Source: Candidatus Undinarchaeales archaeon SRR5007147.bin71 (GTDB lineage: Archaea; Undinarchaeota; Undinarchaeia; Undinarchaeales; Undinarchaeaceae). From it: a stretch of 39,197 nt of DNA. The first letter of the stretch is position 1, and every line of letters begins with the position of its first letter. Positions 1 through 39,197 of the stretch are shown one piece after another. The stretch covers positions 1 through 39,197 of the forward strand of contig DVAE01000015.1 in assembly GCA_014189675.1 (NCBI GenBank), written 5' to 3'. The notes beneath the pieces are model-generated. The model searched no databases. It saw only the letters and a list, made by a program, of their open reading frames with translations, and was not told the origin of the DNA. Made by a program: the position numbers and the translations under genes.

Positions 1-19
1 GAGACGTGGATGGGTATAG

Positions 20-661
20 ATGGCAGAAAAGCAGAAATTAGAAGAGCAATTACTTAGTCCTGATTATCTTGAAAGTGATGAGTGGAAGCTGATAAAGAAG
101 GTAGAGGATTATTCTAAAGACAGGCTGAACACAGTTGCCCATGGATTTGATCATACCCAGAGAGTTTTTCAGAACTCATTGATAATAGGGCTTACAGAGC
201 ATGCTGATCTTCTGACTTTGCTTACAGCAGCGCTCCTTCATGATGTAGGACGGGATATTGAGATTGCAATTGGAGCAGATCACGCTGATGCTTCTGCCCA
301 TGAAGCAAAAGACTTTCTCAAATCAGTAAACTTCCCTGCCCCTAAAATAAAGCGGGTTTTTGAAGCAATACACGGGCACAGATCTTCGAGAGAGGGAGAT
401 CAAGGATTTCTTGAGTCCAGAATATTGAGTGATGCAGACAAAATAGATTCTCTTGGAGCAATAGGAATAGCCAGAGTATTTACTTTTGGAGGAAAAATAA
501 ACAGGGATGTTCAGGAAACAATTGAGTATTTCAAAAAAAGGCTGGATAAAGTTATGGAGCAGCTGCATACAGACAGGGGGAAACGTATGGCAGAGGAGAG
601 ATATAAATACTGTATTAATTATTTGAAGAGAATTGAGGAAGAACGAACGAATATAAAATGA
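20..661 (+). CDS. HD-domain metal-dependent phosphohydrolase
   Basis: 213 aa ORF with HD motifs 'AHGFDHTQRV' and 'ALLHDVGRD'. Confidence 0.85.
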   Translation: MAEKQKLEEQLLSPDYLESDEWKLIKKVEDYSKDRLNTVAHGFDHTQRVFQNSLIIGLTEHADLLTLLTAALLHDVGRDIEIAIGADHADASAHEAKDFLKSVNFPAPKIKRVFEAIHGHRSSREGDQGFLESRILSDADKIDSLGAIGIARVFTFGGKINRDVQETIEYFKKRLDKVMEQLHTDRGKRMAEERYKYCINYLKRIEEERTNIK

Positions 662-1209
662 AAAAGATTATTGCAGTTACTGGAATGCCGGGGGCGGGGA
701 AAACTCTTGCCTGTGAATTCGCAAAAGAAAGAGGCTACACTGTTTTTTATGTAGGAGGACTTACAAAAGAGGAGCTTGAGAAGCGCGGTCTTGAAATAAA
801 TGAGGAGAATGAGCGGGAAGTTCGGGAGAGTTTGAGAAGAGAATTTGGGATGGATGTTTATGCGCAGAAGATTTCAGAAAAAATCGATAATTCTGAGGAG
901 GAAGTTATACTTCTTGATGGAGTAAGGAGCTTTGAGGAGTATGAATTCCTGCGAAATAAGTATGGGAAGGATTTTTTGATGCTCAGTATAGTTGTCTCTC
1001 CTGCTTTGAGATATGAAAGGCTTATGAGCCGTGAGTTCAGGGGTCTGACTAAGGAGGAGTGTATAAGCAGGGATATGTCTGAAATACGAAATATTAACCA
1101 TGGTAACACAATAGCGATGGGAGACCACTATATTGTGAATGATGGAATCGATAAAAGCGAGTTTAAGGAGAAGGTAAATACTGTCCTGGACAGTGCTGTG
1201 GAATCATAA
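658..1209 (+). CDS. UPF0200-type / dephospho-CoA kinase-like P-loop NTPase
   Basis: N-terminal P-loop 'IIAVTGMPGAGKT'; 183 aa; start overlaps the stop of the preceding gene. Confidence 0.8.
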   Translation: MKKIIAVTGMPGAGKTLACEFAKERGYTVFYVGGLTKEELEKRGLEINEENEREVRESLRREFGMDVYAQKISEKIDNSEEEVILLDGVRSFEEYEFLRNKYGKDFLMLSIVVSPALRYERLMSREFRGLTKEECISRDMSEIRNINHGNTIAMGDHYIVNDGIDKSEFKEKVNTVLDSAVES

Positions 1210-1253
1210 GAAACTTTATAAGGAAATAAGTTATAGCAATAGGAGGGAGTAAG

Positions 1254-1511
1254 ATGGCAAGAATTCCGTTTAAAGAAGTTCAAACAAAGACCGTTGTCTC
1301 AGAAGGCGGCAGGATGTTCGGAAAAGTCCTTGACATAACTGTAGATGTCGGAACTGGAGAATTAATCAATCTTATAGTTGAACCAACTAAGTATATATTG
1401 GCGCATTTTGAAGATCTGGTAAGAGATAAGAAGGGTAGGATTCTTTTGCCTTTCAGCGCAGTGACTGCAGTTGGAGACTTTGTTCTGGTAAATGAGAACG
1501 ACGTTCTTTAA
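1254..1511 (+). CDS. PRC-barrel domain protein
   Basis: 85 aa, beta-rich PRC pattern ('GGRMFGKVLDITVDVGTGELINLIVEP...LPFSAVTAVGDFVLV'); GGAGGG ribosome-binding site just upstream. Confidence 0.8.
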   Translation: MARIPFKEVQTKTVVSEGGRMFGKVLDITVDVGTGELINLIVEPTKYILAHFEDLVRDKKGRILLPFSAVTAVGDFVLVNENDVL

Positions 1512-1512
1512 A

Positions 1513-1845
1513 TTAAGCCTTTAGAGTTCTTTTTAGTATATCATTGAGGACTTCTTTTTGCTGGAGACCCGTGAGCTCTTCAATTATCTCGCCTTTTTTG
1601 AATATTTTTATGCTGGGAATGCCCATAACTCCATATGATTCTGCGATTGATTTATTTTGATCAACGTCTATTTTGTAAAACTCTACCTTATCTTTATATT
1701 CTTCAGCAAGCTCGTCAAGGATTGGTGAAAGAATCTTGCAGGGACCGCACCAAGTTGCGAAGAAATCGATTAAAACGGGTGTGGATTCTGGAGCTTTGAG
1801 GACTTTTTCTGTGAAATCTGCCTCTGAATCTATTGAGTTTATCAT
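1513..1845 (-). CDS. thioredoxin
   Basis: 'LIDFFATWCGPCKILSPILDELA' active site WCGPC and cis-Pro 'GIPSIKIF'. Confidence 0.95.
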   Translation of the reverse strand: MINSIDSEADFTEKVLKAPESTPVLIDFFATWCGPCKILSPILDELAEEYKDKVEFYKIDVDQNKSIAESYGVMGIPSIKIFKKGEIIEELTGLQQKEVLNDILKRTLKA

Positions 1846-1896
1846 AATAGTCTCTTTTGGGGGAAATTTTTTATATGTTTTTCCTAAAAGGAGTGT

Positions 1897-2457
1897 ATGA
1901 GCGAATTAAAGAAGAAACTATTTTTGGATCGCTGTTTTGTAGCAGTTGACATTGGAGAGGAAGTCAGAAAGAGGCTTTCTGAAGTCCAGAATAATTTTTC
2001 TGATCTTGGACTTAAAATGGTAAAGCCTGAGAATATGCACATAACTCTGCGCTTTCTTGGGGATGTTGATTCTGAAATTGCAAGGGAGGATATGCGATTT
2101 TTTGAGGGCTTTCCTGAATTTGAGATTTCTGTAGTAGGACTGGGGAGCTTTCCGAGGGTTTTGTGGGCCGGTGTTAAAGATGGAGCAAGTGAGTTAGAGG
2201 AACTCAGCCAAATAGCTAAGAAAATTTCAGTGGGAACTGTGGATAAGGAGTCACGGAACTTCTCTGCGCATATAACAATTGCAAAGGATATAGATGGGGC
2301 AATAAAAACAGCAGCTGAGGATATTGAAGGAATGAAAAATATGGATTTTGGTAGATTTTCTGTAAAAGAAATAAAACTGAAGAAAAGCTCTCTCTCGGCA
2401 GAAGGTCCCCTTTACTCTGATATTTATTCTGTCCGTACTATGTCTGCCAAGTCCTGA
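1897..2457 (+). CDS. thpR: RNA 2',3'-cyclic phosphodiesterase (LigT/ThpR family)
   Basis: Two HxT motifs: 'HITLRFLGD' and 'HITIAKD'; 186 aa. Confidence 0.88.
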   Translation: MSELKKKLFLDRCFVAVDIGEEVRKRLSEVQNNFSDLGLKMVKPENMHITLRFLGDVDSEIAREDMRFFEGFPEFEISVVGLGSFPRVLWAGVKDGASELEELSQIAKKISVGTVDKESRNFSAHITIAKDIDGAIKTAAEDIEGMKNMDFGRFSVKEIKLKKSSLSAEGPLYSDIYSVRTMSAKS

Positions 2458-3356
2458 GTACAGTCATTGAGTTTGATTATATTATGAATTATTGGTGCTA
2501 TATCTTTTGATTCTGAAATTTTGTCGTATTTTATATTCTTTCCGAGAGATATTGCCTCAAGGGCAAAGAGCTCTTTCTTTTTGAAAAAACCCCTGGATGC
2601 CATCTGATGCATTTCGTAAGAATTTTCCAGATAGTTAAGAACTTGTTTTTGTTTTGAGAGTTTTTTAAGAGTTAGAAGGGACTCTGCGATGGATTGAAGA
2701 CTATCCCCCATCTGCTCTATGAATCTTGAAACAAGCCGATAATCTATGCAGTCGGAGGCGGAAATCTTTTCGTGATCCATCAAGCTCGGTGTTTCAAGAA
2801 CTTTTCTTATCTGCCTGACAATAAGAAAATACAGACGATTTACTTCCTCATCCCTCTGGGCAACATCTTTTAAAAGGGTTTTTGAGCCAGTTTTTAGAGA
2901 TTTAAGTATATCCTTATGCATTACGGAAACTATTGTGTACATTCTTCTGACCGATTTTGAAATGGATATTTCAGACGGGTTGAGAAGATTATGTATGACT
3001 ATTGTATTGGAGGCTTCCTCCATTATCTCGTATCCTAGAAGAAAGCGAAGGGTGTTTTTTAATTCCTTTTTTCGTTTTTCAAGTGGTTCTTTTCCGTCAG
3101 AAACTTTTACAATATCATAGCCCAGTAAATATTTCTCCAAAAGATGGCGTTCGATGTTTGGACCGGAAACAATTTCTGTTTCGGAAAGCGTCTTTGGATT
3201 CTGCTTGCCTATCCTCACACCAAGGGAGCCGTCCCCATTCTCAGACAGTAAAAGGCTTGAGCCCTTACTAAGTTTATGGCGAACTATCCATTTCTTTGGA
3301 AGTGAGACAATGTAAGTAGAGCCTCCCGTTTTTTGTATTTTTCTTATTTCTGCCAT
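2424..3356 (-). CDS. PhoU-like phosphate uptake regulator with N-terminal AbrB/SpoVT-type domain
   Basis: N-term 'RKIQKTGGSTYIVSLPKKWIVRHKLSKGSSL' swapped-hairpin motif followed by helical PhoU-like region; 3' end overlaps thpR convergently. Confidence 0.8.
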   Translation of the reverse strand: MAEIRKIQKTGGSTYIVSLPKKWIVRHKLSKGSSLLLSENGDGSLGVRIGKQNPKTLSETEIVSGPNIERHLLEKYLLGYDIVKVSDGKEPLEKRKKELKNTLRFLLGYEIMEEASNTIVIHNLLNPSEISISKSVRRMYTIVSVMHKDILKSLKTGSKTLLKDVAQRDEEVNRLYFLIVRQIRKVLETPSLMDHEKISASDCIDYRLVSRFIEQMGDSLQSIAESLLTLKKLSKQKQVLNYLENSYEMHQMASRGFFKKKELFALEAISLGKNIKYDKISESKDIAPIIHNIIKLNDCTQDLADIVRTE

Positions 3357-3410
3357 CAGACAATATATTCAGGAAAACTATATTCCCTATATATTTTAAG
3401 GCTTTGCACA

Positions 3411-3424
3411 GGTATATAAACGCA
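3411..3424 (+). promoter_or_regulatory. Archaeal TATA box for TraB-like gene
   Basis: 'ggtatataaacgca' about 25-30 nt upstream of the ATG at 3444. Confidence 0.6.
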
Positions 3425-3443
3425 AAATTCCAGTTCACTAGGG

Positions 3444-4598
3444 ATGGTAGTTGAAATTGTAGAGATAGGTGGGAAGAGGATAAGTCTTATAGGAACTGCC
3501 CATGTTTCCCGGAAAAGTATTACTGAAGTTAAAAAAGTTATAGCTAAGGAGAAGCCTGATTCTGTAGCGATTGAGCTTTGCCAGGGCCGTTATGAACAGT
3601 TGATAAGCGGAGATGGCTGGCAAGATATGAAGATTAATGAAGTGTTGAAGAGTGGAAAGTCTCATATGTTGTTACTTCATCTGGTTTTGATGAATTTCCA
3701 GAGGAGAATTGGAGATGAGCTAGGAGTAAGGCCAGGGGAAGAGATGTTGGAAGCTGCCATTTCAGCTGAAAGGATTGGAAGTAATGTTGTTTTTGCAGAC
3801 AGACCAATCGAAGTTACAATGCAGAGAATGTTATCGATGATGGGAGTTAAGGAAAAAATGAAGGTATTGTTCCATCTTTTAGTTGGAATGTTTGAGACGC
3901 AAGTAGATGAGGAGTTGATAGAGAAAATGAAGGAGAAGGATGTTCTCACTGAGGCAATAGAGACCTTGAGTGGTATTGCACCTTCAGCCAAGAAAGTTCT
4001 TATTGATGAAAGAGACTCCTACATGGCTGCGCGGATTCTTGAAGCGAAGGGAAACAATATTGTTGCTGTTGTTGGGGCCGGTCATGTTGAAGGGATAAAA
4101 AAACTTCTTGAGAGAGGAGTACTTGTGAAAATTTCATCAGGACCAAAAACCCAGAAAAAAAAGATTAGTAGACTCAGGATTGTTATGTATGCCATACCAG
4201 CTTTGTTTTTAGGGATAATTGGATATGGACTATATACCGGAGGAGCTGAGCTGACTCTGACTCTCTTGCTATGGTGGTTTTTGATAAATGGGACTCTTTC
4301 CGCACTTGGGACAGCGGCTGCTCTTGGACACCCAATTACAATTATCACAGCCTTCGTTGCGGCTCCATTTACATCTCTGAATCCTATGATTGCAGCTGGT
4401 TGGGTTGCCGGATATGTTGAAGCCTTGGTGAGAGTTCCAAGAGTTCGTGATTTGGATGGACTTGGGAAGCTTGATAATTGGAAATCCTTTTGGAAAAATA
4501 GAGTGACAAGAATACTTCTTGTTGTTGTGCTTGCGAATATAGGAAGTTCAATTGGGACTTTTGTGGCCCTTCCTTATTTGTTAACCCTAATTAGTTAG
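3444..4598 (+). CDS. TraB-family membrane protein
   Basis: 'LIGTAHVSRKS', 'AIELCQGRYE', 'VVGAGHVEGI' TraB signature motifs; C-terminal transmembrane segments. Confidence 0.88.
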   Translation: MVVEIVEIGGKRISLIGTAHVSRKSITEVKKVIAKEKPDSVAIELCQGRYEQLISGDGWQDMKINEVLKSGKSHMLLLHLVLMNFQRRIGDELGVRPGEEMLEAAISAERIGSNVVFADRPIEVTMQRMLSMMGVKEKMKVLFHLLVGMFETQVDEELIEKMKEKDVLTEAIETLSGIAPSAKKVLIDERDSYMAARILEAKGNNIVAVVGAGHVEGIKKLLERGVLVKISSGPKTQKKKISRLRIVMYAIPALFLGIIGYGLYTGGAELTLTLLLWWFLINGTLSALGTAAALGHPITIITAFVAAPFTSLNPMIAAGWVAGYVEALVRVPRVRDLDGLGKLDNWKSFWKNRVTRILLVVVLANIGSSIGTFVALPYLLTLIS

Positions 4599-4612
4599 AT
4601 TAAGATTTTAAC

Positions 4613-5827
4613 TTGAGATTTTCTCGAAAACTTATGTTCGAGATATTATTGTTTGTTATCCTAGGTTGTTTTCTCGGGACCCTTACAGGGCTTGTTCCAG
4701 GAATTCATACGAACACTCTTGCAGCAATTATTGTAGGACTTGCACCAGTCTTGTCCAAATTCGACCCACTTTCAATTGCTGCTCTTTTGATGTCCATGGG
4801 AGTCGTTCACACTTTTCTTGATTTTATTCCGAGTATATTACTTGGAATTCCTGAAGGAGAAAGTGCTCTTTCTGTTCTACCTGGGCATTCACTCTTGATG
4901 GAAGGCCGTGGAATTGAGGCAATTAGACTGACTGCGTTTGGAAGTCTTTCTGCCCTCTTGATAACACTTATTTTGTTTCTTCCAGCCCTCTTGGTTATAT
5001 CAGCAGTCTATCCTTTTATCCAGGGAAATATCCTATGGATTCTTTCAGCAGTTGTTGTGCTGAGCATTCTCTCTGAACGGAGGGTTTTTATGGCCACGGT
5101 TATCTTTCTCATTTCTGGTGTTTTTGGATATTTTACATTAAATGGAGTAGAGGGACTTATTTTTCCAGCACTTTCAGGAATGTTTGGAATTAGTACGATG
5201 TTGATTAGTTTGAAGAGTATGGCCTCTCCACCTGAGCAGGAGAATTGCAGAACAAAACTAAAAAGAGGAGTGATAGCCAGTTCCCTTCTTGGAGCGATAG
5301 CCGGGATTTTAGTTGGAATATTACCAGGTATTGGTGCTGCTCAGGCGACCTTTGTGGTTCAGAACGTGAGAAACACAGGAAGGGAAGATTTTTTGGTTTC
5401 TGTTTCAGGAGTGAATACTGCAAATATTATTTTCACGCTTGTGGTCATGCATACAGTGGGAAAAATGCGATCAGGTTTGGTTATTGCAATAAAGGATATT
5501 TTTCCGGAGATCGCATTAGGAGATATTTTTGTACTTCTAGGAGTTATTCTCTTTTCAGGAATTGTGGCATACTTCCTGCAGGTGAAAATAGGTGAATTTG
5601 CAGCGATGCACCTGGGGAAAATTAGTAGTAGTTCCTATAGAAAACTGACAGGAGGTGTGATATTACTTGTTATAATTCTAGTTTTTATGATGACTGGATT
5701 CCGTGGACTTATTATTTTGCTTCTTGGAACAATAATTGGTTTGTTTCCACCAAAGATCGGAGTAAGAAGGGCTCAGTGCATGGGCTTCTTTATGATACCG
5801 GTTTTGTTGTTTTATAGTAATCTATAA
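4613..5827 (+). CDS. TctA/DUF112-like membrane permease
   Basis: 404 aa polytopic; two 'LVPGIHTNTLAA'/'ILPGIGAAQATF' repeats typical of the TctA family; TTG start. Confidence 0.8.
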   Translation: MRFSRKLMFEILLFVILGCFLGTLTGLVPGIHTNTLAAIIVGLAPVLSKFDPLSIAALLMSMGVVHTFLDFIPSILLGIPEGESALSVLPGHSLLMEGRGIEAIRLTAFGSLSALLITLILFLPALLVISAVYPFIQGNILWILSAVVVLSILSERRVFMATVIFLISGVFGYFTLNGVEGLIFPALSGMFGISTMLISLKSMASPPEQENCRTKLKRGVIASSLLGAIAGILVGILPGIGAAQATFVVQNVRNTGREDFLVSVSGVNTANIIFTLVVMHTVGKMRSGLVIAIKDIFPEIALGDIFVLLGVILFSGIVAYFLQVKIGEFAAMHLGKISSSSYRKLTGGVILLVIILVFMMTGFRGLIILLLGTIIGLFPPKIGVRRAQCMGFFMIPVLLFYSNL

Positions 5828-5863
5828 ATATATAGTTAGAAGATAAGTTGTGAGTTGTGGGAA

Positions 5864-6181
5864 ATGAGTAAAGAAGACATAATTAGAAGAATTAATAAGA
5901 TTGAACATGAAGGTTCGGAGAAGATTTCATCAGCAGAGACTGGGAAAGAGTTAAAGCTTGCTGAAGCTGAGAAGTATTCTGCTGGACTTCTTGAAAAATT
6001 TCATGAAAATTCCGCCGTTTACGCGCAGGAGCGCATTGATGCAGAGAGGAAAAACCAGATGAAACGAGCAAAGAGGTCCCTTTCTGCCGCGGAAAAAAAA
6101 GCTGCCAAGCTTGAGGAATCTGCAAAGAAAAAGATGACTAAGGCGGTAGACTACATTTTTAAAGAATTTACGAGGGTTTAG
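5864..6181 (+). CDS. atpH: A-type ATP synthase subunit H
   Basis: Coiled-coil protein at the operon head; start placed at ATG 5864 rather than the upstream TTG of the track. Confidence 0.75.
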   Translation: MSKEDIIRRINKIEHEGSEKISSAETGKELKLAEAEKYSAGLLEKFHENSAVYAQERIDAERKNQMKRAKRSLSAAEKKAAKLEESAKKKMTKAVDYIFKEFTRV

Positions 6182-6184
6182 CTT

Positions 6185-8032
6185 ATGATAAAGACCCCGG
6201 AAAAGATGTGTAAGGTCTCGATTGCGGGGTCTAAGAAAGTTTTAGAAGATACCATACAAATAATGCACGAGAAAGGTACTGTGCATCTTGTGGACTATGC
6301 CATAACAAAGAGTGAAAAGGAAGGTGGTGTTTTTTCTATTGGAAACTCATTCGAACGGGCAGATGATCTTTCAATTGCTCTTGTAAAAGCTAGATCACTT
6401 ATGAGAACTCTTGGAGTTGAAAGAGTCTCTTCGGCGACTTCCCTGCAAGAGAGTGAAAAAATAGTTGAAAAAAGAATTGACTGGTTGCATTCTGTTATAT
6501 CTGGTCTTTTAGAGAGGAGGGAAGAAACTGGAGAAGAGTTAAGAAAAATTGAACGGGCGAGAGACGCTCTCCATTTCATTGAAATGCTTGGCGTAGATAT
6601 TGATATTCTGAAAGAGACTGAAGAACTTTCTATGTATAAGGGTTTTGTAAATAGCAATCCTGAAAATGTTTTAAAGAGTGTAAGTAAAAAGTTAGAGCTT
6701 TTTTCTGAAAAGGTCGGGAAAGAGATTGCATTTGTTTTGTTTATTGAAAAGGAGAAAGGTAATGAGGCTCTTGCAAGGTTGAAGACCTTGGAGTTCAGAG
6801 ATATTGAATTTCCAGGTAATTTTGAGAAATATGGAACACTCGCAAAGCTTGAAAAAACCGCTAAAAGTAGTGAACTGGAACTTATAGATTTGCAAAAAAA
6901 GATAGATAGGTTTAGGCGTGTTGAAGGAAAGTTCCTGCAAAATTCTGAATATAATTTGAAGAGATCAAGTGAAACGGCAGAAGCTCCGCTGAAGTTTGCA
7001 GTTAGTGATAATTCTTTTGTTGTAGAGGGATGGATACCGCAGAGGAAGTATTCTTCATTGGAAAAAACACTTGAGACAGAGCTTAAGGATAGAATTCATG
7101 TGGAATGTGAAGAGGCTTCGGATGAATTGGGGATGACTCCTCCGACTGAGCTACAGAATCCTGAACTGATTAATTCATTTGAGTTTTTTGTAGATTTATA
7201 CTCAAAACCAATCTATAAAGAGATTGATCCGACAAACTTTATTTTCCTTACATTTCCTCTGTTCTTTGGGTTTATTTTGGGAGATGTTGGATATGGAGTG
7301 ATTACACTTGCCTTGTTTTATGGTGCTAAGAAAATTCTGAAAGGCAAGGAAGCACATAGTCTGCTGAATGCTCTCATGTTAGCTTCATTTGCGACCATCA
7401 TATTTGGATTTATATTTGGGGAGTTTTTCGGATATGAGCCTTACCATCCTTTGCTAGCTAGGGCTCATGAAGTTAATATGATGTTGACTATATCTGTTGT
7501 TGTTGGAATAATTCATATTAATCTTGGATATTTTCTTGGGATGTTAAATGATTACAGGCAGAAAGGTGTTGGATATATGATTAAACACACAGGAAGTTGG
7601 CTTGGTTTTGAGATTGCGATACTTTTAGTTATTTTAGAAATATTTGGGAAGCTAAGTTTTGTGTATTCTACTTACTTAGTTTATGGAGCTCTTGCGGCCT
7701 CAGTAATTCTACTTTACATTGGACATGGTATTATTGGTATTATTGAAATTCCTTCAATACTAAGTAATATTTTATCTTATACAAGATTGTTTGCTGTTGG
7801 ATTGGCATCAGTAGCTTTGGCTATTATTGTTAACGACTTTGCAGGAGCCGCATTTAGCTCCGGTGGATTTGGATATGTGACGGGTGTTTTAACTTTGGTC
7901 GTCGGGCATACTATTAATATAGCGCTTGGAATTCTTGGCGGATTTTTGCAGTCTCTGAGATTGCACTATGTTGAGTTCTTCACAAAGTTCTATAAAGGAG
8001 GAGGAGAAGCTTATCTGCCCTTTGGAGATTAA
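6185..8032 (+). CDS. atpI: A-type ATP synthase subunit I
   Basis: 615 aa; cytoplasmic N-terminal half, membrane C-terminal half with 'SILSNILSYTRLFAVGLASVALAI'. Confidence 0.95.
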   Translation: MIKTPEKMCKVSIAGSKKVLEDTIQIMHEKGTVHLVDYAITKSEKEGGVFSIGNSFERADDLSIALVKARSLMRTLGVERVSSATSLQESEKIVEKRIDWLHSVISGLLERREETGEELRKIERARDALHFIEMLGVDIDILKETEELSMYKGFVNSNPENVLKSVSKKLELFSEKVGKEIAFVLFIEKEKGNEALARLKTLEFRDIEFPGNFEKYGTLAKLEKTAKSSELELIDLQKKIDRFRRVEGKFLQNSEYNLKRSSETAEAPLKFAVSDNSFVVEGWIPQRKYSSLEKTLETELKDRIHVECEEASDELGMTPPTELQNPELINSFEFFVDLYSKPIYKEIDPTNFIFLTFPLFFGFILGDVGYGVITLALFYGAKKILKGKEAHSLLNALMLASFATIIFGFIFGEFFGYEPYHPLLARAHEVNMMLTISVVVGIIHINLGYFLGMLNDYRQKGVGYMIKHTGSWLGFEIAILLVILEIFGKLSFVYSTYLVYGALAASVILLYIGHGIIGIIEIPSILSNILSYTRLFAVGLASVALAIIVNDFAGAAFSSGGFGYVTGVLTLVVGHTINIALGILGGFLQSLRLHYVEFFTKFYKGGGEAYLPFGD

Positions 8033-8087
8033 AGGGGGAAAGAATAAATATGATAATGAAAGAGCTAAGATCACAGGAGGTGAAAAT

Positions 8088-8321
8088 ATGGCAGTAGATG
8101 TTGGTACGGGACTTTTGGCCGTTGGTGCTGGTCTTGCTGTTGGTCTATCTGCAGTTGGAGCGGGTATTGCAGAAAGATCTATTGGTGCTGCAGCTGTTGG
8201 AGCAATAGTAGAAGACAGGAAGAATTTTGGTGTAGCATTGTTATTTACGGTTATACCTGAAACACTTGTTATTTTTGGGCTTGTTATTGCAATAATGGCA
8301 TTGCAAATGGCAACTGCTTAA
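8088..8321 (+). CDS. atpK: A-type ATP synthase subunit K (c-ring proteolipid)
   Basis: 77 aa two-TM hairpin 'GAGIAERSIGAAAVGAIVEDRKNFGVALLFTVIPETLVIFGLV'; ATG at 8088 preceded by AGGAGGTGA (track start at 7968 is too early). Confidence 0.95.
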   Translation: MAVDVGTGLLAVGAGLAVGLSAVGAGIAERSIGAAAVGAIVEDRKNFGVALLFTVIPETLVIFGLVIAIMALQMATA

Positions 8322-8324
8322 GAC

Positions 8325-8888
8325 ATGGGGCTTGAGGAGGTAGAGAAAGAGATTCATAAGAGAATTGAGTCTAAATCTAAAGCCATAGAGAATTTAGGAG
8401 AGAAGGAAGCCAACTCTATAATAGCTGAAGCTCGGGATAAAATAAAGAGTCTGACAAGTGAGAGAAATAAAAATATTGAGAATGTAATTAAAGGACTTGA
8501 TAAAAAGGGATCGGCATTTGAAAATTTACAGGCGAGAAAAATTGATCTAGATATGAGGAAAGATATAATGGAGACTGCTTATTCTAGGGCTTTTGTGAAA
8601 GCATCCAAAATTCCAGCTACAAAGAGGAAAATTTTCTTGAAGGAGCTTCTTAAGAAGGGCAAGAAGGAAATTGAGGCTGTTGGAGTTTGTACTAATGAAA
8701 ATGATAAGGGAATTGTGAAAACACTTGACCCAAAATTGAAGAATTTGGGAATCATAGAAACTGCAGGTGGTATAATTCTTGTGACTAAGGATGGGAAAGT
8801 CCAAGTTGACTATACATTTGAGACGATTTTCGAGGAAACCAGAAAAACTTCCTTGAAGGGGGTGTCTGATATATTATTTGGAAAATGA
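8325..8888 (+). CDS. atpE: A-type ATP synthase subunit E
   Basis: 187 aa with N-terminal coiled coil and operon position. Confidence 0.88.
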   Translation: MGLEEVEKEIHKRIESKSKAIENLGEKEANSIIAEARDKIKSLTSERNKNIENVIKGLDKKGSAFENLQARKIDLDMRKDIMETAYSRAFVKASKIPATKRKIFLKELLKKGKKEIEAVGVCTNENDKGIVKTLDPKLKNLGIIETAGGIILVTKDGKVQVDYTFETIFEETRKTSLKGVSDILFGK

Positions 8889-9919
8889 AGATAACTAAAA
8901 AATTTGTACCAGTACGGGGTGAAATAAGTGGAGAATATTATTATGCAGGAACGAGAGCAAGAGCTGGAATTGCGAAGAGAATTAGCGACCTTGATTATGA
9001 TCGTTTCCTTAAAATGGACATAAATGAGATTGTAAAGTTTCTGGAAGAGAGGAATTATAAGGAAGCAATTGACACTCTTGGAATGAAGTACAGTAAAGTC
9101 GAGCTCATTGAGAGGGCCCTCTACCAAAACTTTGCACAAGTTATAGACGGTATTTTAAAGTATGTTCCTGAGCAGTCCCCTCTCATAACATATGTTACAA
9201 AATATGATATATACAATATAAAATCTATTTTAAGGGGGAAAAGCTCGGGCAGAAGCAATGAAGAGTTGGAACGAGTTATGATACCCGCAGGGAATCTGCG
9301 CCATGAATTTTATTTGAATTTAATTGAAACCAGCTCATCTGTTGCAGATGTTCTGAAGGGACTGAAAGGAACCCAATACTACAAAGTTTTGGCTGGACTA
9401 GATCAGAATGATATAGAAGAATTGGAGGACGCTCTTGATAAAAGCTACTATGAAAAAATACTTGCATCAGGACGTGGAGACTCTGACTTTATGGATTTTG
9501 TTAGGGAAGAAATAGACATCAAAAATGCCGTAACTATTCTAAGATTGGGAAATTCAAAAACAAAAGTGGAAAGTAAATATTTTATTGCCGGGGGGAAAAT
9601 TACTGTGAGATCCCTTAAAGCACTTGCAGATAAAGATTTGACAGGTATTTATGATTTTTTCAAGAAACGAAAGTTTTGGAAGTATGTAGAAAGTGGGATT
9701 AAGGATATTGGAAAAATGGAAACGGGATTAAGGAAGTATCTTATGATGCGGAGCACAGTTTTATTGAGAGATTATAATCCGAATTTGAAAACTGTTCTTG
9801 GCTATATTATAGTTAAGGAGAGGGAAATGGCAAATGTTAGAATGCTTGTAAGAAGCAAGCAGATGAAAAACGCTGAAATGGAGGTGCTTGTGAGGTCCGG
9901 AATGTACCTTGAGAATTAA
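8885..9919 (+). CDS. atpC: A-type ATP synthase subunit C
   Basis: 344 aa, 'YYYAGTRARAGIAKRISDLDYDRFLKM' and 'YDIYNIKSILRGK'; operon position. Confidence 0.9.
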   Translation: MKITKKFVPVRGEISGEYYYAGTRARAGIAKRISDLDYDRFLKMDINEIVKFLEERNYKEAIDTLGMKYSKVELIERALYQNFAQVIDGILKYVPEQSPLITYVTKYDIYNIKSILRGKSSGRSNEELERVMIPAGNLRHEFYLNLIETSSSVADVLKGLKGTQYYKVLAGLDQNDIEELEDALDKSYYEKILASGRGDSDFMDFVREEIDIKNAVTILRLGNSKTKVESKYFIAGGKITVRSLKALADKDLTGIYDFFKKRKFWKYVESGIKDIGKMETGLRKYLMMRSTVLLRDYNPNLKTVLGYIIVKEREMANVRMLVRSKQMKNAEMEVLVRSGMYLEN

Positions 9920-9920
9920 T

Positions 9921-10238
9921 ATGGAAATTGCAATAATTGGTGAAAGGGATTTTACAATTGGATTCCAGTTGTGCGGAATAAAGAACATCACAAATATTGA
10001 GGAGTCTGATTACTCTGAATTTAGTAGTGTTTTTATGAAGACAGTAGAAGATACTGAGGTTGGAATTGTAGTAGTTAATGAGGGATATTATCAAAAAGTA
10101 CCTGTGCAAATAAGGAAGAAGTTGGAGAAATTAGTTTCTCCTGTAGTTGTTACTCTGTCTGATGCAGAAAGCGCTGGAGGCGCGGATTTGAGAAATTTGA
10201 TAAAAAGAAGTTTAGGAGTTGACTTATGGAAAGAATGA
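9921..10238 (+). CDS. atpF: A-type ATP synthase subunit F
   Basis: 'MEIAIIGERDFTIGFQLCGIKN'; ATG at 9921. Confidence 0.92.
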   Translation: MEIAIIGERDFTIGFQLCGIKNITNIEESDYSEFSSVFMKTVEDTEVGIVVVNEGYYQKVPVQIRKKLEKLVSPVVVTLSDAESAGGADLRNLIKRSLGVDLWKE

Positions 10239-10277
10239 TAAAGATGTTTGTTAACAAGAAGGCAGGTATTGAATAAG

Positions 10278-12050
10278 ATGGTAAAGGGAGAAATTTATAG
10301 AGTATCAGGACCGGTTGTTGTTGCTAGAGGACTTGATGCAAAAATGTATGATATTGTTAATGTTGGAGAGGAAGGTCTTCTTGGGGAAGTAATTAAGATA
10401 GATAGGGAAGATGTTGTTATACAGGTTTATGAAGACACGTCCGGAGTAAAGCCAGGAGAGCCGGTTAAGAACACAGGAAGACCGCTGGCAGTTCATCTAG
10501 GTCCTGGTCTTTTGACAAGTATTTATGATGGAATTCAGAGGCCCCTTGAAGGTCTTAAAAAGGAGATGGGAGATTTCATCAAGCGAGGAGTCTTTATTGA
10601 TGGTCTCGATACACGAAAAAAGTGGGAATTTAAGGCGTCTGTAAAGAAAGGAGATAAAGTAAGTGAGGGAGAAATTATAGGGACCGTTCAGGAAACTCCT
10701 GTTATAACACATAAAGTAATGGTTCCTCCTGGAATGTCTGGAAAAGTAAAGAAAATTAGCAAGGGAAAATTCACTGTAAAGGAGACTGTAGCCGAACTTG
10801 AGGGTGGAGATAAAATAACTATGGCTCAGTACTGGCCTGTCAGAAAACCAAGACCATATAAGGATAAATTAAGTCCAGATATCCCTTTGATAACTGGTCA
10901 GAGAATACTTGATACCTTTTTCCCAATAGCAAAAGGGGGGACTGCTGCAATTCCGGGAGGTTTTGGAACAGGGAAAACCGTTACTCAGCATCAGCTTGCA
11001 AAGTGGGCAGATACTGATATAATTATTTTCATAGGATGTGGAGAACGAGGAAATGAAATGACTGAAGTTCTGGAAGAATTTCCGAAGCTGACTGATCCGA
11101 AGACTGGAAAACCGATGATGGACAGAACTGTGCTTATAGCAAATACATCTAATATGCCTGTAGCCGCACGAGAGGCGTCGATTTATACAGGAATTACAAT
11201 TGCTGAGTACTATAGGGATATGGGATATGATGTTGCTCTGATGGCGGACTCAACTTCAAGATGGGCAGAGGCTATGAGGGAAATTTCTTCAAGGCTAGAG
11301 GAAATGCCAGGGGAAGAAGGTTATCCTGCTTATCTTGCAGCAAAGCTTTCCCAGTTTTATGAGAGAGCAGGAAGAGTTGAGTGTAATGGAAGGAAGGATT
11401 TTGGTTCAATTACAGTTGTTGGTGCGGTTTCTCCACCAGGAGGAGATTTCTCTGAGCCTGTTACTCAGAACACCTTGAGAGTTGCGAAGGTATTTTGGGC
11501 TCTTGATAGCAAGCTTGCTAATAAGAGGCATTTCCCTTCAATAAACTGGCTTACTTCTTATTCCCTTTATATGAAGGGACTTGAGGACTGGTTTTCTGAA
11601 AATATAGGGAAGGAGTTTGTTGATAATCAGAAAGAGGGTATGGCGCTTCTTCAGAAAGAAGCTCAGCTGCAGGAAATTGTACAAATTGTTGGATCAGATG
11701 CTATACCTGAAAAGGACCAGATGATTCTTGAAACTGCAAGACTGATAAGAGAAAGTTATCTTCAACAGAATGCTTTCCATGAGATAGATACTTACTGCAG
11801 TCTTGAGAGGCAGATGATGATGATGAAATTCAACCTTGCGTTTGGGAGACAGGGGCAGAAAGCTGTAGAAGCTGGTGTTTTACTTGAGAAGATTGGTGGA
11901 ATGGAGAGCAAAACTGAGTTCCTCCAGTTAAAATTTGCAAGTGAAAAGGAATTTAAAGCGAAATATGATTCTGTGACTGATAAAATGAAGAAGGAGTTTG
12001 AGAAATTGATTAAGAATGCAGGCTCACTAAATCAGGAGGATGTAAAATGA
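10278..12050 (+). CDS. atpA: A-type ATP synthase catalytic subunit A
   Basis: '[26 protein letters not shown]', '[31 protein letters not shown]'. Confidence 0.98.
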
Positions 12051-13414
12051 AAGAATATAAAACAATAAATCAGGTTGCAGGACCTTTAATATTTCTCGAG
12101 AAAACTCATGAAGTTGGATATGGAGAGTTAGTTGATATTAAACTTTCGAATGGGGAGAGGAAGCGGGGTCAGGTTCTTGATACAGCGAAGGATGTTGTCG
12201 TTGTTCAGGTTTTCGGAGAGACTGTAGGGATAGATAAAAAAGCTTCTGTTAAGTTTACTGGAGAGACTATAAAACTTGGAGTCTCAGAAGACATGCTTGG
12301 ACGGGTCTTTTCAGGATTTGGAGTTCCTATTGATGGAGGACCTGAAATTATACCGGAAGAACGTCTTGATATAAATGGAGCTGCAATAAATCCTTATTCA
12401 AGAAGTCCTCCTTCTGAGTTTATTCAGACAGGAATATCAACAATTGATGGAATGAATACACTTGTAAGAGGACAGAAGCTTCCTATTTTCTCTGGTTCAG
12501 GACTTCCTCATAACGATATTGCACTTCAGATAGCAAGGCAGGCGAAGGTTCCGGGTCAGGAAGGAGAATTTGCTGTTGTCTTTGCTGCAATGGGAATAAC
12601 GAATGAGGAAGCAAAATACTTTATCAAGGATTTTGAGGAGACAGGGGCACTTGAGCATGCTGTTGTCTTCCTTAATCTTGCGAATGATCCTGCAGTTGAG
12701 AGAATTATTACTCCGAGACTTGCATTGACTACTGCTGAGTACCTTGCCTTTGAGAAGGGAATGCACGTTCTTGTAATACTTACTGATATGACAAACTACT
12801 GTGAAGCCCTTAGGGAGATTGGAGCTGCAAGAGAAGAAATTCCTGGAAGACGGGGTTATCCAGGGTACATGTATACTGATTTGGCGAATTTGTATGAAAG
12901 GGCTGGGATTATTCATGGAAAGAAAGGATCAATCACACAAGTTCCTATATTGACGATGCCAGGAGACGATATAACTCACCCAATACCTGACCTTACAGGC
13001 TATATTACTGAAGGGCAGATTGTTCTTGGAAGAGAATTGCACCGTTCAGGAATATATCCTTCTATTGACGTTCTACCTTGTTTATCGAGGTTGATGAATT
13101 CAGGAATTGGGAAGGGGAAAACACGAGATGACCATAAAGATGTTTCTAACCAATTGTATGCAGGATATGCTGAGGGAAGAGAGTTGAGGGGTCTTGTATC
13201 TATTGTAGGAGAGGAAGCTCTTTCAGATAGGGATAGAAGGTTCCTTCGTTTTGCGGATGCATTTGAAAATCTGCTAGTTAGACAAGATAGAGATGAAGAC
13301 CGCTCTATTGAGGACACTTTGAATCTAGGCTGGAAGATGTTCGCTGATATTCTTGATGAGAAGGATCTTACAAGAATAGATCCTGAGGAAATACGGAAGC
13401 GTCTGAAAAAATAA
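12047..13414 (+). CDS. atpB: A-type ATP synthase subunit B
   Basis: '[25 protein letters not shown]', '[35 protein letters not shown]'. Confidence 0.98.
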
Positions 13415-13415
13415 A

Positions 13416-14030
13416 ATGGCTGAGGATATAAAACCAACTAGGTCTGAGTTAATAAAGCTTAAGCGAAAAATAAAACTAGCTAAAAATGGATATGAACTAC
13501 TGAAGAAGAAGAAAGACGGGCTTATACAGGAATTCTTTTCAATTTTAGATGAAGTAAGAAAGAATAGGGACGTTCTTGGTGGAATTCATCGAAAATCTAT
13601 AACTAGTCTTGAATTGAGCCGGGCCATGGATGGAACTCTGGCGGTCGAATCCACGGCATTCTCCGTTACAAAGAATCCTGAGATAAAAGTACAGACAAAA
13701 AATATAATGGGTGTTTCTGTTCCTGAGATTGAAATTATTCAAGGAGAAGTACTTGATGAACGGAATTATGGAATTATAGGAAGTTCTAGCTATGTAGACA
13801 CTGTTGTTGATGATTACCAGGAACTTCTTGAAAAAATTGTTCTTAGCGCTGAAATGGAAACCGCAATGAAAAGACTTCTTCTTGAGATAGAGAAGACTAG
13901 ACGGCGTGTCAGCGCATTGGAATATATTGTTATACCTAGGATGGAGGGGCAGGCGGAATTTATAAGAGCCCGGCTTGAAGAGCTAGAGAGAGAAAATTTA
14001 TTCAAGCTTAAGCTGATAAAGAAGAAGTAA
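13416..14030 (+). CDS. atpD: A-type ATP synthase subunit D
   Basis: 'PTRSELIKLKRKIKLAKNGYELLKKKKDGL', 'RRVSALEYIVIPRME'. Confidence 0.96.
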   Translation: MAEDIKPTRSELIKLKRKIKLAKNGYELLKKKKDGLIQEFFSILDEVRKNRDVLGGIHRKSITSLELSRAMDGTLAVESTAFSVTKNPEIKVQTKNIMGVSVPEIEIIQGEVLDERNYGIIGSSSYVDTVVDDYQELLEKIVLSAEMETAMKRLLLEIEKTRRRVSALEYIVIPRMEGQAEFIRARLEELERENLFKLKLIKKK

Positions 14031-17000
14031 ATTTATTCAAGGATTTTTGTTCTTTGACTCCGAAAAGTGACAATATATTTTTATCCAAGGCATTGATTTC
14101 CTGTTCAAGGTATGTTGATAGATTGTATTTTTTTATTAGATCTTTGGAGATACCGAGATATTTCTCTATGCTTCCTCGGTGAACAGTTAAGGTAAGATTT
14201 CCATCACAATTTCTGCAAGTTCCACTTAACGGAGGGCGACGGTATTTTGTGTTGCATTTTGTACATCTGACTTTTTGTTTTGAGAACTTTCTTAGATTTC
14301 CTTTTATGTCAGGAAGGAAATGGCTTTGGATTATTTTCTCAGCAACTGTATTTTCATTTACAGCAGATATTCTCTCAGCAAGATCCATTTGTTTTTCAAG
14401 TTTTTCTATCATCTGACCGGTAGAATATATATTAAAATGAACTCCACGACCAATATCTGATGTGTCGTGGGTAAAGCCCCATCCGGTGAAGGGGTTTTCA
14501 TCATTTACAACATCACGAACTCTCTTCATATTTACACTTGATGGGTCTGTAGTCCAGTTTGTAGATTCATAGAATTTGAGAGAGTATTCTTCAACGATAT
14601 CCAAATCGTAGACTTCGTCATCAATTTCCAATGGATTTAGTTCACTAGTTACGACAAGAGGAGCATCCATTCTTCCCCCTCGCCTGTCTGGAAGGAGTTC
14701 CCTGGAAAAATTCAGAAATGCATCCAGAAGAAGCATCACTGCGTCTTCATCACCATCACAATCTCGTCTTTTTGCATCGTGAAAACATGGATGGGCGTAT
14801 CCGACGCGTGCACTGGTGAAACCAATTACTCTACCTATAATTCCTGTTGATGTGTGAGGAGCTAGAGCTATTACATGACAGCCGACCATATCTTTGCCTG
14901 TTTTTGCATTGTAGTAAGGAGGGAGACCATAATATTTCACAAGGAGATCATCAACAAATTTAGAAATTCTGAGAAGATACTCTCCAGCAGGGTTGTCTTC
15001 ATGGTTTGATAGAACTATATCCTGGGGTTTCAATTCAATTTCCTGGGATGTATTCTTTATCTCTTTTCCAAAACGGTCCTGAGTATAGCCCAGCTCCTTG
15101 AGTTTTTTGAGAGAAAGTCCAATTTCATATGGAGTAAAGTGAGTCAAGGGTGCATTTGTACTGTCAAACCTTATTGTACCATCTTTGAAGGGATATACAT
15201 CATGGAGGGCTCTGAGCATTCCTTTTTCAAGTGGCTCAGGAATTTTGTTACGGCTACCCATTCCAAGAATCCCTTTTACTGGGGGAAGCTCCGGGTTTCC
15301 TATTTTATTAGCTGCCTTCTCAAAGATTGATTTTATATTGACCATCTTTCTTTCATGAGCAGTTGGAGGAATTTTACAAACAGGACATTTTTCTTTTTGT
15401 GTAGCTCTTTTACAGCGTGGGCAGGTTGCAATTAGCTCCGTTGATGAGTCGCAGACGGAGCATTTTGGATACATTTCAGAGCGGTTACAAGATCTGCAGT
15501 AGAATTTTGCAACATCCATAAGAACGCTTGGTGTTTTTTCGATTGTTTTTCTGAGGTCACGTATTCTTCCTTTTCTACCTCCTGTTGGAAATAAAGCATG
15601 GACTGCTGGAACCATTTTACGGGGTTTTGCTTTTTCAGGTCTCCCCATCCTTGCGCCAATTGTTGTTGGAATACGATCCATGATTTCGGTTTTGCATAGG
15701 TCATTTATGATTTTGAGAGAGCTTTTATGAGGAGAATTTTTGATATTCTCTGTGGTCTCTTTTCCAGGATTTATTTGATAACGAAGCGCTTCCGAGTGCT
15801 CGTTTATTACTATATTTTCACCAGAAATTTTGTGGAATACACAAAGCTCTTCAAGTAATATCTTTAGTTCTCGTGTGTTTTTTAGGATAATATCCCCTGA
15901 TTTAGGGGATTGCTCAAGAGCTGTTGAAAGATGACCTAATCCTTTTTTTGAAATATTTTTCCATAAGAAGATGTATTTAGGGTGGAGTGGGATTTTGTAT
16001 TTTTCAGATAATGAGCATGCTTCTTTGAATGAAGGAGTAGAGTACGGGCGTTTTACTGCTCGTGATTCTTCTTCTGGATTTTTTTCAAGTATTTGTTTAG
16101 CCCACCACTCTTCACAATAAGAAGCAGGAGGGAGTGGGTGGTTATTTTCTATAAAATCCCCAACAGATATTAGAAGATCTCCTAATTGGATTATTTTTGT
16201 TGTTTTATCTCTGAGTTCAATTGCTTCCTCTGTTGTATTTATTTGCAGGACTTCTCCTGAATCTAAAAGAACCGTCGGGCCGTTTATAGTATCACAGGGT
16301 GTAACTATTGCAGCCTTCCCTGGGAATTCCAATCTTATTTGAGTTCCAACTGCTATGAACTCATTGAGAATATACATTAAGGCTGGATTTACTGCAACTG
16401 CTGCATAACCTGTTGCACGGGTTCTTCCATATCTTAAGGTAAAGCCACCTTTTGAAGAAGGGAATGAGAAAACGGGACGACCTGCTGGTACTTCATTTAG
16501 GTATTTAGCGTGTTGAGGAGCGTCTTTTGGCTCCTCTAAAAGTTGTTTTGCCCAATCTTCTCCCTTATCTACAGCTTTATCAATTATTTTTCCGAGGCTT
16601 GCTGCATCTTCCTCAGTAATATCAGATATCCACTCGTGTTCTGGGATTTCAACTTCGATTTTTTTACTTGCTGCCTTTTTTTGAGCGAGAAGACCGTCAA
16701 TCCAACTCCAATCGAGGCCGAATTTTTTTTCAAGGGGCTTCAGGCGCTTGTGGAGTTTTGGAGCTTTTTGGGCTATTCCCTCCGCTAGGACTAGGCACAT
16801 ACCCCCTCTCAACCTGTTTGTTTCCACTCTAGGAAGATCACGATAATTTGAGACTTCTAGTTTTTCTGTTGGCTCACCATTGAGGCATATTGGAACATTT
16901 CTGATTATTGTCTCTATTTCACTTTCAGTGGGTTTGTATTGTAGGTGGACTCTGCGGTGGTACCAGTTAATTTCTTCAATATAGCGGCGAACTTCATCCT

Positions 17001-17505
17001 GGGTTGGTTTGAATTTACTAAGTCCTAGACATTTTCTTGTAAAGTCGGACATTACAACAGAAAGTGCTTCAGCGGTTCCCCCAGCTGCCCTTATTGGGCC
17101 GGCATAATAGACCGACAGATATTCTGTGTTGTCTGGATTTCTTCGTATGGTAACTTTTGCTATCCCTTCTAAAGGAGCTGCAACTGAACCCTGAGTCAGA
17201 TAAGCAAGAGATGCACGGATTGCATTGTCGGCAGCTATTTCACGGTCAGGTTCTAATTTTACCAATTCTTCTATAAGTTTGAAAGCTACTTCCTCTTCTA
17301 CTTCTGTGTTTTTTCTTATTTTCCTGATAAGGTCGGAAAGCCCATCAATTTGAAGAAGCCCCTCTACCTTTTCTTCTACATCTGTGGCTATGTATATCTC
17401 TGGTTCTTTTGAAAAATCCAATGCTGCATTCCTTGCTTTGGAAGCTATGTCAAACTCCTTCTGTGTTTGTTGCCTTATGGATTCTTTATATTCGAGTTGA
17501 TTCAT
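14008..17505 (-). CDS. polC: DNA polymerase D large subunit DP2
   Basis: 1165 aa; 'GPIRAAGGTAEALSVVM', 'FHDAKRRDCDGDEDAVMLLLDAFLNFSRELLPDRRGGRMDAPLV', zinc-binding Cys clusters; catalytic DCDGDED motif uninterrupted (no intein). Confidence 0.98.
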   Translation of the reverse strand: MNQLEYKESIRQQTQKEFDIASKARNAALDFSKEPEIYIATDVEEKVEGLLQIDGLSDLIRKIRKNTEVEEEVAFKLIEELVKLEPDREIAADNAIRASLAYLTQGSVAAPLEGIAKVTIRRNPDNTEYLSVYYAGPIRAAGGTAEALSVVMSDFTRKCLGLSKFKPTQDEVRRYIEEINWYHRRVHLQYKPTESEIETIIRNVPICLNGEPTEKLEVSNYRDLPRVETNRLRGGMCLVLAEGIAQKAPKLHKRLKPLEKKFGLDWSWIDGLLAQKKAASKKIEVEIPEHEWISDITEEDAASLGKIIDKAVDKGEDWAKQLLEEPKDAPQHAKYLNEVPAGRPVFSFPSSKGGFTLRYGRTRATGYAAVAVNPALMYILNEFIAVGTQIRLEFPGKAAIVTPCDTINGPTVLLDSGEVLQINTTEEAIELRDKTTKIIQLGDLLISVGDFIENNHPLPPASYCEEWWAKQILEKNPEEESRAVKRPYSTPSFKEACSLSEKYKIPLHPKYIFLWKNISKKGLGHLSTALEQSPKSGDIILKNTRELKILLEELCVFHKISGENIVINEHSEALRYQINPGKETTENIKNSPHKSSLKIINDLCKTEIMDRIPTTIGARMGRPEKAKPRKMVPAVHALFPTGGRKGRIRDLRKTIEKTPSVLMDVAKFYCRSCNRSEMYPKCSVCDSSTELIATCPRCKRATQKEKCPVCKIPPTAHERKMVNIKSIFEKAANKIGNPELPPVKGILGMGSRNKIPEPLEKGMLRALHDVYPFKDGTIRFDSTNAPLTHFTPYEIGLSLKKLKELGYTQDRFGKEIKNTSQEIELKPQDIVLSNHEDNPAGEYLLRISKFVDDLLVKYYGLPPYYNAKTGKDMVGCHVIALAPHTSTGIIGRVIGFTSARVGYAHPCFHDAKRRDCDGDEDAVMLLLDAFLNFSRELLPDRRGGRMDAPLVVTSELNPLEIDDEVYDLDIVEEYSLKFYESTNWTTDPSSVNMKRVRDVVNDENPFTGWGFTHDTSDIGRGVHFNIYSTGQMIEKLEKQMDLAERISAVNENTVAEKIIQSHFLPDIKGNLRKFSKQKVRCTKCNTKYRRPPLSGTCRNCDGNLTLTVHRGSIEKYLGISKDLIKKYNLSTYLEQEINALDKNILSLFGVKEQKSLNKFTSSLSA

Positions 17506-18949
17506 TTTTGTAAAAGTTTATTAGCTGCATTTCTCGGCTCTTCATATTTATTACAGGAAGATTTCCAGGGGTCGGTTCATGACCACATAGCTCTTGAAAA
17601 TCTGTTTTACCTTGCCAGGTACCGGAATTTAGCATTGTAACACCACGATAATTCATTGCTCCGTTTGAGTGAACATGACCTGTATGAAAAATATCTATGT
17701 CACTAGGAATTACCATACTATCTTGGCCGCTTGTTACTAGATCAGAACTGTAAATTGGGGATAAGTGCCTTTTTTTTAGTAGAGCAAGCATAACAATTTC
17801 TGGATGTTTATATCCTTCTTTGAAAGTTTTATCAGATGCAATTATTGTGTCTATACTCGTTCCATGGTAGAGGAGTGTATTGAGGCCCCCTCCATCCGAT
17901 GTGTGGATATTTACAAGTGAGGGGTTGCTAACCATAGTTATGTTGTTCAATTCATTAAGCTCAGGGGCAATATCTTTAGTCAATGGGGTTTGTGGTTGGG
18001 CGAGGTGTGTATAATCATGGTTTCCCGGACAAATAATTATCTCAATGTTTTCGGGAATTTTTGACAGGAGTTTGGCCGCTTCTGTATATTGTTTTGTGAT
18101 ATCTGTTTCATACAGGCCGTCTTTTTGGTTTGGATAAACACCAATACCATCAACGAGATCTCCAGCTATGAAAATGTAATTTATATTGTCCGTTATTTCT
18201 CTCTGCATATCACTTTCAACATCTGAATTAAACCACTCAAGAAGGTTTTTGAACTCTTTTCTGAGGAATTTTTTACTTCCAATATGTATATCTGAAAGAA
18301 ATGCTACATAGCTGGAATCTGAGAGTTTTTTCATGTGCCTCCCTGTTGGGAGATCTGGTTGGATTATGTTATTGGTAAAGAAAATATCATCACCCATACT
18401 TCCTTCAAGGGCAATGACTTCATCGAGAACAATAGATTCTGCTTGTTTATTTGCTTCAGGGCTTGTTGTTATTGTTTTTAGAACTCCTGTGGGATCTTCT
18501 AATTCCAATATGACGCTGTTTTTAGTTACTCTTTTATCAGAAACTATTCCAATTAAGCTACATTTTTCCCCCTTTGCCTTTTCAGCATGCGCAAGTGACA
18601 TAGTATTATTGGTGCGGGGAGAAAGAACTTTTTTGAAATGATTATATCTTGCTCTGAAGAAATCTGAGATTGTTTGTAAATCATCTACATAAGGGGTTTT
18701 TGTAAAATTTTGAATTATACTTACTTCTGTTTTGAATGGAGAGCCTATTTTTCTTTCTGAAATTGATTGTGTTTTGGTGAAGTGTGTTGTTGTTAAAAGA
18801 AATTCGTTTGCTTCCAGTTTTCGTATTGAATTTTCAAGCGCTTTTTTTGGATTTTTTTGTTCAGAAATTAACCTGATGGCATCTGTTGTTATCTGTAGGT
18901 CTTTTTCTATAACCAATCTTAGTAGGTCTTTCTGTAGTTGTATATTCAT
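17486..18949 (-). CDS. polB: DNA polymerase D small (exonuclease) subunit DP1
   Basis: Calcineurin-like motifs intact: 'LSDIHIGSK', 'AGDLVDGIGVYP', 'PGNHDYTHLAQPQTP', 'HTGHVHSNG'; immediately upstream of DP2 with overlapping ends. Confidence 0.97.
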   Translation of the reverse strand: MNIQLQKDLLRLVIEKDLQITTDAIRLISEQKNPKKALENSIRKLEANEFLLTTTHFTKTQSISERKIGSPFKTEVSIIQNFTKTPYVDDLQTISDFFRARYNHFKKVLSPRTNNTMSLAHAEKAKGEKCSLIGIVSDKRVTKNSVILELEDPTGVLKTITTSPEANKQAESIVLDEVIALEGSMGDDIFFTNNIIQPDLPTGRHMKKLSDSSYVAFLSDIHIGSKKFLRKEFKNLLEWFNSDVESDMQREITDNINYIFIAGDLVDGIGVYPNQKDGLYETDITKQYTEAAKLLSKIPENIEIIICPGNHDYTHLAQPQTPLTKDIAPELNELNNITMVSNPSLVNIHTSDGGGLNTLLYHGTSIDTIIASDKTFKEGYKHPEIVMLALLKKRHLSPIYSSDLVTSGQDSMVIPSDIDIFHTGHVHSNGAMNYRGVTMLNSGTWQGKTDFQELCGHEPTPGNLPVINMKSREMQLINFYKNESTRI

Positions 18950-18957
18950 AGTAGATC

Positions 18958-20151
18958 TCAGAGAAGCTCGCCACGGAGTATTTCGGATGTTTTTTCTAGG
19001 GCGACAGGAGTCATATCCAGTTTTATTTTTCTTGTTCTTCCATATCGTCCTTTGGAGACGACAAGGGAATTTATGACTCCCAACATGTCCAGTTCCGATA
19101 TTAAGTCGGAGACACGTCTCTGAGTTAGTGGCACAAGGCCTATTTGCTTGCAGAGGTTATGGTAGACTTCAAATACCTCCCCTGTAGCAACTTCGTTTTT
19201 GTTTAATTCTTTTAAGTATATTATGCTGTAGAGCACTATTTGTGACTGACGTGGTTGTGTTTTTACAATTTCAACAACACGATCAATATCTATTTTACGC
19301 ATTGCTTCGTCAACATGCTTCTCATTTACTTTTATGTCGACATTTCTTTCTGCAATTTCACACGCAACCCTGAGAAGGTCCAGTGCCCGTCTGACATCCC
19401 CATGTTCTTGGGCAGCCAGAGCTGAGCATTTTGCTATAGTTCCTTCACCAACAGAAGTAGGAGAAAGTGCGATTTTGGCTCTGTCTAGTAAAATATCCTG
19501 TATTTGAATTGCATTATAAGGAGGGAATACCAATTCCTCTTCAGAAAGGCTTGATTTTATTCTTGGATCAAGATTGTTTGTGAAATTTAAATCATTGGAA
19601 ATTCCGATAATACTTATTTTTGCGTTTGTGAGTTCGGTGTTTATCCTTGTTAAGTTATAAAGAACGTCTGTTTCGACCAGAGTATCTATTTCATCGAGAA
19701 CTAAAGTAAATACTCCACCTACTTTGTTAATTTCTCGAAGGAAAATTTTATATATTTCATCTGTTGGAAGTCCTGTTGCAGGAACTTCAACATCAATGAA
19801 ACTTAAGAAGCGTGCAAGAAGCCGATAAGGAGTGTTTATTTTCTCCATTTTACAATTCATATAAAGGGTTTTTAGTTGGGTTTTTTGTTTTGTGGCCTTT
19901 GATTCTAATTCTTGGCAGACAAATTTTGAAACAAGTGTTTTACCCGTACCTGTTTTACCATATATGAAAACATTAGAAGGTCTGTCGCCACGGAGACCTG
20001 GTGCAAGGATAGATGCGAGTTGGTTTATTTGTTCGTTTCTGTGTGGAACTGTGTCTGGTGTGTAGGCATCTTGTAAAGCTTGTTTTGAGAGGAAAAAGGA
20101 TTGTTTGCTAAGAAAGGAATCAAATAAATCTTCAAGTGTTTTTTGTTTCAT
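18958..20151 (-). CDS. cdc6: Orc1/Cdc6 origin-binding initiator
   Basis: 'NVFIYGKTGTGKT' Walker A, 'FTLVLDEIDTL' Walker B, C-terminal wHTH; start placed at internal ATG (MKQKTLEDLF). Confidence 0.96.
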   Translation of the reverse strand: MKQKTLEDLFDSFLSKQSFFLSKQALQDAYTPDTVPHRNEQINQLASILAPGLRGDRPSNVFIYGKTGTGKTLVSKFVCQELESKATKQKTQLKTLYMNCKMEKINTPYRLLARFLSFIDVEVPATGLPTDEIYKIFLREINKVGGVFTLVLDEIDTLVETDVLYNLTRINTELTNAKISIIGISNDLNFTNNLDPRIKSSLSEEELVFPPYNAIQIQDILLDRAKIALSPTSVGEGTIAKCSALAAQEHGDVRRALDLLRVACEIAERNVDIKVNEKHVDEAMRKIDIDRVVEIVKTQPRQSQIVLYSIIYLKELNKNEVATGEVFEVYHNLCKQIGLVPLTQRRVSDLISELDMLGVINSLVVSKGRYGRTRKIKLDMTPVALEKTSEILRGELL

Positions 20152-20210
20152 ACCAACCCACAATATTTTGCATAAGAAGTGGGGGTATAAATACGTTTCT
20201 GTGTTTTTAG

Positions 20211-20241
20211 AACCCACCCACCCCTTTATTTCCTGTGGAAC
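20211..20241 (-). repeat. ORB-like element 1
   Basis: Minus strand: GTTCCACAGGAAATAAAGGGGTGGGTGGGTT. Confidence 0.85.
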
Positions 20242-20420
20242 GGTGCTTTTAGGGGGCTGTGTTTTTTGTTTTGGGTTTATTTAAGTCTTGTTTATCTGTT
20301 TTGTAGTGTTTTTGTGTTGTTGTTCCTTTATTAAAAAGTAATTTACGCGTCTTTTTTGTTTTATTTTTTAAGTTGGGGTTTGGTTTGGTCTTGGTTTTTA
20401 TTTTGGGGGCTTTTTCCATT

Positions 20421-20442
20421 ATTCCATGTGAAATGGGGGGGT
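20421..20442 (+). repeat. ORB-like element 2
   Basis: ATTCCATGTGAAATGGGGGGGT. Confidence 0.75.
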
Positions 20443-20451
20443 ATTTTGGTT

Positions 20452-20477
20452 TTTTCCAGTGGAAGTTGAGGTTTTGG
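20452..20477 (+). repeat. ORB-like element 3 (mini-ORB core)
   Basis: Contains perfect core palindrome TTCCAGTGGAA at 20454-20464; G-rich tail degenerate. Confidence 0.7.
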
Positions 20478-20483
20478 TGTTGG

Positions 20484-20538
20484 TTTTATATATATAATAA
20501 TTAACCATATAGATAATAAATAAATAAATAAATAAAAC
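20484..20538. other. AT-rich putative duplex unwinding element
   Basis: 'ttttatatatataataattaaccatatagataataaataaataaataaataaaac' lies between ORB3 and ORB4; includes tandem AAAT units. Confidence 0.65.
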
Positions 20539-20614
20539 CAAAAGACTACGGACAAGGAATAAAAAAACAACAAAAACACACACAAAAAAAGAAAAACACA
20601 GAAAAGAAAGCAAA

Positions 20615-20636
20615 GTTCTATATGAAATAAAGGGGT
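20615..20636 (+). repeat. ORB-like element 4
   Basis: GTTCTATATGAAATAAAGGGGT; GAAATAAAGGGGT tail identical to the corresponding part of ORB1. Confidence 0.75.
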
Positions 20637-20659
20637 CTGGGACCTAAAAAACCAAACAA

Positions 20660-21139
20660 CTAACCATAGGCCTTATGTGGCCGCGAAACATCAGAATCAT
20701 CTACTTCATTTTTTCTTTCATCTTTGCCACCACTGACCCCTTTATTTGTATCACTTTCCTCAACAACTACCTTGACTCCTTCTTCGGGCTTTTCTTTATA
20801 TTTTAAACCAAGCACTCTCATAGCACTAAAAACCGCGTCCGGTATCTCAACAACAACACCTGGATCTAAGGAATAATATTTCCTTGTAGTTGTACTTCCC
20901 CAAGTATAATTTCCTTGTATTTTTTCTATTCCATATTCTTTAAATTCACCTTGCTGCACCCCCTTTTTTAAATGGTAGTAAATTTGCCGTGCTTCAAGCG
21001 GCTCAAAAGCCAGGAGATATATCTTATGTATTTCATAACCATAAGCGCAACCAAGCGCTCCAAGTATCTGCTTTATTTTCTCTCGTATTGGGCTCCCAAC
21101 AGGTCGGCCGCGACCATCTTTTTTCTTTTCTGCAACCAT
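20660..21139 (-). CDS. Origin-adjacent wHTH (PadR-like) DNA-binding protein
   Basis: 'GRGRPVGSPIREKIKQILGALGCAYGYEIHKIYLLAFEPLEARQIYYHLKKGVQQGEFKEY' winged-helix-like pattern; TATA-like 'AAAATATATAAAC' on the minus strand upstream. Confidence 0.65.
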   Translation of the reverse strand: MVAEKKKDGRGRPVGSPIREKIKQILGALGCAYGYEIHKIYLLAFEPLEARQIYYHLKKGVQQGEFKEYGIEKIQGNYTWGSTTTRKYYSLDPGVVVEIPDAVFSAMRVLGLKYKEKPEEGVKVVVEESDTNKGVSGGKDERKNEVDDSDVSRPHKAYG

Positions 21140-21309
21140 TATTGTCTATATAGATAATAATTAATAAAGTTTATATATTTTCCTAAACCCCACTCCAAAC
21201 ATATTAATAAGCCAACCATCATTAATCTAGCCTGAATTTGAAACCATAACACAGTTAGATATCAAACCATAAAACAAGTTAAACTTTTTGTGGATCAGAT
21301 TAAATAAAA

Positions 21310-22737
21310 ATGAAAGAAAATACAAAAAAAAGTGAAAAGAGAAATCACCATAAAACAAGACCAGACGCAACAAACACAACAACTAATCTTAGTTCTGTTG
21401 AATCCTTCAAAAATTTAGGGATAACAGAATCTCTATTAATATCAATAGCAGAGCAGGGCTTTGTCGAGCCAACAGAAATACAAACAAAATCAATTCCATC
21501 AGTACTATCTGGTATGGATTTAATGGCAAGGGCTGCCACAGGTTCCGGAAAGACACTAGCTTTTGGTTCAGGAATAATACAAAACACTGAACGAAAAAAA
21601 GGTTTACAGGCACTAGTACTCACCCCAACAAGAGAATTAGCAATACAGGCTGCAAAAGCACTCAAAGAGTTCTCAAAACACAAATCTCTAGGAGTTTCAG
21701 CAATATATGGTGGGGTTTCTATAAGAGCCCAAATACAAGCCCTACGCCGAGTCGAAATTGCAATCGGAACACCTGGAAGACTTCTCGATCACATGGAAAG
21801 AGGCACAATCCAATTAGATAATATTAAAACACTGGTCTTAGATGAGGCAGACAGAATGTTGGACATGGGATTCATAGATGATGTCCAGAAAATAATTAGG
21901 GCCTGCCCAAAAGACAGGCAGACATTATTATTCTCTGCTACACTTTCCTCTGGAGTAAAAAAACTCGCAAGAAACTATATGAGAGATCCACAGGAAGTAT
22001 TTGCGGAATCTTATGTTGATCCCACAAAATTAGAGCAGTGCTACTATGATGTGGATGACCGGTTCAAATTCTCACTTCTTTTACACCTTCTCAAAAATGA
22101 AGAGTCAAAACTTGTCATGGTATTTTGCAACACCAGAAGATTTGTTGATTTTGTATCCAAACACCTAAATAAAAATGGTGTAAATGCCACGGCAATCCAC
22201 GGTGGATTCAGGCAGGCAAAAAGAACAAAAACAATGGACAGATTTCATTCACAAAATGTCCAGGTCTTAGTTTGCACCGACGTAGCCGCAAGAGGCTTAG
22301 ACATACCCATGGTTTCACACGTCTACAATTTTGACATCCCTAAGGAAAGCGATCAATACATACATAGAATTGGAAGAACTGCAAGAGCCGGCAAAGAAGG
22401 AAAGGTAATAAACATACTCGGAAGCCGCGACTACGAAAATTTTAGAAAAGTAAAACAAGAATCTATAGGGGATATACCTCGGGCAGAGGTTCCACAATTT
22501 GAACAGATAATTGTTCAAATACCTAGGGGTCGACCACAAAAACCCAGATATGGAGCAGGTAATAGAAGAGGCCCACAAAGAGGAGGTCCCCAAAGAGGCG
22601 GCCCACAGAGAAGAGGCCCACAGAGAAGCGGACCGCAGAGAAGAAGAACAGGCTCTCAGAGCCATTCAAGCAAATATCCACGTAGGCGTTCAAACAAACG
22701 TCCCACCCGTAGAACATCATATTCTTCCAAACAATAA
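21310..22737 (+). CDS. DEAD-box RNA helicase with RG/PQ-rich C-terminal tail
   Basis: 'ARAATGSGKTLAF', 'LVLDEADRMLDMGF', 'LLFSATLS', 'HRIGRTARAG'; C-terminal GPQRG/R/S repeats. Confidence 0.96.
   Translation: MKENTKKSEKRNHHKTRPDATNTTTNLSSVESFKNLGITESLLISIAEQGFVEPTEIQTKSIPSVLSGMDLMARAATGSGKTLAFGSGIIQNTERKKGLQALVLTPTRELAIQAAKALKEFSKHKSLGVSAIYGGVSIRAQIQALRRVEIAIGTPGRLLDHMERGTIQLDNIKTLVLDEADRMLDMGFIDDVQKIIRACPKDRQTLLFSATLSSGVKKLARNYMRDPQEVFAESYVDPTKLEQCYYDVDDRFKFSLLLHLLKNEESKLVMVFCNTRRFVDFVSKHLNKNGVNATAIHGGFRQAKRTKTMDRFHSQNVQVLVCTDVAARGLDIPMVSHVYNFDIPKESDQYIHRIGRTARAGKEGKVINILGSRDYENFRKVKQESIGDIPRAEVPQFEQIIVQIPRGRPQKPRYGAGNRRGPQRGGPQRGGPQRRGPQRSGPQRRRTGSQSHSSKYPRRRSNKRPTRRTSYSSKQ
22570..22644 (+). 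repeat. Five tandem 15-bp units encoding GPQR(G/R/S) in helicase tail
   Basis: ggcccacaaagagga / ggtccccaaagaggc / ggcccacagagaaga / ggcccacagagaagc / ggaccgcagagaaga. Confidence 0.85.
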
Positions 22738-22780
22738 TACTTCCCAAAACCTTTAATATCAAAAAGACCACTTTCAAACT

Positions 22781-23200
22781 ATGCCAGCACCAAACGCACG
22801 CGAACTTGAAACACAACTAAGGACAATAAAAAAAAACACATTAAATGCACTGAATCCAGAAACAGGTATAATGGATAATAAAACCATTTTTGAACAAGGA
22901 GAATCTCTCAAAACATGGCTTGGTGAATTTGAAACCCTCTACTTAAATGAGGCCTCTTCAAAACCAAGCAAGACAGCCAAACTAAAAACAGAAGGGGAAA
23001 AAATTCTTGAATTCGGATGGCACTGCTATGAAATCTTAGTTGAAGCGGATCTACAATCAGGCGCCTCATCCAGCCCCTCTCGACGCTGGGAACCAATAGA
23101 GTACGGAACTGTTCTTGGAAACCTCAAAGAACAAATTGTTTCTAATCTCACAAAATTGGAAAACGACTACACAATCTTCATTAAAACAAGTTTATTGTAG
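22781..23200 (+). CDS. Hypothetical protein (139 aa, no family recognised)
   Basis: Open frame filling the gap between the helicase and hef; 'aacctttaatatc' TATA-like sequence upstream. Confidence 0.6.
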   Translation: MPAPNARELETQLRTIKKNTLNALNPETGIMDNKTIFEQGESLKTWLGEFETLYLNEASSKPSKTAKLKTEGEKILEFGWHCYEILVEADLQSGASSSPSRRWEPIEYGTVLGNLKEQIVSNLTKLENDYTIFIKTSLL

Positions 23201-25384
23201 AGAATATTTAGATTCTATAACACTTCGTATTTCCTTTGCCTTTTTCTTCCCTATTTTCTCAACCCTCATCAAATCTTCCTCACTCGCCTGAAATACTCCA
23301 CTAACTCCGCCAAATTCCTGAAGAAGCCTCTTAGCAAGAGAAGGTCCGACATTTGGAAGACTTTCTACAATATACTGCTGAGTTTCTGAAAGAAGTCTCG
23401 GCTTTGCCCCACTTCTTAGTCTTACTTCTCGCTTTTCATCAATCTGTTCTCTCTTCGCAATCTGGTAAATATAAGCCGCAGTATCAAAAACATCTTCGGT
23501 TGTCACTATCGGTAGCTGGAAATCAATAGCTATTGATGAAATCATCCCACGTATTGCGTTTGGATGTAAGTTCCTTTTATTATAAAGTCCACTCCCCTCA
23601 ACTATCAAAACAGGTCTCTCAAAAACCGAGCACAGAGAAGCCACCTGATCCATTAACCTACCATCTATAATCGACTGAAGAAAATCATCAACATTTTTTC
23701 TTTCAACACCAACTCTATCAGAAAGCTGGAAATCCGCAACATCCAAATGCTTCAACTGAATTTCACACCCAAGTTTTGACAATCCCTTCATTATTCCTGA
23801 TCCAGATTCCCGTGAATCAGCTATAACAATCACTTTATCATTTGTATTAGTGGAAAACTTCTCAAGAGTCTTCTGGGCTGCTGGTTTCAACTCAACACCA
23901 CCAAGCGCCCTCTCCATCCCATCTTCCTTTCTTTTAGAACTCCAATAATATGCTTCATCTCTAGTTCCTTTCGACATCAATATGTAAACATTACCTGGAG
24001 ACGTCCTTGCAGTTCTTCCACTCCTCTGTATACTTCGTATTGCGCTTGGAACTGGTTCATAAAAAACAACACTCTCAACAACAGGAATATCTAATCCTTC
24101 CTCTCCAACAGAAGTTGCTACAAGTACCTTAAATTTCCCAGCCTTAAATTTATCAATCTGCTCTATCTGAACTTTTTGACTTTGCCCCTTCGTCCTTCTA
24201 CCTGCCTGTCCTATGAGCTTCCCTGTGGAAATTCCCTTCCCCTCTAAAAATTTCACAATATTATCAACACTTGCTCTATAATTGGCAAAAACAAGTGTCT
24301 GTCCACTACCTGTGGAAATAATCTCATATAATTTCTCCATCTTCGGATGCTCAAAACCAAGCTTTGTAAGACTCTCAGTTTCAGCAAAACACATCTTCAT
24401 TCTTGGATCAATTCTCAGTCTCATAGCAGCCTTCGTCGGGTCATTCTTAAGTTTCATAAAATATTCCTGTAAAGGGGCAATCCCTTGTGTTTCCAGAAGT
24501 TCCTGTGCATAATAAACCTTCATAGCCCCTGCAACAATTGACAAATATTTATACAAATCAGGGTTCTCAGCAGCATCTTTTGCCAAACTTCCTTGTAGTT
24601 TTAACAAATCAACTTTTCTCACATACTTACTGTTTCCTAACAGACTGGCTCCTCTCAAACTTTTTATATTTTCTTTGAAAACCTTATCTAAGGCATCCTT
24701 CATTCTCATAAATTCTCTAGGAAGTTCGACATATACCCACTCCATTTTTCGCGTTCTCACATAAGGAGCAAGATCTACATGTTTCCTATTTCTATACTCT
24801 ATCTTTTCCAAAAAAAGCTCTTTACAAATCCTCTCAATATCCTCCTTCCCACTTCCAGGAGAAGCAGTCAGCCCAAGAACCCTTGAAAACTGGGACTCCT
24901 CAATATACTTCTCAGCTATAAATGAATAAGGATAGTCACCAACCGCTCTATGTGCCTCATCAACAATCAAAAGAGAGTAATCCTCAAATACTAGGTTTTT
25001 TGACAGCAAATCATTTTGAATGACTTGGGGGGTTGCAAAAATAAATTGCGCATCATTATAAAGAATCTTCCGTTTCTCTGGAGAAATTTCACCTGTCAGC
25101 GACACAAACTCATCCTTTCCAAATTTAAAAGCATTTTCCCATACTTGCCTATGCTGCTCAACAAGAGGTTTTGTCGGAGCAAGGAAAAGAACTCTCCCTT
25201 CTGGATGCTTTCCAAGCCTCTGCGCAGCAAGAAGAGCCGCAACAAAGGTCTTACCTAAACCTGTTGGTAAAACAACTAAAGTATTATTACTCACAGCAGT
25301 TCCCAAAATAGTCTCTTGGTAGAGCCTTTTCTCTATTGCGCCTTCTTTCAAAAATCCACTTCCCATACCCATATCTTGTTTCAC
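23192..25384 (-). CDS. hef: Hef-type helicase/ERCC4 nuclease
   Basis: Helicase motifs 'VLPTGLGKTFVAALLAA', 'IVDEAHRAVG', 'GLTASPGS', 'QRSGRTARTSPG'; nuclease motif 'GVERKNVDDF'; C-terminal helix-hairpin-helix 'LPNVGPSLAKRLLQEFGG'. Confidence 0.96.
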   Translation of the reverse strand: MKQDMGMGSGFLKEGAIEKRLYQETILGTAVSNNTLVVLPTGLGKTFVAALLAAQRLGKHPEGRVLFLAPTKPLVEQHRQVWENAFKFGKDEFVSLTGEISPEKRKILYNDAQFIFATPQVIQNDLLSKNLVFEDYSLLIVDEAHRAVGDYPYSFIAEKYIEESQFSRVLGLTASPGSGKEDIERICKELFLEKIEYRNRKHVDLAPYVRTRKMEWVYVELPREFMRMKDALDKVFKENIKSLRGASLLGNSKYVRKVDLLKLQGSLAKDAAENPDLYKYLSIVAGAMKVYYAQELLETQGIAPLQEYFMKLKNDPTKAAMRLRIDPRMKMCFAETESLTKLGFEHPKMEKLYEIISTGSGQTLVFANYRASVDNIVKFLEGKGISTGKLIGQAGRRTKGQSQKVQIEQIDKFKAGKFKVLVATSVGEEGLDIPVVESVVFYEPVPSAIRSIQRSGRTARTSPGNVYILMSKGTRDEAYYWSSKRKEDGMERALGGVELKPAAQKTLEKFSTNTNDKVIVIADSRESGSGIMKGLSKLGCEIQLKHLDVADFQLSDRVGVERKNVDDFLQSIIDGRLMDQVASLCSVFERPVLIVEGSGLYNKRNLHPNAIRGMISSIAIDFQLPIVTTEDVFDTAAYIYQIAKREQIDEKREVRLRSGAKPRLLSETQQYIVESLPNVGPSLAKRLLQEFGGVSGVFQASEEDLMRVEKIGKKKAKEIRSVIESKYSLQ

Positions 25385-25454
25385 ATTCTATATATTTCAT
25401 CGCCCCGACAAAAAGTATATAAGACCCCCAATACTTCAGTAGTCGGTCAAGATA

Positions 25455-25673
25455 ATGAAAAAACCGGCTCTAAAAAAACAAACAAAGCCACTCCCCACCT
25501 GGATGACCACACTCTCGAATAAAATTCTTCCACCTATCTTTTTCTTTTCTCTAGCTGTTCTAACTCTTCACCTAATGCCCCTCGCAAGCACAAAAATTCT
25601 CAAACTTAATCTTGGAATACTTTCAATAACTTCCTCAACAATTTCGTTTTATCTCACAATTCTCCTTCTGTAA
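25455..25673 (+). CDS. Small hydrophobic membrane protein (hypothetical)
   Basis: 72 aa with two predicted hydrophobic segments; ATG spaced after the hef divergent region. Confidence 0.5.
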   Translation: MKKPALKKQTKPLPTWMTTLSNKILPPIFFFSLAVLTLHLMPLASTKILKLNLGILSITSSTISFYLTILLL

Positions 25674-25705
25674 AACTTTATAAACACAATAGAATAATCT
25701 TTAAT

Positions 25706-26176
25706 ATGGGAGTCAGGGCGCTATTAGGTGGAATTTCCAAAAAAATAAAAAGTCGATTTTCCGACGAAGACGATTTAGAAGATGAGCTTGGATCAGACGA
25801 AGATCTTGATGATGATTTATCTGAAGACGAAGAAGATGAGGAAGAAGATTTAGACGACTTAAACGAAAAACCAGAGCCCTCCCCAACAAGTCCTCCCTCT
25901 ACAAAACCACCTGTTTCTGAAATCCCCTTAACTCCAGCCCCACAAGAGCAGAAAGTCTCCTCGGCTCCACATGATTCTGGAAAAATATCAGCGGAGTTGG
26001 CAACCATAAAGACTAAAATAGACTTACTAGAGTCCCACCTCCAAAATATAGAAAGCAAAGAAGCACTTTACAAATCAGAGGCTGATAGATATATGCAGTA
26101 TCTCACATATATCAGCGACAAACTTGACAACTTGGCGAGAGAGCATGCCGAACTTGAAAGACTCATCCGTCAATAA
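25706..26176 (+). CDS. Hyperacidic linker plus coiled-coil hypothetical protein
   Basis: 156 aa; D/E-rich block then P/S linker then coiled coil 'ELATIKTKIDLLESHLQNIE...LDNLAREHAELERLIRQ'. Confidence 0.7.
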   Translation: MGVRALLGGISKKIKSRFSDEDDLEDELGSDEDLDDDLSEDEEDEEEDLDDLNEKPEPSPTSPPSTKPPVSEIPLTPAPQEQKVSSAPHDSGKISAELATIKTKIDLLESHLQNIESKEALYKSEADRYMQYLTYISDKLDNLAREHAELERLIRQ

Positions 26177-26178
26177 AT

Positions 26179-26775
26179 ATGCCAAAAACCAATAAAGAAG
26201 CTATCAAAGTCTCAAAGAGAAGCCTTTTAGTATTCTTTCTGGCTGTAGTGGGCATTATCGCACTTATTTTTATAATTCCCTTCTTCAACTGGGCGTCCCA
26301 CGGAAAATATCTTGTTCTTCCATTTGCATTTTTGGCAATTTTGATAACCCGTAGAGCAGATTCTTGGAAAGTCGGTATAGAAGTATTCTATTTTTCCCCA
26401 TTTCTTCTAGCCTATACTTACAATCTTTTCATAGCGCTTTCCATTTCTTTCCTTGCCTTCTATTTCGTAGTAAAAACAAAACCATCTGAAGGAAATGGAA
26501 TAGTAATACATAGCGTAATAATTACAATAATCGCCACTGTTGCAAGTGTTTTGTCAGGACATTTCGGGACAAATATAACAGAGACACAGTTCTTCTGGTC
26601 TGCCTATGGCACAGTCCTTTTTGCAATCTGGCTTGACGCGATAATAGTTAAATTCTCCGCTCCAGTTCCACTACCAAAAAATATTATAACACATTCAATG
26701 GGTAGTTTTGCTAACTACATAATAATATCAGAAATAGGCTACCCAGTCTTCCTATATATTCTCACCCTTCAATAA
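26179..26775 (+). CDS. Polytopic membrane protein (hypothetical)
   Basis: 198 aa, several hydrophobic stretches; 2 nt after the preceding ORF, suggesting co-transcription. Confidence 0.65.
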   Translation: MPKTNKEAIKVSKRSLLVFFLAVVGIIALIFIIPFFNWASHGKYLVLPFAFLAILITRRADSWKVGIEVFYFSPFLLAYTYNLFIALSISFLAFYFVVKTKPSEGNGIVIHSVIITIIATVASVLSGHFGTNITETQFFWSAYGTVLFAIWLDAIIVKFSAPVPLPKNIITHSMGSFANYIIISEIGYPVFLYILTLQ

Positions 26776-26776
26776 T

Positions 26777-28108
26777 TCAGCGCGTTCTGATTATCTTATC
26801 AATCTGGGTCTTCGCAGAGCCAATATAATTTTTCGGATCAAGAACTTCGGAAAGCTCATCCTCAGAAAGAAGTTCCCTAATTTTTGGCTTCTTTTTCAGA
26901 ACTTCCATCATTTCAATATCTTTGTTTGAGCTTTCCATCGACGATTCTTTCATAATTTCATGAGCCTTACTTCTCTCCATCCCCTTTTCAACAAGCTTCA
27001 ACATAACTGCTTCAGCCATAAAACGGCCCTTAGTCAACATTATGTTTTTGTGTATCTTATCTGGATAGACATTGAGTCCTTGCATTATCTGTATGGTCTC
27101 TTCTACAATAAAATCTGTCAAAATAAAAGTCTCAGGGAAAATTATACTCTCGCAACTGGAATTTGTCAGATCCCTTTCATGCTCCAGTGGGATATTTTCA
27201 AGAGCCGGAACAATATTAGACCTCAAGTATCTGACAATTCCCGAAATCCTCTCTGATCTCCAGGGATTTCTCTTTTGTGGCATTCCCGCGCTCGAAACCT
27301 TTCCTTTCTTGAACGGCTCTCCTAATTCTCCAACCTCAGTTCTCTGCATATTTCGTATTTCAGTAGAAATTTTCTGAAGAGTCTGTCCTATCATAACTAG
27401 TGTGAAAATAACATCAGCATGCCGGTCTCTCTGAACAACCTGTGTCGTTGCACGAGGACTTTTCAACCCAAAATCCTTCATTATCAAATCCTGGATTTTT
27501 GCTGCGTTTTTGCCAAAACTTGCACCCGTTCCAACAGCCCCAGTCATCTTTCCAAATAATATATTCTTCCTGGATCTTTCTACTCTCTCAAGCTGCCTAT
27601 CAATTTCACAGGACCAAATAGCAAATTTAAATCCCAATGTAGTCGGAACAGCATGTTGTCCGTGCGTTCTTCCTATTATTATCAAATCTCGGTATTGTTT
27701 TGCCATGTCCAGAAGAACCAATCTCAAGTTCTTAAGTCTCTTCTCAATCATACCTAAACCTTCTGCAAAAATAAGAGCCCACCCAGTATCAATTATATCA
27801 TAAGATGTTGCTCCAAGGTGAACATATTTCCCATACTCCCCTGATTTCTCTGCCAGAGCCGTTGAAACAGCAAGTATCCTATGCTGAAGATCCTCTTCTA
27901 ACTCACCAACCCTTTCGAGCGTTATGGTTTTTAAATTCGCATTTTTCCCAATAGTATCGGCAGCCTTTTTTGGTATATTCCCCACAGATGCCTGTGCTTT
28001 TGCAAGAGCTGCCTCTATAGAAAGCCATTTCTCAAGAATATTTTCATTGGAGAATATTTTCTCCATTTCCTCTGTCGTATGATGATTTTCTAGATAGCGT
28101 TCTGACAT
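26777..28108 (-). CDS. purB: adenylosuccinate lyase
   Basis: 'GKVSSAGMPQKRNPWRSERISG' fumarase/aspartase signature; 'IGRTHGQHAVPTTLG'. Confidence 0.97.
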   Translation of the reverse strand: MSERYLENHHTTEEMEKIFSNENILEKWLSIEAALAKAQASVGNIPKKAADTIGKNANLKTITLERVGELEEDLQHRILAVSTALAEKSGEYGKYVHLGATSYDIIDTGWALIFAEGLGMIEKRLKNLRLVLLDMAKQYRDLIIIGRTHGQHAVPTTLGFKFAIWSCEIDRQLERVERSRKNILFGKMTGAVGTGASFGKNAAKIQDLIMKDFGLKSPRATTQVVQRDRHADVIFTLVMIGQTLQKISTEIRNMQRTEVGELGEPFKKGKVSSAGMPQKRNPWRSERISGIVRYLRSNIVPALENIPLEHERDLTNSSCESIIFPETFILTDFIVEETIQIMQGLNVYPDKIHKNIMLTKGRFMAEAVMLKLVEKGMERSKAHEIMKESSMESSNKDIEMMEVLKKKPKIRELLSEDELSEVLDPKNYIGSAKTQIDKIIRTR

Positions 28109-28158
28109 GCCTTTAAACCCAAATAAGGTACCTACACTTACATATACGCTTGTAGCTT

Positions 28159-28737
28159 TTAAATCTTTACACCACTAAATACCCAAAAAGCGATGCCTAT
28201 TGCGCCTGCCCAAATTCTCCAGTCCCACTTGAAGACTTTCTGCCCATCAAGCGGATAAATCGGAATAAGATTAAAAATCGCCAGGAAGGAGTTTACATAA
28301 GCTCCAATCCAACCTAAAGTTACTAAAAATCCATTTCCTGTATACATAAAGGTCATGAAAAACACAGCAAGCAGTACATTTATCATTGGACCAACAACAG
28401 CAACCAGGCCAACATTCCTGTCAGAATGTCTAACTCGTCCGCCAAAGTAAACAGCACCGGGAGCTATAAAGGTCCAGCCAAAAATCGAAAGGAAGGCGGC
28501 AAATATAAGCCCATTTTTCCACATTTTATAGTGCGCATGATAGCCCTTTTTCTGCGCCATAAACTTATGTCCCAATTCATGCAGTATAAATCCTGGACCA
28601 ATTGCAAGAATTGCAAAAATAAACATCATAGGAATTCTCATTGAAACCGCTACAACAGCTGACATTATAATAACAGAAATACCAAGATCTTGTAACTCCT
28701 TCTTCGTAAATTTTTCAAGCAATTGCATATTTCCCAT
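28159..28737 (-). CDS. M50/site-2-protease-like membrane metallopeptidase
   Basis: 'GPGFILHELGHKFMAQKKG' HExxH and 'NLIPIYPLDGQKVFKW' NxxPxxPLDG motif. Confidence 0.88.
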   Translation of the reverse strand: MGNMQLLEKFTKKELQDLGISVIIMSAVVAVSMRIPMMFIFAILAIGPGFILHELGHKFMAQKKGYHAHYKMWKNGLIFAAFLSIFGWTFIAPGAVYFGGRVRHSDRNVGLVAVVGPMINVLLAVFFMTFMYTGNGFLVTLGWIGAYVNSFLAIFNLIPIYPLDGQKVFKWDWRIWAGAIGIAFWVFSGVKI

Positions 28738-28798
28738 TATTTCTCCTGTCTTATACTTTTTCCGACAAACTATTTAAACAAGAAGCTCTTAGTGAAAA

Positions 28799-29137
28799 AT
28801 GGGAGAAACAATGACAGTAACAAACTTGACAAACCTCACAGGAAAGGATGTTTATACCAGAGGCGCTGAATACGTCGGAAAAGTTGAGGATGCAATGCTT
28901 GATACCGAAAAAGGAAGCATTTCAGGCTTTACAATTTCCATGGCCCGTGAGAGTTTCCTTTACAAGACACTTTCACAGGGAGATCAGGGAATAAAGAAAA
29001 GCGTTCTGATACCTTACAAGGAAATCCTTGCCTGCAAAGACATAGTCCTAGTAACAGCACCAAAACAATTACTTCCAAAACAGGCAGAAGAAGAAGAAGA
29101 CCATGACGAGTCTCCAATTCCAGGCCTAGTAGATTAA
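28799..29137 (+). CDS. PRC-barrel domain protein (second copy)
   Basis: 'LTGKDVYTRGAEYVGKVEDAMLDTEKGSISGFTI...VLIPYKEILACKDIVLV'. Confidence 0.8.
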   Translation: MGETMTVTNLTNLTGKDVYTRGAEYVGKVEDAMLDTEKGSISGFTISMARESFLYKTLSQGDQGIKKSVLIPYKEILACKDIVLVTAPKQLLPKQAEEEEDHDESPIPGLVD

Positions 29138-29208
29138 TTAGATTATTTTACAACAATCAGCGCTAGCGCTGTTTCTTCTCAAATTAGGGGCTTTCACCCC
29201 AAAAAAAC

Positions 29209-29646
29209 TTATTCTACCTTTTCTTCTTCAGAAGATTCCTCAGCCGGTGCCTCTTCTGCCTCAGGCTCTTCAGGAACGACTTCCTCAGCCTCAGCAGTTT
29301 CTTCAGAAGCTTCTTCAACTGCTTCAGCCGGTGCCTCTTCTGCCTCAGATTCTTCTACAGGTGCTTCTTCAGCTACAGGCTCTTCTGAGGGTGCAGGAGC
29401 TGCGGCAGAAACCTCGCCTGCAAGCTCTTTTACCTTAGTGCAGATAAAATCTACAACTTCAGGCGCTAGCGGAACGGCAAAGCTTTTCTTGAAGCGCTTG
29501 CCTCCGTCAGGAGCATAATATCCGCGCGAAATCGCCACGAATTCATTGCTGCCTTCTTCGGCAACAGCTTCCTTTCTTGCAACTTCGATGAAGTTGTTAT
29601 TTCCAAACTTTATTTCTTCTGCTTTTATTGTTTTGAATTCTACCAT
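29209..29646 (-). CDS. Putative PC4-like ssDNA-binding domain protein with acidic E/A/P-rich tail
   Basis: Start at MVEFKT (ATG 29646); N-term 'NNFIEVARKEAV...EFVAISRGYYAPDGGKRFKKSFAVPLAPEVVDFI' resembles the PC4 fold pattern; long low-complexity acidic C-terminus. Confidence 0.6.
   Translation of the reverse strand: MVEFKTIKAEEIKFGNNNFIEVARKEAVAEEGSNEFVAISRGYYAPDGGKRFKKSFAVPLAPEVVDFICTKVKELAGEVSAAAPAPSEEPVAEEAPVEESEAEEAPAEAVEEASEETAEAEEVVPEEPEAEEAPAEESSEEEKVE
29241..29348 (-). repeat. 24-bp exact direct repeat within acidic tail
   Basis: cagccggtgcctcttctgcctcag at 29241-29264 and 29325-29348. Confidence 0.85.
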
Positions 29647-29813
29647 TGTTTTTCCTCCGTGTGTGGAAACTAATTTTTTTAGAAATGCCAAAAAAGACAG
29701 ATTCCAGTTCAATCAGTTTCCCTTTGCAAATCATGACTGTTTTCTCTTATTATTAAGCTTTGTGTATCCAAAAGTGAAAACCTTATAAGAGACTTCTGCC
29801 TCTTGTTGTGGGT

Positions 29814-31238
29814 ATGGACGCCCGAATAGGCCTAACTTTTGACGATGTTCTGCTGGTTCCCAGAAAATCAGCGGTCAAGTCACGGAAGGACGTTAATGTC
29901 AACACAAAATTAAGCCGGCGAATATCACTGAGCCACCCAATAGTCAGTTCCAATATGGATACTGTGACTGAAGCTGAGATGGCAATTTCCATGGCAAGGT
30001 CAGGCGGCATAGGAATACTTCACAGATTTTTATCTGTGGAAGATCAGGCAAAAATGGTCAGCCGAGTAAAGAGGGCTGCCAGCTACAAAATTGACACACC
30101 ATACACAACAGGTGCTGAAACAAATATAACAGAACTCCAATCTTTCATGAAAGAAAAAGGAGTTCACAGTATTCTCGTTGTTGATTCTGAAAACAAACTT
30201 CTTGGGATAGTAACTTCCCGTGACCTGAGGTTCATAGAGAATGGCTCTAAAGTTTCTTCAATAATGACTCCTCGCGAAAAGCTCATTTGTGGCGACCCTG
30301 AAATTTCAATAGACAAAGCTAAAGGACTCCTTTCTGAAAACAGGATAGAGAAACTTCCTCTGGTCGATTCAAACGACACCCTAAAAGGCCTCATAACAGC
30401 AAAGGATATTCTGAACATAACTCAGAGACCTCACGCTTCAACAGATGATAAAGGCAGATATCTCGTTGGGGCAGCAATCGGCGTAAAGGAGGGCTATCTG
30501 GATCGCGCCGCAACTCTTGTTGAGGCAGGAGTAGACGCTCTAGTAGTAGACATAGCACACGGTCATTCAGATCTTGCAATTAACACAGTCCGAACAGTCA
30601 AAGAAAAATTCCCTTCTGTCGACATTATAGCAGGAAACGTCGCCACTGCTGAAGGAACTAAAGATCTCATAGACGCCGGAGCAGATGCAATAAAAGTCGG
30701 TGTCGGACCAGGCTCAATCTGCATAACTCGTGTCGTTACAGGCTCAGGAGTTCCTCAACTAAGTGCTATAATTGACTGTGCAGAAGAGGCGTCAAAGAGT
30801 AAAATCCCAATAATCGCTGACGGCGGAATAAGAACTTCAGGTGATATTTCCAAAGCTCTTGCAGCAGGCGCATCAAGCGTAATGGTAGGTAATCTTCTTG
30901 CTGGCACAGAGGAAAGTCCAGGAAAAACTCTCATGAAGGACAATAGGAAGGTAAAAGTAATACGTGGAATGGCTGGCTACATCTCAAACATGAGCAAGCT
31001 CGAGCGCGATCACATACATTCTGATGCACTTGACATAGTTCCTGAAGGCGTCGAAGGCTACGTCCCTTACAGAGGTCACACGAGCGATATAATAAATCAA
31101 CTTATCGGCGGTCTTAAAAGCGGAATAAGCTATTGTGGTTCACACAACATAGAAGAAATGCAAAAAAAATCCAAATTCATCCGCGTAACGAGTGCAGGAA
31201 AGGCAGAAAGTAAGAGCCACGACATATCTAAAGTCTAG
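29814..31238 (+). CDS. guaB: inosine-5'-monophosphate dehydrogenase
   Basis: '[16 protein letters not shown]', CBS domains, '[22 protein letters not shown]' catalytic Cys loop. Confidence 0.97.
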
Positions 31239-31242
31239 ATAA

Positions 31243-32085
31243 TCAGCGCTTGAATATTTTTTTCAAAGTTTCGATGTCATAGCCCTGGGCAACTTCGTTA
31301 ATTATTTGGAAAATCCCACCTTGTACAAGCAACAAACCAATAACTGTCCCTCCAATAGATGCTCTTATACTCTGTCCTGCAACTCCACCTTCAAAATTAC
31401 TAAGAAAATCCATCATTAATATCCCACTTGCGCTTATTGACGAACCAACAACAATCATAAATGAGGACCATCCAAAAGTCCCCGGCTCCAAATTACCCTT
31501 TCCACTTCTCAAAACATTCATTATAGCAGTTCTTTCTTTCTTACTCATTCCAACTTCCTCAAGAAGGACATTCAACTTTTCAAGAAATTCTCCAGATGAA
31601 ATAAGATTCGAGTCTCCTGTCTTCATAATTCTTTGGTACTCCTCTAACACATCCTCAAAAATGTCTTTGTTATCCCTCTTCTCTAACTCTTCTGTCAGCG
31701 ACAGAATCTCTCTCGTTTCCTGGACACTCAACTTAATCATCTCCGTGTTCTGCTTTTCAAGATCTGCGCCCCCTCCTTCTCTCTCAACAATTGCAGCAGC
31801 CGCAGCCTCTACCTTCAATGTAACTTTCATTCTCTTCAAAAGTTTTCTAATATTTTCAACAAATTCCTCGGTTTTTCCCGTTCCCCTCGAGAACTTTTTC
31901 CCCAGAATGGTTTTTGCCAGTTCCTCTTCAGCCTTTTCAAGTTCTTCGGCGGCTCCAGAAAGATCACCCTCACTAATTCTATCAAATGCAGGCCTCAGCT
32001 CAGGAAAGACCTCATATAATTCGACTAAACCCTTGGCTAATTTTTCTATACCTTCTTCAGAATCCTGTTTTTCTTCTTCTACCAT
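31243..32085 (-). CDS. Hypothetical helical protein with C-terminal membrane segments
   Basis: 280 aa long ORF with charged helical N-terminus and two hydrophobic C-terminal stretches. Confidence 0.65.
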   Translation of the reverse strand: MVEEEKQDSEEGIEKLAKGLVELYEVFPELRPAFDRISEGDLSGAAEELEKAEEELAKTILGKKFSRGTGKTEEFVENIRKLLKRMKVTLKVEAAAAAIVEREGGGADLEKQNTEMIKLSVQETREILSLTEELEKRDNKDIFEDVLEEYQRIMKTGDSNLISSGEFLEKLNVLLEEVGMSKKERTAIMNVLRSGKGNLEPGTFGWSSFMIVVGSSISASGILMMDFLSNFEGGVAGQSIRASIGGTVIGLLLVQGGIFQIINEVAQGYDIETLKKIFKR

Positions 32086-32093
32086 AGCCTCTC

Positions 32094-33557
32094 CTACAAA
32101 GTTCTCAAAAACTCGGCAATAACATGGACTCCAGCTCCAGTTCCACCAAGCCCGAAATATGGCTTCGGTTCCGTCGTCCAGGCAGTTCCAGCGATATCAA
32201 GATGAATCCATTTACTATTCCCAACAAAAGCCTCAAGAAAAGCAGCACCAGTTAGGGAACCTGCCTCTCCTTTGGCCGAGCCAATATTTTTAACATCCGC
32301 AATTTTGCTTTTCACCATCTCTCTATAATCTTCATGAAGTGGCATCTGCCAGACTTTATCTCCTGTTTTCTCTCCTGCCTTCCTCATAAGATCCATATGT
32401 CTCTGCGAGTTTCCAACCATTCCACTGTATGTCGAACCAAGCGCTACAACAACAGCCCCAGTCAAAGTTGCAATATCCACAATTATTTCAGATTTCATCT
32501 CCGCAGCATATCCTAAAGCGTCAGAAAGAACAACACGTCCTTCAGCATCGGTATTAAGAACCTCAATAGTTTTCTTATTGTAAGTTTTTATGATGTCCCC
32601 AGGCAAATAAGCAGAAGCACTCGGTCGGTTCTCAGCACAGGCCATCAATCCAATAATATTTTTCTTCAAAGCACTCTTGGCGGCAATTCTCATTATCCCA
32701 AGAACTGCAGCCGCCCCTGACATATCAAATTTCATTTCGTCCAGAGCTCTCGACGGCTTTATGGATATTCCTCCAGTATCAAATGTAATTCCCTTCCCAA
32801 CCAAGATAATAGGTTTATCTCCTTTCTTTCCCCCATTGTACTCAAGCTGAATCAGTCGCGGCCCATTAACACTACCTTTCCCAACTGCGAGAATTCCATT
32901 CATCCCCTTCTTCTCAAGTTCTTTCTTTCCTAAAACAGAAACATTTAATTTCAGTTCTTTCCCCATTCTCTGAGCCTCGCTTGCAAGATAGGCAGGTGTA
33001 GCGACTGCAGGCGGGAAATTCTGGAGCTTCCTTGTATAGTTAATTGACTCTGCTACAAGAACCCCATAATCAATACTCTTCTTATCTCCAGAAAGTATAG
33101 AAACAGCCAGATTATTCGGTGTTTCTTCTTTTGTAACATAATCATCAAAAACATAGTCCGCAAGGACGCAGCCTTCAGCGAGAGCGTGCGAAACATCACT
33201 TACTTTTTCTTTGCAAGAGGGCATTGAAATTGCAAGCGACTTTGCCTTCATAACTTTCGCTGAGCATATAGAAGCTCCGGCATATTTTCTTACATGATCG
33301 AGCTCAAATGTCTCTTTCTTTCCCATCCCAACAAGAAGAATACACTCCGCAGAAAGTTTTCCATAAGTCTGGAGCATATAAGTCTCTCCATGCTTACCTG
33401 AAAATCTCTTCAGCTTAATCGCTTTCGAGATAGCGCTTCCTAAACTGCTGTCAATTTTCTGCAAATCTTTCGAAATTCCAGAGCCCTCATAGACTGCAAA
33501 GGCAAGGATATCAGCTTTTACTCTATCACTACCTTCACTGGAAACATTAACCTTCAT
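32094..33557 (-). CDS. pepA: leucyl aminopeptidase (M17)
   Basis: 'VGKGITFDTGGISIKPS' and 'NTDAEGRVVLSDAL' M17 metal-binding/active-site motifs. Confidence 0.96.
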   Translation of the reverse strand: MKVNVSSEGSDRVKADILAFAVYEGSGISKDLQKIDSSLGSAISKAIKLKRFSGKHGETYMLQTYGKLSAECILLVGMGKKETFELDHVRKYAGASICSAKVMKAKSLAISMPSCKEKVSDVSHALAEGCVLADYVFDDYVTKEETPNNLAVSILSGDKKSIDYGVLVAESINYTRKLQNFPPAVATPAYLASEAQRMGKELKLNVSVLGKKELEKKGMNGILAVGKGSVNGPRLIQLEYNGGKKGDKPIILVGKGITFDTGGISIKPSRALDEMKFDMSGAAAVLGIMRIAAKSALKKNIIGLMACAENRPSASAYLPGDIIKTYNKKTIEVLNTDAEGRVVLSDALGYAAEMKSEIIVDIATLTGAVVVALGSTYSGMVGNSQRHMDLMRKAGEKTGDKVWQMPLHEDYREMVKSKIADVKNIGSAKGEAGSLTGAAFLEAFVGNSKWIHLDIAGTAWTTEPKPYFGLGGTGAGVHVIAEFLRTL

Positions 33558-33580
33558 AAATCCAGATATGGCTCATCCCT

Positions 33581-34333
33581 TTATATCTTTTTCAACCACT
33601 CGCCGAAGTCAATTATTCCGTGTTCAAATCCTTCAATTGCAATCGGTGTTATCGAAATTTTTCTCTCATCATGTAAAGTGTAAATATCTGTTCCTGGGCT
33701 TTCCTTTGGTTCTATTACTCCACCAATAACATAAACACTATCTTCAACTTCCTTCAAAAGTGGAGTAACATATTCTTCTCCAAGCCGGGTAACCTCAACT
33801 CCTTTCGGCTCTCCAGTTGGCACATTAACATTAAGCATTTTAACATCCCCTGGCAATCCCTTCTCAATAATGCCTGAAACCAGTTTCTTCACAATTTTCT
33901 GAGCTTCATCAAATAAATGATTTCCTTCCATGTTGTGCGCTTCCTCAGGCGTCGCTTCAATACTCACTGCAATCGAAGGAACTCCTAAATTCGCCGCTTC
34001 AAAGGCGGCGCCGCAGGTCCCTGAACGCATCAATGCGTGTATTCCTAAATTCGCACCAATATTTATTCCTGAAACTACAAGATCAACATCCTTCACAAGC
34101 TTCGTCATTCCTATAAAAACACAGTCTACCGGAACGCCGTCTACTGAAAAGTGATTATCATCTCTCTTGTTGACCCGCACAGGACTCCCAAGTGTAAATC
34201 CACGTCCTGTAGCGCTCCTCTGCTTCGCAGGCGCTACCACAACAAGCTCTCCGAGCTCTGACATACTTTCCTCAAGCGCTTTGATGCCAGGAGCGTCTAT
34301 TCCGTCATCATTGGTAATGAGTATTTTCTTCAT
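33581..34333 (-). CDS. surE: 5'-nucleotidase SurE
   Basis: 'KKILITNDDGIDAPGIKALEESM', 'VVSGINIGANLG'; start placed at ATG 34333. Confidence 0.96.
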   Translation of the reverse strand: MKKILITNDDGIDAPGIKALEESMSELGELVVVAPAKQRSATGRGFTLGSPVRVNKRDDNHFSVDGVPVDCVFIGMTKLVKDVDLVVSGINIGANLGIHALMRSGTCGAAFEAANLGVPSIAVSIEATPEEAHNMEGNHLFDEAQKIVKKLVSGIIEKGLPGDVKMLNVNVPTGEPKGVEVTRLGEEYVTPLLKEVEDSVYVIGGVIEPKESPGTDIYTLHDERKISITPIAIEGFEHGIIDFGEWLKKI

Positions 34334-34369
34334 ATTCGACCTAGTTCTTTCTGGTATTAACACTTTACT

Positions 34370-34443
34370 CTCACGCCCTTGTGAGGATTAAACGGCCTTT
34401 CTTCAAGAAAGTCGGTCGATTCAGCCTCAGCATAGTGGTTTTA
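34370..34443. ncRNA. Structured repeat element A (candidate ncRNA or regulatory element)
   Basis: CTCACgcccttGTGAG hairpin + CTTTCTTCAAGAAAG hairpin + CAGCATAG box; related to element B at 37300-37372. Confidence 0.5.
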
Positions 34444-34908
34444 CTACAAAATTAAAAACTAAGTGAAATATGAAATCGACAGCATGCGCCCATCCCTCAC
34501 TTTTCCCATTTTCCCTAGTTTCTAGCTACGTTTCTCTCACATTTCAAACTTTTCCCTGATCTCGCCACCTAAAAACCCAAAAACATCAATCTATGTCTCA
34601 CATTCACACTTTTCATACATACATTTCCAAGTATTAAACACACAAACAAGTTCTCTCTTCACAAAATGACTAAATCTCTCAATTCTCTGTCTCAAAATCG
34701 AAAAATCAACTCTCACATTCAAAATAATTCACTTGGAAAAGCTAAAGAAAAAGTTTCAAAAATCTCTCAAAGCTCCTGAAAATCCAACCACTCAGAATTT
34801 CCCCCTAAATTCAAAGACAAATCTCCAATTTTACACAAAACCCCTCACAATAATCCGTCATATATGTAAACAGGACACAAGCTACTGATTTACTCAAAAT
34901 ATTAATAG

Positions 34909-34932
34909 GTCACCTTACATGTCACCTTACAT
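34909..34932 (+). repeat. Tandem 12-bp repeat upstream of wHTH gene promoter
   Basis: GTCACCTTACAT x2, followed about 10-15 nt later by TATA-like 'atatatttatat'. Confidence 0.8.
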
Positions 34933-34975
34933 AATATCCCCAATATATTTATATGATAAACCGCTAGGCTTAAGC

Positions 34976-35581
34976 ATGGGACTATTCGATCTCCTCAGGC
35001 AAAAAAAGAAGAAATCCGTAAAGAAAGCGTCAAGTAAAGGGAAGACCCGTAAGCCGTCACGTCAAAAGCGTCTCCAGACTAAGGCGACACAAAAACCACT
35101 ACAGTCTCGCCAGCTATCGAAAAAAAGAGCAAATCTTGTCGTAATAGATCCAAGAATAGAGGCAAAAACCGAAATAGAAGATCCACTTATCTCAATTTCT
35201 CGGCAACTCACAAAAATCCAGGACGCTCTCGAAAAAAGCCACAGTACAATGCAAAGCGGTATGCAGAGTCTCAGAGACGATCATCACACAATCATAGAAC
35301 GGCAGGTTACGCCAGATAATGTAGCTCAGGCTTTCGAAAACCGCAAACACGAACTTGAACAACAAAAAGAAAATATAGAAGGTGAACTGGACATACTTGA
35401 AATTGATCAGAAAATACTTGATTCTCTCACTGAAAAAAAGCTTCGCAGCATAACGATTTCCAAAAACCTAAGCCTCTCCAGACAGTACACTGCCTCAAGA
35501 CTCTCCCACTTAATAGATTCTGGCTTTGTAAAGCGCACTAAGCGCGGCAGAAGTGTATACTACTCACTAATTACTTCGTAA
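34976..35581 (+). CDS. Coiled-coil protein with C-terminal winged helix
   Basis: Basic N-term, central helical region, C-term 'ITISKNLSLSRQYTASRLSHLIDSGFVKRTKRGRSVYYSLI' MarR/ArsR-like wHTH; start likely ATG 34976. Confidence 0.72.
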   Translation: MGLFDLLRQKKKKSVKKASSKGKTRKPSRQKRLQTKATQKPLQSRQLSKKRANLVVIDPRIEAKTEIEDPLISISRQLTKIQDALEKSHSTMQSGMQSLRDDHHTIIERQVTPDNVAQAFENRKHELEQQKENIEGELDILEIDQKILDSLTEKKLRSITISKNLSLSRQYTASRLSHLIDSGFVKRTKRGRSVYYSLITS

Positions 35582-35618
35582 AATCTCCTAAAAATAGAGC
35601 TAAGTCTCACAAATAAAC

Positions 35619-35732
35619 TTATATTCCCATCTTACGCTTTCTGTGGGCTCTCTTCCTTCTTCTAATCTTCTTTTTGACCCACTTCCAGCGCTGCCTACCC
35701 TTTTTCTTCCATTTTCTTGGCTTGCTCTTCAT
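35619..35732 (-). CDS. 37-aa extremely basic microprotein, possibly ribosomal protein eL41-like
   Basis: Translated by hand: [37 protein letters not shown]; 22 of 37 residues K/R, no acidic residues; 'GGAGAG' upstream of ATG. Below the size cut-off of the ORF track. Confidence 0.72.
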
Positions 35733-35858
35733 AGATGCTCTCCTATCCGTATACTCGCTTATATCTTTTTGTATTTTTTAAATCTTCCATATAATATACC
35801 TTCAAAACATACTGTTTAATCATCATTTTCCAAACAATACCTTCTCAGAACCTTAAAT

Positions 35859-36371
35859 TTATCTCTCACGTTTTTCTCCTTCAGATGCGTCGCTTGCTCT
35901 CGCTTTTGCGGTTTCCACAATGCTCTCGTACTCCTTCGCAAGATGCCCAAAGAACTTTGAAAATTGAGTACTCGGTCTTATAATATTCTGATAATGTTTT
36001 TGCGTCGACTTAGAATGATGGAAGCGCCGCCTCTCGGTTTTCACCATACCAACGCGCCTCAATCTGGGCAATATCACATTATAAAATGTCGCCTTCGAAA
36101 AATTATTATCCCTCAGAAAGGCTCCGACATCGTCCCCTTCAAGCTCCAATTTTTCAAGAAGAAGCGTCATAAATGCCTTAGAAACTTCATAATACTTCGC
36201 TTGATACTGGTCTGGAAACACAATCTGCAGTATCTGCTCCATCTCAAGCCGAACATTCTTTCCGTACTTCCACTGATCCCGGAGCTTCCTTATGTCCGAC
36301 ATCCAGAGAGCTTCCTTGCTTGGAATTCCCCTTGAAGCAGGTTGCATACCATTATGATGTTTTTCTGCCAT
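35859..36371 (-). CDS. wHTH-type DNA-binding protein (hypothetical regulator)
   Basis: 'DDVGAFLRDNNFSKATFYNVILPRLRRVGMVKTERRRFHHS' HTH-wing pattern; AGGAGAG RBS. Confidence 0.7.
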   Translation of the reverse strand: MAEKHHNGMQPASRGIPSKEALWMSDIRKLRDQWKYGKNVRLEMEQILQIVFPDQYQAKYYEVSKAFMTLLLEKLELEGDDVGAFLRDNNFSKATFYNVILPRLRRVGMVKTERRRFHHSKSTQKHYQNIIRPSTQFSKFFGHLAKEYESIVETAKARASDASEGEKRER

Positions 36372-36433
36372 AGTCTCTCCTAATTCCTTAGACTATTTAA
36401 CTTTAACCAAATTCGGCTTTCTAAAAACCCAGT

Positions 36434-36551
36434 GGTCTATTGTAATGATGTGCTACTGGAAATCTCAGTGCTGGAGGCTGGCCCAGGCGCTTGAAGTTCC
36501 AAAAAAGCGCCTAAAACAGCGTTTTTAACAAAAATATAGCACCCCTGGACC
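36434..36551. ncRNA. Candidate structured RNA between two regulator genes
   Basis: Nested complementary segments: GGTC/GACC, GTGCTA/TAGCAC, enclosing ACTG/CAGT, AGGCGCTT/AAGCGCCT and AAAAC/GTTTT hairpins. Confidence 0.35.
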
Positions 36552-36587
36552 AAATAAAACGAAAAAATCTATAATACCATAATGGTG

Positions 36588-36941
36588 TTATTCTGCTTCT
36601 CCTTCAGACTCCTCAACAACACTCTCTGCCGGAAGCATTCTCTTCGGAATTCTCCTAGTCAGCAGTATCTCAAACTCATCAGCCAGGTCCTTACCGTGAT
36701 CTGTCAGCTCAACAAACTTAGTCCTCCCCTCTTTATTGAAGGTGACTAAACCGAGCTCCTCCATCTTCATAAGAAGTTTTACAGTATGAGCATAGGTGCA
36801 GTCTATCTCTTTTGCGAGCGCAAGAGCATAGGATTTCTCACCTGAGCCAACGCTGACAAGAAGCTTTGCCGGCTTCGGCCGCAGAAAAAGGTTCTCCAGC
36901 GTCGCTTGATGCTGGTTTTCCCCGAGTGTTTCTGTTCCCAT
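36588..36941 (-). CDS. MarR-like wHTH transcriptional regulator
   Basis: 'EIDCTYAHTVKLLMKMEELGLVTFNKEGRTKFVELTDHGKDLADE'. Confidence 0.82.
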   Translation of the reverse strand: MGTETLGENQHQATLENLFLRPKPAKLLVSVGSGEKSYALALAKEIDCTYAHTVKLLMKMEELGLVTFNKEGRTKFVELTDHGKDLADEFEILLTRRIPKRMLPAESVVEESEGEAE

Positions 36942-37299
36942 GTGAGGATTTAAGTTTCGGTTCCTATTATACTTTATGCATTTTCAGAATATACCTTTTA
37001 AACACTATATTAAAGAAATCATAATTAAAAAATAGATTTCCAAATAAAGTCTGAGTCCGACTAAAAAATATTTAGTAAAACCGATAGCTGTAGAGCAAGT
37101 AAAAAACAGCGTGCATATGCTTCCTATATACATAGAAAAGCCAAATGTGAGACATAAGTCAAGCAGTTTATGCGCTGAGCCGAAGAAGTTGAGAGCTCTG
37201 AAGCCCGGCGCAGCTAGAGTCCAGCAAAATCAGAAGCAAAAAATGCTTTGTGAGAGAAGAATCGAAAAAATATAGCTCTCAAAGGGTCTGACAGAGGAA

Positions 37300-37372
37300 T
37301 CTCACAAAAATGTGAGACTTAAATCGACCTTTTCCAAGAAAGTCAGTTTTTCAAGCGCAGCATAGCGATTTA
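37300..37372. ncRNA. Structured repeat element B (candidate ncRNA or regulatory element)
   Basis: TCTCACAaaaaTGTGAGA hairpin, AAGAAAGTC and CAGCATAG boxes in the same order and spacing as element A. Confidence 0.5.
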
Positions 37373-37388
37373 AAATATCCTAAAAACT

Positions 37389-37652
37389 CTACTCAGCTTC
37401 ATAAAGATGCCTCCAAGCCGGCATCTTCCTCAAATGTTGATTGGCCATTTCAGCAGCTTCCCTAGTTCCTATATCATCCCTGCTGACAGCAAAATCTACC
37501 ATCCCTTTCCGTATTTCCTCAAAACTATTCAAATTCCCGTCCCTATCTGTACAAAAATCGCAGTATGGATTGCCCGCAAAGCCACCACCATGATGCTTTT
37601 CGTTATGCATCGGCCTATTACAAGATTCACAGGGATTTCCTTCCATGAACAC
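37389..37652 (-). CDS. Putative zinc-ribbon domain protein
   Basis: 87 aa: 'CESCNRPMHNEKHHGGGFAGNPYCDFCTDRDGNLNSFEEIRKGM' matches the CxxC...YCxxC zinc-ribbon pattern. Confidence 0.78.
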   Translation of the reverse strand: MFMEGNPCESCNRPMHNEKHHGGGFAGNPYCDFCTDRDGNLNSFEEIRKGMVDFAVSRDDIGTREAAEMANQHLRKMPAWRHLYEAE

Positions 37653-37695
37653 CCTAACCCACTAACATTTATATCACTTCTCCTAATACATCCTC

Positions 37696-39197
37696 ATGGT
37701 CAACAAGCTAGTCACCGGCGGAGCTGTCGTCGTACTCTTTCTTGTAATTGGCTACGTATTCTTCGGTGCTGGCGGAGGCCTTCTTGGGCAGTTCACAGGA
37801 GTTGGAGAAGCCCAGGAAGCAGTGTATGTTGTAGGTCAAAATGGTTTGATTCTAAAGTCAACAGACGGCGGAGATAGTTGGGAGGAACAAGATTCTGGGA
37901 CTACTGAACGCCTCAACACAGTTTATTTCACTTCAATTGATATTGGCTTTGCTGCAGGTCTCGGGGGAACTTTATTGAAAACAACAGATGGCGGTGATGA
38001 GTGGGAACAAACCAGCGTAAATTGTGGTTCAATTGACCCATGTTATATTAATGACATACATTTCCCAACGTCACGAGTCGGTTACGCCGCAGGATGGGAA
38101 ACTTATCTAAAAACTTCTAATGGTGGCAACAATTGGGAGTATAAAATGCGTTCATCCTATTCTGATAAACTTGCAGTATTCTTCACAGACGAAAATACAG
38201 GATACCTTGCTGGCAAAAGTCGGATGCTGGACAAAATAGAAGGAGATGTTATCGAAAATCTAATCCCTCACGGAAATCCTGATTGGAATGATGTTTATTT
38301 CACTGATGAAGATACAGGTTACATAGTTAGCAGTTATGGCTCGGTTCGTAAAACAACAGATGGTGGTGAAAGCGGTTGGCCAGAGTCTTGGCAATCTGTA
38401 CTTGATATTGATGGAAACTTTAAATCAATATATTTTACTGATGAAAATACTGGATATGTGGCTGGAGCTGAAATAGTTTGGCACGGATCTCAAGGTGGGC
38501 CTTATCACACTACTGGAACTATTCTAAAAACAACAGATGCCGGAGAAAATTGGGAAGAACTGGATTTGAGTGTGGCAGAGAGAGATGATATATCACGAGG
38601 TTATGATGTTGTACCTACTCTACGTTCAATTCATTTTGCCAATGCTAATGAAGGTTATGCTGTTGGACATTTTGGATTGATACTAAAGACTGAAGACGCT
38701 GGAGAGACTTGGGCAGTGTTAAGGACTGCAGAAGGCGATGAATGGCTGACTTCTGTTTTTTCTATAATACAAGAGGCACAAGAGCCCGAAAGTGGTGAGG
38801 TAAGAGGTGCGGCAAAGGCTTTTGTTTCGGTAACAACTCAAAGGGGAGAAGAAAGAACCTCGGACAGCTATTATGATGAAGATGGAGTAATACCAGTAAA
38901 AGAGGGCGATTTTGTAATACTTTCTCCAAATGTGGATATTGTAGGTGATACTTTACCTTCATGGATTGTTGACAGAGAGGAAGGCACTTATACTGAAACA
39001 ACAGTTGTAAAATGGTATGACGACGACAGAAGACTTCGATCTATAGGTGTGCCTGTGGCTAGTAATAGAAACGAGCCTCCTTTCTGGTGGTACGGTGCAG
39101 GTGGAGGAGATGAAGCATCTCCATACAGATTTAGAACGGCAGAGGACGGCGAATTCCCACTTGGATTCGAATACATACTTGGAGAATTTGATGATGA
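37696..39197 (+). CDS. Secreted/membrane-anchored BNR (Asp-box, Ycf48-like) beta-propeller protein, truncated at window end
   Basis: Translated by hand from ATG 37696; no stop to 39197. N-terminal hydrophobic anchor 'AVVVLFLVIGYVFFGAGGG'; repeats ILKSTDGGDSWEE, LLKTTDGGDEWEQ, YLKTSNGGNNWEY, VRKTTDGGES, ILKTTDAGENWEE, ILKTEDAGETWAV. Confidence 0.9.
   Translation, partial: MVNKLVTGGAVVVLFLVIGYVFFGAGGGLLGQFTGVGEAQEAVYVVGQNGLILKSTDGGDSWEEQDSGTTERLNTVYFTSIDIGFAAGLGGTLLKTTDGGDEWEQTSVNCGSIDPCYINDIHFPTSRVGYAAGWETYLKTSNGGNNWEYKMRSSYSDKLAVFFTDENTGYLAGKSRMLDKIEGDVIENLIPHGNPDWNDVYFTDEDTGYIVSSYGSVRKTTDGGESGWPESWQSVLDIDGNFKSIYFTDENTGYVAGAEIVWHGSQGGPYHTTGTILKTTDAGENWEELDLSVAERDDISRGYDVVPTLRSIHFANANEGYAVGHFGLILKTEDAGETWAVLRTAEGDEWLTSVFSIIQEAQEPESGEVRGAAKAFVSVTTQRGEERTSDSYYDEDGVIPVKEGDFVILSPNVDIVGDTLPSWIVDREEGTYTETTVVKWYDDDRRLRSIGVPVASNRNEPPFWWYGAGGGDEASPYRFRTAEDGEFPLGFEYILGEFDD

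Follow-up and report, generated by a model that had tools for sequence, protein, structure and literature searches.

A probable Orc1/Cdc6-ORB replication origin in Undinarchaeota, with a conserved palindrome in its candidate unwinding element

The 508 bp gap between the orc1/cdc6 gene and a winged-helix gene of an Undinarchaeon is very probably its chromosomal replication origin, of the Orc1/Cdc6-ORB kind. This call rests on an array of ORB sites beside the only Cdc6 of the assembly, on a replication-type skew switch, seen in several genera, that falls at an AT-rich element, and on a layout shared with other DPANN archaea. The location of the gap, its ORB array, its linkage to cdc6 and the strand switch are read directly from the DNA. 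The features of an Orc1/Cdc6-ORB origin found at the locus were an ORB cluster, an adjacent cdc6, an ORB-flanked AT-rich element, conservation and a strand switch. An origin had already been proposed here from the ORB-like sequences and their gene neighbours (the original prediction, below); the conserved palindrome in the candidate duplex unwinding element (DUE), the winged-helix neighbour and the inverted skew described here go beyond its observations. No mapped DPANN origin was found in the literature searched, and the gap offers an uncultured phylum a precisely located origin that can be tested. A second origin may lie in the missing part of the genome, as all genomes of the phylum used here are draft MAGs.

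ORB array and gene neighbourhood

The window, that is the whole stretch of 39,197 bp that was analysed, is the entire contig C38 of an archaeal assembly of 624 kb in 39 contigs, 83% complete. The genome belongs to the phylum Undinarchaeota (described in PMC7414124), for which six genomes were sampled, and its closest named records are ARS1358, UBA543, S016 bin.121 and Ca. Naiadarchaeum limnaeum. On the minus strand, the winged-helix gene, the gap, cdc6, DP1 and DP2 follow one another (Table 1). Family matches bore out the cdc6-DP1-DP2 cluster of the original prediction in all three genes. The parallel that it had drawn with Thermococcales holds for the cdc6/PolD layout as an analogy, but not for the lineage, the genome being undinarchaeal. 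Rfam and tRNA searches of the window returned no match. Elsewhere in the window, the product of positions 25706-26176 is coiled-coil-like and weakly similar to SMC (E=7e-4, far short of the cut-off), and that of positions 34919-35581 is weakly similar to winged-helix domains (RuvB_C/HTH_45, E about 0.006-0.01).

Table 1. Features of the candidate origin and of its neighbourhood (window coordinates).
Feature	Sequence	Position	Strand	Remarks
DNA polymerase D large subunit DP2		14008-17505	minus	DP1/DP2 family matches, E down to 1e-118
DNA polymerase D small subunit DP1		17486-18949	minus	family match confirmed
orc1/cdc6 initiator gene		18958-20151	minus	397 aa; Cdc6_C E=8e-31; sole Cdc6_C match in assembly
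Origin region		20152-20659 (508 bp)	.	cdc6-winged-helix gap; called from ORB cluster, AT-rich element and skew switch
ORB0, weak ORB-like site		20168-20188	plus	11/17; overlaps cdc6 TATA region
Likely cdc6 TATA box	within TATTTATAC	20185-20193	minus	read from the sequence; lies about 35-40 bp ahead of the ATG (20151)
ORB1	TTCCACAGGAAATAAAGGGGT	20220-20240	minus	17/17 consensus positions; followed by GGGTGGG; conserved in 5/5 Undinarchaeota with cdc6
ORB2	TTCCATGTGAAATGGGGGGGT	20422-20442	plus	15/17
ORB3	TTCCAGTGGAAGTTGAGGTTT	20454-20474	plus	13/17; mini-ORB with palindromic core and decayed G-run
AT-rich candidate DUE		20484-20538	.	between ORB3 and ORB4; skew switch point
Conserved DUE core	TTATTTATTATCTATATGG	20505-20523	minus	part of an imperfect palindrome, TTTTCTATATAGAAAA-like
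ORB4	TTCTATATGAAATAAAGGGGT	20616-20636	plus	16/17
PadR-like winged-helix protein, candidate palindrome binder		20660-21139	minus	159 aa; origin-proximal in all 5 Undinarchaeota with cdc6
Second palindrome copy	ATTATCTATATAGACAAT	21141-21164	minus	between TATA box and start codon of the winged-helix gene

ORB sites were scored at 17 positions of the consensus TTCCANNNGAAAYNAAGGGGT. All four ORB-like sequences of the original prediction were present at their places, the outermost two indeed pointing outward, and the AT-rich stretch was found between ORB3 and ORB4 as described. The inventory was nevertheless incomplete, since a fifth and weaker site, ORB0, had been missed. The ORB0 position scores 12-13/17 in the related genomes G001, G003, G004 and G005, and a promoter-proximal ORB of the same orientation recurs in other DPANN. 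Read toward cdc6, the array runs ORB4 (pointing away), DUE, ORB3, ORB2, ORB1 (pointing toward cdc6) and ORB0 at the promoter; among ORB1-ORB4, ORB1 alone opposes the direction shared by the other three.

Four sites scoring at least 12/17 were counted in the gap, versus a mean of 0.10 and a maximum of 2 in 300 shuffles. A whole-genome ORB search, which had been proposed as a check, was run with TTCCANNNGAAANNAAGGGGT on both strands of the 624 kb assembly. With up to three mismatches it gave 8 matches, and the reversed control gave 3. The exact match, the one-mismatch match and one of the two matches with two mismatches all fell within a 417 bp stretch of this gap, and the scan revealed no second ORB cluster in the assembly. 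Within the window alone, a simple count of the ORB pattern is weak (3 matches versus 0.85 expected); the case for the array is carried by clustering and conservation. The array is kept in all five Undinarchaeota genomes with cdc6 (the source genome, G001, G003, G004 and G005). The congener G001 has the same array, with ORB3 conserved as TTCCAGTGGAAGTTGGGG, and G003, G004 and G005, whose Cdc6 proteins are 63-67% identical, keep the plan with different spacing. The ORB-AT-ORB-cdc6 layout also recurs in other DPANN archaea. An archaeal cdc6 that shares 56% identity with the query lies on a contig titled Planctomycetota bacterium (L064, QNBZ01000113.1), a probable binning error in its MAG.

From Sulfolobus and Pyrococcus we infer the steps of binding, melting and firing. 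Orc1/Cdc6 made from the adjacent gene would bind ORB1-ORB4 and ORB0, then distort and melt the AT-rich element, where MCM would be loaded, and forks would depart both ways. With ORB0 placed at the cdc6 promoter, Cdc6 could also repress its own gene.

Strand asymmetry around the AT-rich element

Computing the skew had likewise been proposed as a check. A changepoint test on third-codon and intergenic skew (2-lnL intervals) placed a sharp switch on the AT-rich element, with the best changepoint of the window at 20483 (interval 20476-20641, lnL gain 277). For G001 it was at 35195 (35023-35550, lnL gain 597) and for G005 at 19538 (19409-19578, lnL gain 600). The DUE core lies inside the interval in all three genomes (at 20505, 35059 and 19438, respectively); in G003 and G004, whose contigs are short on one side, the changepoint is roughly 50-400 bp past the core. 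On the plus strand of the window, third-codon GC skew was +0.44/+0.25 on the left versus -0.29/-0.46 on the right for the two gene orientations, and genes of both orientations switch in G001 and G005 as well. Therefore, it is the side of replication, not transcription, that sets the skew. Around the DUE core, the keto content of the non-coding gap was 0.71 on the left and 0.24 on the right in the window, 0.68 and 0.23 in G001; the other relatives show less of this asymmetry, G004 and G005 only weakly. On either side of the origin the majority of genes face it (window 1-39197; G001 contig C6), including an A-type ATP synthase operon on the left, so that transcription would be head-on to the forks.

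The Undinarchaeal half-steps of -0.28 to -0.43 (z -16 to -21) stand clearly apart from those of 67 other archaeal cdc6 loci, among which the biggest was 0.17. In G001, whose contigs were ordered by means of congener contigs, the skew is about 0.55 close to the origin, has dropped to about 0.3 by 30-50 kb, and is about 0.16 at 60-70 kb. It fades within about 100 kb, and in the distal contigs, of which about half were sampled by stretches, it is near zero and shows no comparable opposite switch. Its polarity is inverted, the reverse of the usual bacterial rule. Inverse asymmetries have been described as frequent in archaea and ascribed to origin relocation (PMC3269017); in Haloferax volcanii, third-codon skews are reported to run counter to the gene strand bias (PMC12999951). 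A strong inverted asymmetry centred on the DUE would make a clean system for studying the causes of archaeal strand biases.

The relocation explanation (PMC3269017), applied here, would have a real origin moved into a former terminus, with the inverted skew as a fossil. It predicts the right polarity, but a fossil skew should be blurred and misaligned, whereas in three genomes of two families (window, G001, G005) the observed switch coincides sharply with the DUE. Moreover, the asymmetry reaches into the non-coding gap up to the DUE (window and G001) and peaks at the origin. These observations speak for a skew that is generated now and make a fossil improbable.

The region might instead be merely an autoregulated cdc6 promoter, with replication starting elsewhere or at dispersed sites. 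ORB0 and ORB1 do flank the cdc6 TATA box, and origin-independent replication exists in archaea, Thermococcus kodakarensis being able to replicate without Cdc6 (PMC5663688). We consider this reading very improbable, because it leaves unexplained a skew switch that extends over tens of kilobases and breaks at the AT-rich element, as well as an ORB 450 bp upstream, past the DUE. Around bacterial termini, G-rich strands and most genes point inward from both sides. That the locus is a terminus, with its skew positive on the left and negative on the right, and with the ATP synthase operon and most right-hand genes facing inward, is most improbable, given that the initiator gene and the sole ORB cluster are located here, that the skew peaks here while the distal contigs sampled revealed no opposite switch of comparable size, and that inverse asymmetries are described as common in archaea (PMC3269017).

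A palindrome at the DUE and at the winged-helix gene

In each of the five Undinarchaeota genomes with cdc6, the exact sequence TTATTTATTATCTWTATRG has a single occurrence, which lies upstream of cdc6 (the DUE core is at -749 in G005). In the source genome, G001, G003, G004 and G005, the palindrome of which it is part also stands directly before the start codon of the winged-helix gene. The same arrangement is present in distant DPANN, namely Ca. Jingweiarchaeum (L101) and Dive96 (L090), and in some Woesearchaeota; several other Woesearchaeota have no palindrome before this gene. In L101 and L090, the winged-helix gene is just upstream of cdc6 and the palindrome lies in the AT-rich origin. Palindromes between ORBs were also found in one DPANN family (L254, L255, L257, L259) and in G104 (L258).

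The palindrome pattern TTWCYATATRGWAA, with at most one mismatch, was scanned over 74 other DPANN cdc6 loci. As it had been refined by eye on the lineages that suggested it, only these 74 loci and their genomes are an independent test. There were 14 matches in the 500 bp preceding cdc6, versus 6 in about 2,105 other 500-bp bins of the loci. Inspection of twelve DPANN loci revealed ORBs of opposite orientation with the palindrome between them, the latter matched by a looser scan only in L098 and L118. Palindrome-like sites also occur away from origins. Two close copies around 7320-7400 of G003:C44 (L278) suggest further sites for the same protein.

The winged-helix neighbour matched no Pfam or NCBIfam family at E<=0.1, PadR included, and a PDB sequence search with its profile found no credible relative. 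Its AlphaFold model is confident over about residues 12-110 (blocks of 11-120 at mean pLDDT 73-93), and the best Foldseek matches were PadR regulators, including operator-bound PadR (E 4e-4, with a modest query TM of 0.33). A gene of this family is found beside cdc6 in several other, separate DPANN lineages. The idea that it adjoins cdc6 wherever the palindrome is present was ruled out, as the Woesearchaeota concerned have the gene elsewhere in the genome.

Among 15 palindrome-positive genomes, 13 had a member of the winged-helix family, against a single one among 19 palindrome-negative genomes (uncorrected Fisher p=1.4e-6), which makes this family the likely binder of the palindrome. The protein is also present in G021, where no good palindrome is found at cdc6. 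Along the Cdc6 tree the two traits change just 3-4 times. Phylogenetic correction leaves 2-3 independent contrasts, which agree in most pairings and are on average never discordant; since these are too few for significance, we rate the link between palindrome and protein as no more than likely.

Candidate role of the palindrome and comparison with known systems

The nearest parallel found is ucm, a motif of Sulfolobus origins that is bound by UBP and required for firing (PMC12141716). At oriC1 of Sulfolobus, as here, an AT-rich element with ORBs on either side harbours a short conserved motif other than the ORB, also present elsewhere on the chromosome (PMC12141716). However, ucm reads ATTATACAAAC in the oligonucleotides of PMC12141716, unlike the Undinarchaeal TTTTCTATATAGAAAA, and that oligonucleotide sequence is absent from the Undinarchaeal DUE. 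UBP is a small dimer that contacts DNA via beta-hairpins (PMC12141716), whereas the Undinarchaeal candidate is PadR-like. The relation is thus one of analogy, not of membership, as both sequence and protein class differ. The oriC of Pyrococcus and Thermococcus is similarly a single cdc6-adjacent origin with ORBs, an AT-rich element and replication genes nearby (PMC4010727). It belongs to a different phylum, and the strong inverted skew, the DUE palindrome and the PadR-like neighbour set the Undinarchaeal locus apart from it. Haloarchaeal oriC1 shares ORBs with an extended 3' G-run, which in Undinarchaeal ORB1 is GGGGTGGGTGGG, but haloarchaea have multiple Cdc6 paralogues, and a term search of PMC4010727 found no such palindrome. 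To PadR-family regulators (5x11 and others) the neighbour is linked by the modest match of its predicted fold and by an operator-like palindrome at its own start codon; it differs from them in having no Pfam or NCBIfam match and in being linked to origins in several DPANN lineages.

We lean towards a model in which a PadR-like dimer would bind both the DUE palindrome and the palindrome at its own promoter, and help to organise the origin in the manner of UBP on ucm. For a PadR-like dimer, a palindromic site in front of its own gene is nothing new; what stands out is the copy at the origin. The model names a specific protein and a DNA site for a candidate non-Cdc6 origin factor, for which the precedent found is Sulfolobus UBP.

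It is also possible, though we find it less convincing, that the palindrome is an ordinary PadR-type operator for cdc6 or for the winged-helix gene, with no part in initiation. PadR proteins, the best fold matches, are repressors, and the copies at the winged-helix start codon and outside origins would fit such a function. However, the origin copy of the window is about 354-372 bp from the cdc6 start, past three ORBs and inside the AT-rich element, and in independent DPANN the palindromes lie between outward ORBs, not at a promoter. Alternatively, the palindrome could be an origin element bound by another protein, its co-occurrence with the winged-helix family reflecting shared ancestry. The small number of independent contrasts leaves room for this, and in L084 and L128 the palindrome is present with the protein undetected. 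We nonetheless regard it as rather unlikely, because palindrome and protein are jointly absent in the L067/L096/L126 branch within Woesearchaeota, because L104, the sole palindrome-negative genome with the protein, carries the near-palindrome TTTTCAATATTGAA, and because the protein adjoins cdc6 in separate lineages.

More tentatively than for the Undinarchaeon itself, we suggest that many DPANN may have origins of the form ORB, palindrome, ORB, cdc6, where a dedicated PadR-like protein, whose gene adjoins cdc6 in several lineages, would bind the palindrome of the unwinding element and help initiation. If true, it would be a second, previously undescribed origin-binding factor, outside Sulfolobales.

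In G104 (L258:1003-1749), G064 (L259:1249-1746) and their kin, the origin-linked winged-helix domain is located behind another domain in one open frame beside cdc6. In G104 the preceding domain is similar to nucleotidyltransferases of the cytidylyltransferase-like kind (PF01467, E=0.0012, a match that misses the curated cut-off).

Follow-up and report, generated by a model that had tools for sequence, protein, structure and literature searches.

The AspA protein of the AspA-ParB-ParA partition system (Sulfolobus pNOB8) recognises a 23-bp palindrome that precedes its gene, and its spreading covers more than 200 bp; in the SegAB system of Saccharolobus the SegB palindromes lie upstream of segA (PMC5120986). 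At oriC3 of Sulfolobus, the winged-helix initiator WhiP is found beside an origin that has no ORBs (PMC4010727). The locus described here, in a 39,197-nt window of archaeal DNA, consists of two composite elements, A and B, and of two arrays of a short motif, TCTCACA, on either side of a block of genes that encodes three winged-helix proteins. As in the pNOB8 system, a winged-helix gene adjoins a palindromic site and several sites stand in a row, but the block has no ParB or ParA gene, the palindrome is a different one, and the locus is chromosomal. Like SegAB, it has two palindromic sites upstream of genes for DNA-binding proteins, which could serve either as centromere or as operator; unlike SegAB, it has no SegA or SegB, and its sites flank a winged-helix gene block. 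A winged-helix gene beside repeated sites also recalls WhiP and oriC3, although neither a GC skew flip nor an AT-rich unwinding element was found at the block, and a canonical-looking ORB-type origin lies 14 kb away. Archaeal autoregulatory operators of the MarR/ArsR/PadR type resemble the locus in the 16-bp dyad with half-site centres 11 bp apart, in its position near promoters, and in that the regulators of the block appear to have palindromes of their own (TGACATATGTCA, ACCATNATGGT); what sets it apart from them is that its half-sites form polar arrays hundreds of base pairs long, with composite end elements of 74 bp.

Little is known of gene regulation or chromosome segregation in DPANN archaea with very small genomes. 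The locus could be an elaborate autoregulatory switch or a partition site, and to our knowledge such a site has not been described in DPANN archaea. A single conserved, strongly polarised array near oriC together with three winged-helix genes makes an easily cloned and directly testable target.

The window corresponds to contig C38 in a draft archaeal genome of 624 kb (the source genome). It was compared with its nearest relatives, ARS1358 and UBA55, which belong to the same genus, and with two genomes from other families, UBA543 and Candidatus Naiadarchaeum limnaeum; all four are members of the phylum Undinarchaeota (for Naiadarchaeum, PMC7414124). The three genomes that carry A and B are from one genus and close to each other (87-94% DNA identity at the locus), and they are draft assemblies of 75-86% completeness. 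Genome-wide motif counts were obtained by pattern searches, every array-bearing assembly being an incomplete draft. The features of the locus and of the origin region are listed in Table 1.

Table 1. Features of the regulator block, its flanking elements and the origin region (window coordinates)
Feature	Coordinates	Strand	Description
orc1/cdc6	18958-20217	-	TIGR02928 and Pfam; part of a DP2-DP1-orc1 cluster
Canonical-looking oriC	20217-20600		Upstream of orc1; TATATATA/AATAAATAAATAA stretch surrounded by TTCCAGTGGAA and similar ORB-like boxes that have G-rich tails
Element A	34369-34441	+	Dyad CTCAC-N6-GTGAG at 34370-34385, TTAAA, CTTTC/GAAAG inverted repeat, CAGCATAG tail
Left array	34490-34850	all +	(T)CTCAC(A) units at 34495, 34535, 34596, 34711, 34843
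Second motif, further copy	~34957	+	Related to the reverse complement of the A/B tails
whtA	34976-35581	+	ArsR-like winged helix behind a basic N-terminus and a long, helical-looking middle; conserved in three families
37-aa very basic protein	35621-35732	-	59-60% identity in other families
wht35859	35859-36371	-	Predicted winged-helix fold, not assigned to a Pfam family; other DPANN archaea have homologs
wht36588	36588-36941	-	MarR/PadR-like winged helix (HTH_27)
Second motif AAAACCGATAGC	37080-37095	+	Related to the reverse complement of the A/B tails (AAAACCACTATGC / AAATCGCTATGC)
Right array	37144-37317	-	TCTCACA units at 37144, 37247, 37309; ends in B
BRE/TATA-like CGAAAAAATATAG	37263-37275	+	Conserved; about 29 nt upstream of B
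Element B	37300-37372	+	Dyad CTCAC-N6-GTGAG at 37301-37316, TTAAA, CTTTT/GAAAG, CAGCATAG tail
Single array half-site			Form TCTCACATT

A first-pass annotation of the window had described A and B as related elements on the same strand, and had placed both to within a base. They are mutual best matches within the window, with a local alignment score of 59 over 73-75 nt against a maximum of 32 in 2000 dinucleotide-shuffled pairs, and they share the order TCTCAC/GTGAG, TTAAA, CAAGAAAGT, CAGCATAG and TTT. The start of A lies about 37 nt upstream of the ATG of surE, which is on the minus strand, and B is located just 3' of a zinc-ribbon gene (minus strand; Pfam Zn_ribbon_2), with 16 nt between the end of B and the stop. 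In both other genomes of the genus, A and B occupy the same place, with unchanged order and spacing. Columns identical in all three genomes amount to 85% in A and 95% in B, against baselines of 56% in the remaining left intergenic DNA and roughly 68-86% at third codon positions. The first hairpin is kept with a differing loop, as had been proposed: both arms are invariant, and N6 differs between A and B and, in A, from species to species (GCCCTT, TCTCTT, ATCTTT), a pattern of invariant arms and a freely varying spacer as in an operator. The dyad CTCAC-N6-GTGAG occurs exactly twice per genome, as A and B, in 3/3 genomes (0 for the reversed-pattern control), so the dyad search returned no further copies in these relatives. 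The distance between its half-site centres, about one helical turn, is the same in A and B of the three genomes. In UBA543, the outermost right unit (L019:7437), at the place matching B, keeps a 14-nt core of B, TGTGAGACTTAAAT.

In the intergenic DNA upstream of whtA and wht36588, no 7-mer is more over-represented than TCTCACA (17 seen against 0.78 expected, pooled over the source genome, UBA543 and Naiadarchaeum). Within a block of 3-3.6 kb lie 8 of the 28 TCTCACAWW sites of the source genome, 7 of 29 in ARS1358, 7 of 32 in UBA55 and 11 of 32 in UBA543, a clustering with Poisson P values from 9e-11 to 5e-19 over the four genomes and of about 1e-13 in the source genome. The arrays point inward, all units left of whtA being on the plus strand and all units right of wht36588 on the minus strand, the second arm of each dyad alone reading the other way; the same polarity is found on both sides in UBA543. 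The polarity could in part come from a C-rich composition of the sense strand. In Naiadarchaeum, the left array contains 6 CTCAC against 0.62 expected, with 0 on the opposite strand, and a search of the right side found no right array, though all three winged-helix genes are there. Two other families have the left array, and one of them has the right array as well. The outermost unit is A at the left end and B at the right end. The two elements had been said to bracket the block, which is correct, and they do so by capping the outer ends of two arrays that had been missed.

The half-sites are conserved islands, with 86-92% identity against 56% in the surrounding left intergenic DNA. The 3' extension of the motif is mostly ATT in the genus of the window and AAA in UBA543, and it is the same in the left and right arrays, which suggests one shared reader drifting by lineage. 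Read on the minus strand, the tails of A and B form a second motif, AAAACCG(A/C)TAGC or AAATCGCTATGC, which is likewise concentrated in the block, with 6 of its 24 genome matches in UBA543 and 4 of 13 in Naiadarchaeum. Most TCTCACAWW sites outside the block are scattered. Five are found within 3 kb at 23146-26101, mostly inside genes, and a like group is present in UBA55 and not in ARS1358. A candidate second TCTCACA cluster, on contig C37, was rejected, its sites lying in a region full of ordinary coding genes.

The genes whtA, wht35859 and wht36588 and the gene for the 37-aa basic protein are conserved together in three families of the phylum. In a further, 75%-complete assembly (G004), no match to wht36588 or wht35859 was found. 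A mechanical open reading frame for whtA begins at 34919, but its homologs begin at an inner ATG, at about 34976. The basic microprotein of the first-pass annotation is indeed a very basic protein, and it looks like ribosomal protein eL41; no model in Pfam or NCBIfam matches it. For wht35859, the nearest folds are TFIIE/TFE-alpha, PadR and RTP, all with E above 1e-3 and none a clear relative, and no common context was found among the gene neighbours of its Micrarchaeota homologs. The closest solved chain to wht36588 is AF_1382, at 2.5e-7; its predicted model is poor (pLDDT 49).

A reading of A, B and the arrays as a DNA locus that acts in cis and serves autoregulation through the binding of a winged-helix protein from the block has in our judgement about an even chance of being right. 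A and B would act as DNA, as the two-sided (dyad) copies, farthest out on each side, of a putative protein-binding motif, TCTCACA, whose one-sided copies form the two arrays that flank the conserved block. A winged-helix protein encoded in the block would bind the dyads as a dimer, which is proposed because of the 11-bp distance between half-site centres, and the same protein would bind the array half-sites cooperatively. Once bound, it would control the genes of the block and, through A, also the surE promoter next to that element. From the sequences we infer that the motif is read by a protein rather than by an RNA; wht36588 would be the likeliest candidate for this reader, and autoregulation the default outcome. 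Among the options that had been offered for A and B (a small RNA family, a repeated regulatory element, or the boundaries of an acquired cassette), the repeated regulatory element fits best. Some features speak against an operator. A simple operator does not usually have polar half-site arrays that extend to about 700 bp upstream of a gene; the dyad alone does not explain the further 50 nt that A and B have in common; and in Naiadarchaeum the right array is missing despite all three winged-helix genes.

The position of the block relative to the origin bears on another function. The genes beside orc1 are, from their position, presumably DP1 and DP2. Boxes of the form TTCCAGTGGAA (20.2-20.5 kb in the window) and AT-rich DNA are found upstream of orc1 in three genomes, the boxes being the sole copies on those contigs; their letters resemble those of the ORB box. 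The same layout is present in ARS1358 and UBA543. ORB boxes and AT-rich DNA beside orc1/cdc6, with a flip of the skew, are what one expects to see at an archaeal oriC (PMC4010727). The sign of the GC skew switches at this putative origin, at 20.2 kb in the window, at 34.7 kb on contig C6 of ARS1358 and at 18.7 kb on contig C7 of UBA543. The direction of this change is unexpected in two families: the low-coordinate side is G-rich and the high-coordinate side, where the plus strand should be leading, is C-rich. A replication origin at the regulator block itself was rejected, as the skew flip and the ORB-like boxes are at orc1 and none are at the block; since the skew does not flip there, the block is not the main origin.

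In two families the block and orc1 are about 12-14 kb apart, with the block on the same side, despite differing intervening genes. This would suit an origin-proximal partition (centromere-like) or nucleoid-organising site. There, a winged-helix protein would first load onto the two dyads and then spread along the arrays to handle the origin once it has been replicated, as at the sites of AspA/pNOB8 or SegB. Such a site would also account for there being one array locus per genome (in the drafts) and for the inverted arrays around genes for DNA-binding proteins. Both AspA and SegB recognise palindromic sites ahead of the genes that encode them, and AspA also spreads along the DNA (PMC5120986). 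The protein wht36588 matches AspA weakly (E 0.004), a match that may reflect general winged-helix likeness, AF_1382 being far better. AspA would be the closest analogue in how a partition role might work, but the locus does not belong to that system, as there is no ParA or ParB gene, nor a SegA gene, among the open reading frames of the block, ParA-like ATPases being found on other contigs, and synteny alone could hold the block near oriC. We consider a partition or nucleoid-organising role unlikely, and quite unlikely the more specific proposal of a DPANN chromosomal centromere-like partition or nucleoid-organising site, some 14 kb from oriC, in which a winged-helix protein whose gene lies between the capped arrays reads them.

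Alternatively, A and B could be small structured RNAs, transcribed from the plus strand of two paralogous genes. The first hairpin, kept despite different loops, is the only common fold of the two, and its inner pairs are invariant, which is what stands of the structural conservation suggested earlier. The common structure of the set does not exceed shuffled controls, and no compensatory pair was found in the 6 sequences (three closely related copies of each element). The short second stem that had been described as common to both is out of register between them. B folds better than shuffled sequences (z -2.05 on the plus strand and -2.65 on the minus strand) and has a TATA-like box of its own, which scores above the median of the gene promoters of the genus and fits a transcript at B. 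A folds no better than chance (z -1.32), and no counterpart of this box was found upstream of it. No Rfam family matches A or B, even at a loose threshold, in agreement with the earlier remark that no named family was recognised. The arms are, moreover, identical to the half-site of a DNA array. These results, with the lack of further copies, weaken the proposal of a small RNA family: an sRNA is possible for B and weak for the A/B pair, and as an account of both elements it is rather improbable.

The arrays might instead act as RNA. Long transcripts upstream of the winged-helix genes would then contain multiple UCUCACA (or UGUGAGA) sites recognised by an RNA-binding protein, and A and B would be the ends of these transcripts. 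Strict strand polarity and the conservation of the right intergenic DNA throughout (87-91%) would fit this, but TATA-like boxes close to the ATGs of whtA and wht36588 suggest leaderless transcripts starting downstream of the arrays, and the right region folds near chance (z -1.6 on both strands), which leaves arrays acting as RNA distinctly improbable. That A and B are the ends of an acquired or mobile cassette, an option prompted by same-orientation repeats at both ends of the block, is nearly refuted and very improbable: the block is conserved and syntenic in three families, includes a probable ribosomal protein and has no integrase, transposase or recombinase gene, and the dyad search of the genomes gave no second copy anywhere.

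Other features were observed within the block. The noncoding stretch at 37061-37298 is 87% conserved across three genomes, like coding DNA, and holds AAAACCGATAGC and GTGAGA units. A structured RNA at 37075-37285 was unconvincing, with a folding z of about -1.6 on both strands, and a protein in this DNA (a 54-aa open reading frame at 37111) was rejected, an indel breaking the frame in both relatives. Between wht36588 and wht35859, a candidate RNA at 36420-36540 is strongly conserved in the genus (GTGCTGGAGGCTGGCCCAGGCGCTTGAAG...). Palindromes of the forms TGACATATGTCA and TTACATGTCA cluster just upstream of whtA in three families (window 34841-34976, L019:4660-4860 and L020:12969-13030) and are probably whtA's own operator. 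In two families, a ACCATNATGGT-type palindrome lies between wht36588 and wht35859 (window 36572-36596; L019:6627-6645 and 6681-6700), a probable second, separate operator.
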